From positions 1-64,000 of the forward strand of contig JAIBBN010000005.1 of assembly GCA_019694655.1 (NCBI GenBank): 64,000 nucleotides of DNA. The letters run 5' to 3'. Every line of letters starts with the position of its first letter. Position 1 is the first letter of the stretch. The notes beneath the pieces were generated by a model. The model ran no database searches and was not told the DNA's origin. It saw only the letters and a list, made by a program, of their open reading frames with translations. The position numbers and the translations under genes were made by a program. This document shows positions 1 to 64,000 of the stretch, piece by piece. Source of the stretch: Leptospirales bacterium. Lineage in GTDB: Bacteria; Spirochaetota; Leptospiria; Leptospirales; Leptonemataceae.

Positions 1-82
1 TCTGGAACGCAGTGGACATCGCGGAAGTATTTGAATATTGATCTATTAAGAGGCGAAGCGCAGGAGTCGGCAAGCGCTTGAG

Positions 83-1006
83 TCAGGTGGAACCCGCTCC
101 TATTTGCGAAAGAATCGGCACGTTATCATCGACGATGAATCGGCCCAAGAATCCGATCTCAGCATCAGTATAGCAAAAACTGGAGGGGGTATTTGCGCGT
201 ACCTCGAAGCGCCCGGCTTCATTCATTCGCACCTTCGGTGTCAACCTATTGAAACGAACGTATTGCGGATAGTTTATGCCCATCGCTATGACGTTCAATG
301 CCCGTTGTATTTTTCTCAGAGTACTTCCAACGGCATCTACGAAGTGCGAGATCGGTTCCCTTATCTCTGCACTAGCTGTCGGATCGACCGCCGGGTCCAA
401 ATTTAGCGTCCGCGCATTGAGTGCTGTCATGTCTTCGCCGAAGAAATATGGCGATCGTGCTGACATCGCTTGATTCTCCTCAAACGCTTCGAGGAGGTTC
501 GCAAGAGAAAGAGCAAAGTGCTTTGCGCTCTTTTGCCATTGCCTGCGCGCAGCGCGGGTTTCTGCAGCGTCCAGGCGGTGGCGTGACGGCAAACATTGTA
601 CCAACAGAGAAAGGCGCACTTCGGCGAAAGGGATACCGGTTAGAGTCTTAGTGGCGTTCTCTACGAAGGAGCGGGCGATTTGACCGCATTCGGTAAGTAC
701 TTGGGGAGAGGGCGCCATCCCATGGTGCTTGTAGCTATTCCTTGCCCTGCAGAGTTGCTTAACGGAAGGTTGCCAGCGGCCCAGATGGACGTCGGCCTTT
801 TCCAGGAGTTGCCAATACTTGTCTAGCTCATGCGGCGGAGTAATGTTCAGCCTCTCCGCCCCGATGCAAAGAAGCAACTCAACGGCATCATGGTATTGAA
901 GCAGCGCGAAATTATTGGCCGGTTCCGGCCGATCTTGAATCTCTGAAGCGAGCTCTAATAACAGGCGGACTTCCACCAGTCGTCGCAGGAGAAGATGTCT
1001 ATCCAT
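83..1006 (-). CDS. Hypothetical protein with HEPN-like N-terminal domain
   Basis: A 307-residue cytoplasmic-looking protein without signal peptide or membrane segment. The N-terminal 110 residues are predicted helical and end in ARNSYKHHG, where R89 and H94 fit the RX4-6H motif of HEPN domains, which are often RNases of toxin or abortive-infection systems. The remaining 200 residues are not recognised. The local base composition is visibly lower in GC than most of the window, which suggests an accessory gene. No partner gene is visible; the sequence downstream (below position 83) is cut off by the window edge. The HEPN assignment rests on one short motif plus helical context, so function is unproven. 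The ATG at 1006 is the first start in the open frame. Confidence 0.55.
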   Translation of the reverse strand: MDRHLLLRRLVEVRLLLELASEIQDRPEPANNFALLQYHDAVELLLCIGAERLNITPPHELDKYWQLLEKADVHLGRWQPSVKQLCRARNSYKHHGMAPSPQVLTECGQIARSFVENATKTLTGIPFAEVRLSLLVQCLPSRHRLDAAETRAARRQWQKSAKHFALSLANLLEAFEENQAMSARSPYFFGEDMTALNARTLNLDPAVDPTASAEIREPISHFVDAVGSTLRKIQRALNVIAMGINYPQYVRFNRLTPKVRMNEAGRFEVRANTPSSFCYTDAEIGFLGRFIVDDNVPILSQIGAGST

Positions 1007-1267
1007 CGGAACAATTCGCCTGGATAGCCGGGTTGGATCAATGCAGTTTCAAGCGCTCCGTTGGTTTCTGGTATCGCGCTTATAGTTAGTTGCTTCCGCG
1101 GCGTGGGGGCTTCAACCGAGCGAGCAGAGGGGATACTATGCGGCCGTGCAGGAACTGCTAGGACTGTTGCGCAGCTAATGCGCGCCTTTCCGTAGTCCAG
1201 TCCCATCCGCGCCTGGGGAGTTTCTCCCTGTTGCCACGTCCGGCGCAATATGCAATGCTGATTGCGT

Positions 1268-2812
1268 ATGCGAACCAGGGTCGGCATCCTGCGACTATCG
1301 AGCTCGTTGTTGTTTTTGATGCTGCAAATCGCGGCATGTGTGCGCTATGAGTGCCGGGCGACCGATCCGCTTTGTAATCCGCTGGCAGCGCTGCTGATCT
1401 ATGGCGCACGGACCTTTCGTCCATGCCAGGGCGGACCGACCACGCCCGGCAGCTACTATGAGTACATCGGCAGCAACGTGGGCGATAGCGGCTACGCGCT
1501 CTGCCTGCCGGCCAATGGCGGAAGCATTGTTGGCGGCACATCCGGCGCCGATATTCCGGCGCTGGACGGACAGACGCCGCTGCTTCCTTACCAGTGCTGC
1601 AGCCAGAATCTTCTGGTCAGTCGTCTGGACGACAACGGCCGCGTGCTGTGGTATGGCTTCATTGGCAGCGTCGGCGGATCGAGCCTTGCATCAATCACGG
1701 AAACAGCGGACGGCGGCTTTGTGCTGGTCGGATCATCCAGCGGCGACATACCGTCGCTTGCCGGACTTGCGCCGCTCAACGCCTATGCTGGTCTCAGTGA
1801 CATGCTGGTGGCAAAGCTCTCGAGCGCGGGGCAGCCACAATGGTACACTTTCCTGGGCGCCGTAGCCGGCGGCGAAGGCGCCTATTCGGCAACGACTTTG
1901 CAGGACGGAACGCTGGCAATCGCCGGCGATGCCAGCGCCAACATCGCCACGATGCAGGGCCGCACGCCGCTCAGTCCCTACGCCGGCGGCGTCGATGCCC
2001 TGCTTTGCAAACTGGACAGCAATGGTAGTTTGAATTGGTATACCTTTTTTGGCAGCGCTGGCAATGATTCCTTTCGCGGGATCGCGGTCCTTGCCTCCGG
2101 CGGCATGGCCGTGGTCGGCTCTGCCGCGGCAAACATTCCCAGCTTCAATGGTCTATCGCCGCTGAATCCCTATTCAGCATCGAACGATGGCCTCCTGCTG
2201 CGCCTTGATGGCGCTGGCCGCGCCGAATGGTTCAGCTTTGCCGGAGGGGCCGGCAGCGACGGCTTGAGCAGCATCAGCGAAAGCTCCAGCGGCGAGCTGC
2301 TGGCGGTCGGTACAATCGGCGCAAATGTGGCAAGCGTCTCCGGTCAGACGCCGCTGAATGCTTACGCCGGCATGACGGACGGCATTGCCCTGAGTTATCA
2401 TAGCGCCGGGCAACTGGCGTGGTACACCATACTGGGCGGCGCCGGTTCCGATGCCTTGAATGCTGCAGCCTTCAGTCGTAGCGATGAGCTTTTCGTCGCT
2501 GGCTATGCCGGCGGCGCCATCGCCGCCCTTGGCGGCAAGACTCCGCGCAACAGTTTCGCCGGCGTCTATGATATGCTGGCGATTCAGCTTGATCCATCGG
2601 GAACAGTTCAGTGGTACACCATGATTGGCGGCGCTGGCGGCGACGATGCGGCTACTGCGATGGCGCCGACGCTGGACGGCGGACTTATGCTTCACGGCTA
2701 CGCCGATGCCGGTGCGCCGACAATTCAGGGAAAGACGCCGAACTTGCCCTTTGTCGGCGTGGGCGACTTCGATTTCTTCACGGCAAGAATCAATGCCAGC
2801 GGCGATCTTTAA
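1268..2812 (+). CDS. Beta-propeller repeat lipoprotein (SBBP-like)
   Basis: Exported lipoprotein of 514 residues. A basic N-terminus and hydrophobic stretch lead to LQIAAC, a loose lipobox with the lipidated Cys near residue 24. The next segment, ECRATDPLCNPL, resembles the Cys-containing start of leptospiral surface lipoproteins. The rest consists of about seven repeats of roughly 65 residues, each with a WYTxxG-type strand, an 'I..L.G.TPL..Y' segment and a 'D.L...LD..G' segment, matching the SBBP/beta-propeller repeat style. One propeller fold is expected, on the cell surface or in the periplasm. I prefer ATG 1268 over TTG 1262; neither has a clear ribosome binding site. An inverted repeat follows the stop. 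Ligand and role are unknown. Confidence 0.8.
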   Translation: MRTRVGILRLSSSLLFLMLQIAACVRYECRATDPLCNPLAALLIYGARTFRPCQGGPTTPGSYYEYIGSNVGDSGYALCLPANGGSIVGGTSGADIPALDGQTPLLPYQCCSQNLLVSRLDDNGRVLWYGFIGSVGGSSLASITETADGGFVLVGSSSGDIPSLAGLAPLNAYAGLSDMLVAKLSSAGQPQWYTFLGAVAGGEGAYSATTLQDGTLAIAGDASANIATMQGRTPLSPYAGGVDALLCKLDSNGSLNWYTFFGSAGNDSFRGIAVLASGGMAVVGSAAANIPSFNGLSPLNPYSASNDGLLLRLDGAGRAEWFSFAGGAGSDGLSSISESSSGELLAVGTIGANVASVSGQTPLNAYAGMTDGIALSYHSAGQLAWYTILGGAGSDALNAAAFSRSDELFVAGYAGGAIAALGGKTPRNSFAGVYDMLAIQLDPSGTVQWYTMIGGAGGDDAATAMAPTLDGGLMLHGYADAGAPTIQGKTPNLPFVGVGDFDFFTARINASGDL

Positions 2813-2817
2813 AGGTT

Positions 2818-2849
2818 CGTCCCAAAACTCCATCCGCAGAGTTTTGGGA
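2818..2849 (+). repeat. Intergenic hairpin repeat, copy 1 (probable terminator)
   Basis: Just after the beta-propeller gene, CCCAAAACTC (2821-2830) and GAGTTTTGGG (2839-2848) form a perfect 10-bp inverted repeat around an 8-base loop. The 32-base unit recurs at 24678-24709 on the other strand with 27 of 32 bases identical by eye, again directly downstream of a stop codon and in the same sense relative to that gene. It could terminate the upstream gene. It lacks a long T tract, so it may instead be a dispersed structured repeat. Confidence 0.6.
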
Positions 2850-2861
2850 GCGGCTCTAAAT

Positions 2862-3296
2862 TCACAGCAGACCGCGGCTTTTCAGAGCCTCCTCGATCTG
2901 ATTGGCTACGGTAATAAAGTCGTCCAGGCGCTGGTCGACAAGTTCCAGCAGTCGAACTTCATCGACATCGGTATAGCCGTGGACCAGAATATTGCGCAGA
3001 CCGACCATGGCCTGCAAGCGCTCGCCAGCTTCCGGCGAAACAATCTTCTCTTCGGACAGGGCCCGGACAGCATCGCGATATCGTTCGAGGCGCGCCGCGC
3101 CGGCGGCGCTGGCGATGTGCAGAGCCAGATCAATCAATGCCTGAATTGCCAGTTGCAGTCCATGCTGGATCGCAAGCATTCGTCCAGGTTCGGCAGCCAG
3201 CTCGAGCCGCGGCAGATCGCGATAGTGCGCCACAATCCGATGGTTCTTGCGGACTACTGCCAGCAGCCGCTGCACTACGGCGACGTCAATGGGCAT
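2862..3296 (-). CDS. hepT: HepT-like HEPN ribonuclease toxin
   Basis: A 144-residue all-helical protein of the DUF86/HepT family. The signature RX4HXY is present as RNILVHGY (R101, H106, Y108). HepT toxins of type VII toxin-antitoxin systems are HEPN RNases whose tyrosine is AMPylated by the partner nucleotidyltransferase. The chosen ATG at 3296 lies inside the end of the upstream mntA-like gene (shared bases ATGCCCATTGA), so translation is probably coupled. A longer in-frame start at 3326 would add ten residues inside mntA and is unlikely. All three motif residues are intact, so the protein should be competent. Confidence 0.85.
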   Translation of the reverse strand: MPIDVAVVQRLLAVVRKNHRIVAHYRDLPRLELAAEPGRMLAIQHGLQLAIQALIDLALHIASAAGAARLERYRDAVRALSEEKIVSPEAGERLQAMVGLRNILVHGYTDVDEVRLLELVDQRLDDFITVANQIEEALKSRGLL

Positions 3297-3669
3297 AGGC
3301 CCGTTCCAGCCAGGGCAGCAGGTCAAAGTAGATAGAGAGCGCCTGCGTTTGAAAGTTCACACGGGCCACTGGATCTCGTTCAAAGAGAATGGCGCCGCGG
3401 GTCAGAATGCGATGCTGCAGGAGGGGAGTTACGCTTCGTATGTCTACGAGATCGACGTCCTCGCGACCCAGGGCGTTCATGCAATGCTCGGCCAGTAGAG
3501 CCTGGTCGTACAGACTCAGCTGCTCCCGCAAGAGAACTGCCAGATCGACATCGGATTGCTTATCGGCCCGTCCTTCAGCGACCGAACCGAATATCCAGAG
3601 CGCAATCAGTTCTCCCCGCGCCTCCCATACCGGCCGCAGTCTCTGTCGGATTTGATCGATGCCGGGCAC
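3286..3669 (-). CDS. mntA: MntA-like minimal nucleotidyltransferase antitoxin
   Basis: A 127-residue nucleotidyltransferase with the MNT signature GSX10DXD: G28-S29 and D40-D42 in GSVAEGRADKQSDVDLA. In characterised type VII systems this enzyme transfers AMP to the Tyr of the HepT RxxxxHxY motif and so neutralises the toxin. It is the first gene of the pair and overlaps hepT by 11 bases, the usual operon order. Start is GTG at 3669. The third acidic residue expected in the fold may be in 'EDVDLVDI' (about residue 72). Length is normal for the family. Confidence 0.85.
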   Translation of the reverse strand: MPGIDQIRQRLRPVWEARGELIALWIFGSVAEGRADKQSDVDLAVLLREQLSLYDQALLAEHCMNALGREDVDLVDIRSVTPLLQHRILTRGAILFERDPVARVNFQTQALSIYFDLLPWLERAYAH

Positions 3670-3761
3670 GGTCCAGAATGGTTTATCGCAAAAGAGCGGT
3701 CAAACTTTAAGCTGTGCAGGCGCTCGATTTGGCCGGCGCCGTTGCTGCGCAAATTTCACAG

Positions 3762-4211
3762 CTAGCTTGGATCGAGCATGCGCTGCCGACTGCGCTGCCA
3801 GCGCCAGGCGTCGAATAGCAACACGCCGGCAATCACCAGGTGGGTGAGACTGAGCAGGATCTTCGATGCGATATCGGCGCCCTGAACGATCGGCCCGTAG
3901 GTCCAGACGGCAGTGATCAGAGCAAGCAGCAGCGCAAAGATCGTCAGCGCTTGCCGTGGAAATAGTTTTGCCAGCAGCAGGTAGACCAGCAATCCCAGGG
4001 TCGGCATTGCCAGGCTTTCGGGCAGGATCATCGGCCAGCGCACAGCGCGCGGCGCAAAATCCTCAGGCGTCTGCACTGCCAGGGCCTGCCCGCGCGTCAG
4101 TTCAGCCAGCATCAAGATGCCGCCATTGCAAAGTGCGATGACAACAAAGCTGTAAAGGATACTTAAAGCGGCGCGCTTTGCCGCTGAACTGGAGCTGTGC
4201 GCGGCAAACAT
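3762..4211 (-). CDS. Four-helix inner-membrane protein, unknown function
   Basis: 149 residues with four hydrophobic segments at about 16-37, 62-85, 88-105 and 112-132, a polar N-terminus and an Arg-rich C-terminus (WRWQRSRQR), consistent with a small inner-membrane protein. The pattern resembles the DUF6069 type of small membrane proteins, but I cannot confirm that by eye. It lies between the HepT/MntA pair and a Dcm-type methyltransferase, all on the minus strand, with gaps too large to imply an operon. No catalytic motif is visible. Confidence 0.6.
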   Translation of the reverse strand: MFAAHSSSSAAKRAALSILYSFVVIALCNGGILMLAELTRGQALAVQTPEDFAPRAVRWPMILPESLAMPTLGLLVYLLLAKLFPRQALTIFALLLALITAVWTYGPIVQGADIASKILLSLTHLVIAGVLLFDAWRWQRSRQRMLDPS

Positions 4212-4273
4212 CGATGCAATAGTGAAAGCGACGGTCCGCGGCGCCTGAGCTTTGAGCGACCGGCCTGCGCCGC

Positions 4274-5434
4274 TCAGGCGATCTTGCGACCGCCTTTTGC
4301 CGCGGTTTTTGCAGCCGCTGCTTTTGCTGCAGCGGGACGCGCAGCCCCGGCCTGCGGCGCAAGTCCGCTGTCCGAAAGATTTGCCTGCGCGAGGGCCGCC
4401 AGCATCGAAGCGGCCACCGCTGTAGCCACAGGCACAGCAACGGAGTTGCCAAACTGCTTGTAGGCCTGGGTATCGGAGACGGGAATTTTGTAGCTATCAG
4501 GAAAGCCCATCAAGCGCGCACACTCGCGCGGCGTAAGACGACGCGGATTGCGCGCCGGATCGTCCTGAATCAGAATCTCCGATCCGTCTTTGTAATACCG
4601 CGCGGAGAGCGTGCGCGTGATGCTGTCCGGTTCGACCAGACCAAAGCCAAAGCCGTGGCCGGCCTGACGGTGCTTCTCGCGATACTCTTGCAAATACTTC
4701 CACAACCGATCAGACAGGTAGTAGCGGCTGTCTACATTGTGCTCCAGCAAGTCGCCAATGCGCGGCGTGGGCAGCCCCTTGAAGTCCGGGAACTTGAAGA
4801 CCTGCGCCGGTCCCTTTTCGCGGAAGCCGACAATGAAGATCCGCTCGCGATTCTGCGGCAGAACATGAGCGGCGTTGATGATGCGATAATCTACATGGTA
4901 GCCAAGCTCGTCGGCCAGCGAACGTCGGATCACCTCGAAGGTGCGGCCGCCGTCATGGAAAACCAGGTTCTTGACGTTTTCGAGAAGGAAGGCCATCGGT
5001 CGACGGTCGCGCAGAATGCGCGCCACCTCGAAAAACAGCGTGCCCTGTGTCTCATCAAGAAAGCCGTGGGCGCGTCCCAGAGCGTTCTTCTTGGATACGC
5101 CGGCAATGCTGAAGGCCTGGCAGGGAAAGCCGGCGGCCAGAATATCAAAGGGCGGCAGCGCCTCGGCGGCAATGGCGCGGATATCGCCGGCCGGCTCTTC
5201 GCCAAAGTTTGCCGAATAGGTTCGCCTGGCAAATCGATCCCATTCGCTGGAAAACGCGCAGCGAAGCTGGAAGCGTTCGAAGGCCAATCGAAAGCCTCCA
5301 ATTCCGGCAAAAAGATCAATGAAGGATAGGGGGGACTGCGGGGCGCTCACTCTGAATCTAATGTCGGTCTGAGTGCGAAGACGGCCTGCAAATTTCTGAT
5401 CGCGCTGCAAACGAAGCGGGTCCCTGTTTTTCAT
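4274..5434 (-). CDS. dcm: DNA (cytosine-5) methyltransferase, EcoRII/Dcm type
   Basis: Transfers a methyl group from SAM to C5 of cytosine. Conserved C5-MTase motifs appear in order: [12 protein letters not shown] (I), GFPCQAFS with the catalytic Cys (IV), ENVKNL (VI), [11 protein letters not shown] (VIII), [14 protein letters not shown] (IX) and [10 protein letters not shown] (X). The target-recognition side includes [14 protein letters not shown] and [16 protein letters not shown], very close to E. coli Dcm/M.EcoRII, so CCWGG is the likely target (inference). The last 35 residues are an Ala/Lys-rich tail not typical of the family. No restriction endonuclease or vsr gene is adjacent, so this looks like an orphan methylase. 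Start ATG 5434; a GTG at 5350 is an alternative close to the core domain. Confidence 0.92.
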
Positions 5435-5499
5435 GGGCCGAGCATAGCAGGACTGTGTGACATAAGTCAGATTGCGCTGACTGTCTTCCTGCCGGACTG

Positions 5500-6117
5500 C
5501 TATTCCAGGCTGGTGCGAGCGCGCACGCTGCGCGCCAGAGCGCTGCGATCGGCGTATTCGATGGCTGCGCCGGTGGGGATGCCGTGGGAGATGCGCGTCA
5601 GTTTCAGGCTGCGACCGCGCAAACGATCCTGAATGTAGCGCGCCGTAGCGTCGCCCTCCAGCGTCGGGTTGGTGGCCAGAAAGAGTTCAGCCGGGGCGCT
5701 GGACTCAATACGTGCAAAGAGTTCATTCAGGCGCAAATCTTGTGGTCCAACGCCGTCCAGCGGCGAAAGCGCGCCCATCAGCACATGGTAGAGTCCCTTG
5801 AATTCGCCGGTGCGTTCGATGGCGTAGACGTCGCCAGGCTCTTCCACAACGCAAAGCAAACTGGCATCGCGCTGCGGATCGCTGCACAGTTCGCAGAGTT
5901 CCTGCTGGGCCAGGGAGGCGCATTGCCGGCAGAATTGCACCTGATCGCACAAGTTTGTGAGCGCGCTTGCCAGTTCGGCGACCTGCTGCCGATCGCTTTT
6001 CAATAGATGAAACGCGATGCGCAAAGCGCTGCGCTCGCCGATCCCGGGCAGGGTAGAAAGCAGGCGTACAGCATTGTCCAGGGCCGGAAACATCAGTCGA
6101 CGGATTCTAGCTGGCAT
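5500..6117 (-). CDS. recR: Recombination protein RecR
   Basis: 205-residue recombination mediator of the RecFOR pathway, which helps load RecA at ssDNA gaps. The order of elements is standard: N-terminal helix-hairpin-helix ([20 protein letters not shown]), a C4 zinc finger ([16 protein letters not shown]), then a Toprim domain starting at [26 protein letters not shown], with the typical conserved end [18 protein letters not shown] 6117 has AAGG a few bases upstream; a longer reading frame to 6312 has no homology-like sequence, and ATG 6093 lacks a binding site. It is divergent from the Spy-like gene. In many bacteria recR sits next to ybaB-dnaX; here a stress operon separates them. Confidence 0.95.
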
Positions 6118-6173
6118 GGCGCCCTTGTGCCGCAATCGTATTTTCGCCCGAGCCTCCGTCCTGATAAAAAACG

Positions 6174-6201
6174 GGAACCTTCCGCCCCGGCCGGGTTTAA
6201 A
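6174..6201 (+). promoter_or_regulatory. Candidate ECF-sigma promoter for the Spy-like/sigma/anti-sigma operon
   Basis: GGAACC at 6174-6179 is followed after 16 bases by TTTAAA at 6196-6201, resembling the GGAAC-N16-TCAAA layout used by ECF sigma factors. A start site about 6-8 bases on would give a short leader containing the AAGGAGG binding site at 6217-6223 before ATG 6231. ECF operons are commonly autoregulated, so the sigma factor at 6721-7281 is the natural reader. This is inference from spacing and sequence only. Confidence 0.45.
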
Positions 6202-6230
6202 GCTGCAGATTCGCTGAAGGAGGCGAAGCA

Positions 6231-6737
6231 ATGAGTACAAAGCATATCGTAGCCGGCCTGTTGATCTCCGGAATGACTCTGGGAAGCGTAGCGGGACTGG
6301 CCGCCGATCCAAATCGACGGCCGACGCGCGAGGAGCATCACGGCAGGCCGGAGCATCATGGTCCGCAAGGTCCGGATCTCAATCGACTGGCGGCGCGCCT
6401 GCACCTGACAGCCGAGCAGAAACAAAGGGCGGAACAAATCCGCGACCGTTTTCGTACACAGTCGCAAACGCAACTGGCAGCGATGCGGCCGCTGCGCGAT
6501 CAGTTGCGCGGAATGCTGCAGGCCGATCAGGTCAACCTGGAGGCGGTACGCGCCAAACTGCAGGAGCTGGGCGCCATCCACGTAGAGTTGCGCATGCTGC
6601 ACATCCAGGAGCGCCTGGAATTCGAGGCGCTGCTCACGCCACAACAGCGCCAGCAATTGCGCGCTATGCGACCCGAGCATCCAGGTCGCAGCGACGATGA
6701 CGGTCCCGGACCGGGACCGGATGAAGATCCAATGTGA
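6231..6737 (+). CDS. Periplasmic Spy/CpxP/CnrX-like sensor
   Basis: 168-residue exported protein with a signal peptide ending near GSVAGLAAD. A His-rich stretch (EEHHGRPEHHGPQG, about 37-50) precedes a long-helix region with two LTxxQ-type motifs (LTAEQKQ, LTPQQRQQ), the hallmark of the Spy/CpxP and metal-resistance sensor families. A further helix carries HVELRMLH, a plausible metal-binding pair. The C-terminus is an acidic Asp/Gly/Pro tail. A strong AAGGAGG lies 7 bases before ATG 6231. The next gene, an ECF sigma factor, starts inside this one, so the protein probably senses metal or envelope damage and governs that sigma factor, as CnrX does in CnrYXH. The metal specificity cannot be read from sequence. 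Confidence 0.8.
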   Translation: MSTKHIVAGLLISGMTLGSVAGLAADPNRRPTREEHHGRPEHHGPQGPDLNRLAARLHLTAEQKQRAEQIRDRFRTQSQTQLAAMRPLRDQLRGMLQADQVNLEAVRAKLQELGAIHVELRMLHIQERLEFEALLTPQQRQQLRAMRPEHPGRSDDDGPGPGPDEDPM

Positions 6738-7281
6738 GGCCGTCCTGGTGACCGAAGCGCAACTCGCAGAAATCATCCACGAAACCAGAGCAACGGTTTT
6801 CCAGTCGATCCGCCGGCATTTGCCGGCGGATCTTGGACATGCGGTGGAGGACGTTGTGCAAGAAACCTACCTTCGATTTTACCTCCACTTCCAGCATCGC
6901 AGTCTGCCGGAGGGCGACGGCAGGCAACGCTGGCTCTACGTCGCGGCGCGCAATGAAAGTCGCAAAGCGGCGCGCAGCGCCAGGCGTCGCACGCGGCTGA
7001 TTCTTGCAGCAGCTCAAACGGCGCAGTCAGAGCTATCTTCGGAATTGGAGAGGCGCGATGACCCGCTGGACGGGAATGCCGAGAATTTGCGCAGCAGACT
7101 GGAGGTGCAGACCGCCGTTTTGCCGCCACATTTTCGCCAGCCTATGCAGCTGCGACTTCAGGGTCTCAGTCTGAAGGACATTGCCCGACGGCTGTCCCTG
7201 GCGGCAGGAACGGTAAAGTCCAGATTGGCCCGCGGACGAGAGCTTCTGGCGCGCGAGCAGGCCAACACCGGGAGGAAATGA
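6721..7281 (+). CDS. ECF RNA polymerase sigma factor
   Basis: 186-residue sigma-70 family protein with only regions 2 and 4. Region 2 is seen around HAVEDVVQETYLRFYLHF with the DNA-melting part RQRWLYVAARNESRKAARSA; region 4 is the helix-turn-helix LSLKDIARRLSLAAGTVKSRLARGRELL. ATG 6721 overlaps the end of the Spy-like gene by 17 bases; an upstream GTG-type start at 6697 would lengthen the overlap. The anti-sigma-like gene follows with an ATGA overlap. The three genes form one operon, likely self-activated from the promoter proposed at 6174-6201. Confidence 0.88.
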   Translation: MKIQCEAVLVTEAQLAEIIHETRATVFQSIRRHLPADLGHAVEDVVQETYLRFYLHFQHRSLPEGDGRQRWLYVAARNESRKAARSARRRTRLILAAAQTAQSELSSELERRDDPLDGNAENLRSRLEVQTAVLPPHFRQPMQLRLQGLSLKDIARRLSLAAGTVKSRLARGRELLAREQANTGRK

Positions 7282-7628
7282 ATATGTCCGCAAACCATCA
7301 GAATTCGGTAGAAGAGGCGCTGGCCCGGCTGGAGAGCGATACACAGTTTCCCCGGGCGATGGCGCGGCGTGTAGCTGTAGCCGCAGCGCGCCGTCGGCAA
7401 ACTCGCGTTCCAGCCTGGATGCTATCAGCGGCCGCAGCAATCGTCGCATTGCTGCTGGGTTTTGTCGTGACGCGCTGGATCCAGAATGCCTCTGGCGAAA
7501 TGGCGCTCAGCGACGCCGAGATTGTGCGCTATGAAAGCGAGCTGCTTGAGGCGCGCAGCGTGCCGGACCACAATGAAATGTGGAGCGAAACAGACCAGAT
7601 CATCGATGGCGCTCTGGCCGCGCGTTGA
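7278..7628 (+). CDS. Short single-pass membrane protein, putative anti-sigma factor
   Basis: 116 residues: a 46-residue cytoplasmic N-terminus rich in Arg and Ala, one membrane helix (about 47-66, AWMLSAAAAIVALLLGFVV) and a 45-residue periplasmic tail. Position and topology fit a minimal anti-sigma factor that tethers the ECF sigma factor encoded directly upstream; CnrY-like anti-sigmas are similarly short. There is no zinc-binding (ZAS) HxxxCxxC motif, so the assignment depends on context. Its ATG overlaps the sigma stop as ATGA, which indicates translational coupling. Confidence 0.65.
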   Translation: MNMSANHQNSVEEALARLESDTQFPRAMARRVAVAAARRRQTRVPAWMLSAAAAIVALLLGFVVTRWIQNASGEMALSDAEIVRYESELLEARSVPDHNEMWSETDQIIDGALAAR

Positions 7629-7664
7629 CCGCGAGAGCAACTGGCCCTGCCGGGGGAGGCAAGC

Positions 7665-7997
7665 TTAGAGACCGAAGAGCTTCTCCAGGCCGGGAATGCC
7701 TGCGCCGCCAGCCACGTGGCGCAGCTCGTTGCTCAGGGTTTCCCGGGCGCGCGCTGCAGCATCATTGATGGCGGAGACAATCAATTCTTCCAGCATTGGC
7801 TTTTCAGAAGCGGAAAGCAGTACAGGGTCGATCTCGATCTTCAAGGCCTTGCCCTCGCCGTTGACTGTGACGCGCACCATGCCGGCGCCAGCCTCGCCCA
7901 CAATCTGCATGCGATCGACACGGGCCTTGATCTGTTCCACCTGCGAGCGCATCTGACCCATGCTCTCCCAGATCTTCGTAAAATCCATCTGACTCAT
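7665..7997 (-). CDS. ybaB: YbaB/EbfC nucleoid-associated protein
   Basis: 110-residue DNA-binding protein of the YbaB/EbfC family, which forms dimers and coats the nucleoid. The family pattern is clear: an N-terminal helix (IWESMGQMRSQVEQIKARVDRMQIVGEAGAG), a central strand region (VRVTVNGEGKALKIEIDP) and a second long helix (LEELIVSAINDAAARARETLSNEL). It follows dnaX with a 4-base ATGA overlap, the widely conserved dnaX-ybaB arrangement. It converges on the anti-sigma-like gene with 36 bases between them. Confidence 0.93.
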   Translation of the reverse strand: MSQMDFTKIWESMGQMRSQVEQIKARVDRMQIVGEAGAGMVRVTVNGEGKALKIEIDPVLLSASEKPMLEELIVSAINDAAARARETLSNELRHVAGGAGIPGLEKLFGL

Positions 7998-9358
7998 GGA
8001 TCGCTCTCCAGTCGCGGCGCCTCCGCCGGATCCACTACCACGCCGCGGAACTGCTGCATCAATGCATACTCTGCCGAGTATTGCGCGGAGTCCTCTGTCT
8101 GCGTCGCGGCGGCTATTGGCGCGGCAGCGGCGGGCGTCTCGCTCGACCGCGGCGCCGTTGCTTTGCCACTGACTTCCTGCTGGATGGCGGCGCTCATCTG
8201 GTTGAGCTTCTGAATCACCCCGCTGATGCTTGGCCGCAGCAGTAGTTCTCGAATTTCCAGCAGCTCCATTTCAATCAACACTCGCGTTTCGTAGGAGTTG
8301 CGCAGACGCAGGGCAAAGCTGCGCGTCAAAAGACCATAGATGCGGTCAAATACGCGCGCCAGTTGCTGCGGATCGACGCCGTCGAGGCCCTCCTGGATGC
8401 GCTTGAGCTCGCTTTGCGGCGCGCCCAGGAATTCGGCGTCATCCACTCCGCGTCGCAAGTACAGAGCAACGCGCAGAAAATCAAGGTACTCCCATATGAA
8501 GCGACTGAGATCGCCGCCGGCGGAGAACACCTCGTGCACCGGCCGTACGACCTGGTCGGCCGCGGCCGAAGGATCCAGCAGGCTGGAAGTCAGCGCAACA
8601 AATAGCTCATTGGGCGTGTGACCGATCAGCGTCTTGACCTTTTCGGCGCTGATCTCTGCGCCACAGTAGACCATGGCCTGCTCAAGAAAGGACAGACTGT
8701 CGCGAAAGGAACCGTCGCCGCGTCGAGCAATCCAGAACAGCGCTTCATCCTCCGCCTGAATTTTTTCGCGCGCGCAGAGCTGCCGCAGGTGCTCCTGGAT
8801 GACGCGCAAGGGCGCTTTGCGGAAATTGAATACCTGGCAGCGCGAGAGGATCGTCTCCGGAATCTTGTTCAGTTCAGTTGTCGCCAGAATAAACAGGGCA
8901 TGCGCCGGCGGCTCTTCCAGCGTCTTCAACAGGGCATTGAAAGACTCCGTGGTGAGCATGTGTACTTCGTCGATGATGTAGACTTTCTTTTTGGCGGCCA
9001 TTGGCTGAAAGCGTACATTCTCGCGCAGCTCGCGTATGTTGTGAATGCCGCGATTGGAAGCGGCGTCGATTTCGATGACGTCCAGCGCCGAGCCGTTCAA
9101 AATTGACAGGCAAGATTCGCAGCGGTCGCAGGGTTCGCCGTCCTGAACATTGCTGCAATTGACGCGCTTGGCCAGAATGCGCGCAATAGTGGTCTTGCCG
9201 ACGCCGCGCGCGCCAAAAAACAAATAGGCCGATCCCAGTCGCCCGTGCGCCAGAGCGTTTTGCAAAGCGCGCACCGTCGTCTCCTGCTCGACCACTTCGC
9301 CGAACTTCTGCGGGCGATACTTGCGGGCCAGGACCCGATGCTCGGCTGCACTCTCCAC
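7994..9358 (-). CDS. dnaX: DNA polymerase III subunit gamma/tau
   Basis: Clamp-loader ATPase of the replisome, about 454 residues. It shows the AAA+ Walker A GARGVGKTT, a zinc-binding Cys cluster (CSNVQDGEPCDRCESC), Walker B IIDEVHML, sensor 1 ATTELNKIPETILSRC and the oligomerisation domain, followed by an Ala/Pro-rich low-complexity linker and short tail. The tail is much shorter than E. coli tau. I chose GTG 9358 because the family begins at 'VLARKYRPQ'; the open frame up to 9526 carries no family sequence and would overlap the divergent gene. It is in an operon with ybaB. Confidence 0.93.
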   Translation of the reverse strand: MESAAEHRVLARKYRPQKFGEVVEQETTVRALQNALAHGRLGSAYLFFGARGVGKTTIARILAKRVNCSNVQDGEPCDRCESCLSILNGSALDVIEIDAASNRGIHNIRELRENVRFQPMAAKKKVYIIDEVHMLTTESFNALLKTLEEPPAHALFILATTELNKIPETILSRCQVFNFRKAPLRVIQEHLRQLCAREKIQAEDEALFWIARRGDGSFRDSLSFLEQAMVYCGAEISAEKVKTLIGHTPNELFVALTSSLLDPSAAADQVVRPVHEVFSAGGDLSRFIWEYLDFLRVALYLRRGVDDAEFLGAPQSELKRIQEGLDGVDPQQLARVFDRIYGLLTRSFALRLRNSYETRVLIEMELLEIRELLLRPSISGVIQKLNQMSAAIQQEVSGKATAPRSSETPAAAAPIAAATQTEDSAQYSAEYALMQQFRGVVVDPAEAPRLESDP

Positions 9359-9473
9359 AGCGTCAGCACAACCTGGCGTGAGAGCGCGGTCAACGGTTTT
9401 GAACGCTGCAGCGAGCGCCGCAGGCTTTGCCAAATTCGATTGCCTGCAGGATCGCCCCGGGCTCGCTGTCCCG

Positions 9474-10391
9474 ATGCACAGTCGCCAGGCGCTCCTTGCA
9501 ATCATCTTCGCTGTCATCGCCTGCAAAGCAGAAAGCGCGCCGCGCGAGCTGGAAGTGACTGCACAGTCCGGACTGCGCCTGCGAGCTCAGCCTTCGCTCA
9601 GCGCGCCGGCGGTCGCTCTGGCGCCGTCCGGTTCGCACTTGCAATGGCTGGAAGACGGGTCGGAGCGCGTTGTGATTGATGGCATCGACGGTCGCTGGCA
9701 AAAGGTGCGCTGGCAGAATGGTCCGCGTCTGATTGACGGCTGGGCCTTTTCCGGCTATCTGAAAGCGATCGATGGATTAACTGCCAGCAGCAGGCAGCCT
9801 TCCTCCAGCAACGACCGAGTGATTGCGCCGGGCGGAGACTTTTATTACATTCTCTCGCGCTCGTCTGCACAGCCTGTTAGCGGCGAGGCCTGCGCCGAGG
9901 GCTACAGTGGCGGGGATTGTGTGCTTCAGGTATATCGAAAAAATGGCAGCCTTGCGGCAAAGGTTGAGGCCGTGGGCCCTTTTGGCTGGTTCGATCGTCG
10001 CCGGATCTGGATTCACAGCTACATCGGCGACTGTGGCGGCGGCTCGATCGGCTGGGAGCTGCTGGATGCTGCAAGCGGCAGCCGAGAGCGCGTATACTCC
10101 CACAGCAATACCGAGCCCTGCGGCGATGATGAATTGACCGGCGAAGAACACCGCGTCTGTCTGCGCGATGCCTGTCTGGACATTTCGGTCAGTCAGAAAC
10201 CGGTGCAAACTGAAATCAAAATCCAGGGGACGCCTGTCGTGCGAGATGCGGGCGAGGGGCGTCTGGAAATCCAGGCGCCGCTTGATGCTGCACACCTGCC
10301 TGCGCGCCTTCCGGATCGTCTGCTGATTGTATTGAACGGACGAAGCCACAGCTTTGTCTACGAAAATGGCTCGTTGCGAGCAGTGCCGTGA
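9474..10391 (+). CDS. Exported SH3-like domain lipoprotein
   Basis: 305 residues starting with a short signal sequence ending in FAVIAC, a possible lipobox with Cys15. Residues 22-85 (LRLRAQPSLSAPAV ... RWQKVRWQNG ... GWAFSGYL) match bacterial SH3-like domains, which often bind peptidoglycan or metal. The second part is unrecognised but has several Cys (GEACAEGYSGGDCV, GDCGGGS, CGDDE, CLRDACLD) suggestive of disulfides in an exported protein. ATG 9474 is favoured over upstream starts that lie within the dnaX 5' region. Its stop overlaps the pth start (GTGA), so it heads the pth operon. Confidence 0.7.
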   Translation: MHSRQALLAIIFAVIACKAESAPRELEVTAQSGLRLRAQPSLSAPAVALAPSGSHLQWLEDGSERVVIDGIDGRWQKVRWQNGPRLIDGWAFSGYLKAIDGLTASSRQPSSSNDRVIAPGGDFYYILSRSSAQPVSGEACAEGYSGGDCVLQVYRKNGSLAAKVEAVGPFGWFDRRRIWIHSYIGDCGGGSIGWELLDAASGSRERVYSHSNTEPCGDDELTGEEHRVCLRDACLDISVSQKPVQTEIKIQGTPVVRDAGEGRLEIQAPLDAAHLPARLPDRLLIVLNGRSHSFVYENGSLRAVP

Positions 10392-10945
10392 GCGGCAAAC
10401 CGCTGCTGATTGCGGGTCTCGGTAATCCCGGCAGTCGCTACGCCAGGACGCGGCACAACATCGGCTTTCGCGCCGTGGACCGATTGGCGGAGTCGTTGGG
10501 CGCAACGGTCGACCAAAAAAAGTGGAAATCGCTGTACGTCGTGGCCCGCTGGCGAGGCGTAGATCTTGAGCGCGACCTGGTGCTGATCAAGCCCCAGGAT
10601 TTCATGAACAACAGCGGCGAGTGTATCGCGCCGGCGATGAAGTTCTACAAGGTCGCGCCAGCGCAAATGCTCGCGCTGCATGATGAAAGCGAGCTGCCCT
10701 TTGGCGAAATGCGCTTCAAGCTGGGCGGCGGTCACAAGGGCCACAACGGACTGCGAGATATTATCGATCAAGGCGGCAGCGCCGATTTTCATCGGCTGCG
10801 CCTGGGCGTAGGTCGACCTGAAGATCGCGGCCTGGCCGACTACTTGCTGGCAAAGTTCAGCGATGAACAGGAGTCGGCGCTGCCAGAGATGTTAGATCGC
10901 GCTCTGAAAATGATCGAACTGTGGATTGCGGAGCAAGCGCCATGA
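10388..10945 (+). CDS. pth: Peptidyl-tRNA hydrolase
   Basis: 185 residues; cleaves the ester bond of peptidyl-tRNA released from stalled ribosomes. The family start is intact: LLIAGLGNPGSRYARTRHNIGF with catalytic His23, then IKPQDFMNNSGE, LHDESELPFGEMRFKLGGG and GHNGLRDI, the Asn and Asp residues that hold tRNA and substrate. GTG at 10388 overlaps the preceding lipoprotein gene by four bases. Its stop overlaps the ATG of the MFS gene by four bases. Length is typical. Confidence 0.95.
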   Translation: MSGKPLLIAGLGNPGSRYARTRHNIGFRAVDRLAESLGATVDQKKWKSLYVVARWRGVDLERDLVLIKPQDFMNNSGECIAPAMKFYKVAPAQMLALHDESELPFGEMRFKLGGGHKGHNGLRDIIDQGGSADFHRLRLGVGRPEDRGLADYLLAKFSDEQESALPEMLDRALKMIELWIAEQAP

Positions 10946-12153
10946 CCCGGACTTCGCCCTCGACAAGCTCGCTGCTATTCTTTTATTTCAACAGCTTTTC
11001 GACCCTGCTGGTCGCCAACATGTTGATCTACTCGTTGGTGCTCCTGTCCGGCGACCTGGGCGCTTCGCATGGCTTCACCGGATTGGTGGTCATGTGCAAC
11101 AATCTGCCGGCGCTGGTCTTCGGCCTGATTGCCGGCGCCTTGCTCGATCGCATTTCTCGAATGGCCGTCATGTTTGGCGCACAGTGTTGTTTCATAGTTT
11201 CGACCTGGGCGCTCTACTGGTTGCATTCAAGCGGCATCTTACAAGCGGATACGCGCTGGCTGCTGATCCTGATCAGTCTGCTCAACGGAATTGGCCTGAC
11301 CTTCCTGATTCCCGGGCGCCTGGCGGTGCTGGCCAATCTGGTTCCGGAGGGCAGCGCCGGTCGGTCGACGATTATATTAAATGTACTTATTATTCTGGGC
11401 TTTGGCTTTGGACCGCCAATTGCCGGACAGCTGCGGCAACGTCTGGACTGGAACGGCACGCTGTTGGTCACAGCAATTGCCTACTTGTTTGCATTTGCCA
11501 CGCTGCTGCCGGTGCGTCCGACCGAGTACATCCGCGGCAAGGCTCAAAATGTCCTGGCTTCCTTTGTCGAAGGCCTGCGCTATTCCTGGAGCGCGCCCTT
11601 GATTCGGGAAATGATCGTGCTGCAGATGATTGTGTTCATGGTGGTAGGACCGATCCAGGCGCTGGTTCCAGAGTATGCGCGGCATACGCTGGGCCTCGAC
11701 GAAGCGGGGCGCGGCGGACTGATGGCGGCCCTTGGTTTCGGTTTGCTGCTGGGCGGAATTCTGGCCAGGATTCTGCATCAAGTGCGCCATCGCGGACGGG
11801 TGATGCTGGCCGCCGCGGCGCCGATGTGCCTCTTTCTGGCGGCCAGCAGCAGCTCTCAGGATTGGCGTATTGCCGCCATCTGCCTGGCTCTGGCCGGCAT
11901 TGGCGGCGGACTGCTAGGCGCGCTGATCCCATCGGCAGTGCAGGTAGCGGCGCCGGACCACATGCGCGGGCGCGTGATGGGAGTTTATGGAATGTTTTTC
12001 CAGCTGATGCCGGGGGTGGGCGCGTTTTTCTCAGGGCGCGCTGCGGACGCGCTGCACGGGACCGGTCCCGGGCTGGTTGCTACAGGCCTATTTCTGGCCG
12101 CCTGTTCGCTGGCAGCGGCGGCATTGCTTGGCCATCTACGCGCCTACGACTGA
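10942..12153 (+). CDS. MFS transporter, exporter type
   Basis: 403 residues with about 11-12 membrane helices. The pattern GALLDRISRMAVMFGAQ after helix 2 is the MFS motif A region, and the sequence is closest in style to EntS/MFS_3 exporters. The second half contains GRVMGVYGMFFQLMPGVGAFFSGRAAD, typical of this group. ATG 10942 overlaps the pth stop (ATGA), so the gene is translationally coupled to pth, which says little about substrate. The substrate is unknown; drug, siderophore or metabolite export is possible. Confidence 0.85.
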   Translation: MTRTSPSTSSLLFFYFNSFSTLLVANMLIYSLVLLSGDLGASHGFTGLVVMCNNLPALVFGLIAGALLDRISRMAVMFGAQCCFIVSTWALYWLHSSGILQADTRWLLILISLLNGIGLTFLIPGRLAVLANLVPEGSAGRSTIILNVLIILGFGFGPPIAGQLRQRLDWNGTLLVTAIAYLFAFATLLPVRPTEYIRGKAQNVLASFVEGLRYSWSAPLIREMIVLQMIVFMVVGPIQALVPEYARHTLGLDEAGRGGLMAALGFGLLLGGILARILHQVRHRGRVMLAAAAPMCLFLAASSSSQDWRIAAICLALAGIGGGLLGALIPSAVQVAAPDHMRGRVMGVYGMFFQLMPGVGAFFSGRAADALHGTGPGLVATGLFLAACSLAAAALLGHLRAYD

Positions 12154-12275
12154 GCGCAAAGCGCTTGCTACAGGGCGGCGCTAAGATCGCTTTTCGCTTG
12201 AAGCGCAATGCCAGCGGCCGCCTGCTGATCGGGCGTCAGCTTATCAGAGTCGTCGCCGGGAGAGAAGGAAAGACC

Positions 12276-12863
12276 ATGCTGAATCGTCGCAGCTTTATCG
12301 TAAAAGAGAAAGTAGAATTGATGAAGGTGACCGGGACCTACGAGATCATCGACCCGGAAAACAAACAAGCAATTGGCGTGGCCAAAGAAACGCTGGTCTG
12401 GTGGCTGGTGTTGCTGCGGCTCCTGATTTCACGGCGCAGTCTGCCAATGACCGTACTGGTCAGCGACACGGCAGGCGCGACAGTCCTGACCATCAAGCGC
12501 GGCTTTTCCTTCATTCGCCCAACAGTCGAGGTCTTTGACGCCGCCGGAGCAAAGATTGGATATTTCAAAGCTAAACTTCTGACGATTGTTGGCGGATTTA
12601 AAGTATACAACGCGCAAGGACAGGAGTTTGCGGAAGTCAAGGGCGATTGGAAGGGCTGGAATTTCAAGCTGGTCGACAACAATGGCCGCGAGCTGGGCGA
12701 AGTTACCAAGAAGTGGGCCGGACTGGGACGCGAACTGTTCACCACGGCCGACACCTATGCTATTTCCCTTGGCGCCAGCGCGCCATCTGATCCGGGCAGC
12801 GTGGGTCTCTTGCTGGGCGCCGGTCTGGCCATCGATATGGTGTTCAAAGAAGGAAACAATTGA
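12276..12863 (+). CDS. LURP-one-related / phospholipid-scramblase-like protein
   Basis: 195-residue beta-rich protein. The run of repeated strands (YEIIDPENKQAIGVAKE, VLVSDTAGATVLTIKRG, VEVFDAAGAKIGYFKAK, FKVYNAQGQEFAEVKGD, FKLVDNNGRELGEVTKK) ends with a hydrophobic C-terminal segment (SVGLLLGAGLAIDMVF). This is the tubby-like barrel with buried C-terminal helix described for LURP-one/scramblase proteins. The bacterial role is poorly known; membrane association is likely. Start ATG 12276 has AGAAGGAA in good position. The reading frame is open far upstream, but that part is antisense-like noise inside the MFS gene. Confidence 0.78.
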   Translation: MLNRRSFIVKEKVELMKVTGTYEIIDPENKQAIGVAKETLVWWLVLLRLLISRRSLPMTVLVSDTAGATVLTIKRGFSFIRPTVEVFDAAGAKIGYFKAKLLTIVGGFKVYNAQGQEFAEVKGDWKGWNFKLVDNNGRELGEVTKKWAGLGRELFTTADTYAISLGASAPSDPGSVGLLLGAGLAIDMVFKEGNN

Positions 12864-12891
12864 GGCCGCCTGCGGCGCGGGCAAAATAACA

Positions 12892-13776
12892 ATGGAAATA
12901 CTACGCACGCCGGATGAGCGCTTCAGCAACTTGCCCGGCTACTCGTTCGAGCCGCACTATCTGGAGCTGGGTCAGTTGCGTATGCACTACGTCGACGAGG
13001 GGCCGCGCCAGGGACCGCTCTGGCTGCTCCTGCACGGCGAACCATCCTGGTCCTACCTGTATAGAAAGATGATCGCGCCGCTGGCTGCGGCTGGCTTTCG
13101 AGTTGTTGCTCCGGATTTGATTGGCTTTGGCAAGTCAGATAAGCCAACGGACCCTTCTGTATATACATATCAATCACATCTGGACTGGCTGCGCGATTTC
13201 GTACTTGGGCTGAATCTTCAAGATATTTCCATGTTTTGCCAGGACTGGGGCGGATTGCTGGGCCTGCGCCTGGCTGCCGAGCACGGCGATCGCTTTCGCC
13301 GCATTGCTGCTGGCAATACATTCCTGCCCGCAGGCGACACGCCAGCTGGCGAAGCATTTCTTGCCTGGCGCAAATTTTCTCAGGAGGTCAAGCGTCTGCC
13401 AATCAGCAAGATCATCTCCGGCAGTTGTGTGAGCAAGCTCTCCAGCGAAGTGATCGCCGCCTACAACGCCCCATTCCCCGACGAAAACTATAAGATTGCA
13501 GCGCGCAAGTTCCCGCTGCTGGTGCCGATTTCCGAGGACGATCCGGCGGTTCCCGGCAACCGTCTGGCGTGGCAGGAGTTGCGGCGCTGGCAGAAGCCCT
13601 TTCTAACGCTTTTCAGCGATAGCGATCCGGTGACGCGCGGGGGGGATCTATACTTCCGGCGCCACATACCAGGCTGCAAGAAACAGCCGCACACAACGAT
13701 CAAGGATGCCGGCCATTTTCTGCAAGAAGACAAGGGCGAGGAAATTGCCGAACGCCTGTTGGCCTGGGACGCTTGA
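12892..13776 (+). CDS. Haloalkane dehalogenase, DhlA-like (HLD-I)
   Basis: 294-residue alpha/beta-hydrolase that hydrolyses carbon-halogen bonds to alcohol and halide. The catalytic set is complete by comparison with DhlA: HGEPSWSYLYRKM oxyanion region, nucleophile D118 in CQDWGG, halide-holding W119 and a second Trp, W159, in the cap (FLAWRKF), acid D243 or D245 (SDSDP), and base H275 (AGHFLQED). The cap also carries YNAPFPDENY and RKFP as in DhlA relatives. A chlorinated alkane substrate is possible but natural substrates of such enzymes are often unknown; some homologues act on other esters or epoxides. It starts 28 bases after the scramblase-like gene, so co-transcription is likely. Confidence 0.88.
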   Translation: MEILRTPDERFSNLPGYSFEPHYLELGQLRMHYVDEGPRQGPLWLLLHGEPSWSYLYRKMIAPLAAAGFRVVAPDLIGFGKSDKPTDPSVYTYQSHLDWLRDFVLGLNLQDISMFCQDWGGLLGLRLAAEHGDRFRRIAAGNTFLPAGDTPAGEAFLAWRKFSQEVKRLPISKIISGSCVSKLSSEVIAAYNAPFPDENYKIAARKFPLLVPISEDDPAVPGNRLAWQELRRWQKPFLTLFSDSDPVTRGGDLYFRRHIPGCKKQPHTTIKDAGHFLQEDKGEEIAERLLAWDA

Positions 13777-13801
13777 GGGAGGGCCAGCAGCGGCGCCGGG
13801 C

Positions 13802-16800
13802 TCAGGATGCGGCCAGGCGCGCCGTCATATCGCGCAGGCGGCGACTGATCGTTCTGAAAAGCGAAAAGCTGATCTGCGGTCTGGCCAGCACCAACCGCTG
13901 AAAGTCATCGCGCTTGATGGCAAGCATCACCGAATCCTGCGTGGCGCGCACGGTTGCCGAACGCGGCTCGTTGTCCAGGATCGACATCTCGCCAAAGCAG
14001 TCGCGTTCTCCAAGCAGTTCAAGGTTCGTGGCGCCCCTTGACACGCGCACCTGACCGCTGAGGATCAAGTACATCGCATCGCCCACATCGTTTTCGTGGA
14101 AAACGACCTGGCCCTTGCGCACCTTGCGTTCGCGGGTAATCTCATTGATCCACTGCAGGTCGGCGCCATCGACGTCGGCAAAGATTGCCACGCTGCGCAA
14201 AAACAGGATCCGCTCCATGGTTCGACTCATCGCCTTTACCTCTCGCTTGTTTGCGCCGCTCTTGCGGCGGCCCAGCTTGCGCAGCGCCAGGTGGGCGTTG
14301 GCGCGAACCGCCGGCCATTGGTGTCCAGTCAGCGATTCTACGTGATCGGCAAGTTCTTGCATTTTCAATTCGCCAATCGCAAAAATGACGCAGGACATGA
14401 ACCATGGATCTTGCTTCTGGATCAAGAGATCGATGATCATCTCGTAGTCGGTGACAGGCTCTTCCAGCAGCTCCTGGCCATTGATGCTGGCCTCCAGAAT
14501 GCGTCCAAACTCGCGCGCCTCGGGGCCGGCCCCTTCCAGCAATTCTACGGCCTCCGAAATGCTGCGGCGATCCCGACTGCGCAGGCTGGCCGCCGCAGCC
14601 CGAATGCTAGGACCGTGGCTGAGCATTTGCAAGAACTTCAGGGCGATTTCTTCACGGTGTTGCGAGATCCTGGATAGCGAATCAATCAGCAGCGCTACGC
14701 CGGTGATGCGGCCGCTGCCTCGCAGGCGCAAAATAAAGGCGCGATCATGGGAGATACGGCGAATCAACGCGCCGCAGGCCCGTCGCAGCGTGGCCTGTAA
14801 GCCAGGCGATAGCAGCAGTCGCAGTTGCCGCTCGCTGAGGCCGTCGCTCTCCAGGCGCTCCTGAATGGAACTGAGCGCGCCAATCGCTGCATCTTCGACG
14901 CTCAAGTCCTGGTTAGTTAAATACTGACCGATGCTTTCGATGGCATCCGCGCCGCCCAATTCGCCGAGTGTTGTCAGCACTACGGCGCGCTGCCGGTTGC
15001 TGAGATCGGGACGCTGCAACTGAGCCAGCAGCTGTGGCATAACCTTTTCGCCCATACGCGCCAGCGTATCCGCAGCCAGCGCCGCAAGGCTTCGCTCCTC
15101 AAGGCAGGCAATGAGCGCTGCCACGGACTGCTCGTCGCCATAGACGCTGAGTGCGCGAACGGCCTCGTAGCGCACCTCGACGCTGCGGTCGGCAGTCAGC
15201 GGGGCCAGTAGCTCGCGCAGCTCGCCGCGTCCCAGTTCGCGAATGGAGCGTACTGCAGCCAGCCGTTGCTCGGCATGTGTCGCCTGGGCCAGATTTTGCA
15301 GCGAGCGGTAGGCTTTGTGTCCGCGCCGCAGTACGCCAACCGGACGCAAGAGTCCAACGATAGCCTGCTGGCGCACCTCGACGTCGCTATCCTCCAGCAT
15401 AGCCTGCAAAACGTGCGGGGCGTCGCCGCTGAAGAAGAGGCCGGCGGCGCGCACCGCGGCGGCCCGCACGCTGGCGATGTCGTCGCCGAGAGCCGTCCTC
15501 AGCAGCACGCTGACTGCATTGCGACCTTCTGGATCTGCAAGGCGCTGGTGTTCGTCGCCGATGACGCGAAGAATCTCACACCGCACGACGCTCGCAGTCC
15601 GCAACGCTGCGTCGGCAAGGGCCAGCAATGTGCGTCTGTCGGGCGCCGAAGCAATCAGCCGGACGGCGAAGAGAGCGGCTTCTTCGTCCGGGCCGAGGAC
15701 GCTTTGCAGAAGCAGACGATTGCTTTCGCGCCGATCAATCCCCTCGATCTGGCGCGCCGCATGGTCGCGCTGGTCGATATCGCGCGAACTGAGATTTCGC
15801 AGCAGCGCGCCGGAATAGTCGCGCTGGACGCGCAGTGATAGAAAAATCCAGATCAGTCCGCAGCCAACCGCCCCGCCGGCAATGATCGGCTGCCCAACCT
15901 CGGCCCGCGCGGCAAGCAAGAGAATCAAGCCTACGGCAGCGGTAGCCATTGGCTCCATGAATCCAGTAATAAAAGCCCGCGCCAGGCCGCGTTCGGCGGA
16001 GGGCAGCGCATTGTAGAGCAATTGTTGGGCCGATTCATAGATCGAGTAGAGTATACTTTCATCAACAAATCGAGCGGACAGAGCCAGAATTCTTCGCGGA
16101 TTCAGCGCGTCGCGTACGGCGCCGGCGGCCCCCATCAAACTGCGAGCCAGCAAAGCGGCGGCGCCAAGAGTCATGGAGATCGAATAGCTGGCAAAGGCGG
16201 GACCAATGCCGGCGCGCCGCAATACCAGACCGGTTACCAGGAACTGAACCAGCAGTCCCGTGATCGAAACCGCGCCGTTCAGCAAGCCAAGCGTCGCCGT
16301 GCGTTGGTCGAGATCCGGCGTCATCTCCTCCAGTGCGCTCAGAAAGAGCCAGTCCACAGTGTGGACCACCGCCCAGAGCGGCGCCTGGATGATTGCCAGA
16401 CGACGGATCAATGGCTGATCCCAGAGTCCGCGCAGGTTGTCGAAGAGAGTGCCGCTGCGCCCTTCCGCTTCGCGCGACGCAGCGTGGGTCAATCCGGCCT
16501 GCAGCGCCGTCCGTCGAACCCAGTAGGCCCCGGGCGCGCCCAGTCCAATCAATGCCGCCCAGATCCAGAAGAGATTACTGGTCCCGCCGAGCACACCGAC
16601 CAGCGGCGCTGCCAGTAAACTGCCGGCAATGTTGCCAGCGATGCCCATGCCGCCAATGTAGGGGAAGATGCGCTTACCTTCCCGAGGATCAAAGACATCA
16701 TTGGCAAAGGTCCAGAAATGCATCTGGAATATGATGATAAATAGTTCGTAGTATCCAAATACTGCAAATGCCAGGCCTTCGCGCCCGCCCTGCATCGAGC

Positions 16801-17137
16801 CAATGGCCAGTCGCAAACCGGCCAGAACCAATGCAAAAAGTGCAAACAAGATTTGAAAGAAACGATAGCGCGCGATTCGATCTTCCAGCAGAGAGTAGGC
16901 CAGCGACGCCAGCGTCATCAACGCCGCGTTCAGGATGTACATCAGCGGAATGCCGTCGGCGCCGGCTTCGGCCAGGAAGAAGGATTCAATGGCGGCGCGT
17001 CCCAGGCCCAGGCCGCCCATCAACAGAAAGAACAGCAAACCCATGGAGGCCAGGCGCGGCGCCTCCCGGTCAGCAACGCGAAAGAAACGTCCCAGTACGG
17101 CGGCGATCGCTTTGCGTTTGCTCTTGCGAACTTTCAT
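13802..17137 (-). CDS. MFS-like membrane protein fused to HEAT repeats and a cNMP-binding domain
   Basis: A 1111-residue three-part protein. Residues about 25-435 hold around 12 membrane helices like an MFS or ATP/ADP-carrier-type transporter. Residues about 455-965 are HEAT-type helical repeats (e.g. VRAAAVRAAGLF, VRQQAIVGLLRP, VRYEAVRALSVYG, AVRANAHLALRKLG). Residues about 975-1105 form a cyclic-nucleotide-binding domain with the phosphate cassette FGEMSILDNEPRSATV. The design suggests transport or signalling at the membrane gated by cAMP or cGMP on the cytoplasmic side; an adenylate cyclase is encoded at 56066-58156. Substrate and nucleotide are not known. The gene is monocistronic and convergent with the dehalogenase. 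Confidence 0.82.
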   Translation of the reverse strand: MKVRKSKRKAIAAVLGRFFRVADREAPRLASMGLLFFLLMGGLGLGRAAIESFFLAEAGADGIPLMYILNAALMTLASLAYSLLEDRIARYRFFQILFALFALVLAGLRLAIGSMQGGREGLAFAVFGYYELFIIIFQMHFWTFANDVFDPREGKRIFPYIGGMGIAGNIAGSLLAAPLVGVLGGTSNLFWIWAALIGLGAPGAYWVRRTALQAGLTHAASREAEGRSGTLFDNLRGLWDQPLIRRLAIIQAPLWAVVHTVDWLFLSALEEMTPDLDQRTATLGLLNGAVSITGLLVQFLVTGLVLRRAGIGPAFASYSISMTLGAAALLARSLMGAAGAVRDALNPRRILALSARFVDESILYSIYESAQQLLYNALPSAERGLARAFITGFMEPMATAAVGLILLLAARAEVGQPIIAGGAVGCGLIWIFLSLRVQRDYSGALLRNLSSRDIDQRDHAARQIEGIDRRESNRLLLQSVLGPDEEAALFAVRLIASAPDRRTLLALADAALRTASVVRCEILRVIGDEHQRLADPEGRNAVSVLLRTALGDDIASVRAAAVRAAGLFFSGDAPHVLQAMLEDSDVEVRQQAIVGLLRPVGVLRRGHKAYRSLQNLAQATHAEQRLAAVRSIRELGRGELRELLAPLTADRSVEVRYEAVRALSVYGDEQSVAALIACLEERSLAALAADTLARMGEKVMPQLLAQLQRPDLSNRQRAVVLTTLGELGGADAIESIGQYLTNQDLSVEDAAIGALSSIQERLESDGLSERQLRLLLSPGLQATLRRACGALIRRISHDRAFILRLRGSGRITGVALLIDSLSRISQHREEIALKFLQMLSHGPSIRAAAASLRSRDRRSISEAVELLEGAGPEAREFGRILEASINGQELLEEPVTDYEMIIDLLIQKQDPWFMSCVIFAIGELKMQELADHVESLTGHQWPAVRANAHLALRKLGRRKSGANKREVKAMSRTMERILFLRSVAIFADVDGADLQWINEITRERKVRKGQVVFHENDVGDAMYLILSGQVRVSRGATNLELLGERDCFGEMSILDNEPRSATVRATQDSVMLAIKRDDFQRLVLARPQISFSLFRTISRRLRDMTARLAAS

Positions 17138-17249
17138 CGGTGCGCCCGCGCCTGGGACGGGCTGTCTGTATATTTCGACGATGAGGGCGCCAGAATTCAG
17201 CGCAATCCGGACGCATTTTGCCGGCCGGCCGCCGGCCTCCGCCTGCGGA

Positions 17250-18755
17250 TCAGAAGCCCAGCACGCGGATGTAGTTCACAAAGGGGTCGGCGGCGCCCTG
17301 CAGGTGGCAGTTGTGCTCTTTGAGAATCGTGATGTAGTCCACTATGTCCTGCGTAATACGCTCGCCCGGGCAGATGACGGGAATTCCCGGCGGGTAGGCC
17401 ATAACCATTTCGCCGGAGATCTCGTTGACCGCTTTTTCCAACGGCACGCTCTTCTTGAAGGAGTAGAAAGCGTCGCGCGGGGTTACAATCGTCTCCGGCA
17501 TATCCGGAGTCAGCGTTACGCGTTTGAACTTCTGTACGCGACACTTCAGGGAAATTGATTTCAGCGCCTGTACCAGGCGATTGATGTTTTCTTCATCATC
17601 GCCGACGGTGACCATGGCCATGATGTTGTTCAGGTCGGCAAGTTCCACCTGGATATTGTATTCCTGGCGCAAGCGGCGTTCCATTTCAAAGCCGGTCATG
17701 CCCAACCGCCGCACATGAATATTGATTTTGGTATCGTCAAAATTGAAAACGGATTGGTTGTCGATCAGCTCGCGGCCAAAGCAATACAGGCCCTTGATCT
17801 TATTGATCTCATTGCGCGCGTAGTTGGCCAGCTCCAGAGTGCGCGCCAGCATATCCCGTCCGTTCACGGCCATCTGCTTGCGCGACACATCGAGCGAAGC
17901 CATCAGCAGATAGGATGCGCTGGTGGTGCGCAAGAGGTTGAGCGTGTTCAGTATTTTTTCATTGGTAACTGTGCGGCTGGAAGACAGCAGCATGGAACTC
18001 TGGGTCAAAGATCCGCAGGTCTTGTGCGTTGATATGACTGCCATGTCTGCGCCGCTTTCCATCGCCGTGGCCGGCAGCGACTCGTGGAAGTACATGTGCC
18101 CGCCGTGAGCCTCATCGACCATCAAAACTGCGTCATACTCGCGCGTCAGTCGTACGACATTTTCCAGATCGCCAGTAAATCCATAGTAATTGGGATTGAG
18201 CGTAAATACAGCCGCGGACTGCGGCGCTCTCCGGAAACTGTCGCGCAGGGCGTCGACCGTGGCGCCCATGGCAATCCCCAGTTCTTCATTCATTTCTACG
18301 GGAGCGTAGACTGGCACGGCGCCGGAGAGAATCAGGCCGCTGAAGGCTGACTTGTGGCAATTGCGCGGTAAGATGATGCGGTCGCCCGGGCGGAGGGCGG
18401 TCAGCATCATGGCGTGTACGCCAGAGGTAGTGCCATTGATCAGGTAGTAGGCGTATTCGGCGCCGAAGGCCTCCGCCGCAAGGCGCTGGGCATCGTCAAT
18501 CACCGAAACTGGATTGGACAGATCGTCGACGTCGCCCATTGCATTGACGTCCATCAGAAACATGTTGTCGCCGCAGTACTCGCGCATCTCTGACAGGCCG
18601 TGACCATGCTTGTGCGCCGGCACATGAAAGGGCGTAACGCCTTCGCGAATGTGTTCTTTGAGGGCTTCGAAGAGGGGCGCGCGCGATTGCTCCTCGATGT
18701 CGAGCGTGCGGGAGCGGATGACAGTCTGCGACAGCGGCAGTTGCGGATCGCCCAT
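17250..18755 (-). CDS. speA: PLP-dependent arginine (Orn/Lys/Arg) decarboxylase
   Basis: 501-residue fold-I decarboxylase. It shows the family landmarks FHVPAHKHG near the N-terminus, YLINGTTSGVHAMM, LPRNCHKS, VDEAHGGHMYF and the PLP-lysine motif STHKTCGSLTQSS, then the C-terminal domain with YPPGIPVICPGERI. It belongs with Bacillus SpeA/YaaO-type enzymes, which are not related to the biosynthetic E. coli SpeA. Arginine is preferred as substrate because an agmatine deiminase and two carboxynorspermidine genes lie close by; lysine or ornithine cannot be excluded from sequence. ATG 18755 is chosen; a TTG at 18818 would add residues without family match. It is divergent from the carboxynorspermidine synthase gene, sharing about 200 bases of upstream region. 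Confidence 0.87.
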   Translation of the reverse strand: MGDPQLPLSQTVIRSRTLDIEEQSRAPLFEALKEHIREGVTPFHVPAHKHGHGLSEMREYCGDNMFLMDVNAMGDVDDLSNPVSVIDDAQRLAAEAFGAEYAYYLINGTTSGVHAMMLTALRPGDRIILPRNCHKSAFSGLILSGAVPVYAPVEMNEELGIAMGATVDALRDSFRRAPQSAAVFTLNPNYYGFTGDLENVVRLTREYDAVLMVDEAHGGHMYFHESLPATAMESGADMAVISTHKTCGSLTQSSMLLSSSRTVTNEKILNTLNLLRTTSASYLLMASLDVSRKQMAVNGRDMLARTLELANYARNEINKIKGLYCFGRELIDNQSVFNFDDTKINIHVRRLGMTGFEMERRLRQEYNIQVELADLNNIMAMVTVGDDEENINRLVQALKSISLKCRVQKFKRVTLTPDMPETIVTPRDAFYSFKKSVPLEKAVNEISGEMVMAYPPGIPVICPGERITQDIVDYITILKEHNCHLQGAADPFVNYIRVLGF

Positions 18756-18960
18756 TCGGCCCGGTTTGCGCAGCGGCTGCTGGAATGAAATCTTTTTTCC
18801 CCGGCGCCTGGGGGCCAACGCCGGCGAAGCGCCGCCGGGCGCTGCGCCAGCGAGCAGAGTTTGGAAATGATTGCCCTGTCAGCGGCAGCCGGCGCTGTGT
18901 GCGCCGGGGAGCGATGCTGGACGCTGTGCAATCGCGCAGGCTGGCGAAACGGAGCTGGAA

Positions 18961-20139
18961 ATGGGCAAGGTATTGATCATTGGCGCCGGCGGAGTCGGCG
19001 GCGTAGTGGCGCATAAGTGTGCGCAGGTTCCGGAGGTATTTGAGGAAATCACTTTGGCCAGCCGAACCTTGAGTCGCTGCCAGAAGATTGCCGCCCAGAT
19101 CGACCGACCGATTCGCGTCGAGCAGGTGGATGCAGACAATGTGGAGGAAACGGCGCGGCTAATCGACCGGATCAAACCGCAAATGGTGATCAACGTCGCT
19201 CTGCCTTACCAGGATCTCAGTATTATGGAGGCCTGCTTGAAGACGGGCGTTCATTACCTGGACACTGCAAACTATGAGAGTCCGGACAATCCGAAATTTG
19301 AGTACAAATACCAGTGGGCCTATCAGCAGCGTTTCCAGCAGGCCGGCTTGATGGCGCTGCTGGGCAGCGGATTTGATCCAGGCGTGACCAATGTTTTTTG
19401 CGCCTACGCGCAGAAGATGTACTTCGACGAGATCCATACCGTCGACATCCTGGACTGCAACGCCGGCAGTCACGGCCATGCCTTTGCCACCAATTTCAAT
19501 CCGGAGATCAACATTCGAGAGATTACACAGAATGGGCGCTACTGGGAGCAGGGTCGCTGGGTGGAAACCGGGCCTCTGGAAATCCGCCTGGACTGGGACT
19601 ATCCGGAAGTTGGAGTGAAAGCCAGTTATCTGCTCTATCATGAAGAGCTGGAATCGCTGGCGCTCAATCTGCGCGGTTTGCAGCGCATTCGCTTCTTTAT
19701 GACCTTCGGCGAGGAATACCTCACTCATCTGCGCGTGCTCAAAAACGTGGGCATGATTGGCATTGAGCCGATCCTCTACGAGGGACATCCGGTTGTCCCG
19801 CTGCAATTCTTGAAAGCGCTGCTGCCGGATCCGGCCAGCCTGGCGGCGAATTATACGGGCAAGACAAACATCGGGTGTGTCATCGAAGGAGTCAAGGAGG
19901 GAAGGAAACGTAAGTACTACGTATTTAATGTATGCGATCACGCCGCCTGCTACCGCGAGGTCCAGGCGCAGGCAATCTCCTATACTACCGGAACCCCGGC
20001 CATGATTGGCGCGATGCTCATGATGACTGGCGTCTGGAAGGGCGCCGGCGTTTTCAACATGGAGCAGCTGGACCCGACGCCCTTTATGGAAAAGCTGAAC
20101 CAGCACGGTCTGCCCTGGCAGGAGCGCTGGCTGGATTGA
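18961..20139 (+). CDS. Carboxynorspermidine synthase (saccharopine-dehydrogenase-like)
   Basis: 392-residue NAD(P)H-dependent enzyme that condenses putrescine or diaminopropane with aspartate semialdehyde to give carboxyspermidine or carboxynorspermidine. The Rossmann motif is GAGGVGGVV at the N-terminus; LDTANYESPDNP, GSGFDPGVTNVFCAYA and DCNAGSHGHAFATNFNPEINIRE are conserved in this branch of the saccharopine dehydrogenase superfamily. ATG 18961 has GGAG upstream. The divergent arginine decarboxylase and the nspC gene at 29585 complete the pathway picture. The protein is full length with no sign of damage. Confidence 0.9.
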   Translation: MGKVLIIGAGGVGGVVAHKCAQVPEVFEEITLASRTLSRCQKIAAQIDRPIRVEQVDADNVEETARLIDRIKPQMVINVALPYQDLSIMEACLKTGVHYLDTANYESPDNPKFEYKYQWAYQQRFQQAGLMALLGSGFDPGVTNVFCAYAQKMYFDEIHTVDILDCNAGSHGHAFATNFNPEINIREITQNGRYWEQGRWVETGPLEIRLDWDYPEVGVKASYLLYHEELESLALNLRGLQRIRFFMTFGEEYLTHLRVLKNVGMIGIEPILYEGHPVVPLQFLKALLPDPASLAANYTGKTNIGCVIEGVKEGRKRKYYVFNVCDHAACYREVQAQAISYTTGTPAMIGAMLMMTGVWKGAGVFNMEQLDPTPFMEKLNQHGLPWQERWLD

Positions 20140-20183
20140 ACGCGGACTGCCGCGCGACCTGGCGCATTGCAAGGGCAGTTGAA

Positions 20184-21200
20184 TCAGAGACGCTGGTTGA
20201 TGGGCGCAGGAATCGGCGCGGCCTCATCGGCGGGCTCGATCTGAATGGAATTTTCCTCTATTTGGCTGCGCAGGTCGGCGCCGACGCGCACCTCCCTGAT
20301 GCGCGTTAGTTCCATGCGTACGATTTCGCCGCCGTTCGTCCGGCGATGTTGAAATACTTGCCGCTGACGAAACTGAATCTGCAGCTGCATTACCTCCGCC
20401 GTCGAAAGGGAGCGCCTGAGCAAGCGCTCATAAACATCCTTAACAGTCTGGCGCATCGTCTCAAGCCCGGCTGGCGACAACTGCAGATCCATAGTGATCT
20501 CTGACAGATTGGCGGTTTCGTCCTGTTTCAATATTGCCTCGCCGTTCAATTCAATGCTCGCCCCTCCGGTCAGGTTCTCGAAGGGCAGTGAAATCGGCTC
20601 CGCGACAAGCGGACGCAAATAAAATAGGTATCCCAGATAGTAAGAGCGAATCAAATACATGGCGCTGCTACCGTTCAGGAACGGGAGATTTCCCGGATTT
20701 AAGGAATTCAGAACTCTGTGAAATTCCTCGCCAGCTCCCAATTCCTGCTGCATTCCTTCCATTGCCTGCTCAGCCCAGGCGTCGATGTCCGCCTGATTGA
20801 GCGGTCCCGCAATGCCTCCGTCTTCCGTCAGTTCGAATTCGACGCTGAAGCCAACCAGCTTCTGTTGCAGCGCGTTGTGAAACGCTTCGGAGAAGAGGCC
20901 CGGAGTCCACAGCCTGCCGCCCGGTTGGGAATAGGTCCAGCGTAAGCGGACGCTTTCCTCCCCAGCAGCCAGAACTGTTTCCGTGATACGCAGCGAAGAC
21001 TCGACGGTAGCCGAAGACTCGCCGCGACCTACGGTCTTCCGGGATAGCAGGCGGAAATGACGAACCTCGCCGGGCGTCCGATCAAAATTCAGCAGCACTC
21101 GCCCCTCATCGGCGGCAGGCGCCTCGTCGGGATCCTTGGCTAAAAGAGCGCCTGGAAGAGCCAGCGCCAGGCTGAGCGTCAGAATCCGAATATGCAGCAT
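20184..21200 (-). CDS. Exported protein of unknown function
   Basis: 338 residues with a signal peptide (LHIRILTLSLALALPGALLAKD). The mature part has no recognised domain. It looks beta-rich with short charged loops: VLLNFDRTPGEVRHFRLLSRKTVGRGES, a central region with LNSLNPGNLPFLNGSSAMYLIRSYYLGYLFYLRPLV, and a C-terminal helix rich in Gln and Arg (MQLQIQFRQRQVFQHRR). ATG 21200 starts right at the signal peptide; the upstream start at 21233 adds polar residues. It is the last of a series of minus-strand envelope genes but is separated from the barrel-like gene by about 100 bases. Confidence 0.65.
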   Translation of the reverse strand: MLHIRILTLSLALALPGALLAKDPDEAPAADEGRVLLNFDRTPGEVRHFRLLSRKTVGRGESSATVESSLRITETVLAAGEESVRLRWTYSQPGGRLWTPGLFSEAFHNALQQKLVGFSVEFELTEDGGIAGPLNQADIDAWAEQAMEGMQQELGAGEEFHRVLNSLNPGNLPFLNGSSAMYLIRSYYLGYLFYLRPLVAEPISLPFENLTGGASIELNGEAILKQDETANLSEITMDLQLSPAGLETMRQTVKDVYERLLRRSLSTAEVMQLQIQFRQRQVFQHRRTNGGEIVRMELTRIREVRVGADLRSQIEENSIQIEPADEAAPIPAPINQRL

Positions 21201-21296
21201 AGGAGAACTTGAGTCGGCTGGCGCCTCTGTCAATCGGCTTGCATCGGCGAACTGCCCTTAAGCGGAAAGACAGTTCGCCGGGTGCGGTCCTTGGAC

Positions 21297-22043
21297 TTAG
21301 ATGGCTACGCCAATCTTGAAGGAATAGATGGTGTGTATGCGGCGATCATTCTGTCCGTAGAGAGACTTGATCGTATCCTGAGCGGCCTGAGCGCGCAGAT
21401 AGTCTTCCACTGGATTTCCCACCGTCGTAAAGAAGGTGTTTTCTGAATACTGGACAGTAGCGTCCTGTACCGGCGCCTTTTGATAAAGGGCGCCGACTTC
21501 GAAATCCAGAAAGAATCCGTTATCAAAGTAGTAGCGCGCTCCGGCGGACAGTCCGTAAAGGAAGTCCGGTCGCTCATGGAGTTGCGCCAATGTTAGCGAG
21601 CGGCGAACCGGAGAACCTAGCGAAGCAAAACTGTATTCCACCTGGGTGATGTCCGTTTGCCGGCCTGTATCACGGCCGCCCAGCGCGGCAACATACAGCG
21701 GCAGCGATTTGAAGGGGTAAATGGCAACGCGAGCCAGCAGGAAGCCGTAGTCGGAATTGCGATCCAGTTGATGGTCGGTTACGGTGTATGGTCCGCCGAC
21801 GCCAAAGGGAGTAATCTGGACGCCAGTATCCTTCCGGTGAATCGTTCCGCTGGCGATATCAACGCCGAGCGAAAAATAAGCGTTAAGATTTACGGCAAGT
21901 TGCGCAGAGAGCATGCCTGTATCGCGCAGCGCGGCGCCGCCCAGAGCGACATTGAATTTCTTGCGATTGCGCACGCTTCCCTGGTCCGCCAGTAGCGCAG
22001 CCGGAAGCGCCAGCAGCAAGATTGCAATGATCAGTTTTTTCAT
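21297..22043 (-). CDS. Putative outer-membrane beta-barrel protein
   Basis: 248 residues with a clear signal peptide (KKLIIAILLLALPAALLAD). The mature protein alternates hydrophobic and polar residues in strands such as FNVALGGAAL, YFSLGVDIASG, YGFLLARVAIYPF, LYVAALGG, YGLSAGARYYFDNGFFLDFEVGALYQ and IYSFKIGVAI. The last strand at the very C-terminus is typical of outer-membrane barrels. The layout suggests an eight-stranded barrel, OmpA/OmpW-like in size. No specific family was recognised. It lies between two other exported proteins on the same strand. Confidence 0.65.
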   Translation of the reverse strand: MKKLIIAILLLALPAALLADQGSVRNRKKFNVALGGAALRDTGMLSAQLAVNLNAYFSLGVDIASGTIHRKDTGVQITPFGVGGPYTVTDHQLDRNSDYGFLLARVAIYPFKSLPLYVAALGGRDTGRQTDITQVEYSFASLGSPVRRSLTLAQLHERPDFLYGLSAGARYYFDNGFFLDFEVGALYQKAPVQDATVQYSENTFFTTVGNPVEDYLRAQAAQDTIKSLYGQNDRRIHTIYSFKIGVAI

Positions 22044-22174
22044 TCTTCAGCCTCCTCGCACAGATTGCTCTGCGCCTGGATACGATTTGGACGCAGCCAG
22101 AAGTCATTGTGTTCAGCGCACTGCTCAGGACAAGTCGATCCTGTTGCAAGCTCTGGGGGATCGCCAGGGGAGGA

Positions 22175-23761
22175 CTACCAGCTGACGCCAGCGCCGCCGC
22201 CGCCGGATCGACCGCCGCCAAATGAGCCGCTGGAAGAACGGCTGCCGGAGGAAGAGCTCGATCCGCCGCTTGAGCGATATCCGCCGCCCGAGGAGCTGCT
22301 CGAGGAGGAGCGCACAAGTTTGGCGATGGAGTAGCTGCTTAGCTTCTTTCGGCCGCAGTGGCGACATTCATGCTCGTGCTCGCCGGCCCCTTCGCTTTCG
22401 TAGGTGGGCGAGCGAACCGTGCGGCTGCGCACTACACGCGAAGTAACATAAGAGCACTTCTCACATTGCTCGTAGGCGGAGTTTTCCGGATAGCGCTGGA
22501 TCAAAGTCTGCTCATCGTTGGAACAAAACCACACGTCGTAGTCGACCGAGCCGATCTGCTCCTCCGTGCGTTGGCCCGCCTCCAGATAGGGATCGTCATT
22601 GGCCTCGCCCAGGCGATGCATCAATGCGTTGCACTTTGGGCAGACGCGCGGCGTCAGCCGCAACGTTCTCATTTTCCAGCGCGTAAACAGAAAGTAAGGA
22701 AGGTAGAACCAGGGCGCCAGAATGATTCCGGCAAGAATGCCCTTGTTTGACTGGCGCAGTTGAGCGTGTTTGAGAAAGGGCGAGGTCGTCTCATTTAGAA
22801 TCATCGCCGCGCGCTGCAGTCGCTTGAGCAGAGCAAGCAAGGAGAGGGAAAAGTAAGCGGCGCCGCCCAGGATGATGCCAAGGTACTGGTCGCTGCCGAC
22901 GTGCTCTAAGAAATGAAAGGTGAATAACGCCCAGTACAGCAATACCAGCGCAATCGCCGGCCAGACAAGAATGAGCGGCAGCCACAAAAAGATTGGCAAG
23001 GGCGCCAGCGGTCGCTGATCAGCTGGCGCTTTCGTTTGATCTAGTTTGCTGCCAGCAATGAATTTTTTCTGGGCGTTGATTCGCAATAGGAGGGCAATCA
23101 ACAGGTAGAGCAGCGTTGCCGCCGCGCCTGCGCCGGCAAGCGTCAGCAGTCGATGTTCCTGTCCCCTGGCGAGTTCCTCCATCCGTTGCTGTTCGCGTCG
23201 CTGTGCAGCGTCGGCGCGTTGCGCGGGAGTCATGGAGAGCTCTTCGCGATTTTGCTGCAGGACGGCGATGACGGCCTCGCTGGCGGCCAGCAATCCTTCG
23301 CCGTAGCGCTGCTCACGAAATCGATGCGGCAATTCAGCGCGCGCTATCTGGGCAAGGACGGCGTCGTTCAAGACACCCTCCAGTCCATAGCCGGTTTCAA
23401 ATTCCGCTCGTCGTTGATCGAGGACTACCAGTAGAAGCAGTCCATTGTCGCGACCGGCCTTGCCAACGCCCCAGCGTTCAAACAAAAGGTTGGCAAAGGC
23501 TTTAGGATTTTCCTGTCCGATGGAAGGTACGATGGCAACGGCATATTCCACCGCCAGATCGCGCTCCAGCTGACTGAGCATCGCCTCCAGCTGTTGGCGC
23601 TCTGCGGCGCCGAGAATTGCAGAGGGATCGCTTACAAAGCCGCCGTGCTCAACTTGTGGATTGGGCAGAGAATCTAGTGTATAGCCGGGCTGCGATTGCG
23701 CCTCGCCGGGGATAAGCAACAGCGCAGGCAGCAGGACAAGTGCGAGGCGTCGACCAATCAT
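22175..23761 (-). CDS. TPM domain membrane protein (YgcG-like)
   Basis: 528 residues. A signal peptide precedes a TPM domain (about 35-170: FVSDPSAILGAAERQQLEAMLSQLE, LLFERWGVGKAGRDNGLLLLV, FETGYGLEGVLNDA), then membrane helices at about 205-225, 255-290 and 335-355, and a cytoplasmic or luminal Cys-containing part with two CxxC-type sites (CPKCNALMHRLG, CEKCSYVTSR, CRHCGRKK). The end is a Ser/Gly-rich tail with GGGRSGGGGAGVSW, as is usual for YgcG proteins. TPM proteins are linked to photosystem repair in plants and of unclear role in most bacteria. The zinc-ribbon-like insertion is a feature seen in only part of the family. Confidence 0.85.
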   Translation of the reverse strand: MIGRRLALVLLPALLLIPGEAQSQPGYTLDSLPNPQVEHGGFVSDPSAILGAAERQQLEAMLSQLERDLAVEYAVAIVPSIGQENPKAFANLLFERWGVGKAGRDNGLLLLVVLDQRRAEFETGYGLEGVLNDAVLAQIARAELPHRFREQRYGEGLLAASEAVIAVLQQNREELSMTPAQRADAAQRREQQRMEELARGQEHRLLTLAGAGAAATLLYLLIALLLRINAQKKFIAGSKLDQTKAPADQRPLAPLPIFLWLPLILVWPAIALVLLYWALFTFHFLEHVGSDQYLGIILGGAAYFSLSLLALLKRLQRAAMILNETTSPFLKHAQLRQSNKGILAGIILAPWFYLPYFLFTRWKMRTLRLTPRVCPKCNALMHRLGEANDDPYLEAGQRTEEQIGSVDYDVWFCSNDEQTLIQRYPENSAYEQCEKCSYVTSRVVRSRTVRSPTYESEGAGEHEHECRHCGRKKLSSYSIAKLVRSSSSSSSGGGYRSSGGSSSSSGSRSSSGSFGGGRSGGGGAGVSW

Positions 23762-23787
23762 CGTCCGGGACTGCGCTCGGCGCCCGA

Positions 23788-24468
23788 CTAGGGCAGTTCG
23801 GCGAACTTCTGATTCACAATCTTCAGCAAAGCCGCCGTCATCTCGGGCGTCATCGCACTGCGGGCGCCAACCGGGCTGTCATTCAGTAGAGAATGATCGT
23901 GACGGTAGGGGATGCCGGCCGGCAAATCGGAAAGCTGAAGCGTGACTGTCTTGCCGCCGCGGGTAAAGCTAAGGGTATCTTGATGGTGATCGCCCTGTAC
24001 GCCGCCGCCCTGGAAGTGAACGGTTCCCTGACACTGGCAGATGCCGACCATGTCTCCGATTTGTACTGTATAGAAGCGGGTGCCGCGCACTGCTGCTACG
24101 GTGGTCGGCGTGCGAACCGAAAACTCCGGACGACCAGCGCCGCCATTTACCTGCAGCCAGAGATTGCCGCGCTGCAGATTCAGCTCTTTGCTTTCCGCTG
24201 TGGCTTTGATTTCAAGATCGGCGTTGGGCTGCAACTCGGCGGCCGCGAAGCTATTCGCAAAATGCAAAATGGCGATGCCATCCTCGCCCGTGAGCACATG
24301 GTCGCCGGAATGCAGGCTATCGTCTACCAGCAGAGGCCGCCGCTCTGCGCCGCGCAGCAGCTGCACATCGCCCTGGACGCGCTGCACCGTGGCTTCCGCC
24401 TTAGGACCGGCGCAGTTTGAAAGAACCAGCAAACCCAGAATGAGAAGAGGAAAGCGTCTTTGCAGCAT
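23788..24468 (-). CDS. FecR-domain lipoprotein
   Basis: 226 residues. The lipobox is LVLSNC at the end of the signal peptide. A FecR domain covers about residues 28-150: VQRVQGDVQLLRGAERRPLLVDDSLHSGDHVLTGEDGIAILHF, then LEIKATAESKELNLQRGNLWLQV and FSVRTPTTVAAVRGTRFYTVQIGD. In leptospires FecR-domain lipoproteins are common and are not tied to iron signalling. No sigma factor is adjacent. It ends 26 bases before the TPM gene on the same strand, so the two may be co-transcribed. Ligand unknown. Confidence 0.85.
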   Translation of the reverse strand: MLQRRFPLLILGLLVLSNCAGPKAEATVQRVQGDVQLLRGAERRPLLVDDSLHSGDHVLTGEDGIAILHFANSFAAAELQPNADLEIKATAESKELNLQRGNLWLQVNGGAGRPEFSVRTPTTVAAVRGTRFYTVQIGDMVGICQCQGTVHFQGGGVQGDHHQDTLSFTRGGKTVTLQLSDLPAGIPYRHDHSLLNDSPVGARSAMTPEMTAALLKIVNQKFAELP

Positions 24469-24527
24469 TACCCTTGCTGCTGGCGGCCGGCAACAACGAC
24501 AAGTGATTTTCAGCAGAATCTATCCTT

Positions 24528-24668
24528 AGAGCCGGTCCCGAGACCGGCTCTGCGTGACAGGAGGTCGCGCCATTCGCAAAGCGAATGTGAGGAGCGGTTG
24601 AACAATACGTGCGAATTCTCCAGGGAATTCGCCATTGCCGAAGGCAATGTATTGAATTTTGGAAACCG
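24528..24668. other. Intergenic multi-hairpin element (possible structured RNA or repeat)
   Basis: Four perfect inverted repeats occur in a row between two minus-strand genes: AGAGCCGGTC/GACCGGCTCT (24528-24551), CATTCGC/GCGAATG (24571-24587), GCGAATTC/GAATTCGC (24611-24632) and CATTGCC/GGCAATG (24633-24649). The last two are enclosed by CAATAC (24603-24608) with GTATTG (24649-24654) and by CGGTT (24595-24599) with AACCG (24664-24668), giving a branched fold. A fifth hairpin repeat follows at 24678-24709. No coding frame of interest covers it. Function and strand are unknown. Confidence 0.6.
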
Positions 24669-24677
24669 TTCCGTTTG

Positions 24678-24709
24678 TCCCAAGACTCCACGGATGGGGT
24701 TTGGGGACG
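24678..24709 (-). repeat. Intergenic hairpin repeat, copy 2 (probable terminator)
   Basis: On the minus strand this 32-base unit starts five bases after the stop of the preceding gene and matches the unit at 2818-2849 at 27 of 32 positions. The stem is imperfect here (CCCAAACCCC opposite GGAGTCTTGGG), unlike the perfect stem of copy 1. Matching position after a stop codon in both copies supports a role in transcript ends. Confidence 0.55.
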
Positions 24710-24714
24710 CGCTC

Positions 24715-25554
24715 TTAGAAGCTAAAGCTCAGGCCGAAATCCACTCCGCCGTCTCCGTTGGGAACGACATAAGCATAGCTTTGTTGATCGATTCCGCGAC
24801 CGGGACTTGCGGCAGCCACGGGCTTGCCCAGGGTAAGGGCGTAGAGGTAAGTCAGTCCCACATGCAAGCCGCTCACCAGCAGGTAGCCAGTGGCTGCGTT
24901 TCGCCAGCGCTTTGCCGCCAGCTTTTGCGGTACGACGGCGCCGCCCAAGATTCGAATGGGAATGTAGCGATCATCATACTGATAGAGCGATTCGGAAAAG
25001 AAAAACTGAGGCGCCGGTCCGCGCGCTTCGATGGGACCAAGCGCCGTCGTATAGTAGAGCGGCAGCGCTAGATTGCGACCCGGATCGGCAAAGGGACCGC
25101 CCAGGTAGTGGTCCTGTAGCGTAACCGGAGCGCGGCGCCAGGCAAGCGGATTGTAAAGGATGGCCTGGATTGCCAGGTAACCCTGCAACAGGGACGGCAG
25201 CACGCCGAACTCCTGCGCCCTGGTACGATAGAATCCGCTGTAAAAGGGTATCAGACTGTAGAGTGCAGCTTCGCCCGGACTTGCACTCTGGCTCTGCGTG
25301 CGCGGAATGCGCGCGCCGCCCTGACGCTCAATCTCGACAATATCACTGCGCGGAATGGCCAGTACGCCCAAATCGGTTTCGAAGATGATTGTCTTGTCTG
25401 ACTCTTCCACGATGCGACCATCCAGAACCTGGCCGCCGTTCAATCGGATTGCGTCGGCAGCAAGCGCCGCAGGAAGTAATAGCGCGAGGACCACAGTAGC
25501 ATCGCGCAGAAACTTAAGACGCCAGCATGATCGAGATTTGGCTGTGTCGCGCAT
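24715..25554 (-). CDS. Exported protein with N-terminal small beta-barrel repeat (leptospiral type)
   Basis: 279 residues. A signal peptide (FLRDATVVLALLLPAALAAD) leads into a domain of about 50 residues: IRLNGGQVLDGRIVEESDKTIIFETDLGVLAIPRSDIVEIER. This 'I.L..G....G.I......I...T..G...I....I..I' pattern is frequent at the N-terminus of leptospiral exported proteins. The rest has hydrophobic helices near ALYSLIPFYSGFY, LLQGYLAIQAILYNPLAW and AATGYLLVSGLHVGLTYLYALTLG, so it is probably membrane bound. The ATG at 25554 is preferred to a TTG at 25566. The same small domain appears four times in the protein encoded at 26142-27029. Function unknown. Confidence 0.72.
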   Translation of the reverse strand: MRDTAKSRSCWRLKFLRDATVVLALLLPAALAADAIRLNGGQVLDGRIVEESDKTIIFETDLGVLAIPRSDIVEIERQGGARIPRTQSQSASPGEAALYSLIPFYSGFYRTRAQEFGVLPSLLQGYLAIQAILYNPLAWRRAPVTLQDHYLGGPFADPGRNLALPLYYTTALGPIEARGPAPQFFFSESLYQYDDRYIPIRILGGAVVPQKLAAKRWRNAATGYLLVSGLHVGLTYLYALTLGKPVAAASPGRGIDQQSYAYVVPNGDGGVDFGLSFSF

Positions 25555-25566
25555 GGCGATCAGCAA

Positions 25567-25687
25567 GATCCATTTTCTGTGTGATGGTCAACAAAATTGC
25601 GCTTCACAGCGGGCAAAAAAGTTGACATATTTCAAATTTTATAGCGTCCTACGCGCAATACGCCGGCTTTCGGTTGTCGGAGCAGTG
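25567..25687. promoter_or_regulatory. AT-rich divergent promoter region
   Basis: The gap between the divergent genes is clearly richer in A and T than its surroundings. On the plus strand TTCACA (about 25605) is followed after about 17 bases by CATATT, and TTGACA occurs at 25622-25627. Either could serve as a -35 element for the lipoprotein gene starting at 25688. Exact promoter elements cannot be fixed by eye. Confidence 0.35.
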
Positions 25688-26134
25688 ATGAAGCGCATTT
25701 CATGGATAAGAATACTCTGCCTTCTTGCTTTTGCAGCGCCCCTGTGGATTTCATGCTCGGCCTTCCAGGTCCGCCACGTTGATGACAATGGTAAGACGCG
25801 CACCTATGTTACGGACACAGTCTACACGGGAACCGGAACAATTCTGGACTGCGTCATTTCGCCGCTGCACTGGGTCATGGGTCTTTTCTATCTGCAACCA
25901 TATGTGCGTGGTGATGGTCTGAGATATCCAACGTTTGGCGGATCTGGATGTTTTGGTCATGCTTATGGCGATGGTTTTCTTGGCTTTGTTCCTTTTGTGG
26001 GGGATCTCTTCGGCGGCAAGGGCGGGCCAGCGCGTGTTCGCTTCCTGGACGCAAACGGCCATGAAGTCGAGATCACTGGAGGATCGGTGGAAATCACCCG
26101 CGTCTCGGAGCGCATTCATTTTGGCCCAAATTAG
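25688..26134 (+). CDS. Small exported lipoprotein, unknown function
   Basis: 148 residues. A hydrophobic leader ends in PLWISCSAF, where Cys may be lipidated. The mature part is rich in Gly and aromatic residues: YVTDTVYTGTGTILDCVISPLHWVMGLFYLQPYVRGDGLRYPTFGGSGCFGHAYGDGFLGFVPFVGDLFGG. It ends with VRFLDANGHEVEITGG. Three further Cys residues could form disulfides. No family was recognised. The following gene begins eight bases after its stop and the two probably form an operon. Confidence 0.65.
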   Translation: MKRISWIRILCLLAFAAPLWISCSAFQVRHVDDNGKTRTYVTDTVYTGTGTILDCVISPLHWVMGLFYLQPYVRGDGLRYPTFGGSGCFGHAYGDGFLGFVPFVGDLFGGKGGPARVRFLDANGHEVEITGGSVEITRVSERIHFGPN

Positions 26135-26141
26135 GCGGAAA

Positions 26142-27029
26142 TTGGCAGACCATCGCACGCAGCTGAAGACGGCAAGCGCGCCGCTGCTGGCAGCGGCGGT
26201 GCTCTGGACGCTGGGCGCAAAGGGGCTGGCAGCCGAGACCATTCAGTTTCGCGATGGGACCGAAGTCCAGGGGCGAGTGGTGGGCTTCTCGCGCACCCAT
26301 GTAACGGCCATCATTGACGGACAAAGTCAGACGATCAGCAAATACCGTCTGGCGCGTATTCGCTACGATGTATTGAATTCGCAGGCAGCGGAAGATAGCC
26401 CTGCTGAGCGTGAGCGATTGCAGCGAACTCGCGGAGTACTGGTGTTGCACAGCGGGATGCGATTGTCAGGGCAGGCCGTGGAACGCGACGATCCCTTTCT
26501 GGTCTTTGAAGCCGAATCGGGAAAATTTCGATTTCGACTTGATGAAGTAGACTACATGCTGCTTTCCAAAGAAGTGAGCGGGCACATCCTGGAAACGCGA
26601 GTGCCGCCGGAAGGCATCGAGGCGATTCGAAAAGCAACAGGCAGCGACAGCAGGATATTGTTGCAGAGCGGTCAGCGTCTCCAGGCGGAGTCTGGCAGTT
26701 TTGACGGCGATTTTCATTCAGTGGAAACGGAACTTGGCCGGCTTCGACTTTCGCCAGACGACCTGGCCGCCGCACGGGCTGCGCCGGCTCCGCTGGCGCG
26801 GCCGCCGCTGGCCGAAGGTCAATGGGGGATCGTCCGACTGAGCAGCGGCCAGGAATTGTACGGACAGCTGCGTTTGAAGGGGCCGCACCAGTGGGTGCTG
26901 CAGACGGCCAGCGGCGAACTGCTGTTGCGTCCGGAAGAAATTCTACGTTCCTGGGTCTCGGAGGCGCCGCCTTCTGGCTGGCCGGCTCAAGTTTGGTCTT
27001 CCTTGCGCTCTCTGTTCGGCGCCCATTGA
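26142..27029 (+). CDS. Exported protein with four tandem small beta-barrel repeats
   Basis: About 295 residues, read from TTG 26142, which has AGGCGG just upstream and places a signal peptide (LLAAAVLWTLGAKGLAAE) at the start. The mature protein holds four related units of about 60 residues: IQFRDGTEVQGRVVGF, LVLHSGMRLSGQAVER, RILLQSGQRLQAESGSF and VRLSSGQELYGQLRLK each open a unit and each is followed by a strand pair and a closing helix-like segment. The repeat equals the N-terminal domain of the protein encoded at 24715-25554. No in-frame ATG fits better; ATG codons upstream lie in the preceding gene. Role unknown, probably envelope located. Confidence 0.7.
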   Translation: MADHRTQLKTASAPLLAAAVLWTLGAKGLAAETIQFRDGTEVQGRVVGFSRTHVTAIIDGQSQTISKYRLARIRYDVLNSQAAEDSPAERERLQRTRGVLVLHSGMRLSGQAVERDDPFLVFEAESGKFRFRLDEVDYMLLSKEVSGHILETRVPPEGIEAIRKATGSDSRILLQSGQRLQAESGSFDGDFHSVETELGRLRLSPDDLAAARAAPAPLARPPLAEGQWGIVRLSSGQELYGQLRLKGPHQWVLQTASGELLLRPEEILRSWVSEAPPSGWPAQVWSSLRSLFGAH

Positions 27030-27037
27030 TTGGTCGA

Positions 27038-27622
27038 ATGGAATCGCTGGAAGAAGCGCTTCTGGCTGCACGCGCCTGTCGCCTGTGCGAATCAAGCTTG
27101 CCCCTGCCGCCGCGGCCGGTTTTGCGCGCCGCCACTTCGGCGCGCATTGTATTGATCGGACAGGCCCCGGGGCTGCGCGTCCATGAAACGGGCATACCCT
27201 GGAATGATGCCAGCGGCGACCGGCTGCGTGAATGGCTGGAGATGGATCGCCAGTTGTTCTATGACGAAACAAAGATCGCCATTATCCCCATGGGCTTTTG
27301 CTATCCCGGCAAGGGCAAGAGCGGAGACCTGCCGCCGCGTCCTGAGTGCGCCCCGCACTGGCACCCGCGTCTGCGCGCCGCCCTTCCGCAGGTGCGCCTG
27401 GCGCTGCTGATTGGAAGCTATGCCCAGGCCTACTACCTCAAAGGAAGTCGATCGAATAGTCTGACTGAGACTGTTAAAAACTTCAAACAATTCCTTCCAG
27501 ACTATTTTCCGCTGGTTCACCCCTCGCCGCGAAACAAACTCTGGCTGAAGAAGAACCCCTGGTTTGAGCGAGAGATTCTGCCGGCGTTGCGCAAGAAAGT
27601 CCGGGCAGCGCTGGCTGCGTGA
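27038..27622 (+). CDS. Uracil-DNA glycosylase superfamily protein
   Basis: 194 residues. The N-terminal part has Cys-containing CRLCESSLPLPPRPV, then the active-site-like loop GQAPGLRVHETGIPWNDASGDRLREWL and, near the end, PLVHPSPRN, the minor-groove or leucine-loop region of UDG superfamily members. It fits the subgroup annotated as uracil-DNA glycosylase family proteins, not E. coli Ung. Only two Cys lie in the N-terminal CxxC pattern, so a 4Fe-4S cluster as in family 4 enzymes is doubtful. ATG 27038 begins nine bases after the upstream stop. Activity on uracil is inferred, not shown. Confidence 0.75.
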   Translation: MESLEEALLAARACRLCESSLPLPPRPVLRAATSARIVLIGQAPGLRVHETGIPWNDASGDRLREWLEMDRQLFYDETKIAIIPMGFCYPGKGKSGDLPPRPECAPHWHPRLRAALPQVRLALLIGSYAQAYYLKGSRSNSLTETVKNFKQFLPDYFPLVHPSPRNKLWLKKNPWFEREILPALRKKVRAALAA

Positions 27623-27731
27623 AGGCCGCTCCGGTGGCGTGCAGTCTGCCCAAACCCGCTGCAGGCCCGGAGCGCGGGCAGGGGCGCCTAAAAGTGAACT
27701 ACTAAAACCGCACGGGCGCCGAAAATAGGCT

Positions 27732-28814
27732 ATGGTCCCTGCCGTGCTGCATCGCTGGCCCTATGTTGTACTCTTGTTGCTGAGTCTCCTCCTGGCCCTT
27801 GTGGGCCCGGCCCCGGTGGCACAAAACAGGCAGGCCGAGCCAGATCTTGCCGAATTGCTATCGCGACCGACCGCCAGCTTTGCTGAACGCAAGCGACTGG
27901 TAGAAGATTGCCTGCGCGCCGGTATGCTCTATGAAGAACGCGGGCGGCAGCGGAGCGCGCTTCTGGTATATGGGCACGCGTTGCAGATCTGGCCAAATCA
28001 TCCAGAAATCTTGCCACATTACCAGAGACTTGGCCGCGGAATTTCCGCGCAGGAACCGGCGCCAGATCCGGACGCGGCGGCGGCCCTTGAGGCTCGCCAG
28101 CGAATGGAAGCCCAACGAGCGCGCGCGGCGGCCGAGCGGCGTCGTCTGGAACAGCAGCAACGCCAATCGGTCGATTCGAGCCATCGCGATCGCTTGCGGC
28201 GCAGCCAGCTGGCGGCGCGCCGCCGAGCCGCCGAGGAAGCTCGCCTGCAGCGTGAAAAAGAAGCGCGTGAAAAGGCCGAGCGTCTGGCGCGCGAGGAGCA
28301 ACAGCGACTGGAAGAAATGCGCATCCGCCAGGAACTTGCTCTGCGTCAGCGCCTGGAACGCCAGCGGGCAGCAGAGTGGCAGGCGGCATTGCAACGCTGG
28401 CTGATGGCCGGCGTCGGCGGCGTTGCGCTGCTGGCATTGCTTGGCGTCGTCTGGTTGATTGGCCGTTCCAGCTTGCGTCGTGGCGAACAGGAACTCAGCG
28501 TTCAAGCCTATGCTGTAAATGCGCCGCCAGATGCGCCGCGACACCCGGTGCAGTTCGTCCTCGATCAGCCGGTGCGCGACCTCGAACTGCCGGAAGCCAT
28601 TCCGGAATTGGACCTGGCAACGCGCATGCAAGTGCTGGATCGCCTGGAATCGTATCTGAAAAGCGAAGGGCGGCCAAGCTCGAGTTTTCTCGAAACGCTC
28701 ACGCCGCTGTTGGCCGACTCCGCAGACATGACGCGCGTACGTGCGCGACGCCTGCTTGATGAAGCCGTGCAAAGGGAGAAGGCTGCCAGCCATGGTCCAA
28801 CGCCTGCCAGTTGA
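27732..28814 (+). CDS. Membrane protein with long Arg/Glu/Ala coiled coil
   Basis: 360 residues. It begins with a hydrophobic leader (VVLLLLSLLLALVGPAP) and a TPR-like unit (AERKRLVEDCLRAGMLYEERGRQRSALLVYGHALQIWPNHPEILPHYQRLG). A highly charged coiled coil spans about 110-215, followed by a membrane helix (LMAGVGGVALLALLGVVWLIG, about 222-243) and a cytoplasmic C-terminal domain ending in helices. The first leader may be a signal peptide or a second membrane anchor. The next gene, a MinD-like protein, starts inside its last 23 bases, so the products may work together. No family was recognised. Confidence 0.65.
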   Translation: MVPAVLHRWPYVVLLLLSLLLALVGPAPVAQNRQAEPDLAELLSRPTASFAERKRLVEDCLRAGMLYEERGRQRSALLVYGHALQIWPNHPEILPHYQRLGRGISAQEPAPDPDAAAALEARQRMEAQRARAAAERRRLEQQQRQSVDSSHRDRLRRSQLAARRRAAEEARLQREKEAREKAERLAREEQQRLEEMRIRQELALRQRLERQRAAEWQAALQRWLMAGVGGVALLALLGVVWLIGRSSLRRGEQELSVQAYAVNAPPDAPRHPVQFVLDQPVRDLELPEAIPELDLATRMQVLDRLESYLKSEGRPSSSFLETLTPLLADSADMTRVRARRLLDEAVQREKAASHGPTPAS

Positions 28815-29508
28815 CTCCGCCCATGCTATTGCCTTCTTCGGCGCTCCGCGCAGCGGCGTCTCGTTTGTAGCATCGGCGCTGGCCGCAGAATTGCTCCGCC
28901 GGCGCATTGAGGTGGCCTTCTTCGAGGGCGCCGGGCTGATGCAAAGCAGCAGGAAGGCCGGACGTCGCGCCCGCCTGGCAGGCATTCGCGTTCGCCTGCT
29001 GCAAGGCGCTTCGGGCCTGCAGGCCATTGTGGCGGCGGAAGGGCCGCCGCCGGGCCGTCGCATCGATGAGATGCAAATTGCGGCGACGCAATTGCTTATC
29101 GACTGTTCTTCGGGACGCGAGGCCTGGATGCAGTGCTTCGCCGCGGCGCGCCGCACTCTGGTGTTGCTGCCGACCCCGGCCAGCTGCGCTCGCGCCTTTG
29201 AGGCTATGCGCTTGCACAATCGCGATCGCCGCGAGGCCGGCGCCCATCCGCCGATTTCGATCTTTGTCAATCAAGCGGCCAGTCTGGACATTGCTTTGCG
29301 GACCTTTCGCTATTTTGCCGCGCCGGCCGAGGAAGATGGCTGGCAGGCGGATTTTCTGGGCTTCTCTTTTCCGGTGCGCTACTCGCGCGAGTCGGAGTTC
29401 TGGAATGCCGCGTTTCAAGATCCGCGCATCCATGGCTGCTTTGCTCTGAGCGCCGACCGACTGCTGGAGCGCGGCGCAGCGGCGCTCAGTCACGCCCAGG
29501 GAATCTGA
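28792..29508 (+). CDS. MinD/FlhG-like protein with degenerate P-loop
   Basis: 238 residues with the architecture of a MinD/ParA-type protein: N-terminal strand and loop FFGAPRSGVSFVASALAAELLRRRIEVAFFE, TQLLIDCSSG at the position of the switch region, and VLLPTPASCARAFEAMRLHN then PPISIFVNQAAS, as in FlhG. The deviant Walker A, normally GKGGVGKS, reads GAPRSGVS and lacks both lysines, so ATP hydrolysis is doubtful. A binding site (GGAGAAGG) precedes ATG 28792. It overlaps the upstream coiled-coil gene. It may be a regulatory or scaffold protein; cell-cycle, flagellar or envelope roles are all open. Confidence 0.6.
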   Translation: MVQRLPVDSAHAIAFFGAPRSGVSFVASALAAELLRRRIEVAFFEGAGLMQSSRKAGRRARLAGIRVRLLQGASGLQAIVAAEGPPPGRRIDEMQIAATQLLIDCSSGREAWMQCFAAARRTLVLLPTPASCARAFEAMRLHNRDRREAGAHPPISIFVNQAASLDIALRTFRYFAAPAEEDGWQADFLGFSFPVRYSRESEFWNAAFQDPRIHGCFALSADRLLERGAAALSHAQGI

Positions 29509-29584
29509 TTTACGGGGGCCGCCCTGCGGCGCATACGGTTGCGTGGCACTGGCCCCTCTGAATCCTGCGGCGCCTTCAACAACG

Positions 29585-30754
29585 ATGAGCGGCGAGTCTT
29601 TTCGCCAGTTTCTGCGCCCCGATCTGCCGACGCCCATTCACATCCTGGATGAAGTCGCATTGCGCGGCAATCTGGAGATACTGAGCCAGGTACAGCAAGC
29701 AAGCGGCGCGCGCATCATCCTGGCCCTGAAGGCTTTTGCACAGTGGAGCGCCTTTCCCATCATCCGAGAGTATCTGCCCGGCGCGACGGCCAGTTCGCTG
29801 AATGAGGCGATGCTGGCACATGAACACTTTGGCGGCGAGTTGCATGTGACAGCGCCCGCCTATCCTCAAGATGAATTCAGCGAACTGCTGAAAATAGCCG
29901 ATCACATCGTTTTCAATTCCTTTCGCCAATGGCATCGCTTTCGAGCAGAGGCCCTGGCCTTCGGCAACGCCAGCGGTCGCCAGATCGAATTCGGGTTGCG
30001 GCTGAATCCGGAGCATCGCGAGACAGAAGTTGAGCTCTATGATCCTTGCGCGCCCGGCTCGCGACTTGGCGCCACTCGTCAAGAGTTTGATGATCAGAGT
30101 CTGGAAGGCATCAGCGGCCTGCATTTTCATACGCTTTGCCAGCGCGGTCTGCCGGCGCTGGCGCGCACCCTTGCCGTCGTCGAACGCAATTTTGGCGAAG
30201 CGCTGCGGCATGTGCGCTGGGTTAATTTTGGCGGAGGACATCACATCACGCAACCTGGCTACGATGTGCCGGGTCTGATCGATCTGATCCGCAAATTTCG
30301 GGCTCGATATGGCGTTGAAGTCTATCTGGAACCGGGCGAGGCGGCGGCCATCAACACCGGCGTTCTGGTCTCGCGCGTGCTCGATGTGCGTTCGGGCCAG
30401 CCGGCTACTGTGATAGTGGACGCCTCCGCTACTGCCCACATGCCGGATACCCTGGAGATGCCCTACCGCGCTGAAATCCTGGATGCATCCTTGCCTGGCG
30501 ATCGCGCCTGGACCGCTCGGCTTGGCGGCATGACCTGCCTGGCTGGAGATATTCTGGGCGACTATAGTTTCGATCGGCCGCTGCAGGAGGGCGATTGGAT
30601 CGTATTTCTTGACATGTCGCACTATACGATGGTCAAGAGCAGCAATTTTAATGGCGTGCGAACGCCATCGATTGCCATCGGCAATTCCCGGAGCGGCGAG
30701 TTGCGCATCGTGCGGCGTTTCGGCTATGCCGACTACCGCGATCGTCTCGGCTGA
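29585..30754 (+). CDS. nspC: Carboxynorspermidine / carboxyspermidine decarboxylase
   Basis: 389-residue fold-III PLP enzyme that decarboxylates carboxyspermidine or carboxynorspermidine to the triamine. The PLP lysine is K49 in RIILALKAFAQW. Other family elements are GLRLNPEHRE, SLEGISGLHFHTLCQ, WVNFGGGHHIT, YLEPGEAAAINTG and SATAHMPDTLEMPYRAEI, followed by LGGMTCLAGD. The start ATG 29585 lies 76 bases after the MinD-like gene. Together with the synthase at 18961 it forms the alternative spermidine pathway. Length is normal. Whether the product is spermidine or norspermidine depends on the diamine available. Confidence 0.92.
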   Translation: MSGESFRQFLRPDLPTPIHILDEVALRGNLEILSQVQQASGARIILALKAFAQWSAFPIIREYLPGATASSLNEAMLAHEHFGGELHVTAPAYPQDEFSELLKIADHIVFNSFRQWHRFRAEALAFGNASGRQIEFGLRLNPEHRETEVELYDPCAPGSRLGATRQEFDDQSLEGISGLHFHTLCQRGLPALARTLAVVERNFGEALRHVRWVNFGGGHHITQPGYDVPGLIDLIRKFRARYGVEVYLEPGEAAAINTGVLVSRVLDVRSGQPATVIVDASATAHMPDTLEMPYRAEILDASLPGDRAWTARLGGMTCLAGDILGDYSFDRPLQEGDWIVFLDMSHYTMVKSSNFNGVRTPSIAIGNSRSGELRIVRRFGYADYRDRLG

Positions 30755-30760
30755 GGAAAT

Positions 30761-31006
30761 ATGCAATCAATACAAACCCCTTGCACTCTCGAGCCTCTGC
30801 TGCTTGAGCTTTCCCAACCGATTCGACTGCGCGCATTGATTGCCGAAGTGGAGCGGCATCTCAAAGAAATCCACGAAGCAATCCAGGGGCGCGATGCCGA
30901 TCGCGAAGAGCGCCTGTTCGCCTTGCGACAGCAAGAGGCGACGCTCTTTGGCCGCTTTCAACAGCGGCTGGAAGTCGCTGCCGCTGCCTGCATGGTCAGG
31001 CAGTGA
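30761..31006 (+). CDS. Small helical protein downstream of nspC
   Basis: 81 residues, predicted helical, with a charged middle (LIAEVERHLKEIHEAIQGRDADREERLFALRQQE) that looks like an amphipathic coiled coil. AGGAAAT lies just upstream of ATG 30761, only seven bases after the nspC stop, which supports real expression in the nspC operon. Its last 49 bases overlap the end of the convergent agmatine deiminase gene. No family was recognised and no function can be assigned. Confidence 0.5.
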   Translation: MQSIQTPCTLEPLLLELSQPIRLRALIAEVERHLKEIHEAIQGRDADREERLFALRQQEATLFGRFQQRLEVAAAACMVRQ

Positions 31007-31998
31007 ATCCCGCCGCCTTCCAGGAACAGATCGCGGCAGGCAATGGGCGTGATTCGGCGCCCGGGAAAATGTCGTTCGAGGATTTGCAGCGCAACTTCAT
31101 CGCTTTTCCCGCCGAAGACTGGCGCCAGCACGCTCTCATTGCATATGTAAAAATTGGCATGGGTCAAGGGCAGCAGGCGTCCGTTTTCGAAAGCAGGGGC
31201 GGGCATCGGCAAAAAATCAAGCTCCAGTGCGCCGCCATCCGTGAAACGGTGCGATTCCAGGATCTTCCGGGCAAGCTCCAGCGCGGCGGCAGCCGGATGG
31301 TCTTGCGGCGCCTGGGCCAGAAGTACGCGTCGCGGAGCAGTAAAGCGGGCAAACATATCAATATGCCCGTCCGTGTCGTCGCCTGGCAGGCCGCAGGGCA
31401 GCCAGATGACATTCAGACCAAATTCGAGATCGAAGAGCGCCTCAAAGTCGCTTCGCCGTGCGGCGGGGTGTCGATTCTCATTGAGTAAGACGGACTCGGT
31501 GCTCAGCAGGAGCCCCGCACCGTCAGTCTCAATGGCGCCGCCTTCGACAATTTGGGGCAAGGAACGGCATTGATCGCCCAGCGCAGAGGCGATGGCCAAG
31601 CCGGCGCGATCATCGTCGTCGTAGGGCTCAAACTTTGTGCCCCAGGCGTTGAAACGGAAATCCAGCGACAGCGGCAAACGACTCTCGGCGATCAGACGCA
31701 GCGGCGCATAGTCGCGCGCCCAGACATCATTGGTCGGATGGTTCAGGAATTGCAATCGTTCCTGGAACTGGTCCGTTTGGGCCGCCTGCCTTAGTTCATG
31801 GCTGATGCGCTGCTGTTCGGAGTTCGGACAGAGTATCCATAGAGCTTCGCTGGCCAGGATGTCTGCGGCAAGCCGCGAACAGAGCGTCCGAACTTCGGCG
31901 TAGCGACCCGACCAGAGTTCCGGGCGCAGCGGCCAGCTGATGATCGTGCACTGGTGCTCCTCCCACTCCGCTGGCCAGCGGTAGCCATGCTCATTCAC
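30958..31998 (-). CDS. aguA: Agmatine deiminase
   Basis: About 346 residues; converts agmatine to N-carbamoylputrescine and ammonia. The family start is HGYRWPAEWEEHQCTIISWP. Catalytic elements are NDVWARDYAPL with the Asp, GHIDMFARF with the His, and GGGIHCLT with the nucleophilic Cys (C333). Peptidyl-arginine deiminase-type proteins share this fold, so substrate choice rests on the nearby arginine decarboxylase. I chose GTG 31998 because it begins directly at the conserved start; longer frames from 32106 or 32229 overlap the divergent permease gene. An N-carbamoylputrescine amidase is not in this window. Confidence 0.87.
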   Translation of the reverse strand: MNEHGYRWPAEWEEHQCTIISWPLRPELWSGRYAEVRTLCSRLAADILASEALWILCPNSEQQRISHELRQAAQTDQFQERLQFLNHPTNDVWARDYAPLRLIAESRLPLSLDFRFNAWGTKFEPYDDDDRAGLAIASALGDQCRSLPQIVEGGAIETDGAGLLLSTESVLLNENRHPAARRSDFEALFDLEFGLNVIWLPCGLPGDDTDGHIDMFARFTAPRRVLLAQAPQDHPAAAALELARKILESHRFTDGGALELDFLPMPAPAFENGRLLPLTHANFYICNESVLAPVFGGKSDEVALQILERHFPGRRITPIACRDLFLEGGGIHCLTMQAAAATSSRC

Positions 31999-32275
31999 CT
32001 GGTCATCAAGCGCGCGGCCATGCTGGCGGCAAGAGCGAAGCGCAAGAGCTGCCGTCTGCAGGAGAAGTGATTGCCGGCGCGACCGCGCTGCGCGGCCCTC
32101 CACCATGGCCGCCCGTCGCCAGCAAAGCAACGCAGCGCGGCCAGCAGGGCGGCGGCCGCGACATTCCGCAACAGCTGGCGCAGCGCCGCTGCCAGCGGCG
32201 GAAGCAATTGTCGAGGCGGCAGCCTCCATACTGGAGACGCGCAGCGTTCAATTGCAGCAAATCGAACGCTCGCGA

Positions 32276-33334
32276 ATGGCGCGCTGGTTTTTTGGCGCAC
32301 TGTTTCTCGCACTGCTGGCCCTGATTGGCGTTATGACGCTGCCCTATGTGCACGCCGTGGTGATCGGCCTGATTGTCGCTGGCGCTTTCTATCCCATGCT
32401 GGATTGGCTCTTGCGGCGCTTGCGCTTTGGCCGACAGGGCGCCGCGCTGGCGGCGACGCTGGTCGTGGTGCTTGCGGTGTTCCTGCCGCTTGGCTATGTC
32501 GCCGGTCAACTGGTGGTGGAAGCCGCCGCACTCTACGATCGCGCCAACGAACTCTTGAGCGCTGAACGGGTTCGCGAGCTGCTGTTTGGCCGAGGGTGGT
32601 TCCCCGATGCAGCTCGACGCATTTTCAGCTACTTCAACATGGATTACACGCCGCATCGTATGGAGGCGCTGCTCCTCGATCTGCTGCGCACCGCAACCAG
32701 CGAGGCGGTGTCGCGCGTGAATTCTCTGCTGGGCAATCTGGTGGACCTGGTAGTTCAAATTGCGGTGATGCTGGTGGTAATCTACGGCATGTTTCGTCAT
32801 GGGCCAAACTTGAAGCGTTTCTTGCTGGAACTCTCGCCGCTGCCGGAAGAGGAGAGCGAACTCTTGATCCAGCGTTTCAATCAAATGAACTACGTCACGA
32901 TGGCCGGCAACGGCATCGGCGGCATTCTGCAAGGCGGACTTGCCGGATTTGCTTTCTGGTTTTTGGGCTTCGAGTCGGCTTTGCTCTGGACAGTGATCAT
33001 GTCCATCCTGGCGTTCCTGCCGTTGATTGGCATGTCCATCGTATACATTCCGGCGTCCATTTACCTGCTGGCGCTTGGACGCTACGGCGAGGGAATTTTT
33101 CTTTTTCTATTTTGCTCTGCGGTTTCACTGATAGTTGAGAACTGGTTCAAGCCGATCTTTGTAGGAGCAAGCGTCGAGATCAATTCGGTGGTTGTGCTTC
33201 TGAGTATTGTCGGCGGACTGTCGGCCTTTGGTCCGGTAGGCATCTTTTACGGTCCGCTGATTATTAGTCTGTTTATGACAATCGTCAACCTCTACCACGC
33301 GCGCTATGCCAGCGTCTACAATCAGCGCCGCTGA
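32276..33334 (+). CDS. AI-2E family transporter
   Basis: 352 residues with about seven to eight hydrophobic segments. Typical family sequences are YVHAVVIGLIVAGAFYPMLDWLLRRL near the start, a helical soluble section (ADRAPD-like linker to YFNMDYTPHRMEALLLDLL), then the conserved block MAGNGIGGILQGGLAGFAFWFLGFESALLWTVIMSILAFLPLIGM and PIFVGASVEINSVVVLLSIVGGLSAFGPVGIFYGPLI. The family includes TqsA and sodium/proton antiporters, so an autoinducer substrate should not be assumed. ATG 32276 is preferred to 32105, which lacks family sequence and overlaps the divergent gene. Confidence 0.85.
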   Translation: MARWFFGALFLALLALIGVMTLPYVHAVVIGLIVAGAFYPMLDWLLRRLRFGRQGAALAATLVVVLAVFLPLGYVAGQLVVEAAALYDRANELLSAERVRELLFGRGWFPDAARRIFSYFNMDYTPHRMEALLLDLLRTATSEAVSRVNSLLGNLVDLVVQIAVMLVVIYGMFRHGPNLKRFLLELSPLPEEESELLIQRFNQMNYVTMAGNGIGGILQGGLAGFAFWFLGFESALLWTVIMSILAFLPLIGMSIVYIPASIYLLALGRYGEGIFLFLFCSAVSLIVENWFKPIFVGASVEINSVVVLLSIVGGLSAFGPVGIFYGPLIISLFMTIVNLYHARYASVYNQRR

Positions 33335-33392
33335 TTGGGGCGATGGTTGAGGGACGAGTCTCAGGGCCGGCGCGCATCCAGCGCAGCGCGGG

Positions 33393-33412
33393 CCTTGCCT
33401 CCGACGGCAAGG
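33393..33412. terminator. Hairpin between convergent genes
   Basis: CCTTGCC (33393-33399) and GGCAAGG (33406-33412) form a perfect 7-bp stem with a six-base loop in the gap between the AI-2E gene and the convergent peptidase gene. A long T tract is missing on either strand, so it may be a weak bidirectional terminator. Confidence 0.4.
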
Positions 33413-33424
33413 ACCAGGCGTTGA

Positions 33425-35218
33425 TCAACGGAAGATCACCGAATGCTTTAACGGCGCTCCGCGGTTCCCCGCTCGATCAAAGAGTTCAGCCTGCAATTGG
33501 CGGCGGCCCGCTTGCAATAGTTCAGTCGGGCCGTAGATAGCAAGTCCGCCGCGGTCCGGATCGTACTCGCTGATGGCCGGGCGGCCGTCGATCCACACGC
33601 GGCTGCGGTCGCCATCGATTCCGGCGCCTGCATCGCTGGCCGGCAAAATCAGTCGGCGCCCGACCGCGGCGAGGCTCGGCGCGCGTCCCCAGCGCGGCGT
33701 AGCCCTGTCCTCCAACAGCATGATGATGCCGCTGATGCGACCATGAAAGCACCGCTTGCCCGCAGAGCACTGGTCCCTCTCATCCAGCATGAATAGACGA
33801 CCGTTATTCAGGATGAACAGCCGCGTACGCGGATTTTGGTCGGCCTGAATTTCGCCGCGGTAGCCGCCGAGGAAATCCTGGCGCGCCGGTCCAAGCAGAT
33901 AGGCGGAACCCAGCTGGCGTAGGCCCGCTGGCAGCGGCGGCGTCTTACGCTCCACGCTGAGCGTGAGGCGCGTGGCTTCAAAGACACTGCGCTCGCCAAA
34001 ATGCAATTGCAGCCGATGGTCCGCGCTTTGCAGTAGCAGTTCGCTCTCCGGCCGCAGATTGGCGGCCGGTATTGCTTGTTGCAGAAAAGGCCTGGCATCC
34101 GCCGCCAGTGCAAGCGTGAGAACGCTTTCATTGCCGCCTGCGTCGCGGGCGCGGATTTCCAGCTGCGCCGGGGAGGCCGGCGGCCGCAACAGTCCGCCCT
34201 CTTCGCTGTCCAGAAAACGGAGCAGTCCGGGCAATCGCTCAAAAAGATTGTAGCAGTACTGCGAATCGCGCCCAATGCGCGACTCTTCAGCATAGAAGAG
34301 TCCAAGCTGCGCATGCGCGGGCAACCTGGTCATGCTGCGCAGTTCAAAGTGAAATCGCCGTCGACCATCGAGCAGCATTTCCAGCGCGGCCAATCCCAGG
34401 CGCGAGCGCCCTGAGGGATCGTAGGCGATCAGCCGCAGTCGAATCGGACCATTGATGTGCAGTCCGTTTGCTCCCTGCAGCGCATAGCGCTGTGCGCCCG
34501 AATGGCGGGGCAAGGCGCGCAGCTTTAGCTGCAGGCCAGCGCCCTGTCCGTTGATCAACACGCCGGGAGCGCCTGGCTCTATGCGCAGCTCCCGGAACAC
34601 AGGCGCCGTTGTATCATGATTACGGATGCCAAATTGCAGCGGATCCAGCGAGAGCCCTTCGTGCCAGAGTTCGTAGTGAAGATGGGGCAGACCGGCGCCG
34701 CTTTCGCCGCTGAATCCGATGGTCTGGCCCGCTCGCACAGGCAGGGCGCCGGCGCCTGGAAAGAAATCAAACTCTTGCCGCAAGGCAGCGCGCTCTGCTA
34801 TCGACTGCAAAGCCGGGGCCGCCAGCAAATCCGGAGCAAAGCGGTCGAGGTGCAAATAGTGAGTGCTGTATTCGTTGGCGTGCCGCAGGAAGATGGCAAA
34901 GCCTGCGCCATAGCGACTGAACAAGATTCGCTGAACTTCGCCATCGCCGGCGGCAAAGACCGGAATGCCCGTTCGGGTCGCCGTACTGATATCAATTCCG
35001 TAATGAAAATTGCCATAGCGATATTCGCCAAAACTGCCAGTTACCCCCAGCGGCAAATCGAGCAAGCGGTCCGGCGATGGCGGCGGCGCATCCTGCAAGC
35101 CTGGCGGACGCAGGGCCGCATCCGAAGCCGCCAGGCAGCCGCTCAGCCAGCTCAGGCACAAGACCGCGACGCATCCGCCGCCAAAAGAGCTGGCGTTGCT
35201 TCGACAGGCGCGGAGCAT
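33425..35218 (-). CDS. M23 family metallopeptidase-like lipoprotein
   Basis: 597 residues read from ATG 35218. A hydrophobic leader ends in LSWLSGC, a good lipobox. Residues of about 45-200 form an M23 (LytM) domain: GNFHYGIDI gives the first zinc His and Asp, and LPHLHYELW gives the HxH motif; both are present, so zinc binding and peptidoglycan endopeptidase activity are possible. The long C-terminal part is beta-rich with FRELRIEPGAPGVLING and SDAGAGIDGDRSRVWIDG, typical of Ig-like domains attached to leptospiral and Bacteroidetes M23 proteins. Longer starts (35245, 35263) would overlap the divergent GIY-YIG gene. Confidence 0.8.
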   Translation of the reverse strand: MLRACRSNASSFGGGCVAVLCLSWLSGCLAASDAALRPPGLQDAPPPSPDRLLDLPLGVTGSFGEYRYGNFHYGIDISTATRTGIPVFAAGDGEVQRILFSRYGAGFAIFLRHANEYSTHYLHLDRFAPDLLAAPALQSIAERAALRQEFDFFPGAGALPVRAGQTIGFSGESGAGLPHLHYELWHEGLSLDPLQFGIRNHDTTAPVFRELRIEPGAPGVLINGQGAGLQLKLRALPRHSGAQRYALQGANGLHINGPIRLRLIAYDPSGRSRLGLAALEMLLDGRRRFHFELRSMTRLPAHAQLGLFYAEESRIGRDSQYCYNLFERLPGLLRFLDSEEGGLLRPPASPAQLEIRARDAGGNESVLTLALAADARPFLQQAIPAANLRPESELLLQSADHRLQLHFGERSVFEATRLTLSVERKTPPLPAGLRQLGSAYLLGPARQDFLGGYRGEIQADQNPRTRLFILNNGRLFMLDERDQCSAGKRCFHGRISGIIMLLEDRATPRWGRAPSLAAVGRRLILPASDAGAGIDGDRSRVWIDGRPAISEYDPDRGGLAIYGPTELLQAGRRQLQAELFDRAGNRGAPLKHSVIFR

Positions 35219-35243
35219 CGTAGCAAGCGGACGCAGCAGAAAC

Positions 35244-35564
35244 ATGTGGTATGTATACATCATTCAGGCCAGTAACGGCGCGCTCTATACTGGAATTACC
35301 ACCGATCTGCAGGCGCGATTCCGCAAGCATCAGCAGGGCCGGGGCGCCCGCTTCTTTCGAACCACAGCGCCAGTGGCCATTGTCTATGCCGAGCGCAAAC
35401 GAGAAAAAGGCGCCGCGCTCCGGCGCGAGGCGACAATCAAGGCCTTGAGTCGCCAGAAAAAGCTGGCTCTGGTGCGCGCCGGTCGGCAGAGCATCCCGCA
35501 TGCCGACCTTGTTCCAAAAAATCGTAGAAGGCCAGATCCCCTGTCACCGCGTGGCGGAAGATGA
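35244..35564 (+). CDS. GIY-YIG nuclease-like protein (UPF0213)
   Basis: 106 residues. The N-terminus MWYVYIIQASNGALYTGIT carries the GIY-YIG pattern (YII...YTG), followed by ARFRKHQQGRGARFFRTTAPVAIVYAERK, the catalytic Arg region, and KALSRQKKLALV, where the core ends. The family includes E. coli YhbQ, of uncertain role in DNA processing. The last 22 residues are beyond the core and are encoded in the same 65 bases that begin the HIT gene in another frame. Confidence 0.8.
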   Translation: MWYVYIIQASNGALYTGITTDLQARFRKHQQGRGARFFRTTAPVAIVYAERKREKGAALRREATIKALSRQKKLALVRAGRQSIPHADLVPKNRRRPDPLSPRGGR

Positions 35565-35895
35565 GCGCCACCTGGCCTTTCTGGACGTTAAGCCGCTGAA
35601 GCGCGGCCACACCCTGGCGATTCCCAAGCAGCCCATCGACTACATCTTCGATATGCCCGCCGAGGAGTTCAGCGCCCTGCAACTCTTTGCCCGACGCGTC
35701 GCGCTGGCGCAGCGCAGCGCAATTGCCTGCAAGCGCATTGGCGTGGCCGTCGTCGGACTGGAAGTTCCGCATGTGCACATTCACCTGATCCCGCTGGACC
35801 AGATCGATGATACCAATTTTGCGCGTCCGCGGCTGGCTTTCAGCGAGCAGCAGTTTGCCGAGACCGCCGCTGAAATCCGCAAACACTTTGTATAG
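35500..35895 (+). CDS. HIT family protein
   Basis: 131-residue histidine-triad nucleotide hydrolase. The motif HVHIHLIP with the active-site histidine is present, and the N-terminus MPTLFQKIVEGQIPCHRV is the standard HIT start, which fixes the start codon even though it lies 65 bases inside the preceding gene. HIT proteins cleave phosphoramidates such as AMP-lysine. The protein is full length. Coupled translation with the GIY-YIG gene is likely. It converges on the glutathione peroxidase gene. Confidence 0.93.
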   Translation: MPTLFQKIVEGQIPCHRVAEDERHLAFLDVKPLKRGHTLAIPKQPIDYIFDMPAEEFSALQLFARRVALAQRSAIACKRIGVAVVGLEVPHVHIHLIPLDQIDDTNFARPRLAFSEQQFAETAAEIRKHFV

Positions 35896-35931
35896 CATGC
35901 TGCGGCCTGGCGCCGTCTTTGGAAGAGAGCG

Positions 35932-36420
35932 TCAGGCAAGCAGAGCCTTTTCAATGGGCGCGGCAAGCTCTTCCGGTTTGACCTGCGGAGCGTAGCGTGC
36001 AATAACCTGACCATCGCGGCCAACCAGGAACTTTGTAAAGTTCCATTTGATCGCCTCCGTACCAAGCAAGCCGGCGCGTTCGCTTTTCAAGAAGCGGTAA
36101 AGGGGGTGCGCGCCCTCGCCGTTGACATCCACTTTGGCGAACATTGGAAATTCCACGCCGTAGTTCAAGGTGCAGAATTCCTGGATCTCGCGCTCCTCGC
36201 CGGGCTCCTGCTGGCCAAATTGATTGCAAGGGAAGCCCATAACCACCAGGCCTTTTTCGGCAAACTTGCGATGCAGCTCCTCGAGCCCCGAGTACTGCGG
36301 CGTATATCCGCATTGACTGGCGACATTCACAATGAGCATCGCCTTTCCGCGATATCGCTCCAGGCTGTGCGCACTCCCATCGATGGCGCGGACTTCGATC
36401 TCATAAATGGACTGGCTCAT
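35932..36420 (-). CDS. Glutathione peroxidase (Cys type)
   Basis: 162 residues. It reduces hydroperoxides with thiols; bacterial Cys-type members usually prefer thioredoxin. The catalytic tetrad is visible: C37 in VNVASQCGYTPQY, Gln in FPCNQFGQQEPG, Trp and Asn in IKWNFTKFLV. There is no signal peptide, so it is cytoplasmic. The gene starts four bases before the phosphoesterase stop (ATGA), so both are in one operon. Length is typical of BtuE/Gpx proteins. Confidence 0.94.
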   Translation of the reverse strand: MSQSIYEIEVRAIDGSAHSLERYRGKAMLIVNVASQCGYTPQYSGLEELHRKFAEKGLVVMGFPCNQFGQQEPGEEREIQEFCTLNYGVEFPMFAKVDVNGEGAHPLYRFLKSERAGLLGTEAIKWNFTKFLVGRDGQVIARYAPQVKPEELAAPIEKALLA

Positions 36421-37247
36421 ACCTCTTCCTCTCCGTGTCCCTCTTGGCTATCCGGTTTGTAGTCCAGATGAAACAATTCCTGCCACTCGCGGTTGGCCGC
36501 GATGCGCACGCCATAAAAGCGACGCTTCTTCTGCAGCAAGAAACTGCGGTGCTCCAGCCAATCGCCGCTGTTGAGCAGCCGCAGTTCCGGCAGGCAAAGC
36601 GGCGTGTGTGTATGACCGCAAATAAGGATGCGGTCCCTCTGTCGGCTGATACGACTCAATTTGCGATAGAAGTGCAGCTCTTCTTCGGGAGTTGCCGGGT
36701 CCTGTCGATTTAAGTGCGAGTCGTAGAATCGCTCGGCAAAGCGGAAGGCGCGCGGCGACAGCAGGCCCATCAGATGCAGCAGGCGAAGTCCAAAGACATT
36801 GAGCGCCCAGGTCAGACGATTGTATTGGCCCTGGTGGCCGTGGATTGCCGTCCACCCATCGCCGCTGGCCTGCTCGGCAATTTCCCAGCCGCGCTGCAGC
36901 AGGCGCCGTTCCACGTCGCGATGCAGTTTCATCGTGAAGGCAGTCGTATCATGGTTGCCAACAATATAGATTTTTCGCCCCCCCGAGGCGCCTATGGCAT
37001 CCAGGCGATCAAATAGCTTGGAGAATCTTTTTTCGTTGCGCTGGATCATCTCAACGCCGTCGAAGAACCAGTTCTCGATGATGTCGCCGCCAAGGCAGAT
37101 GGTTACGAATTTGATCTTCCGCCTGGCGAGGCGATCCAGCAAACGAAATAGTTCTTTATGGTGGTGCGGTTTGATTCGCTTGTCCAGAAGATAGTGGACA
37201 TCCGAAAGGAAGAGTCCCTGATAGGTTTTCCCGCGTTTCAATTTCAT
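36417..37247 (-). CDS. Metallophosphoesterase, LpxH/UDP-diacylglucosamine hydrolase-like
   Basis: 276 residues. All five metallophosphoesterase motifs are present: LSDVHYLLD, GGDIIENW, GNHDTT, HGHQGQYNR and CGHTHTPL. This arrangement is seen in LpxH-related enzymes that hydrolyse UDP-2,3-diacylglucosamine in lipid A synthesis; leptospiral lipid A needs such a step, but many paralogues with other substrates exist. The starting ATG 37247 is the most plausible; a longer frame to 37319 lacks family sequence. It is the upstream gene of the glutathione peroxidase operon. Confidence 0.78.
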   Translation of the reverse strand: MKLKRGKTYQGLFLSDVHYLLDKRIKPHHHKELFRLLDRLARRKIKFVTICLGGDIIENWFFDGVEMIQRNEKRFSKLFDRLDAIGASGGRKIYIVGNHDTTAFTMKLHRDVERRLLQRGWEIAEQASGDGWTAIHGHQGQYNRLTWALNVFGLRLLHLMGLLSPRAFRFAERFYDSHLNRQDPATPEEELHFYRKLSRISRQRDRILICGHTHTPLCLPELRLLNSGDWLEHRSFLLQKKRRFYGVRIAANREWQELFHLDYKPDSQEGHGEEEV

Positions 37248-37427
37248 GACAGAAGCGCTTCGCTCAGCCTTGCGCCAGCAGGCTGTTGAAAAAGTCCGTC
37301 CATGTCGCTCTGCAGCCATCGATACGGCGAACCAAATTCGCTCCGGCGTGCAAAAGCTGCGACGCAGATGGCCCTGTAAGGCGCCGCTTCCGACGCAAGT
37401 TCCTGCCGCGCGCCGGCGGGCTGTGTT

Positions 37428-40400
37428 TCATTCGTCCGTTAGGTCAATGACAATGGCTGTAAAGTCGTCCTCCATGGAGTCCTGGCGACGAAACTGCAAG
37501 ATTTCGCCGTGCAAACGATCCAGGAATTCGGACGGAGCAAGTTCTGTCGACGCGGCCAGCAAGCGTTGCAGACGCTCCTCGCCAAATAGCTGACCATCTG
37601 GATTTCTCGCTTCGTAGAGCGCGTCGGTATAGAGGAACAGGCGATCGCCCGGCGTCAGCGCAACCTGCAAATTTTGGTACCGCAGATCAGGGGTTAGCGC
37701 CAGCGCCCGGCCTGACGCCTGCAGCAGCTGTACGGCGCCGCGGCGCAGCAGCATACTGGGCGGATGCCCGGCGGAGGCAATGGCGGCGCTGCGCCGATCG
37801 GAGCTGATACGCACGAAACAGCAGGTCAGAAAATTGCCGGCAGTGCGATCATTGAGATAGGCGTTGGCCCGACTGAGCGCTTGCGCCGGGTCGGCTGCGG
37901 CGTCGGCGGCCGAGCCAAGAGTGATCTGTCCCATGGTGGCGACCAGCGCCGCGGAAACGCCGTGTCCGGCGACGTCGGCCACGTAGGCGCTCAGTGATCC
38001 ATCGCGATGCAGCGTGACATCGTAGAAGTCGCCGCCAATTTCCTGCAGCGGCTCGTAGCGTGCAGCCAGGGTAAGACCGGGGACTTCTGGCAGAAACGCA
38101 GGGAGGATACTCTGCTGGATGCGCCGGGCATGTTCGGTTTCGCTCAAGTAGGCGCGCTCCGCCGATTTCAGCGAGAGCAGATTGCGCAGGATTGATTGAA
38201 GTTCGCCGTCATGGAAGGGTTTGGCCAGGAATGCATCCACGCCAGCCGCAGCGGCTTCCTGGCGGGTTCCTTCTTCGCTCCAGGCGGTCAACATCAGGAT
38301 CGGCGCGCTGCGCGTGCGATCCTGTCGACGCACTTCGCGCACCAGGTCCAGGCCGCTCTGATCGCCCATCATGTAATCGGTGATGAGAAGATCAGGACTT
38401 TCGCGCCGCAGCAGCAATAGCGCCTCCTGTACGCCGCTGGCGGTTAGCGTGCGGTATCCCTCTCGATGTAAAAGGTGAATCAGATAATTGCGCAGATCGG
38501 GATGATCTTCTACGATCAAGATTGTGGCGTTGCGCGCCAGATTGATAACGGTTTCTTGATTGCGAAATTCGGCGGGCGCCGCTGCGACCGAGGCTTCGGC
38601 GCCGCTGGCCACATCGCTCAATTCTACCAGCGCCCGCAAGCGGCCTTCATGAAAATGGCGACGCAGCGGCGTCGTATTGGGCGGAGCGGCCGGCAGCCAG
38701 AACCAGAATTCGCTGCCGGCGCCGCGCGTGCTGCGCAAACCAACTTCGCCGTTGTGCATCTCGATCAGCTCTTTGACCATTGCCAGACCAAGGCCGGAGC
38801 CTTCCTGTCCCAGCAGGCCGATTTCGCTGTGGCTGAAACGACGAAAGAGCTCGGCCTGGCGATCTTCGCTCACGCCAATCCCGGTGTCGCTAACGGCAAC
38901 GAGTACGCCGCCGCGTTCAGCGCTGGCCCGCACCACAACGCGTCCGCCTGCGGGCGTGAATTTCAGCGCATTGGAGAGGTAGTTGTAAACGCATTTGTCA
39001 AGTTTGTCGGGGTCGGCCAGAACTACGGGCAAATCTTCGCCCAGCTCGCGGTCCAGATTGATGCCACGCGACTGGGCGTAGGGCGAAAAAGCCGAGAGAC
39101 TGGCCTCCAGAAAAGCGCTGATTGGCAGCGGTTGCGGATCAAGCTGCATCTGCCCGGCGGCAATTTTCTGCATGTCCATCAAACGATTAACCAGACGTAA
39201 CAGCCGGCGAGAGTTGGCCAGCACCATGCCGGCAATGTCCGGCGGCAGCGCCTCGTTGCGCTTGTGCGCGGACTCCAGAGGACCGTGGATCAAGGTCAGG
39301 GGCGTTCGCAGCTCATGGGAGACGCTCTGAAAGAATGCGGTTCGACGAAGATCCAGCTCTTCCAGCTGACGATTTGCATCGCGCAGCATCTGCGTCTGCG
39401 CTTCCACTTCCTTTTCAAGGTGATGGCCCAGGTGCTCGCTGCGCTCCAGGCTGCGCGCAAAGCGTCCGGCCTGGATTGCCGATTGTAGTGAAAGAAAAAT
39501 GAAGAACGCGGCGTGGGCCAGTCGCGGACCGTTGTAAACCAATTGCTGCACCAGTATGTCGTTGATGCCGGCCAGGCAGAGCAGCAGGATCCCCGCTGAC
39601 ATCAAGCGGGCGCCGCGCCGGCGCCGCCAGACAGCGACAAAAATGGCCAGCGCGCAGTAGGCCAGCAGCGCAGCCATGGGAAAGAGGAAGAAGGCCAGCG
39701 CTTTGCTGGCGCTCAACAACGAGGCAAACAATGCGTGCAGGCTGAAGCCGCCAGCCAGCAAGGCGACGCCAATGCTTACGCGCCGCTGGAATTCGCGCGG
39801 AAAGAGTCGACGCAAAAACTCCACAAATGCGAATGTAAGAATATATATACCAATGTAGGTGGCGCGCGCATGGATTGGAAAGATGGCCTCGCCGGGAAAA
39901 AGCGTCGGTAGAAGCGCCGCGTTGTCATTGACGCGCGTCAAGAAGGCCAGGCAAAGCAGCGCAAAGTACAGACTGCCGACATCGCGGCGGCGAAAGATCC
40001 AGAGCATCAAATGATAGATGCCCAGACCAAGTGCGAGGCCGAGCACGCTGATGTCCTGCACCAGCTGTTCGGCGCGCAATTGCCACAATTGCTCCGCCGA
40101 TCCGGTCAACAGGGGATGCGTTGGACCGCCATAGACAGAGTGAAAGTTGCTGATTTGCAGCACAATTTCGCGTCGATGGCGACATTCCTCGGTAATCGGC
40201 AACAGCAGCGGACGGTAGCCTGGACGCTCCGAAGCGGCGGAGCTGCCCGGCGCGCCGGAAGATTCATCGATCGAGGCGCCGCACATCAGGCGCACTGCGT
40301 TGCTGGCCCAGCGCAGACTCAACAATGCCTCGCGGTCGAAATCGCCCTGCCAGCGCAGTCGCAGCGTCGCGAAACGTTGCTGCGCCTGGCCAGGCAGGTC

Positions 40401-40670
40401 CCAGCGCGCCGGAACATGAAAGTACGCGCGTTCGCGCTGCAGCTGGTCCTGCAAGGCAGGCCGGTCGAAGTCCGCCGGCGTATAGAGTCGATCCCAGTAG
40501 ATTTCCCACTGGCCGCCAATGCTCCGCGGTCCGGAATGGGAGGCAGCGTCCTGCAGATTGACCAGACCGCGCTGCGCCTGAAAGGGCGTCGCAGGCTGGC
40601 AGAAACTCAGCAAAAACAGCAGCGGACTCGCCAGCAGAATCAGCGTGATTCTGCGGACGAGTCTGGCCAT
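37428..40670 (-). CDS. 7TMR-DISM hybrid histidine kinase with receiver and SpoIIE phosphatase
   Basis: 1080 residues. A leader ending LLFLLSFC is followed by a periplasmic 7TMR-DISM sensory domain (about 25-210; 'GQWEIYWDRLYTPADF'), seven membrane helices (about 220-410), a dimerisation domain with phospho-His in FFQSVSHELRTPLTLIHG, a HATPase domain (DNYLSNALKFTP-like N-box, DTGIGVSED, GSGLGLAMVKELIEMH), a receiver domain with Asp in LLITDYMMGDQSG, and a C-terminal PP2C/SpoIIE domain with GGDFYDV, YVADVAGHGVSAALV and EDDFTAIVI. Signal flow could run from a periplasmic ligand through phosphotransfer to serine dephosphorylation of a partner. No cognate response regulator or anti-sigma antagonist is adjacent. 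ATG 40670 starts at the membrane leader. Confidence 0.9.
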   Translation of the reverse strand: MARLVRRITLILLASPLLFLLSFCQPATPFQAQRGLVNLQDAASHSGPRSIGGQWEIYWDRLYTPADFDRPALQDQLQRERAYFHVPARWDLPGQAQQRFATLRLRWQGDFDREALLSLRWASNAVRLMCGASIDESSGAPGSSAASERPGYRPLLLPITEECRHRREIVLQISNFHSVYGGPTHPLLTGSAEQLWQLRAEQLVQDISVLGLALGLGIYHLMLWIFRRRDVGSLYFALLCLAFLTRVNDNAALLPTLFPGEAIFPIHARATYIGIYILTFAFVEFLRRLFPREFQRRVSIGVALLAGGFSLHALFASLLSASKALAFFLFPMAALLAYCALAIFVAVWRRRRGARLMSAGILLLCLAGINDILVQQLVYNGPRLAHAAFFIFLSLQSAIQAGRFARSLERSEHLGHHLEKEVEAQTQMLRDANRQLEELDLRRTAFFQSVSHELRTPLTLIHGPLESAHKRNEALPPDIAGMVLANSRRLLRLVNRLMDMQKIAAGQMQLDPQPLPISAFLEASLSAFSPYAQSRGINLDRELGEDLPVVLADPDKLDKCVYNYLSNALKFTPAGGRVVVRASAERGGVLVAVSDTGIGVSEDRQAELFRRFSHSEIGLLGQEGSGLGLAMVKELIEMHNGEVGLRSTRGAGSEFWFWLPAAPPNTTPLRRHFHEGRLRALVELSDVASGAEASVAAAPAEFRNQETVINLARNATILIVEDHPDLRNYLIHLLHREGYRTLTASGVQEALLLLRRESPDLLITDYMMGDQSGLDLVREVRRQDRTRSAPILMLTAWSEEGTRQEAAAAGVDAFLAKPFHDGELQSILRNLLSLKSAERAYLSETEHARRIQQSILPAFLPEVPGLTLAARYEPLQEIGGDFYDVTLHRDGSLSAYVADVAGHGVSAALVATMGQITLGSAADAAADPAQALSRANAYLNDRTAGNFLTCCFVRISSDRRSAAIASAGHPPSMLLRRGAVQLLQASGRALALTPDLRYQNLQVALTPGDRLFLYTDALYEARNPDGQLFGEERLQRLLAASTELAPSEFLDRLHGEILQFRRQDSMEDDFTAIVIDLTDE

Positions 40671-40689
40671 GGCGACGCCGCCTCTGAGA

Positions 40690-41532
40690 TCAAATGCCGC
40701 GAGCGCTGCGCATGGCGCAGGCTTCGGCGACCAGGCGCGCTCCAAGGAATTCATAGACTGGAAGCACATCCAGTCCCGTTGCGGCGACGCCTGTTGCCGA
40801 GTCGGCGACGTTCATCATGGTTGCTCCGCTGGGCAGTACGGATTGCACCTTCTGCAGCAACGGCTGCACATGTCCTTTGGCGACCACTGCATACTGTTCC
40901 AGCTGCTCGCTCAGCTGACCGAAGACGCTGGTCGCCTGTCCGAGTGCATCGCCGCCGGCAAAGGCCGAAAATTTGGAAGCGATGCTGGCATTCTGTGAAT
41001 TCATCAGCTTCTTAAACAATCCGGCGCCGGCCTCCGCCAGGTTGTCGGCAAAGGGAAGAGCCACATCCGCAGCCACATAGTAGGTGGCGATTTCCACGCC
41101 TGCCGGAAGCTCTTTGAATAGACTCAGCTTCTGTGCTACGTCGCCGGGGAAAAGACGGTAGATCATATAAGCCAGCCCTACGCCTTTTAAAGCGGCATCC
41201 GCAGCCTGGGTGTCATCCGCTTCAAAAGTCCGCTTGCGCGGCGCGCTGCCAAACAGCGAGAGCAGATTCTTTACGCCGGTCAGTCCAGCAATCAGCTTGT
41301 CGCTGGTATCCAGGGCTTCGGCCACCCACAAGGCCTTGCTGCCATCGTCGGCGGCGGCCAGGGCTCGTGTTTTTTCCAGATCGCCGCCGACGCGTTGCAC
41401 AGCGCCATCCAGCGTATTGTAGAACTGATAGGGGGGGCCTCCTGGCAGAGTATTGAAAATCGTTCCGCAGATCTTAACTGTAAGATCGTCCTGGTTGAAT
41501 TTTCCAAGGGATTGTTCCAGGTTTGCCGCCAT
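40690..41532 (-). CDS. Conserved protein of unrecognised family, paralogue A
   Basis: 280 residues, mostly helical, no signal peptide. Residues 101-168 (TFEADDTQAADAALKG...YMIYRLFPG...ELPAG...ADVALPFADNL) match residues 233-300 of the protein encoded divergently at 41732-42958, and similarity extends over nearly the whole length. It opens with FNQDDLTVKICGTIFNTLPGGPPYQFYN, equivalent to FNDNDVTVRLLRTLFGVLPFAPDFRTYFN in the partner. The C-terminal part has VLPSGATMMNVADSATGVAATGLDVLPVYEFLGARLVAEA. No catalytic motif is evident. GAGGAG lies upstream of ATG 41532. Confidence 0.75.
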   Translation of the reverse strand: MAANLEQSLGKFNQDDLTVKICGTIFNTLPGGPPYQFYNTLDGAVQRVGGDLEKTRALAAADDGSKALWVAEALDTSDKLIAGLTGVKNLLSLFGSAPRKRTFEADDTQAADAALKGVGLAYMIYRLFPGDVAQKLSLFKELPAGVEIATYYVAADVALPFADNLAEAGAGLFKKLMNSQNASIASKFSAFAGGDALGQATSVFGQLSEQLEQYAVVAKGHVQPLLQKVQSVLPSGATMMNVADSATGVAATGLDVLPVYEFLGARLVAEACAMRSARGI

Positions 41533-41731
41533 TTTCAGTAGTACTCCTCAGGTAGGTTGCGCCGGGGGCGCGGGTCACAAAGCTTTGCCAGGCATCGCAA
41601 AATCGGAAGCGATTTTTTTCAATTTTGCTGCAATCCATCGCCGCTCGACCGGCGTGCAAAAGGAGTTGCGGTCCTTACATAGCGAAGATGCTTTCCCCGC
41701 AGACGCCGGCATTCTGGCGCAGGGAGCAGGC

Positions 41732-42958
41732 ATGAGCACGACTCGCAAAGGCAGCGGCTGGGAACTCTTGCAATCATGGTGGATCTTGCTGACGCTGGTT
41801 CCGACGCTGAATGGCCCGGCTTTCCTGATTGCCGGCCTGCTGGTGCGACGGGCGAAGCTCCTGATTGCCGGCGCGCTCTACCTCGGGCTGACGGTCGCCT
41901 TTGTTGCATACCTTCCAGGCACGGAAGAGGGCGCGGCCCCGGCGGCGCCCTGGGTCGACTATCTGATCGGCGCGTGGTTTCTCGCCTGGCCAGTCTCCTT
42001 CATACATGCCTTACTTTCGCGCAAAGAATACCTGATACTGGCGGAAGCGCGCAGCGAAGCGTCCAGTCGTGAAACCGATCGCTTGCGCACGCGCGTGACC
42101 GCCTCCGCCGGGCTCTCGGCCAATCGCATCGACGAGCAGTTGGTTGATTTCAACGATAACGATGTTACCGTGCGCTTGCTGCGCACGCTCTTTGGCGTAC
42201 TGCCCTTTGCGCCCGATTTTCGCACTTACTTCAATGTCGAAGGCGCTGTACGCCGGCTCAATCCGGCGGCGGACGCCAGCGTCGTCCAGCGCGCTACAGT
42301 CATCGCCGCCGAAGAGCCCTACGCGCAGGTGGTCAAGACCGGGCGCGCTCTCGATGCCATTGATAGCGGTCTGGGCGTCTTCACCGGCATCAAGAACGTC
42401 TATGATCGAATCAAAGAGAAAAATCAGCGCACCTTCGAGGCGGATCCGCAGCAAGCGGCCGATGCCGCCATCAAGGCGCTATCAATTGGCTATATGATTA
42501 CTCGGCTCTTTCCGGGCGGGCCCGTGGATAAGGTTAAGGCCTTCCTAGATCTTCCAGCCGGCCAGGAGCTTGCGCTGTACTTTGCCAGCGTGGAGCTGGC
42601 GCTGCCCTTTACTGATAACCTCATGGAGGAGGGCGCTCAGTTGATCGGACGCATCATCGAACAGCATCGTCCGGCCATGGAGCAACGCTTCTCATCCTTT
42701 ACCAACGCCAGCGCAGCGCAGGAAGCGCAAAGCGTGTTGGGCGAGCTGACGGCGCGCGTCGGTCAGGCTCTGTCTCAGGTGAAGCTCTACGTTGATCCCC
42801 TGGCTCAGAAGCTGCAAGCATACATGCCTTCGATCATGAACGCAGCGGACTCGGTGAGCGGCGGGATTGCCACGGCGGTCGATCTGCTTCCGGCCTACCG
42901 TTTGCTGTGCGCTCGCCTGGCGGCGGAAGCGGCGGCCAGGAAAGCGCTCCAGGCCTGA
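41732..42958 (+). CDS. Membrane-anchored protein of unrecognised family, paralogue B
   Basis: 408 residues. Residues 1-100 contain about three hydrophobic segments (WWILLTLVPTLNGPAFLIAGLLV, LLIAGALYLGLTVAFVAYL, YLIGAWFLAWPVSFIHALL), then a soluble part homologous to paralogue A from about residue 135 to the end. Thus the two share a domain of some 260 residues, with a membrane anchor only in B. Shared landmarks: FNxxDxTV, TFEAD, QAADAA, YMIxRLFPG, LPAG, LPFxDNL. Start ATG 41732 with GGGAG upstream. The two genes are divergent with 199 bases between them and could be controlled together. Function unknown. Confidence 0.75.
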   Translation: MSTTRKGSGWELLQSWWILLTLVPTLNGPAFLIAGLLVRRAKLLIAGALYLGLTVAFVAYLPGTEEGAAPAAPWVDYLIGAWFLAWPVSFIHALLSRKEYLILAEARSEASSRETDRLRTRVTASAGLSANRIDEQLVDFNDNDVTVRLLRTLFGVLPFAPDFRTYFNVEGAVRRLNPAADASVVQRATVIAAEEPYAQVVKTGRALDAIDSGLGVFTGIKNVYDRIKEKNQRTFEADPQQAADAAIKALSIGYMITRLFPGGPVDKVKAFLDLPAGQELALYFASVELALPFTDNLMEEGAQLIGRIIEQHRPAMEQRFSSFTNASAAQEAQSVLGELTARVGQALSQVKLYVDPLAQKLQAYMPSIMNAADSVSGGIATAVDLLPAYRLLCARLAAEAAARKALQA

Positions 42959-42992
42959 GGCCTTATATGTGGTACAAAGCGGCGGCGCCGAT

Positions 42993-43718
42993 TCAGCGCC
43001 GTGCGCCAGCGTTGTCTTCTGCTTCCTGTTCCAGCGAATCGTCGTCGCTATCCAGGTCATCGAAGTACTGATCGAGCGGGTCTGATGCATCGAACCCTTG
43101 CTCTGCGTCCGCTGTTTCGTCAGCTTCGTTTCCTGGATCATCAGCCGGAGGACTGAGCAGTCTCTGCATTGCGGCTACGATTGCGCCCAGGCTGGCGCCG
43201 GCCAGATGCGACTCCCAGGAAATGCCATCATTGCGCGGAAAGATTCCCCAGAGCATTCCTCCATAAAAAATTCCCAGCAGAAGCCCAATGGCAAGCGCCG
43301 CCCGATCGCGGTAGAGCAAGCCGGCCACACAGAGTTGTGCGGCAAGGCCATAGACAAGGCCGCTTGCGCCCAGGTGGATCTCCGGTCGCGCCAGGCCCCA
43401 GACCAGCAGTCCGCCAGCGAACCAAAATGTTGTAAGACCGAGCAGCGCGAGACGACCAAAGAGGTAGATCGTCGCCGCGAACAGAAAAAAAAGCGGAACG
43501 AGATTGGAGATCAGATGGAGCGTGGAGGCGTGCACGAGCGGAGCTGTAATCAATCCCGGCCAGGGCGGCCAACGCCCGGCCTGAATTCCAAACTCTTGCG
43601 CTTGCCGGCCCGAAAGCGCCAGCAACGCCTGCGCCGCAGCCAGCAACAGAACAAGCAGGCTCGCTGCGCCAAGGGCACCCCGGCCGCTACATCTTGGTCT
43701 GGCTTCGCGCAATCGCAC
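42993..43718 (-). CDS. Rhomboid family intramembrane serine protease
   Basis: 241 residues with about six membrane helices. The catalytic Ser119 lies in LGASGLVYG (GxSG), the catalytic His171 in WESHLAGASLG, and HASTLHLISNLVPLFF holds the conserved His/Asn (H68, N72) that shape the oxyanion hole. Active-site residues are complete, so it should cleave membrane helices. A C-terminal tail of about 50 residues is strongly acidic (Asp/Glu), which is unusual and may be cytoplasmic or periplasmic. Start is GTG 43718. It converges on paralogue B with 34 bases between them. Confidence 0.85.
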   Translation of the reverse strand: MRLREARPRCSGRGALGAASLLVLLLAAAQALLALSGRQAQEFGIQAGRWPPWPGLITAPLVHASTLHLISNLVPLFFLFAATIYLFGRLALLGLTTFWFAGGLLVWGLARPEIHLGASGLVYGLAAQLCVAGLLYRDRAALAIGLLLGIFYGGMLWGIFPRNDGISWESHLAGASLGAIVAAMQRLLSPPADDPGNEADETADAEQGFDASDPLDQYFDDLDSDDDSLEQEAEDNAGARR

Positions 43719-43772
43719 GCTTATCTGATACCGATTCGCCGGCCGCGCGTCTACGTATAAATAGAAGGAATC

Positions 43773-44990
43773 ATGAATCCACCAACGATCCCGCCTCGAC
43801 GTCGCACGGAGCGAGTCGCGCCCTACTTCGCCGGCCTATTTTTGGTGCTGCTCTCCGCCTCCGGCGGCGCCCTGGCCTTCTACAACTACGAGATATCGAT
43901 GCAGAATGCCCGCCGATCGACGGGCGACATGCTGGCGGCCATTGCCCGTTCGGCGGCGGGCGCGCTGGATGGCGATCAACTGTCGCGCCTCTACGGCATC
44001 GACAGCGAAGGTCAGCCTGATGTGCGGCGCTTTGCTGGCGCCGAGCAGCGCGATGACTTTCAATTCTTGCGCCGGCAGCTACAGACGGCGATTGACGCTC
44101 AGCGCTTTCTGGGCTTCAGCTCCAACAATCTCTATGTGTTTGTCAAGGATCCCGAGCAGCCCGGGCAATTGCGCTGGGCGCTTATGGCCCATGCCCGTCC
44201 GTTTGTCGGCGAACGCTATGCAGCGCGACTTGAAATGGACGAGGTCCTTGCCGGGAAAGCGAGCTCGGCCTTCACCAGCATCTACCTCTCTTCTGCCTCC
44301 GGTCGCGAATGGATTTCAGCCTATGCACCCATTCGCGATAGCCGCGGCGCTATTGTTGGCCTTTTGGAAGCGGCCCTCGATGTGGCCAGCGTGCAACGCG
44401 CCGCGCGCGCACAGGCCGATCGAACCCTTGGCTTTGCCATCGGGGTGATTGCGATTGTGTTCACGGCGATGTTCGCTCTTTTGCATTACCTGCTGCGTGC
44501 GCGTCAGGCGCGCAATCAGGTCGAACGCATCAATCGCGAGATGCGAGTTGCCAATCTCAATTTGAATTTTGCCAATCAAGACCTCAAAGCCGAACGGGAA
44601 CGGCTGGCGCACCCGCCAGGTGAAAAGGCGATGCTGGCGGCCTTTCAGGCCGAGAAGAGCGAGTACCGGCTGGCCGCGGCGCCCCATCTTATTGAGGAGT
44701 GGCTGCGGCGGACGACGGCCAATCTGCCGGCGCGTTTGCATGCCAAGGAAATCGATACATTGCGCGCCGCACTGCGCGCCCTGCTGCAACATTTCGCCGA
44801 AGAGCGGGAGGGCGAGCTATTGAGATTGAGTTCGCTTCTGGGGCGACATAGCTTTTCGGTGCGCATCGCAGGCGTAACTGCCGAGGATGGGCTGCTGCAG
44901 CAGACCGGCGTAAGCGCCGTTTTTGATCGGATCGAGCGTCGTCAATCGCCAGCGGCAATCGAACTTCATCGACAACTTGTCGGCGACTGA
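43773..44990 (+). CDS. Two-helix sensor-like membrane protein without output domain
   Basis: 405 residues. A first membrane helix (about 18-38) is followed by an extracytoplasmic Cache-like region of some 170 residues (FLGFSSNNLYVFVKDPEQPGQLRWALMAHARP ... SREWISAYAPIRDSRGAIVGLLEAALDV), a second helix (about 218-240), a coiled coil (VERINREMRVANLNLNFANQDLKAERERL) and a helical C-terminal region. The layout is that of a signalling receptor, but no kinase, cyclase or chemotaxis motif follows. AGAAGG precedes ATG 43773. The helical C-terminal piece may bind a separate partner. It is divergent from the rhomboid gene. Confidence 0.6.
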   Translation: MNPPTIPPRRRTERVAPYFAGLFLVLLSASGGALAFYNYEISMQNARRSTGDMLAAIARSAAGALDGDQLSRLYGIDSEGQPDVRRFAGAEQRDDFQFLRRQLQTAIDAQRFLGFSSNNLYVFVKDPEQPGQLRWALMAHARPFVGERYAARLEMDEVLAGKASSAFTSIYLSSASGREWISAYAPIRDSRGAIVGLLEAALDVASVQRAARAQADRTLGFAIGVIAIVFTAMFALLHYLLRARQARNQVERINREMRVANLNLNFANQDLKAERERLAHPPGEKAMLAAFQAEKSEYRLAAAPHLIEEWLRRTTANLPARLHAKEIDTLRAALRALLQHFAEEREGELLRLSSLLGRHSFSVRIAGVTAEDGLLQQTGVSAVFDRIERRQSPAAIELHRQLVGD

Positions 44991-45012
44991 GCGCAGCGGC
45001 CAGTTCGCGGAT

Positions 45013-46281
45013 TCAGAAGCGAATAGGCAATGAAAGCAAACTGAGCGCTTCCAGAGGTACGCCGCGAACCCACAGACTCATGTGCAGGTGAGCCCCGGTG
45101 ACGTTGCCAGTGGCGCCGGCCGCTCCAAGCAGCTGACCGGCTTGAACGTACTGGCCCTCGCTTACATTGAAGCGATTCATATGCATGTAACCGGTAAAAA
45201 TTTTGTTGCCGTGGTCAATGACGATGAAGTTGCCCTCGCCGCGCATTCGTTCAGCGCAGACGACGCGACCATTGGCCATGGCAAAAATCGGATCGCCGAT
45301 TCGGCCGCGTAAATCAAGGCCGCGATGTCGATAGGATCCCGTTGAATCCTGGATGCGTCGACGATTGCGGTAGAAAAAACGGTAGATGCGTCGCAAGGTA
45401 AAGAATTGCGAAGTAATTTTATGCGAATCGCGCGGATGAGCAGTGCGATTGGTCAGCATGTTGGCGCTGTTCAAGGCAAATACGCGCGCCTTCTTCTCTC
45501 CCTCGCGCCGCGCCTGTTCGGCGCGCTGCGCGACAATAGCCGGATCAGCCGTTCTTCTGCTTTCCGGAGGTCCGACGTTTACGCGCCAGGCGGTCGCCGG
45601 AAATGCCGTGCGACGGACCGCAACATTGTATCCATACTGATGAATGGCAGGCTGCGCGCCAAAGCGCAGTTCGAGGCGCTGTCTACCTGCGCCGCTATCC
45701 GGCGCCAGGGCAAAGACCGCGGCGTAACCGAAGCGCGTCGCCGTCAGCGGCACAAGCTCTCCGCCGAACTTTGCTTCGATGATGGAATGAGCGGGGAGGG
45801 CCGGGCGACCGGAGGGCGGAAGAATCTCCAGATATGCGGCATTACCCTGCGCGAAGCTGCGCGCATAGAGGCGAGCCTCGAAATCGGCATTGCGGAAGAT
45901 CAATTTGGCCGGCGCCGGCGCATTGTAGTTGAGCGGCAGCAGCGTTTGCGTTTCGGGTCCCATCGGTCGCCAGCGCTGTCCTACTGGTTCTGGGCGATGG
46001 GCAGGCTGCGCTCGGCTGCGGCGCACGCCGACCTTCAGCGTGCGACCAGCCTGCAACGTTTGACCGGGGCGCAGTCCATTCATCTGTCGCAAGCGCTGCA
46101 GGGGCACGCGGAATTTCTGGGAAATGCCGCTCAGCGTGTCGCCGTTGCGTACGCGGTAGTAGTCGGGACGACCCTCGGCATGCGCCGCCGGTCCGAGGAG
46201 AATTGCCGGGAGCAACAGCAGCGTCAAAGTCAGCCGCCGCCCAGAGAACAGCCAGGGTCGTTGAGCGTTGCCGACGATCAT
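45013..46281 (-). CDS. LysM and M23 peptidase protein
   Basis: 422 residues from ATG 46281 (a TTG at 46311 would add ten). A signal peptide ends near GPAAHAEG. A LysM domain covers YYRVRNGDTLSGISQKFRVPLQRLRQMNGLRPGQTLQAGRTLKV, a peptidoglycan-binding unit. The C-terminal M23 domain has HRGLDLR (first His and Asp) and GAHLHMSLW (HxH), all zinc ligands present. It should be an active peptidoglycan endopeptidase or an activator of one, located in the periplasm. The middle section is beta-rich and unrecognised. It converges on the sensor-like gene with 22 bases between them. Confidence 0.9.
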   Translation of the reverse strand: MIVGNAQRPWLFSGRRLTLTLLLLPAILLGPAAHAEGRPDYYRVRNGDTLSGISQKFRVPLQRLRQMNGLRPGQTLQAGRTLKVGVRRSRAQPAHRPEPVGQRWRPMGPETQTLLPLNYNAPAPAKLIFRNADFEARLYARSFAQGNAAYLEILPPSGRPALPAHSIIEAKFGGELVPLTATRFGYAAVFALAPDSGAGRQRLELRFGAQPAIHQYGYNVAVRRTAFPATAWRVNVGPPESRRTADPAIVAQRAEQARREGEKKARVFALNSANMLTNRTAHPRDSHKITSQFFTLRRIYRFFYRNRRRIQDSTGSYRHRGLDLRGRIGDPIFAMANGRVVCAERMRGEGNFIVIDHGNKIFTGYMHMNRFNVSEGQYVQAGQLLGAAGATGNVTGAHLHMSLWVRGVPLEALSLLSLPIRF

Positions 46282-46494
46282 TGCTTTAGTTTTCGACAAA
46301 ATGCGCCTCAAAATGCCGGTTTTTTTGGGCTCCTGAGCGTGTCACAGCAGGCGCCTTTTGCGGCAACAACAATCGGCGCGGCGGCTCTACAGATCGAGCG
46401 GAAGCGCCTCAGTTTTCCGGCATTTTCTCGGAAATACCTTGTCAATTCCATCGGAAGACCGAGTATGCGGTCCCGTTTGCGAGAGGAGGAAAGT

Positions 46495-47184
46495 ATGCAA
46501 CGATGGATGCGCCTTAGCAATATATTTCTGCTCACGACGCTTTTGGCCGCGGGAATCTCCTGCGCCAGCGCCGGGGGCGTCGCTTCCGGCGTCTCGGGCC
46601 AGGTGCGGCTGCTGACTGTAACCAATCAAACTGGCGGTACGCTCAAACTGCTCTTTATTTCGCCTTCGGACAGCCAGTACTGGGGTCCCGATGTACTGGG
46701 CGCTACACGGACCCTGGCCCAGGGCGCCAGCGCCGGTTTCTATCTGCACTACGCTGCAGCCTGCGGACGCTTTGATATTATGGGCGTGCACACCGATAAC
46801 AGCACCTTCCGTATTCAGGGCTTTGAAGTCTGTGATGACCGTCAGAACCAATCCGTCGCCCTGCAGAGCTCCCATTCGGCGGACCCCCTGGGCGGCATGC
46901 GCCTGGCCAAGTTGCGTTTTCGCAATATTGCCAGTCAGACAATGCGACTTGTTTTCGTCTCGCCGCATGATTCGCGTTCGTGGGGCGTCGACTTTCTGGG
47001 ACAGACAACCACCCTGGCCCGCGGCCAGACTCTGGAACTTGTTATCCCTACCTCCCAGGAGGCTGTTCGCTACAATGTGATGGCAGCCGGCGAAGACGAT
47101 CGTCAGTACACCTTCAATATTGATATTGATCGGAGCAGCGAGACATTCACTTTTCCGATCGAGGATTCCGATTTGCGCCAGTAG
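46495..47184 (+). CDS. Exported lipoprotein with two internal repeats
   Basis: 229 residues. The leader ends in LLAAGISCASAGG, a possible lipobox. The mature protein contains two related units of about 95 residues: LTVTNQTGGTLKLLFISPSDSQYWGPDVLG with TLAQGASA, and LRFRNIASQTMRLVFVSPHDSRSWGVDFLG with TLARGQTL. Each ends with a strand (IMGVHTDNSTFRI, VMAAGEDDRQYTFNI). The repeat is beta-sandwich-like. The GAGAGGAGGA binding site before ATG 46495 is strong, suggesting high expression. Its last 38 bases overlap the convergent vsr gene. No family recognised. Confidence 0.7.
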   Translation: MQRWMRLSNIFLLTTLLAAGISCASAGGVASGVSGQVRLLTVTNQTGGTLKLLFISPSDSQYWGPDVLGATRTLAQGASAGFYLHYAAACGRFDIMGVHTDNSTFRIQGFEVCDDRQNQSVALQSSHSADPLGGMRLAKLRFRNIASQTMRLVFVSPHDSRSWGVDFLGQTTTLARGQTLELVIPTSQEAVRYNVMAAGEDDRQYTFNIDIDRSSETFTFPIEDSDLRQ

Positions 47185-47602
47185 GCGCTGCACAGCGTCG
47201 CAAAATCGATTGCAGTCGACGCTGCAGGGAGGGGACGTCGCGCGTCTGGCATTCCCAGATGACCGCCGTCCTCCAGCCAAGCCGATTCAACTGCCGTCGT
47301 CGGCTGCGGTCGCGACGCAGGTTGCCGTCCAGTTTGCGATCCCAGTAGCTGCGATTGCTGGTCGGCCGGCGGGCGTGCTTGCAACCGTCATGGCCGTGCC
47401 AGAAGCAGCCGTGCACAAAGATCGCCAGTCGTCTTCTGCGCAGCACCAGATCGGGAATTCCCGGCAATTGGGCGTCGTGCTGTGCAAAGCGATGGCCCAT
47501 CTGGTGCAAAGCGGCGACGACGCGACGTTCCGGCGCCGTATCTCTGGATGCAACGCTGCGCATCACTGCGCTACGTTGTAGTTTGTCAAAGACATCGCTC
47601 AT
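47147..47602 (-). CDS. vsr: Very short patch repair endonuclease Vsr
   Basis: 151 residues. Nicks DNA next to T:G mismatches that arise by deamination of 5-methylcytosine. Active-site D51 lies in PGIPDLVL and H71 in FVHGCFWHGHDGC; with C66 and C74 this is the Vsr metal- and zinc-binding region, and positions agree with E. coli Vsr numbering. The N-terminus MRSVASRDTAPERRV is standard. It overlaps the preceding methyltransferase by four bases, so it probably repairs the mismatches created by that enzyme. Its end overlaps a convergent lipoprotein gene. Confidence 0.95.
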   Translation of the reverse strand: MSDVFDKLQRSAVMRSVASRDTAPERRVVAALHQMGHRFAQHDAQLPGIPDLVLRRRRLAIFVHGCFWHGHDGCKHARRPTSNRSYWDRKLDGNLRRDRSRRRQLNRLGWRTAVIWECQTRDVPSLQRRLQSILRRCAAPTGANRNPRSEK

Positions 47603-48777
47603 GGCGCGACGGCAGGGCGCGGCCGCAGGCGTTTGCAGAGTGGCGTGAGCAAGTGCTGATCGAGAAAGGCGGCGGCCGGCACGGCGAGGCCATCGCCCGT
47701 AAGGCGGTAGGCCTCGTTGGCCCGCTGCGGAAGGATGTAAGTGTCAGGCAGGCCCATCAAACGCGCAGTTTCTCGCGGCGTGAAGAGCCTGCTGCGCGGA
47801 CGTCCTTTGTGGTATTGCAGCAGGATCTGACGCGACGATCCGCCCGCCGGAGTGCGCAGACAGCCGGCCATACCGTCAAAACGACATTCGGCGCGCACCA
47901 CCGACCGCCCGTCTTTGTCTCGCCGCGTGCGACGAAAGAGCGCGCCGCAGAAGTCGCCTGCCTTGCGCGCCTGCTCCAGCCGGGCGCGCTGTGTGGCGCT
48001 CATCTGGGAAAGCAAATGCGCGGTGCTGGCCGCTGAATCCCACTCGACGTCTTGCTCGTCCAGAATTGCCTCGAGCTGCGGTCTGCCTGCGGTCGGCTCA
48101 GGCAAATGGAATGGAATCCAGCGCTCCTGCAAATGCGGCGTTAGACGCTGCCGCAGCCTTTGCAAGGCCGGCGCATCCCACCGAACTTTTTCGGCCTCTC
48201 GGCCATTCCCTTCTGCAAGCAGGGCGGCGCGCTCAATGCGCTGCGCATCCACGCCGAGTACGATCAATCGAGGCCGCGATTGCGGCAGAAAGTGGGCCGC
48301 ATCCAGAGCAAGGGCGCCAATCCAGTAGTCCTCGGCAGCCAGCAGGTCCAGCAATGCCAGCAGATCAGCGCCTTCGCGCCGGCTGGCCAGACCGATAACA
48401 TTTTCAATTGCAATCAATCCTGGGGCGCGCTGTCCGCGACGCAATTCCTTGATCAGACGCCAGAAGTGAAAAAACACGCCGCTGCGTTCGCCGGCCAGGC
48501 CGCGACCGCGTCCGGCCAGCGAAAGATCCTGACAGGGGAAGCTGCTCCAGGCCAGCTCAACATCGTGCGGCAGTTGCTCCAGGCGAAGGGAGGCGACGTC
48601 GCCCTCAATCAGCCTGTGCCGGGGAAAATTTGCGCGATAGCTCTGTGACTTGGAAGCCGAAATTTCATTGGCCAGCAGCACCTGCCAGTTGCGTTGCAGC
48701 GCGCAAGCCGCCATGCCGCCGCCGGCAAAAAACTCCAGCATGCCTCTGCGCCCCGCCATGGCGAGGACAGCGCGCAT
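47599..48777 (-). CDS. DNA (cytosine-5) methyltransferase paired with Vsr
   Basis: 392 residues. Motif I MLEFFAGGGMAACAL, motif IV SSFPCQDLSLAG with the catalytic Cys, motif VI IAIENVIGL, motif VIII QSRPRLIVLG, motif IX RLFTPRETARLMGLPDTYILP and motif X RLTGDGLAVPAAAF. The target-recognition region differs greatly from the Dcm-type enzyme at 4274, so the target is different and cannot be predicted. No restriction gene is adjacent; the operon is methyltransferase then vsr. It may start at 48777, 48759 or 48741; motif I begins by 48741. Confidence 0.9.
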   Translation of the reverse strand: MRAVLAMAGRRGMLEFFAGGGMAACALQRNWQVLLANEISASKSQSYRANFPRHRLIEGDVASLRLEQLPHDVELAWSSFPCQDLSLAGRGRGLAGERSGVFFHFWRLIKELRRGQRAPGLIAIENVIGLASRREGADLLALLDLLAAEDYWIGALALDAAHFLPQSRPRLIVLGVDAQRIERAALLAEGNGREAEKVRWDAPALQRLRQRLTPHLQERWIPFHLPEPTAGRPQLEAILDEQDVEWDSAASTAHLLSQMSATQRARLEQARKAGDFCGALFRRTRRDKDGRSVVRAECRFDGMAGCLRTPAGGSSRQILLQYHKGRPRSRLFTPRETARLMGLPDTYILPQRANEAYRLTGDGLAVPAAAFLDQHLLTPLCKRLRPRPAVAP

Positions 48778-48846
48778 GCTTGTTCAGCGCCGGTCAATGA
48801 CTTCACGCCGGTCTTGACGCCCCTGCCGGGCGCGTGGAGCTGTCGT

Positions 48847-49371
48847 ATGGATTCGCCTGAACAACGCACGGCCCCGCTCTGGCAGGCGACCAGCTCGCTG
48901 CTTGGCTTTCGGCATGCGCTCAATCTGTATGCGCCTTACCTGGGCGCTGGCGTCAGCGTCGCCGACTATGATCCGCATTTCCGATGGGTTGAAGTCGAGC
49001 TGCGCGATACGTTCTTCAATCGAAATTACGTTGGCTCGCACTTTGGCGGTTCGCTCTACGCGATGTGCGATCCTTTCTATATGTTCCTGCTGATCAATCG
49101 GCTGGGCAAGGATTACATCGTCTGGGACCAGGCGGCGCGCATCGATTTCCTGCGCCCGGGTTACGGAACGGTGCGCGCTCGTTTCGAAATTTCCGATGGC
49201 GAAATCGAAGCAATTCGCGGCGCCGTGGCGCGCGATCGAAAAACGCAGCGCGAATACGAGGCTCTGGTGCTGGACGCAGAAGAGCGTCCGGTGGCGCGGG
49301 TATGGAAGCAACTCTATGTGCGCCGCACTCCTCCGCCTCGCAAGAAAAAGGGCGACGCCGCCGCTCTGTGA
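48847..49371 (+). CDS. DUF4442-like hotdog-fold thioesterase
   Basis: 174 residues. The centre, RNYVGSHFGGSLYAMCDPFYMFLLINRLGKDYIVWDQAARIDFLRPGYGTVRARFEIS, matches DUF4442/hotdog thioesterases such as YiiD's C-terminal half; the 'GSHFGGSLYAMCDP' segment replaces the usual hotdog helix. Likely acts on acyl-thioesters, with substrate unknown. The C-terminus is Lys/Arg-rich. ATG 48847 is chosen; it is divergent from the methyltransferase gene. It converges on the Hsp20 genes. Confidence 0.75.
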   Translation: MDSPEQRTAPLWQATSSLLGFRHALNLYAPYLGAGVSVADYDPHFRWVEVELRDTFFNRNYVGSHFGGSLYAMCDPFYMFLLINRLGKDYIVWDQAARIDFLRPGYGTVRARFEISDGEIEAIRGAVARDRKTQREYEALVLDAEERPVARVWKQLYVRRTPPPRKKKGDAAAL

Positions 49372-49411
49372 ACGACGGCGTCGCCGGGTTGCAATGCTCG
49401 GGTCCGTCCTA

Positions 49412-49801
49412 TCAGGCGCCAAGCACCTCGATCTTGCGAACGTTCGGCTGGCGCTTGGGCAAGGTCAGACGCAGCACGCCGGCATTGAGTTTGGCCGAGA
49501 TATGCTCGCCATCGATCTCGCTGGAAACCGAAAAGGCCCGATAGTAATCGACCAGGCGATACTCGGCATAGCTGGCGGCGTCCTTGTCGGCGGTTGCCAG
49601 TTGCAGCGCCTTGCCGCGAATGGTCAGGGTGCTGCGCTCCAGGGTCACTTCCAGATCCTGCTCGGCGACGCCGGGCATGTCGGCGACAAGGGTAATTGCT
49701 TCGGCGGCATCGTAGACGTCCACCGCTGGAGCGACTTCCGGGCGATGCGCCTCGCGTTCTACCGTGCTGTTATCTCGACTTACATTGATTTCCTGGTTCA
49801 T
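49412..49801 (-). CDS. Hsp20/alpha-crystallin small heat-shock protein, second of pair
   Basis: 129 residues. The alpha-crystallin domain spans VDVYDAAEAITLVADMPGVAEQDLEVTLERSTLTIRG to the conserved end YRAFSVSSEIDGEHISAKLNAGVLRLTLPK, where the A.x.n.GVL.l.lPK motif is standard. It ends 'KIEVLGA' without a long C-terminal extension. A perfect AAGGAGG lies before ATG 49801. It follows another Hsp20 gene by 29 bases on the same strand, as in many organisms with paired small chaperones that co-assemble. Confidence 0.93.
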   Translation of the reverse strand: MNQEINVSRDNSTVEREAHRPEVAPAVDVYDAAEAITLVADMPGVAEQDLEVTLERSTLTIRGKALQLATADKDAASYAEYRLVDYYRAFSVSSEIDGEHISAKLNAGVLRLTLPKRQPNVRKIEVLGA

Positions 49802-49830
49802 GGTATTCCTCCTTGGCTTCGTCGTTGCAT

Positions 49831-50229
49831 TCAAGCGCTGATGGCAATGCGACGCGGCTTATCGGCCTCCAGACGCGGAACTTCAATGCGCAACTCGCCG
49901 CGTTCCAGGCGCGCCGTGGCGTGTTCGCTATCGGCGCGAAAAGGCAGCTGCACGGTGCGCGAAAATTTTCCACGCGAGCGTTCGCGGCGCAGGGTCGTAG
50001 AACCTTCCGGAGCATCGTCGCGTCGTTCGGCGCTCAGACGCAGGCGATCGTCCTTGATGCTGATCTCGATGTCTTCCAGCTGTACGCCGGGCAAGAGCGC
50101 GGTCAGCGTGGCGCGATCGCCTTTGACGTGCAGATTCACTGGCGGATACTGCTCGTTGACGCGTCCCTGCGGAAATAGTTCCGCCCAGAAGGGCGCGCTG
50201 AATGTGAATGGGCTTCTGTATCGTAGCAT
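49831..50229 (-). CDS. Hsp20/alpha-crystallin small heat-shock protein, first of pair
   Basis: 132 residues. The domain runs PPVNLHVKGDRATLTALLPGVQLEDIEISIKDDRLRLSAERR to REERSRG-like and FSRTVQLPFRADSEHATARLERGELRIEVPRLEA, with the family end motif A.LERGELRI.VP. It starts with a short aromatic N-terminus (MLRYRSPFTFSAPFWAELFPQG) typical of the bacterial class. The initiation region can fold as a hairpin that hides the ribosome binding site. Function is ATP-independent holding of unfolded proteins. Confidence 0.93.
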   Translation of the reverse strand: MLRYRSPFTFSAPFWAELFPQGRVNEQYPPVNLHVKGDRATLTALLPGVQLEDIEISIKDDRLRLSAERRDDAPEGSTTLRRERSRGKFSRTVQLPFRADSEHATARLERGELRIEVPRLEADKPRRIAISA

Positions 50230-50232
50230 TTG

Positions 50233-50257
50233 GGTCCTCCACAGGTATGGATAGACC
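50233..50257 (-). promoter_or_regulatory. Candidate RNA thermometer over the Hsp20 ribosome binding site
   Basis: In the mRNA, GGTC (50254-50257) can pair with GACC (50233-50236), and TCCA (50248-50251) with TGGA (50238-50241), around a six-base loop and a small internal loop. The GGAGG binding site (50236-50240) lies in the 3' arm, five bases before the ATG at 50229. Small heat-shock genes are often controlled by such thermolabile hairpins. Short stems of this kind also occur by chance. Confidence 0.4.
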
Positions 50258-50359
50258 TTGCATTGCAGGGCTCATGCCAGGGCGCTGCCCTTCCAACAGG
50301 GCCTTTCCGGCGATTCTGTACTTCGATGGGCGCCAGAGTGTCAGGTTGGCGTCGCGATG

Positions 50360-51292
50360 TCAGCGCTGGTCGAATTGCCGCTGCCTGTACTGCGCTGGAC
50401 TCAAACCGAAGGCGCGGCGGAAGATGCGAATGAAGTGCGAAATGTTTTCGTAGCCCAGCGCCAGGGCCGCGTCGGTTACGTTTTGCTCCGGGCGCGAAAG
50501 AAGGCGCCGGGCGTGTTCCATTCGTTTGCGCTGGATCCATTTGCCAGGACTCTGCCCCGTTTGTCGGCGAAACGCGCGCTGAAAGGAGGACAGGCTGCAA
50601 TTGCAGAGCGATGCGAAGTCCTCCAGACTGAGCCGACTGGCGTAAAGCTCTTCGACCAGCCGCAATGGATCGCGAACCTGTCGGTGCAATGTCTGAAACA
50701 GCCAGTCGGCAAAGGTCCGGCTGCGGTCCGCCTGATCAATTAGCTCCAGCGACTCCAGCAGTTTGAGGCGCAGCATGCGTGCATTGCTGCGCGCGCCGCC
50801 GCCAAAGGCGCCAGACACAGAAGCAAGATAACGTTTCAGCGCTGCGCTGGCCTCAATTCTCAATGCCGGCGGCGGCAGCGCGGCGCCTTTCAGTCGCAGC
50901 GGTCGTTCCTGCAGGAACTCCAGCAGTAGCGTGCGATCGAAAAAGAGCAGGTACTGTTCGAAGACCCCATCGGCGGCGGTAAATAGATCGGAAACCTTGA
51001 AGATTTCCGGGGCCAGAAAAAGCGCGTCGCCAGCGCGCAAGGTCTCCCGGCGCCCGCCTGAAAAATGCAGCTCCTTGCGTCCGCGCAGCACAATGGTCAG
51101 GGAAGCGGCAGGCGAAAGGATCGGCTGCTCGTAGAGCGGCGCAGTCAGTCGCTTGAAGAGCAGCGCCGAATCGCCGGCGGCGGCGATGACTGTGACGCCG
51201 GTCAAAGAAAGGAGGTCCCGGGGTACAATCCGGGCGCGCCGTCCTTCCGATGCAGGCGTTTGTTCAGACAAAGGTTGCGATTTCATAAGCAA
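50360..51292 (-). CDS. AraC family transcriptional regulator
   Basis: 310 residues. The C-terminal 100 residues contain two helix-turn-helix units (LSLEDFASLCNCSLSSFQRAFRRQTGQSPGKWIQRKRMEHARRLL and NVTDAALALGYENISHFIRIFRRAFGLSPAQYR), the AraC/XylS DNA-binding domain. The N-terminal half looks like a cupin-type effector domain (LTIVLRGRKELHFSGGRRETLRAGDALFLAPEIF). The neighbour upstream, an SDR gene 57 bases away on the same strand, is a likely operon partner or target. Effector unknown. Start 51292 or ATG 51286. Confidence 0.88.
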   Translation of the reverse strand: MLMKSQPLSEQTPASEGRRARIVPRDLLSLTGVTVIAAAGDSALLFKRLTAPLYEQPILSPAASLTIVLRGRKELHFSGGRRETLRAGDALFLAPEIFKVSDLFTAADGVFEQYLLFFDRTLLLEFLQERPLRLKGAALPPPALRIEASAALKRYLASVSGAFGGGARSNARMLRLKLLESLELIDQADRSRTFADWLFQTLHRQVRDPLRLVEELYASRLSLEDFASLCNCSLSSFQRAFRRQTGQSPGKWIQRKRMEHARRLLSRPEQNVTDAALALGYENISHFIRIFRRAFGLSPAQYRQRQFDQR

Positions 51293-51348
51293 ATCCCCGG
51301 CGACTTGTCGGACCTGCGCAGTTGCGCAGCATCCGACGAGCCCGGCAA

Positions 51349-52059
51349 CTACATGCTCGCGAATTGTTTCTCAACGCTCTTATGGTCGGCCCGCCAGGCG
51401 GCATAGACCGACTCTGACATCGGATCTGGAAAGACATCTTCCCGCCCCTGTTCCAGCGCTCGAAATACCTCCGCCGCTACATGGGCCGGCGCGGTCTTTG
51501 CCATTTCAACGCCGGCCAGCATATCCGTGTCAATTGCGCCGGGAAAAACATTCAATACACGCAGGCCGTTTTCGGCCAGACTGGCGCGCAGCGAGAGAGC
51601 CAGCGAATAGGCGGCTGCTTTGGACGCGCAGTAGGCGGCCATGCCCGGCGCGCTGATCAACGAGACCAGCGTAAGGATGTTCACGATGGCGCCCTCGCCG
51701 TTGCGCTTCAGCGCCGGAAGAAAGGCGCGATCCATGCGCAGGTTGCCCCACAGATTGACGTTCATCAGTCTTTCAAAAGAATCCAGCGAAGCCTCCAGCA
51801 GATTGCCAAAGTCAAGGACTCCGGCATTGTTGATCAGAATTTGTACGTCCTGGGCAATGTCTGCCGCCTTTTTTACGCTGCGCTCATCGGTTACGTCGAG
51901 CTGCAGCGCTTGCAATCCGGACGCCGACCAGCCTGGCTGGCCGTTGCGCGAAGCGGCATAAACCTTGCGCGCGCCGCGGGCGAGGGCGGCCTCCGCCAGG
52001 GCGCGGCCAATGCCGCGATTTGCGCCGCTGATCAGCACTGTCTTGTTCTTGAGATCCAT
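51349..52059 (-). CDS. Short-chain dehydrogenase/reductase
   Basis: 236 residues. Cofactor motif ISGANRGIGRALAEAAL, the NAG motif INNAGVLDF and the catalytic region LVSLISAPGMAAYCASKAA with the Ser, Tyr and Lys (YxxxK as YCASK) are intact. The nucleotide is likely NADP because of the downstream Arg/Ser-rich loop (YAASRNGQPG). Substrate is unknown. It shares orientation with the AraC regulator that follows it. There is no feature that assigns a pathway. Confidence 0.9.
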   Translation of the reverse strand: MDLKNKTVLISGANRGIGRALAEAALARGARKVYAASRNGQPGWSASGLQALQLDVTDERSVKKAADIAQDVQILINNAGVLDFGNLLEASLDSFERLMNVNLWGNLRMDRAFLPALKRNGEGAIVNILTLVSLISAPGMAAYCASKAAAYSLALSLRASLAENGLRVLNVFPGAIDTDMLAGVEMAKTAPAHVAAEVFRALEQGREDVFPDPMSESVYAAWRADHKSVEKQFASM

Positions 52060-52202
52060 TTCTTTTGCTCCTGAGTTCGTGTGAACTCTACGCCAGAAGT
52101 ATGCTGCAGCCAGGCAAGGCTGGCTAATCGCATCCGGTCGTCAGTAGTCCATTCCGGTCAGGATTTTGGCGCTGTGCTGCGGCAGCCTGTTGCGTCCCTG
52201 GT

Positions 52203-53207
52203 TCAGCGCGACTCGGCGTAAACAATGTGCGCCGTCGCCCCATCGGCAGCAGTGTACCACATTTTGCCGATGCCCCCATCCGCAAGCACCGTAGGGCCAT
52301 TGACTGAATTGCTATCGTATGGCGGCAGCGAGCCGCGCACGATAGCTGGCTGGCAGGCGCCCCAGTGCAACCCATCGAGCGATTCGCAGTAGATGATGTC
52401 GTAGTTGAAAGCTGTAGAGGAACCGGAGTACCAAGTTTTATAGCGCGTACTATCGTGGAAAACGGCCTGCCGGCCAATGTTGTGCGTATCCAATGCGCCC
52501 TGTGTGCCAATGTCGAGATTGAGCGTGCAATTGCTCCAGACGCGTCCATCGCTGGAGCTGCAGCGTCCGCGGCGGTAGACCTGATACGATTCCATGACGA
52601 CGCCGCTATAGTACATTGTGTAGCGATCGACTACCATCGGCGAAAATGCGTGCATTGTATCAAATCCCTGTCCGCTTATGCCAGGCGCCAGGGCTACTGT
52701 AAATCCGCTCCAGTTCAATCCGTCGCTCGACTCAGCATATAAAGTTCGCGAGGTTCCATTGCTGGCTGAATACCACAGTCGGTAGATCGAAGCCTCCTTG
52801 ATCACCATCGGCGAATAGACTCGAAGGGTATCAAAGCCGGAGCCCGAGGCGCCTACATTCACCGCGAGTTGAAAATTGCTCCAGTGGATGCCATCGATGG
52901 ACTCAGCGTAGAGGATGCGTTCCACGCCGCCGCCATCCGAGGCGGCATACCAGATTTTGAAAAGGTTTCCGTCGCGCAGCACCGTAGGTCCGCTTACATC
53001 GGCCGTATCATAGGGCGGCAACTGATTGGGTGCGATGACAACCTGCAGGTTCGTCCAGGTCACGCCATTGCCGATCAGGGGCAGGAGCAACAGGCTTCTT
53101 TCTGGATCGAAACCTCCCTCGCTTGAATAGCAGAAGCTGCCAGAAGTAGCGGCGCTCAGGGCAAGCGCCGCCAGATAAGTTTTGATCCTGGCGTGCACTG
53201 ATTGCAT
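52203..53207 (-). CDS. Exported beta-propeller-like protein (five-bladed, glycosidase-fold)
   Basis: 334 residues. A signal-like N-terminus (YLAALALSAATSGSFCYSS) contains a possible lipobox around SGSFC. The mature protein has about five repeats built around 'SPxVxxxxxxxxxWYSAS' and 'ILYAESxDGxxW', as in FKIWYAASDGGGVERILYAESIDGIHW and YRLWYSASNGTSRTLYAESSDGLNW. This is the GH43/GH32-like five-bladed propeller pattern. Catalytic acidic residues of a glycosidase cannot be assigned, so it is more likely a binding or structural protein. The region is slightly lower in GC than neighbours. Confidence 0.7.
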   Translation of the reverse strand: MQSVHARIKTYLAALALSAATSGSFCYSSEGGFDPERSLLLLPLIGNGVTWTNLQVVIAPNQLPPYDTADVSGPTVLRDGNLFKIWYAASDGGGVERILYAESIDGIHWSNFQLAVNVGASGSGFDTLRVYSPMVIKEASIYRLWYSASNGTSRTLYAESSDGLNWSGFTVALAPGISGQGFDTMHAFSPMVVDRYTMYYSGVVMESYQVYRRGRCSSSDGRVWSNCTLNLDIGTQGALDTHNIGRQAVFHDSTRYKTWYSGSSTAFNYDIIYCESLDGLHWGACQPAIVRGSLPPYDSNSVNGPTVLADGGIGKMWYTAADGATAHIVYAESR

Positions 53208-53342
53208 TCCTTACATCGGCGGGGGACGATTGCGGTTCGTCCAGCCAGGCGCCGACCTCCGCGCCAGGCGAGGCATTTTTCAAATTTGCGTCATCCAAGC
53301 GCGAGTTGCCGGCGGTTGCGGCCGGCGCTTTGCTGGCCGTAT

Positions 53343-55214
53343 ATGAATCAGACTTTCGACCCCTTGCGCGAATCCAGGCGCGGCGCCAGCCGCCGCACTC
53401 TGGCCGCGCTGGGTCGCGAGCTGTGGCCCGCCGACCGACCGGATCTCAAGCTGCGATTGCTGCTGGCCGGCGCGGCGCTCCTGCTGGCCAAGCTGGCCAG
53501 CATAGCTACGCCTTATGCCTATAAGCTGGCAGTGGATTCGCTTGCGCCGGGCGGCGTCCTGCGCGAGGGCTGGCGCGCGGCGCTGCCGATCTGGCTGCTT
53601 GCGCCGGCGGCGCTGACCCTGGCTTACGCCGCCTCGCGCCTGATCAGCCAGGCGGCTGGAGAATTGCGCGATTTCCTGTTTGCGCGCAACACCCAGCACG
53701 CGCAGCGCAAACTGGCGCTGCGCGTTTTTGAGCACCTGCATCGATTGAGCCTGCAATTCCACCTCTCGCGTCAGACCGGCGGACTTTCGCGCGTGATCGA
53801 GCGCGGCGTAAAGGGCGTCCATTTTGTACTCAGTTTTCTGACCTTCAGCATCGCCCCCACGATCCTGGAGATCATCGTTGTAGCCGTTGTACTCGGACGA
53901 CTCTTTGGCTGGCAGTATGCGGCGATCGTTTGCGGCGCCATCACGCTCTACGTCGTCTATACGCTGCTGATCACCGAATGGCGAACCATCCATCGCCGGC
54001 GCATGAACGAGAGCGACAATCGCGCCCACGCCAGGGCCATCGATTCCCTGTTAAACTTTGAGACGGTAAAGTATTTTGGAGCGGAGCAGCGCGAATACCA
54101 GCGCTTTGATGAATCGCTTGCTTCCTACGAGCAATCCTATTTGCGCAGCCAGACCAGTCTGTCGCTGTTGAACGTCGGTCAGGCGCTGATCATCGCTGGC
54201 GGTCTGGCATCGTTGATGATTCTGGCGGCGCAAGGCGTTCAGCGCGGCGAAAGAACGCTGGGCGATTTTGTGATGGTCAATGCATATTTGATTCAATTGT
54301 ATATGCCGCTCAATTTTCTGGGATTTGTCTACCGAGAACTGAAGCAGGGTCTGGTCGACATGGACAAGATGATCGAGCTGCTGGCAATTCAGCCAGAGGT
54401 GCAGGATGTGGTCGGAGCGCCGCCGCTGTCCCCGGCAGGCGGTCGTATCGAATTTGACCAGGTTAGTTTTTCCTACGGGCCGGAACGGGAAATCTTGCGC
54501 GGCCTGAATTTTTGCGCCGAGCCAGGACAAACGGTGGCAATTGTCGGTCCCAGCGGCGCCGGAAAATCGACTATCGCCAGGCTGATCTTTCGATTCTACG
54601 ATGTAAGCGAGGGCGCGATACGGTTGGATGGTCAGGACATACGCGAGGTCGCCCAGCATTCGCTACGCGCTGCCCTGGGCGTCGTTCCACAGGATTGTGT
54701 ATTGTTTAACGATAGCATCGGCTACAATATTGGCTACGGACGGGATGGCGCCACAAGACGCGAGATTGAAGAGGCGGCGCGGATGGCCAGCATTGATGCA
54801 TTCATCCAATCTTTGCCTCAGGGCTACGACACGCCGGTTGGCGAACGCGGATTGAAGCTTTCCGGAGGCGAGAAGCAGCGCGTGGCCATTGCCCGAACGA
54901 TGCTCAAGGGGCCGGAAATACTGATTTTCGACGAAGCTACCTCCGCGCTGGATTCGCATACCGAAAAGGACATTCAGGCCGCCCTGCGCGAAGTCAGTCG
55001 TAATCGGACGACGCTGGTGATCGCCCATCGACTATCGACCGTTGTGGACGCTGACCAAATCCTGGTACTCAAGCAGGGACAGATTGTGGAGCGCGGTCGG
55101 CATCAACAGCTGTTGCAATTGGACGGCGAATACGCGGCGATGTGGAACAAACAGCGCGAGGCGGACGAGATGCGTTCGCGGTTGGATGCGGCCCTGGCCG
55201 ACGCCGGGGCATAA
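53343..55214 (+). CDS. ABC transporter, Atm1/ABCB7-like half transporter
   Basis: 623 residues. About six membrane helices (residues 40-320) followed by a nucleotide-binding domain: Walker A IVGPSGAGKST, Q-loop VVPQDCVLF, signature LSGGEKQRVAIAR, Walker B ILIFDEATSALDS, H-loop VIAHRLST. The sequence between, ERGVKGVHFVLSFLTFSIAPTILEI and LNFETVKYFGAEQREYQRFD, is the hallmark of Atm1/HMT1-type exporters of glutathione-linked compounds or heavy metals. The exact substrate is uncertain. ATG 53343 begins near family start; a crotonase gene follows 85 bases on. Confidence 0.9.
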   Translation: MNQTFDPLRESRRGASRRTLAALGRELWPADRPDLKLRLLLAGAALLLAKLASIATPYAYKLAVDSLAPGGVLREGWRAALPIWLLAPAALTLAYAASRLISQAAGELRDFLFARNTQHAQRKLALRVFEHLHRLSLQFHLSRQTGGLSRVIERGVKGVHFVLSFLTFSIAPTILEIIVVAVVLGRLFGWQYAAIVCGAITLYVVYTLLITEWRTIHRRRMNESDNRAHARAIDSLLNFETVKYFGAEQREYQRFDESLASYEQSYLRSQTSLSLLNVGQALIIAGGLASLMILAAQGVQRGERTLGDFVMVNAYLIQLYMPLNFLGFVYRELKQGLVDMDKMIELLAIQPEVQDVVGAPPLSPAGGRIEFDQVSFSYGPEREILRGLNFCAEPGQTVAIVGPSGAGKSTIARLIFRFYDVSEGAIRLDGQDIREVAQHSLRAALGVVPQDCVLFNDSIGYNIGYGRDGATRREIEEAARMASIDAFIQSLPQGYDTPVGERGLKLSGGEKQRVAIARTMLKGPEILIFDEATSALDSHTEKDIQAALREVSRNRTTLVIAHRLSTVVDADQILVLKQGQIVERGRHQQLLQLDGEYAAMWNKQREADEMRSRLDAALADAGA

Positions 55215-55299
55215 GTCGGACTCAAGGCCGGCAGCTGGCAGCTTTCGCAGTGGACAGAACGGTCTATTCGGCGCGCACTGGCCTTTGCGGGGGACGGCA

Positions 55300-56073
55300 A
55301 TGGCGCAACTGGTATCGTCGAAGGTTGAAAATGGAACGGCAATTGTAACGCTATCAATCAGCGATAACAATGCCTTCCACAATGAGGCCTTTGGCGTCCT
55401 GGATTCCGCACTGGCCGAGCTATCGGCGCAACCTGGCGTGCGCAGTCTGGTTTTGAACAGCGCCGCCAAAGGCTTCTTTTCCAACGGATTGGATCCGCAC
55501 GCGATCCATGGACGCCCGGAGGGCGAGCTGGCGACGCTGATTGGGTATTTCTTTTCCGTGCTGCGACGCCTCTATCTTTTTCCAGCGCCGACGGTGGCAG
55601 CGATCGATGGACACGCCATCGGCTACGGAGCGATGCTTGGCGCCATGTGCGATTTTCGAATCCTGACTGAAAAAGGCGCGCGTATCAGCTATCCCGAACT
55701 TAACATTGGCGTCACTCTGCCGGTCTTTGTCTGTCGACGCTTGATCGATCTGGTTGGCGAGCGGGCGGCGCGCGATTTTCTCTTCACTTCTCTGGCGCCA
55801 AAACCGCCCGAAGCACTGAGCCTCGGTCTGGTCGATGAGCTGGTTCCGGAGGAAAACGTCAAGGCCCGGGCGCAGAGCCTGGCCGATCGCCTGGCAAAGC
55901 TGCCGCAGCAGGCGACGCGCGCTCAGAAGGCGATTCTGCGTCGCTGCACGATGTCTGATCTCGATACTATCATCGCCGCCGACCAGAAGGAAACGTTGCA
56001 GTTGCTCGGCTCCGCTGAGGCGCGCGAAGGTTTCGCCGCCATGGTAGAAAAGCGGCGGCCAAAATTCAACTGA
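55300..56073 (+). CDS. Enoyl-CoA hydratase/isomerase family protein
   Basis: 257-residue crotonase-fold protein. Oxyanion-hole segments are SAAKGFFSNGLD and AIDGHAIGYGAMLGAMCDFRI. The acid/base Glu in PELNIGVTLP is present; the other crotonase Glu (in 'GGGCELA') is replaced by Met in GYGAMLGAM, so hydration is less likely than isomerisation or another reaction. Similar eukaryotic-type ECI proteins have one Glu. Start ATG 55300. Its last 8 bases overlap the convergent cyclase gene. The pathway partner genes are not adjacent. Confidence 0.82.
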   Translation: MAQLVSSKVENGTAIVTLSISDNNAFHNEAFGVLDSALAELSAQPGVRSLVLNSAAKGFFSNGLDPHAIHGRPEGELATLIGYFFSVLRRLYLFPAPTVAAIDGHAIGYGAMLGAMCDFRILTEKGARISYPELNIGVTLPVFVCRRLIDLVGERAARDFLFTSLAPKPPEALSLGLVDELVPEENVKARAQSLADRLAKLPQQATRAQKAILRRCTMSDLDTIIAADQKETLQLLGSAEAREGFAAMVEKRRPKFN

Positions 56074-58156
56074 TGGCGGCGACAGCCGAGCGCATCCGCT
56101 GCCAGCGCCGCGCCGAATTGAGATAGACCTGCGCCGCCTGATCGTTGGGAAAGGATTCCAGGCAGCGCTGAAAATGAGCGATGGCGTTATTGTAGTCGCC
56201 GGCATAGTATTCGCTCACTCCCTGTTCGAACTGGCTGCGCGTTTGCTGCAGAAAATCGACAACGTAATCCGACTGCCCTTCGAAAACCTCGAAAGCCGCA
56301 ATCGTATTCTTTTTTCCTTTGAGTCGGACGCGACCAAGCATGCGCAGACGATAGGCATTGGGATCTTCCAGTCCAAAAAGCGTATTCTCGCTGATCAGAA
56401 TGGAGGCGCCTGACTTCTTGGTCAGCGATTCAATGCGCGAAGCCAGATTGACAGCGTCAGAAATAACCGTTGTTTCCACCCGTTCATGTTCGCCGATTAC
56501 GCCCAGCGTCAGTACGCCGGTATGAATGCCGATGCCAATGCGAATCGGATCGAAATCAGCGCGCAGACGGCTGCGATTGTACTCGCGGATCTCGCGCTGC
56601 AGAGCGATCGCCGTGCGCACCGCGTCATCGGGATTTGCCGGAAAGAGCGCCATTACAGCGTCGCCGATGTATTTGTCGATAAAGCCGTTATTCTGACGGA
56701 CGATTGGTCCCACACGCTTCAGGTAAGCATTGAGAAAGTTAAAGTTCTCCGCCGGAGTCATCTGCTCTGAGAGATTGGTGAAATTGCGAATGTCGGCGAA
56801 CAGTATGGTCATTTCGCGTTGCACTTGATCGCCCAACTGCACCTCGGTAACTGCCTCGCGGGCCAGGAAGCTCAGAAACTGCCGCGGCACGAATCGCGCA
56901 AAGCTGTCAGACATGCGACGCTGCATGGCCAGGCTTTCCTTCTGTCGCTCAATCAATGCCGCCTGGGCGCGCTCATTGGATTCGCGCAGTACGCTGATTC
57001 GCGCTCCGAGCGCCAGCGAGAGCAACACCACTTCCACCGCGGACCCCACCTGTTGCGACCAGCTGGTAATGGCATTATCCGGCAATACGCCGGCGGTCTG
57101 TCCAATGTAAGCCAGTACGCCAAGCAACAGCGTGGTCCATGCGGCCAGGTAGTAGTAGGCCGGCGGAAAGCGTCGCCACGCGGTGAGAATGCCGGCGCAC
57201 ATCATCAACAGCACGCTAATGCCGACCATGCCTATGGCCACGGCGATGCCAAGTCGGTAGGTCAGCAGCAGGCTGATCGGCGCCAGCGCCGCGGAGACAA
57301 CAATCAATCCGCGCAGAAGGTGGTCCAGCCAGCGTGCGTAGCGCCGCGTGTTGAGCAGCGACCTGGTAAATAGTTTTGCCGCAGCAACGCCCAGAAACAT
57401 AAAAAATGGCAGCGAGGCGTTGCCCCACCAGACGGCATTGGGCCACAGGTATTGAAAGGTCAGCCCGTTCAGAGTGGACTGGTAGAGGCCAAAGCCGGCA
57501 ATAAATGCTACGTAGTACAGATAGCTTAGATCGCGCAGCGATACAAATAGAAAAAAGTTATACACCAGCATCACCAGAATAATGCCGTAGTAAAGTCCCA
57601 GCGCCATCTGTTCATGGATCGCGCCCTCCAGAAAGGCCTGGGGCGACCACAAGCGCAGGTGTACGCTGACCTTACTGCTGGTCTGGTAGCGCAGATAGAT
57701 TTCGTTCATACCCGGCGCCAGCCGAATGGGCATGACAAAATTGCGATGTTCAATGGGACGCTGTGCGAAGGGAAGGTGATCGCCAAATTCTTGATTGCGC
57801 CAGCTTCCGTCCTTGTGCAGAAATAGGCTGAGCGAATCGATTAAGGGATAGCCTTGCTCCAGCAAAACATCGCGGGGCGCCGACGCGGAGTTCTCCAGAC
57901 GCAAGCGCACCCAGAAGGCCGATGAGGAGAATTGAAAGCCCGGATAGTCCTCCGCGCTGCTCCGCCAGCCCTGCTGGCGACCGGCAATTTCGTCAATGCC
58001 CAGGGCGCCAGACGGATCCTCCAGAACCTCCAGCTCTTTGCCCAGCGGCCGACCTTGCACGGCGTCCTCGGCTATCGTCTCAGGCGCCGTCGAGACTGCG
58101 CTAGGCAGCAGGCAGACCAGGGCAAGGCTCAGCAGCGCGCTTGTTGCGGGTTTCAT
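56066..58156 (-). CDS. 7TMR-DISM adenylate cyclase
   Basis: 696 residues. Signal peptide (LLSLALVCLLPSAVS), a periplasmic 7TMR-DISM extracellular domain (about 25-195; 'EVLEDPSGALGIDEIAG'), seven membrane helices (about 200-400), a coiled linker, and a class III cyclase domain: EMTILFADIRNFTNLSEQM with the first metal Asp, KYIGDAVMALFP with the second, IGIHTGVLTLGVIGEHERVETTVISDAVNLASRIE with the Asn/Arg region. A short TPR-like C-terminus follows (YYAGDYNNAIAHFQRCLESFPND). This gives ATP to cAMP conversion controlled by an outside signal. It is typical of Leptospira. ATG 58156 starts at the signal peptide. Confidence 0.92.
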   Translation of the reverse strand: MKPATSALLSLALVCLLPSAVSTAPETIAEDAVQGRPLGKELEVLEDPSGALGIDEIAGRQQGWRSSAEDYPGFQFSSSAFWVRLRLENSASAPRDVLLEQGYPLIDSLSLFLHKDGSWRNQEFGDHLPFAQRPIEHRNFVMPIRLAPGMNEIYLRYQTSSKVSVHLRLWSPQAFLEGAIHEQMALGLYYGIILVMLVYNFFLFVSLRDLSYLYYVAFIAGFGLYQSTLNGLTFQYLWPNAVWWGNASLPFFMFLGVAAAKLFTRSLLNTRRYARWLDHLLRGLIVVSAALAPISLLLTYRLGIAVAIGMVGISVLLMMCAGILTAWRRFPPAYYYLAAWTTLLLGVLAYIGQTAGVLPDNAITSWSQQVGSAVEVVLLSLALGARISVLRESNERAQAALIERQKESLAMQRRMSDSFARFVPRQFLSFLAREAVTEVQLGDQVQREMTILFADIRNFTNLSEQMTPAENFNFLNAYLKRVGPIVRQNNGFIDKYIGDAVMALFPANPDDAVRTAIALQREIREYNRSRLRADFDPIRIGIGIHTGVLTLGVIGEHERVETTVISDAVNLASRIESLTKKSGASILISENTLFGLEDPNAYRLRMLGRVRLKGKKNTIAAFEVFEGQSDYVVDFLQQTRSQFEQGVSEYYAGDYNNAIAHFQRCLESFPNDQAAQVYLNSARRWQRMRSAVAAIS

Positions 58157-58314
58157 GCCAGGGCACGACGCGCTGACAGAGCGCCCAGCGCAATCATCGT
58201 TTCTTTGGCTTTTGCTGGCTGGCGCCGCCTCTAAACCAGGCGGATGACGCCAGCTATTAGCGCAAGGGCATTTGCACTTGCCGCAGCCGGCGCTCCGTAC
58301 AACCTGCGACGACC

Positions 58315-60129
58315 ATGTCCGATGCTGGCGCGCCGCAGGCCCATTCGCCCTTGTGGCCCCGCCTGGCGGCGGCGCTTGCCGGCTTTGGCGGAAGGCTGCG
58401 CCGCGCTTACGATCGACTGTTACGCCGGCCAATGCGCATTGCGTTTGCGATGTGTGCCGTGCTGGCTGCGGCGGCATTGACGGCGCGCATTGGCGGAGCG
58501 CCCATCGGACTTGCGCCTCAGGCGCTTGCAGTGCTGGTGAAAGCTCTCGCCTGGTTCTATGTCATATACGAAGTATTGGGCCTGCTCTTTCGTGCAGAGC
58601 CAGCAGGCGCCTACCTTCGCGCGCACCGCGCAGAACTGCTGGTTGCTGCGCTGCTGATGCTGCGTCTGGTCCTGGAGCGCGATTTGTTGGCCTGGTTTTC
58701 CGCCGATGGCATACAGGCAGAGGATGCAGCGCTGACCGTTACCATCCTGACCAATGCCGCTCTTGCACTGCAGGCTGCTATGCACGCGTTGCGTCGCGCC
58801 GGCGCATCCACTGTACTCCGTCTCAATCCAGCGCTGGTGCTGGCGACCAGTTTTGCGGCCGCTATTCTGGCCGGCTGGGGTTTGCTTTGTTTGCCAGCAG
58901 CCTCGCGCAGTTACGTAGCGCCGCTGGACCATTTTTTTGTAGCAGTCAGCGCCGTTTGTGTCACCGGTCTTTCTCCAATCGATCTATCCCTGGTATATGC
59001 GCGCACAGGTCAGTGGATCGCTCTGATCCTGATTCAGGTTGGCGGACTTGGGCTGATGACGCTTACCTCGTTCTTTGCCTACTTTTTTGCCGGCCGGGTC
59101 TCAATCCGGCACGCGATCTTTATGCGCGATTTATTGAGCGAGGAGTCGCTGGCGGAGGTGCGCTCGCTGGTTCGATCGATCGCGCTTTTCACTTTCGTGG
59201 CTGAATTGTGCGGCACAATCTGGCTGTACTACTTTTCACCTGGGCCGCCGGCGCCGCCTGCGGAGCGCTGGTTTTCGGCGTTGTTTCACAGTGTCTCAGC
59301 CTTTTGCAATGCAGGCTTTGCGTTGTATACACGCAGCATGATTGACGTAGCGCCTTACAATTCCGCCTACCTGGGCGGACTGATGGCTTTGATTTTTGCC
59401 GGCGGCTTTGGCTTCCCCTTTGCAAATGAACTGTGGCAGCGATTGCGCGGCGGCAAACGACGGCTTTCAATTGCACTGCGTACCGGACTTGGATTGCACC
59501 TGCTGTTGCTGCTGCTTGGCGCGATCGTGTTTTTGCTGCTGGAGCAAAAACAATCTCTAGCAGACCTTTCTTTGCCAGAAAGGCTGCAGCAATCGCTATT
59601 TTTTTCAGTTTCGGCGCGCACTGCCGGCTTTAACGCGCTGCCGATCGAATCGCTGCATGCCTCCACGACCTTGTTCAGTTTGTTTTTGATGTGGGTCGGC
59701 GCTAATCCCGGCGGAACCGCAGGCGGCATCAAGACGACCACCTTCCTCATCGGATTTGCCTATGTTTTCCAGAGACTGCGCGGGCAAAATGCGCTGCAAC
59801 TGGCGGGACGAACCATTACCGAAGAGAGCGTATTCCGGGCAATATCCGGAATGTTGCTTTCTATTGTTCTGATTGTGGGCTGTCTTTTTGCACTGTCGCT
59901 CACGGAGTCGGCGCCCTTTCTGGATCTGGCCTTTGAAGTGGTCTCGGCTTTCGGAACCGTCGGGCTATCGCGCGGCATAACGGCCAATCTCAGCGTCGCC
60001 GGCAAGCTGACCATTTGTCTGGCCATGTTTTGCGGTAGAATTGGCGCTCTGACCTCCTTTGTGGCGCTGATTCCGCGCCGACGCTTGCCGCGTTATCGAT
60101 ATCCGGGCGAATACGTGGTAACCGGATAA
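58315..60129 (+). CDS. ktrB: Potassium uptake channel subunit KtrB/TrkH type with N-terminal extension
   Basis: 604 residues. The four selectivity-filter repeats are VCVTGLS (214-220), FCNAGFALY, TAGFNALP and FGTVGLSRG, with Gly in each as required for K+ passage. A typical KtrB has about 450 residues; here about 165 extra residues at the N-terminus contain two or three further membrane helices, which is unusual. The C-terminal end RIGALTSFVALIPRRRLPRYRYPGEYVVTG is standard. The RCK partner gene follows after 31 bases. The system takes up K+ at the cytoplasmic membrane, probably nucleotide-gated. Confidence 0.9.
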   Translation: MSDAGAPQAHSPLWPRLAAALAGFGGRLRRAYDRLLRRPMRIAFAMCAVLAAAALTARIGGAPIGLAPQALAVLVKALAWFYVIYEVLGLLFRAEPAGAYLRAHRAELLVAALLMLRLVLERDLLAWFSADGIQAEDAALTVTILTNAALALQAAMHALRRAGASTVLRLNPALVLATSFAAAILAGWGLLCLPAASRSYVAPLDHFFVAVSAVCVTGLSPIDLSLVYARTGQWIALILIQVGGLGLMTLTSFFAYFFAGRVSIRHAIFMRDLLSEESLAEVRSLVRSIALFTFVAELCGTIWLYYFSPGPPAPPAERWFSALFHSVSAFCNAGFALYTRSMIDVAPYNSAYLGGLMALIFAGGFGFPFANELWQRLRGGKRRLSIALRTGLGLHLLLLLLGAIVFLLLEQKQSLADLSLPERLQQSLFFSVSARTAGFNALPIESLHASTTLFSLFLMWVGANPGGTAGGIKTTTFLIGFAYVFQRLRGQNALQLAGRTITEESVFRAISGMLLSIVLIVGCLFALSLTESAPFLDLAFEVVSAFGTVGLSRGITANLSVAGKLTICLAMFCGRIGALTSFVALIPRRRLPRYRYPGEYVVTG

Positions 60130-60160
60130 GCTGGATGCAAAAATCGAGGAAGGATATGGA

Positions 60161-60829
60161 ATGAAGAAGAGCGCGCTGGCGGTGATTGGTCTTGGCGATT
60201 TTGGAATGGAACTGGTTCGACGCCTCCACGCCGAAGGACATGAAACGATCGCGGTAGATGTATCGATGCAGCAAGTCGAGGAGGTTGCAGATCACTGCAG
60301 CGAAGCGATCTGCCTCGATGCCACCGATGAACGCGCTCTGCGCCGTCTTGATTTCAAGGCCATCGACGCTGTAATTCTCGCCGGATCACAGTCATTTGAG
60401 AATGAACTGATCATGATCGACAATTTGCGACGCCTCGGGGCCAGGCGCATTGTCGCCCGCTTCAAGACGCCGCTACAGTTGCGCATTTTGAAAATGCTTG
60501 GATTGGAGGATGTATTCAATCCGGAGATGCGCGCCGCCTTGAATATGGCTGAAGGATTTCGGCATGGCGGTTTGATTCATTCGGTATCCGTGCGCGATGG
60601 CTTTCACATGATCGAGTCGCCGCTGCCCGCCGGTCTGGGCGGCCTGCGCGTGATTGATCTTCCGCTGCAGGGCAAGACGCCTATTGCACTGCTGGCTATC
60701 GTTCGACCGCGACAGAGCGGCGAGGAATTTCTTTTTCCGTCCCCGGAATTCGTTCTCGAACTCGGCGACCGAATCGTTCTCTTTGGCGCCGAGAAGGAAC
60801 TCGATCGACTGCTGGCCGATCATCGCTGA
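60161..60829 (+). CDS. ktrA: KtrA/TrkA-type RCK regulator of potassium channel
   Basis: 222 residues. An N-terminal Rossmann (RCK_N) domain with GLGDFGMELVRRL and the ribose-binding acidic residue in TIAVDVS, then SEAICLDATDERAL, and a C-terminal TrkA_C domain (LRVIDLPLQGKTPIALLAIVRP...LELGDRIVLFGAEKELDRL). It is the cytoplasmic gating ring subunit that binds NAD(H) or ATP/ADP. It is 31 bases downstream of the channel gene, and the pair forms a complete Ktr-like system. AGGAAGGA lies upstream of ATG 60161. Confidence 0.93.
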   Translation: MKKSALAVIGLGDFGMELVRRLHAEGHETIAVDVSMQQVEEVADHCSEAICLDATDERALRRLDFKAIDAVILAGSQSFENELIMIDNLRRLGARRIVARFKTPLQLRILKMLGLEDVFNPEMRAALNMAEGFRHGGLIHSVSVRDGFHMIESPLPAGLGGLRVIDLPLQGKTPIALLAIVRPRQSGEEFLFPSPEFVLELGDRIVLFGAEKELDRLLADHR

Positions 60830-60843
60830 GTCGCCAATATGGA

Positions 60844-62877
60844 TTAAGCCGAGCGATCTGTTTGCCAGTCTGCCATTCGACGCCGCCAGGCGCGGGCCTG
60901 CTTTGGAAGCTCGAGCAACTCGGCCGCTTCATGAGCTACGGAAGCTGCGCGCAGGTATCGTGTGCGCGACTCCTCGGGATGTAGCAGTGCGATGGCGCCC
61001 TCAGCATAGTTCAGCGCGCGCCTGGGCTCGCCCAGCGACAGATGCACGGCCGCCAGATTCAACTCTTGCCATGCATCGGCGGGTCCTTGACCGGAAGCGA
61101 CCTGCAGCAATTCCCGGACACGCGCCTCGCGAGCGCCGCGCGCGGCCAGCACTCGAGCCGCCGAGAGCGCGCCTCCGGCGCGCACCATTTTTTCGCACAG
61201 CGCCTGGCACAGCGGCGCATGCCGCACGGCCAGCGCAATCTCTGCCGCCAGGTCGAGGGTCGACCGTTCCGCGTATTGAGTGGCAAGCGCGCTCTGGATG
61301 TGTAGCGCGGCCTGCTGTGTGTCGCCGCGTCGCAGATCGTGCCAGGCCAGAACTTCGCGGGCAATGGGATCGGCGCCGTGCTTCTGACTCAACTGCTGCA
61401 GGCTGAGCGCGACCCGACTCAAGCGACCGCGATTTCTCCAGAAGGCTACTCGGGCCAGAATCGCCAGGCGCGAATTTGGCGCAGCGCATTCCAAACGGCG
61501 CAGGATGGTACGCGTGACGGCCCCCTCCTGACCTCGAACCTGGCCTCGGGCAGTGCGCACCTGCGCTGACACATAAAGGGCCTGAACGTCGCGGCGATCG
61601 ATAACCAGCGCAGTATCGGCATGGCGGAGCGCTTCGCCGCTGCGGTTTTCGCGCCATAGCAACATGGCCAGGCTGCTCAGTCCGGCCAGATCGCGCCTGC
61701 TGTAAGTCTGCAGAGCGGCGGCCAGGCGAAGCGCTTCTCGTTGATCAGATAGACGTAAGGCGCAATAGAGAGCGCGTCGCAGGGCTTCGGGATAGCCGGC
61801 CGCACTCCTGGCAGCCTGCTCAAGCGCAGCAATTGCAGCGCGAGGTCTGCCTTCGACTTCATGCAACATGCCGCGCAGCAGCAGTTTCGCGCACTCTTCT
61901 CGGGCCACAGAAAGCGCATTGCGAAAGCTCCGAGCAGCGCCCCTTCTGTCGCCCAGCAAAAGTTGAAAATCGCCGCGAAGCGTCGCCGCGGCAGTCAATC
62001 CCTCGTGACGACTGCAAAGCCCTTCGAGGTCCTCAATGGCCTGCGACATTCCTCCCGTCATTGCTTGAGCCCAGGCAAGCTCCATTCGCTTGCGCCATCC
62101 GCCCGGATACCTTTCGATGTAGCGCTGCAACGAAGGTATTCGTTGCCCGGAACGCAAGCTGCTGCGCGGACCAAAATAGGAAAATTCAGTCTGGCCGCCG
62201 CCATCGCTCAACTGCAGCAGGCGAATCGAGGATTGCGCTTCAAAGGAGATTTCGCGGACCTGCAACGTGCGGATTGTCTGCGAGACCGACTTGCTGCGTG
62301 CGCGGCGCATAGCTACGGCAATGGCATCGAGTTCGGCGCCGTCCTTCAGCGCCACTTGCAGTTGACGCCGAGCAAATTGATTTCTTTTGCGCGCGTTTGC
62401 TTCGCTGATATTGAGGCGCATTCCGATCTCGCGGTAGGACAGGCCGTCCAGTATGCGCAAACGAGTCGCATCGCGCATGCGCTCAGGCAGCTTTTCGATG
62501 CTCTGGCGCAGCTTCTGCAATTCCTCATCTTGCAAAAGCTGATCCTCCTGGCCAGTGTCGGGGCACGGGGTCTCGCGTTCCTCGAGGCCGTATTGCAGCT
62601 GGGCGCTGTTTCGGCGTCGAAGCATCTCGATGCATACATTGCGCGTGACGGCGCTAAGCCAGGGGCCCGGGGATCGAATCCCGGAGTGAAAGCGGGGAGC
62701 GGCGCGCAGCATCGCATTGTGCAACGCGTCTTCGGCATCGTCGGCGCTGCGCAGCATTGCCACACAGAGTCTCTCCAATCGCCGTTGTTCGCGCGTCCAC
62801 AGACTCCAGAATCCGTCGGCGACCGGCCCATCGCCAGGCCCTTCCTGCGCTTCTTGCTGCGAGATATCGCCGTCCAT
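60844..62877 (-). CDS. ECF-type sigma factor fused to TPR repeats
   Basis: About 677 residues from ATG 62877, which has GGGAG upstream; longer starts at 62907 and 62937 add unrelated residues. Region 2 is in LCVAMLRSADDAEDALHNAMLRAAPRF to GPWLSAVTRNVCIEMLRRR, region 4 in LSYREIGMRLNISEANARKRNQFARRQLQVAL. The remaining about 480 residues are TPR-like helical repeats (RKRMELAWAQAMTGGMSQAIEDLE..., EVEGRPRAAIAALEQAARSA..., PRRALNYAEGAIALL). Fusion of an ECF sigma with a TPR tail is uncommon and suggests the tail acts as an in-built anti-sigma or protein-interaction module. No anti-sigma gene is adjacent. An AT-rich upstream region may carry its promoter. Confidence 0.8.
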   Translation of the reverse strand: MDGDISQQEAQEGPGDGPVADGFWSLWTREQRRLERLCVAMLRSADDAEDALHNAMLRAAPRFHSGIRSPGPWLSAVTRNVCIEMLRRRNSAQLQYGLEERETPCPDTGQEDQLLQDEELQKLRQSIEKLPERMRDATRLRILDGLSYREIGMRLNISEANARKRNQFARRQLQVALKDGAELDAIAVAMRRARSKSVSQTIRTLQVREISFEAQSSIRLLQLSDGGGQTEFSYFGPRSSLRSGQRIPSLQRYIERYPGGWRKRMELAWAQAMTGGMSQAIEDLEGLCSRHEGLTAAATLRGDFQLLLGDRRGAARSFRNALSVAREECAKLLLRGMLHEVEGRPRAAIAALEQAARSAAGYPEALRRALYCALRLSDQREALRLAAALQTYSRRDLAGLSSLAMLLWRENRSGEALRHADTALVIDRRDVQALYVSAQVRTARGQVRGQEGAVTRTILRRLECAAPNSRLAILARVAFWRNRGRLSRVALSLQQLSQKHGADPIAREVLAWHDLRRGDTQQAALHIQSALATQYAERSTLDLAAEIALAVRHAPLCQALCEKMVRAGGALSAARVLAARGAREARVRELLQVASGQGPADAWQELNLAAVHLSLGEPRRALNYAEGAIALLHPEESRTRYLRAASVAHEAAELLELPKQARAWRRRMADWQTDRSA

Positions 62878-63391
62878 GATTGCCGCTCCCTGTCCGAGGA
62901 GCCGCATTGAGATTACCGTCTTCTCTACTTCCAGCAAAATTTACAGCAGTATGTTAAATTATTGACGCAACCAAATCGTTCTAATTTCACAAAACTAGAT
63001 CAGGTTAGGAAGGATGTATGATGTATATAAAATTGTGTGAATATCGAACGATACTGCAAATGGCGAGAGTTGTGTCGCATTGTCGGAGCAGGGGTCGTCG
63101 TAGTTGTAGCAGACGGCTTCCCATTCGCGTCCACGGCGTTGGGATGCAGGGCCGGGTCGACCACTGACAGGCTGTCAGCGGAAGCTTGGCGGTTTCATAA
63201 GCGCGCGTACTGGCGGGAGGCAAGGACCTCTGGCGCTCTAAACGTTTGGCAGGGAGGGCTCATTGCAGGCGCCGGCCGCTTGATGGCCGCAACCTGTTGC
63301 AACGGTCGTGGGCCGAGGGCGTGAAGGCAAGTTCTCGGTCATATCCGCCGGCCCAGAAGACAAAAAATGAAAATCCGAAGAGCTCTTGCCC
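62878..63391. other. Gene-free AT-rich intergenic region
   Basis: About 500 bases without a supported gene. The first part (62930-63060) is strongly AT-rich (stretches such as GTATGTTAAATTATTGACG and ATGTATATAAAATTGTG), unlike the rest of the window, and may carry the divergent promoters. The remainder (63060-63390) is GC-rich and shows only short open frames with no ribosome binding site or protein-like composition. I see no clear hairpin terminator or RNA gene. Confidence 0.5.
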
Positions 63392-64000
63392 TTAGAGCGC
63401 CACTGCCGAAGTGATTACTTCGCCATTCAAACTTCGCAAAATCCAATCGCCAGGTCGACCGCTAAGCGAACTGGCAAAATAGCCATAGGTAAATGTGGCT
63501 GCATCGCCGCCCGAGGCAACAACCCAGGGACCTACGGAGGCAAGCGCGCCGTTGGCAAGGGTTACGGCGGCAGTATCGCAGCTGGCCGCCAGGGGTCCGC
63601 CGCCGTTCCAGTTTATACCATCCGCCGAATAGTCGGCAAAGCAGCGCTCCGTGGCGGTGATGCCGGCGCCGCCGACTGCAATCCATTGTCCTCCGTGATA
63701 GATGACTTTTGTAGGCAGGTCGCCGCCAGCGCCCGCGCCGGAAAAAATCCCCGAAGCGGAGTTCCAGGCAACTCCGTCGAAACTGTAGTAGGCGATTGCA
63801 GACGGCGGGTTCTGCCCGACCAGGACCACTCGGTCCGCAGAAGTTGCAAGCCAGATGCCCGTGCCCAACACGGCCGGAATATTGGAGAAATTCAATGTCG
63901 CCGGATCTGCGCTGGAATCCAAACCGCCGGTGCCTGCGCCAAAGTATCGGCCATTAAAGTAATCGACCCCGTTGTAAGTAACAGCAAGACCCGTAGCTGC
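63392..64000 (-). CDS. Exported repeat protein, C-terminal part (gene cut by window edge)
   Basis: The minus-strand frame is open to position 64000 with no stop, so only the last about 202 residues are visible. They show sialidase/BNR-like repeats with 'IAYYSFDGVAWNSASG', 'VIYHGGQWIAVGGAG' and 'FADYSADGINWNGGG', resembling propeller proteins that describe 'W...S.DG..W' motifs. Gly and Ala are abundant. Beyond the edge there should be a signal peptide. It belongs to the same broad class as the exported propeller proteins at 1268-2812 and 52203-53207. Confidence 0.7.
   Translation of the reverse strand, partial: AATGLAVTYNGVDYFNGRYFGAGTGGLDSSADPATLNFSNIPAVLGTGIWLATSADRVVLVGQNPPSAIAYYSFDGVAWNSASGIFSGAGAGGDLPTKVIYHGGQWIAVGGAGITATERCFADYSADGINWNGGGPLAASCDTAAVTLANGALASVGPWVVASGGDAATFTYGYFASSLSGRPGDWILRSLNGEVITSAVAL

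Follow-up and report, generated by a model that had tools for sequence, protein, structure and literature searches.

The pairing of a soluble protein with a membrane-anchored paralogue is a familiar arrangement, and lineage-restricted protein families of unknown function are common. The described proteins with which the present pair can be compared resemble it in limited respects. Microbial rhodopsins and other helical bundles share with the model of the soluble paralogue, S, an arrangement of up-and-down helices (Z 5.3, 132 residues, rmsd 4.1), but this Z score lies at the level reached by unrelated helical proteins, Foldseek reached no better than E 0.19, at TM values under 0.3, and S differs from them in being soluble. 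TM2 domain proteins (PF05154) are similar to the membrane-anchored paralogue, M, in having short N-terminal membrane helices, yet with E values up to 1 allowed, none of 14 M proteins matched this family, whereas a TM2 gene that neighbours M scored E 6e-30.

In this study, we explored the S and M genes of a Leptospirales bacterium within a window of 64,000 nucleotides, meaning the whole stretch of DNA that was analysed. Both had originally been assigned to an unrecognised protein family, and this assignment held, since sequence profile searches against Pfam, NCBIfam, PHROGs, PADLOC and the PDB gave no significant match. With Pfam-A and NCBIfam nothing came near the curated cut-offs for S or M, the best Pfam match of the window proteins (E 0.065) being far below the Pfam cut-off, and no Pfam family was detected in the 31 aligned homologues scanned. 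No profile of PHROGs or PADLOC-DB matched at E 0.1 or better, while the best match among PDB sequences in a profile search was a syntaxin helix at E 0.37. At the level of structure, Foldseek returned no match at E 0.001 for the S and M models against the PDB, or for the S model against viral models, and the best VIA-align Z scores of 5.3 (S) and 5.9 (M) are of a size common for unrelated helical proteins. Literature searches returned nothing of relevance. We additionally considered and rejected a phage, plasmid or defence origin, as PHROGs, PADLOC-DB and collections of phage, plasmid and viral contigs were all without match.

The S and M genes and their shared domain

Both genes were found where they had been predicted (Table 1). 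The open reading frame list places the start of M at a TTG at 41453, which we regard as an artefact; because 13 orthologues begin at the position of the ATG at 41732, M is read from there. When the whole genome was searched with S, the M copy was recovered (E 3.4e-57, spanning residues 4-276 of S and about 132-405 of M), but no third copy of the domain.

Table 1. Positions of S, M and neighbouring features within the window.
Feature	Position	Strand	Description
S	40690-41532	minus	soluble paralogue, all-alpha domain of an undescribed family; ATG start, 280 aa
M	41732-42958	plus	membrane-anchored paralogue; ATG 41732, 408 aa
M anchor	41732..42121	plus	about 130 residues, three hydrophobic helices and a long helix leading into the domain
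M copy of shared domain	42125..42955	plus	40% identical to S
S/M spacer	41533..41731	no strand	199 bp between divergent start codons
Hybrid sensor kinase gene	37428-40670	minus	7TMR-DISM, HisKA, HATPase, receiver and SpoIIE phosphatase; adjoins S
Rhomboid intramembrane protease gene	42993-43718	minus	converges on the 3' end of M
Two side-by-side open reading frames	47147-48777	minus	resemble, by eye, Vsr mismatch endonuclease and DNA cytosine methyltransferase

A domain shared by both proteins had been predicted and is indeed present in each, although its length of about 275 residues is somewhat above the roughly 260 first claimed. The landmark motifs that had been picked out, among them TFEAD, QAADAA and LPFxDN, were borne out, and several of them fall among the 33 positions that are invariant in both the S and the M copies in our alignment of 31 homologous domains. 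The S and M families match each other at E 2.8e-95 in a profile-profile comparison, and their common signature, consisting of a TFExD..Q..DA..K core, an LPFxDN motif and a C-terminal N..DS..G..A...D..P motif, is invariant in 31/31 domains. Ten of the invariant residues are acidic (D75, D78, E104, D106, D112, E147, D163, D244, D255 and E270), while the alignment holds no invariant His or Cys. At a threshold of 80% in each group, only three paralogue-specific positions separate S from M, namely S 81, 82 and 85, which adjoin the invariant D75, D78 and N89. Since only these positions consistently part the two paralogues, any shift in role that followed the duplication may be located at them.

The three-helix membrane anchor ascribed to M was recovered by hydropathy, with hydrophobic segments at about residues 18-40, 43-62 and 78-96, and no transmembrane segment was detected in S by the same approach. 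AlphaFold models, built from alignments of the window sequences and fetched sequences, show S as entirely helical (pLDDT 85.1, pTM 0.86) and M as helical, with the same domain following the membrane helices (pLDDT 86.5, pTM 0.72) and residues 73-126 forming the long connecting helix. In the M loops, basic residues lie between segments 1 and 2 and after segment 3, and the loop between segments 2 and 3 is acidic. A positive-inside reading of these loops suggests that the M domain faces the cytoplasm, and under the same reading the first hydrophobic segment could possibly be a re-entrant or interfacial helix. When the anchor was searched alone, it was found once in each of the 15 genomes that carry both paralogues, fused to the S/M domain only, and no convincing instance on any other protein was recovered.

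The two genes had been described as sharing a control region of 199 bases. The gap does measure 199 bp, but of the 15 paired genomes just four, each from a different genus, have S and M side by side: divergent in G000, the window genome, and in G011 (202 bp), and in tandem, M before S, in G008 and G012. The remaining 11 genomes have the genes unlinked, as in G005, where 131 kb separate them on a single contig, and co-transcription of S and M is therefore not needed. The two divergent spacers align poorly and share no convincing conserved element, and no sigma-70-type match was found inside the spacer of the window. Given the rarity of adjacency and the lack of convincing conservation between the divergent spacers, a shared control region does not characterise the family. 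In the window genome, an in-frame ATG of the kinase gene lies at 40670, 19 bp past the stop codon of S, and given this short gap the two may share a transcript there; the kinase beside S is not conserved in relatives.

Function could not be read from the neighbours, an approach which we rejected, since the surroundings are ordinary housekeeping genes, vary by genus and include no gene common to all genera. By eye they comprise citrate synthase, a GalE-like epimerase, a HAD phosphatase, MutS/GyrB and enoyl-CoA hydratase, and Pfam adds an inositol monophosphatase. In four genomes (loci L042 at 7006-7413 and 8642-9475, L048, L050 and L052), M is flanked by a TM2-domain gene immediately before it and an inositol monophosphatase-family gene immediately after it, an order confirmed by Pfam in L042 and assigned by sequence clustering in the other three. 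In genus g4 (L036 at 7997-9525, L038 and, likely, L040), M is followed within a few bases by a gene for a MbnB/TglH/ChrH RiPP-modifying enzyme and a DUF2063 gene, both confirmed by Pfam in L036. The arrangement resembles a metal-RiPP operon, but one that lacks an obvious precursor.

Distribution and duplication history

We surveyed 22 genomes of the GTDB family to which the window belongs and 393 genomes sampled from the phylum. A scan of genome contigs with the S sequence alone gave no match, and homologues were then found by a profile scan. Both paralogues are present in 15/22 family genomes, counting as present the M gene of G012, which is split over two contig ends. G019 carries S and a fragment at a contig edge, the incomplete G021 carries S alone, and five genomes carry neither gene (G004, G007, G009, G010 and G017). 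Restricting the survey to the 16 family genomes that are at least 87% complete, 14 contain one copy each of S and M, two (G010 and G017) contain neither and none contains a single paralogue, so that the pair predicted at the outset is kept or lost together. For this 14/0/0/2 distribution a Fisher test calculated by hand gives p = 1/120, with phylogeny ignored and for a small, phylogenetically dependent sample. G017 belongs to genus g3, and as its three siblings in that genus carry both S and M, its state is read as a joint loss, all of these genomes being drafts.

Elsewhere among the 393 phylum genomes, only G147, from another family, has a homologue, a single soluble copy. Outside the spirochaetes, single S-type copies occur in four Acidobacteriota genomes, namely three Acidobacteria/Vicinamibacteria bins and G504. 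The soluble form can therefore work without M in these four genomes and in the one spirochaete. Named records with the family are uncultured bins labelled as Leptospiraceae, Leptospirales or Spirochaet, unlabelled bins and acidobacterial bins. In G504 (L120, 4806-8210), the S-type gene follows a gene for a 453-aa membrane protein, for which no Pfam match was found, and a CsgG/FlgO-like gene; the three genes probably form one operon.

In the protein tree, all M sequences form one clade with support of 100/100, while S and the single copies from outside the family make up the other side. All M are thus separated from all S by a single duplication. The branching within S largely parallels that within M, with G000 and G011 together and genera g4, g2 and g3 recovered in both. 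Such groupings are as expected if one duplication preceded the radiation of the family and was followed by vertical inheritance. The outside single copies sit on long branches of uncertain placement, and in an rpoB tree the genomes without the pair are scattered, at weak support, over several positions within the family or next to it. Among close relatives, both paralogues are under strong purifying selection (dN/dS about 0.01-0.15, dS near saturation), and S and M are therefore real genes and not chance open reading frames.

A distant acidobacterial branch

A weak match in one acidobacterial genome (E 2.4e-7) opened a distant branch of the family, comprising proteins of about 295 residues from five acidobacterial genomes (L112, L124, L125, L126 and L164). 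As a profile, this branch matches the S/M family over its full length (probability 96.9%, E 1.7e-10, 20% identity). It resembles the S/M family in length, in the same TV...P start and in a DxxQAxDxxLK-like core, and the stretch with D106, Q109, D112 and K116 is conserved in it as well. It differs from them in being soluble only, in its sequence identity of about 20% and in adjoining a lipoprotein gene. In 5/5 genomes this short, conserved gene comes immediately before the one for the distant S-like protein, and its product gave no Pfam match above cut-off. The lipoprotein gene and the distant S-like gene constitute a second undescribed conserved gene pair. In spirochaete genomes no convincing lipoprotein homologue was found, the search returning one weak partial match at E 0.025.

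Readings of the pair and comparison with known systems

We propose, as the most likely reading, that S docks on the homologous domain of M. S and M are the products of one ancient gene duplication in a Leptospira-related spirochaete family. According to this model, the anchor of M would tether one copy of the all-alpha domain to the inner membrane on its cytoplasmic side, and S would be the free cytoplasmic subunit that joins it in a membrane-attached assembly. Co-inheritance, the shared absence of both genes and the matching trees, along with the occasional adjacency and the shared invariant core, are the grounds for this reading, with the contact between S and M in particular deduced from co-inheritance, and we favour it tentatively, at rather less than an even chance. 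Against it stand the unlinked genes of 11 genomes and the single S-type homologues outside the family, and co-inheritance is also expected for mere housekeeping genes of the lineage. The main rival is that S and M are subfunctionalised duplicates, two independent copies of one activity that is carried out in the cytoplasm by S and at the membrane by M, without mutual binding. In favour of such duplicates are the 33 residues that S and M hold invariant in common, the mere three neighbouring positions by which they can be told apart, the mostly unlinked genes and the S-only homologues elsewhere; however, the absence of either paralogue alone from near-complete family genomes, the joint loss in G017 and the adjacency of the genes in four genera sit less well with independence, and we consider this alternative possible but somewhat unlikely.

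The invariant residues admit a further reading, in which the ten conserved acidic residues would form a polar or metal-binding pocket of an enzyme or small-ligand binder, with M placing the domain at a membrane substrate. So many invariant acidic residues within a helical domain of 280 residues, and the persistence of the D106 to K116 stretch in the distant branch, agree with a pocket. Yet there is no match to an enzyme family or fold and no invariant His or Cys, the DDxxD motif is not conserved and the invariant polar residues may merely be buried packing contacts, which leaves an enzyme or binder quite unlikely. A titration or regulatory pair, the other role besides a two-component complex that the original prediction had put forward, would have M sequester S at the membrane, or the reverse, and release it on a signal. 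It draws on the soluble and anchored anatomy of the paralogues and on the hybrid kinase/receiver/SpoIIE gene that immediately follows S in the window, but neither this neighbour nor the divergent spacer is conserved and S is without a recognisable DNA-binding or catalytic domain, so that we regard it as improbable. Finally, the distant acidobacterial branch, homologous to S/M by profile, has its gene next to a lipoprotein gene in all five genomes, so that proteins of this family may act in assembling the envelope or in the traffic of lipoproteins; M would then take the place of the lipoprotein as partner at the membrane. With the homology being remote and the spirochaete genomes showing no convincing homologue of the lipoprotein, this is the least probable of the readings weighed here.

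Taking the docking of S on M together with the distant branch, the wider picture would be that of a new all-alpha fold and family, which pre-dates the split between Acidobacteriota and the spirochaete family or has spread between them, is held at the inner membrane as a cytoplasmic assembly by a dedicated anchored paralogue in the latter and has a lipoprotein-partnered cousin in the former. As a whole, we consider this picture rather unlikely.

Compared with further all-alpha systems, class I terpene synthase-like enzymes are set apart by their conserved DDxxD motif, which is not conserved in the S/M alignments, and among the fold matches they come no better than E 0.26, with TM under 0.2. Alpha-helical pore-forming proteins of the ClyA/Ahl type gave weak fold matches only, and S is, by hydropathy, without the hydrophobic hairpin with which these insert into membranes. 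Set beside these known systems, S and M add a well-bounded protein family for which neither sequence nor solved folds revealed a named relative, and an obligate-looking pair of soluble and anchored paralogues that is kept across one uncultured Leptospira-related family. Since partner, anchor and invariant core are already defined, pairs of this kind are good targets for structure determination.
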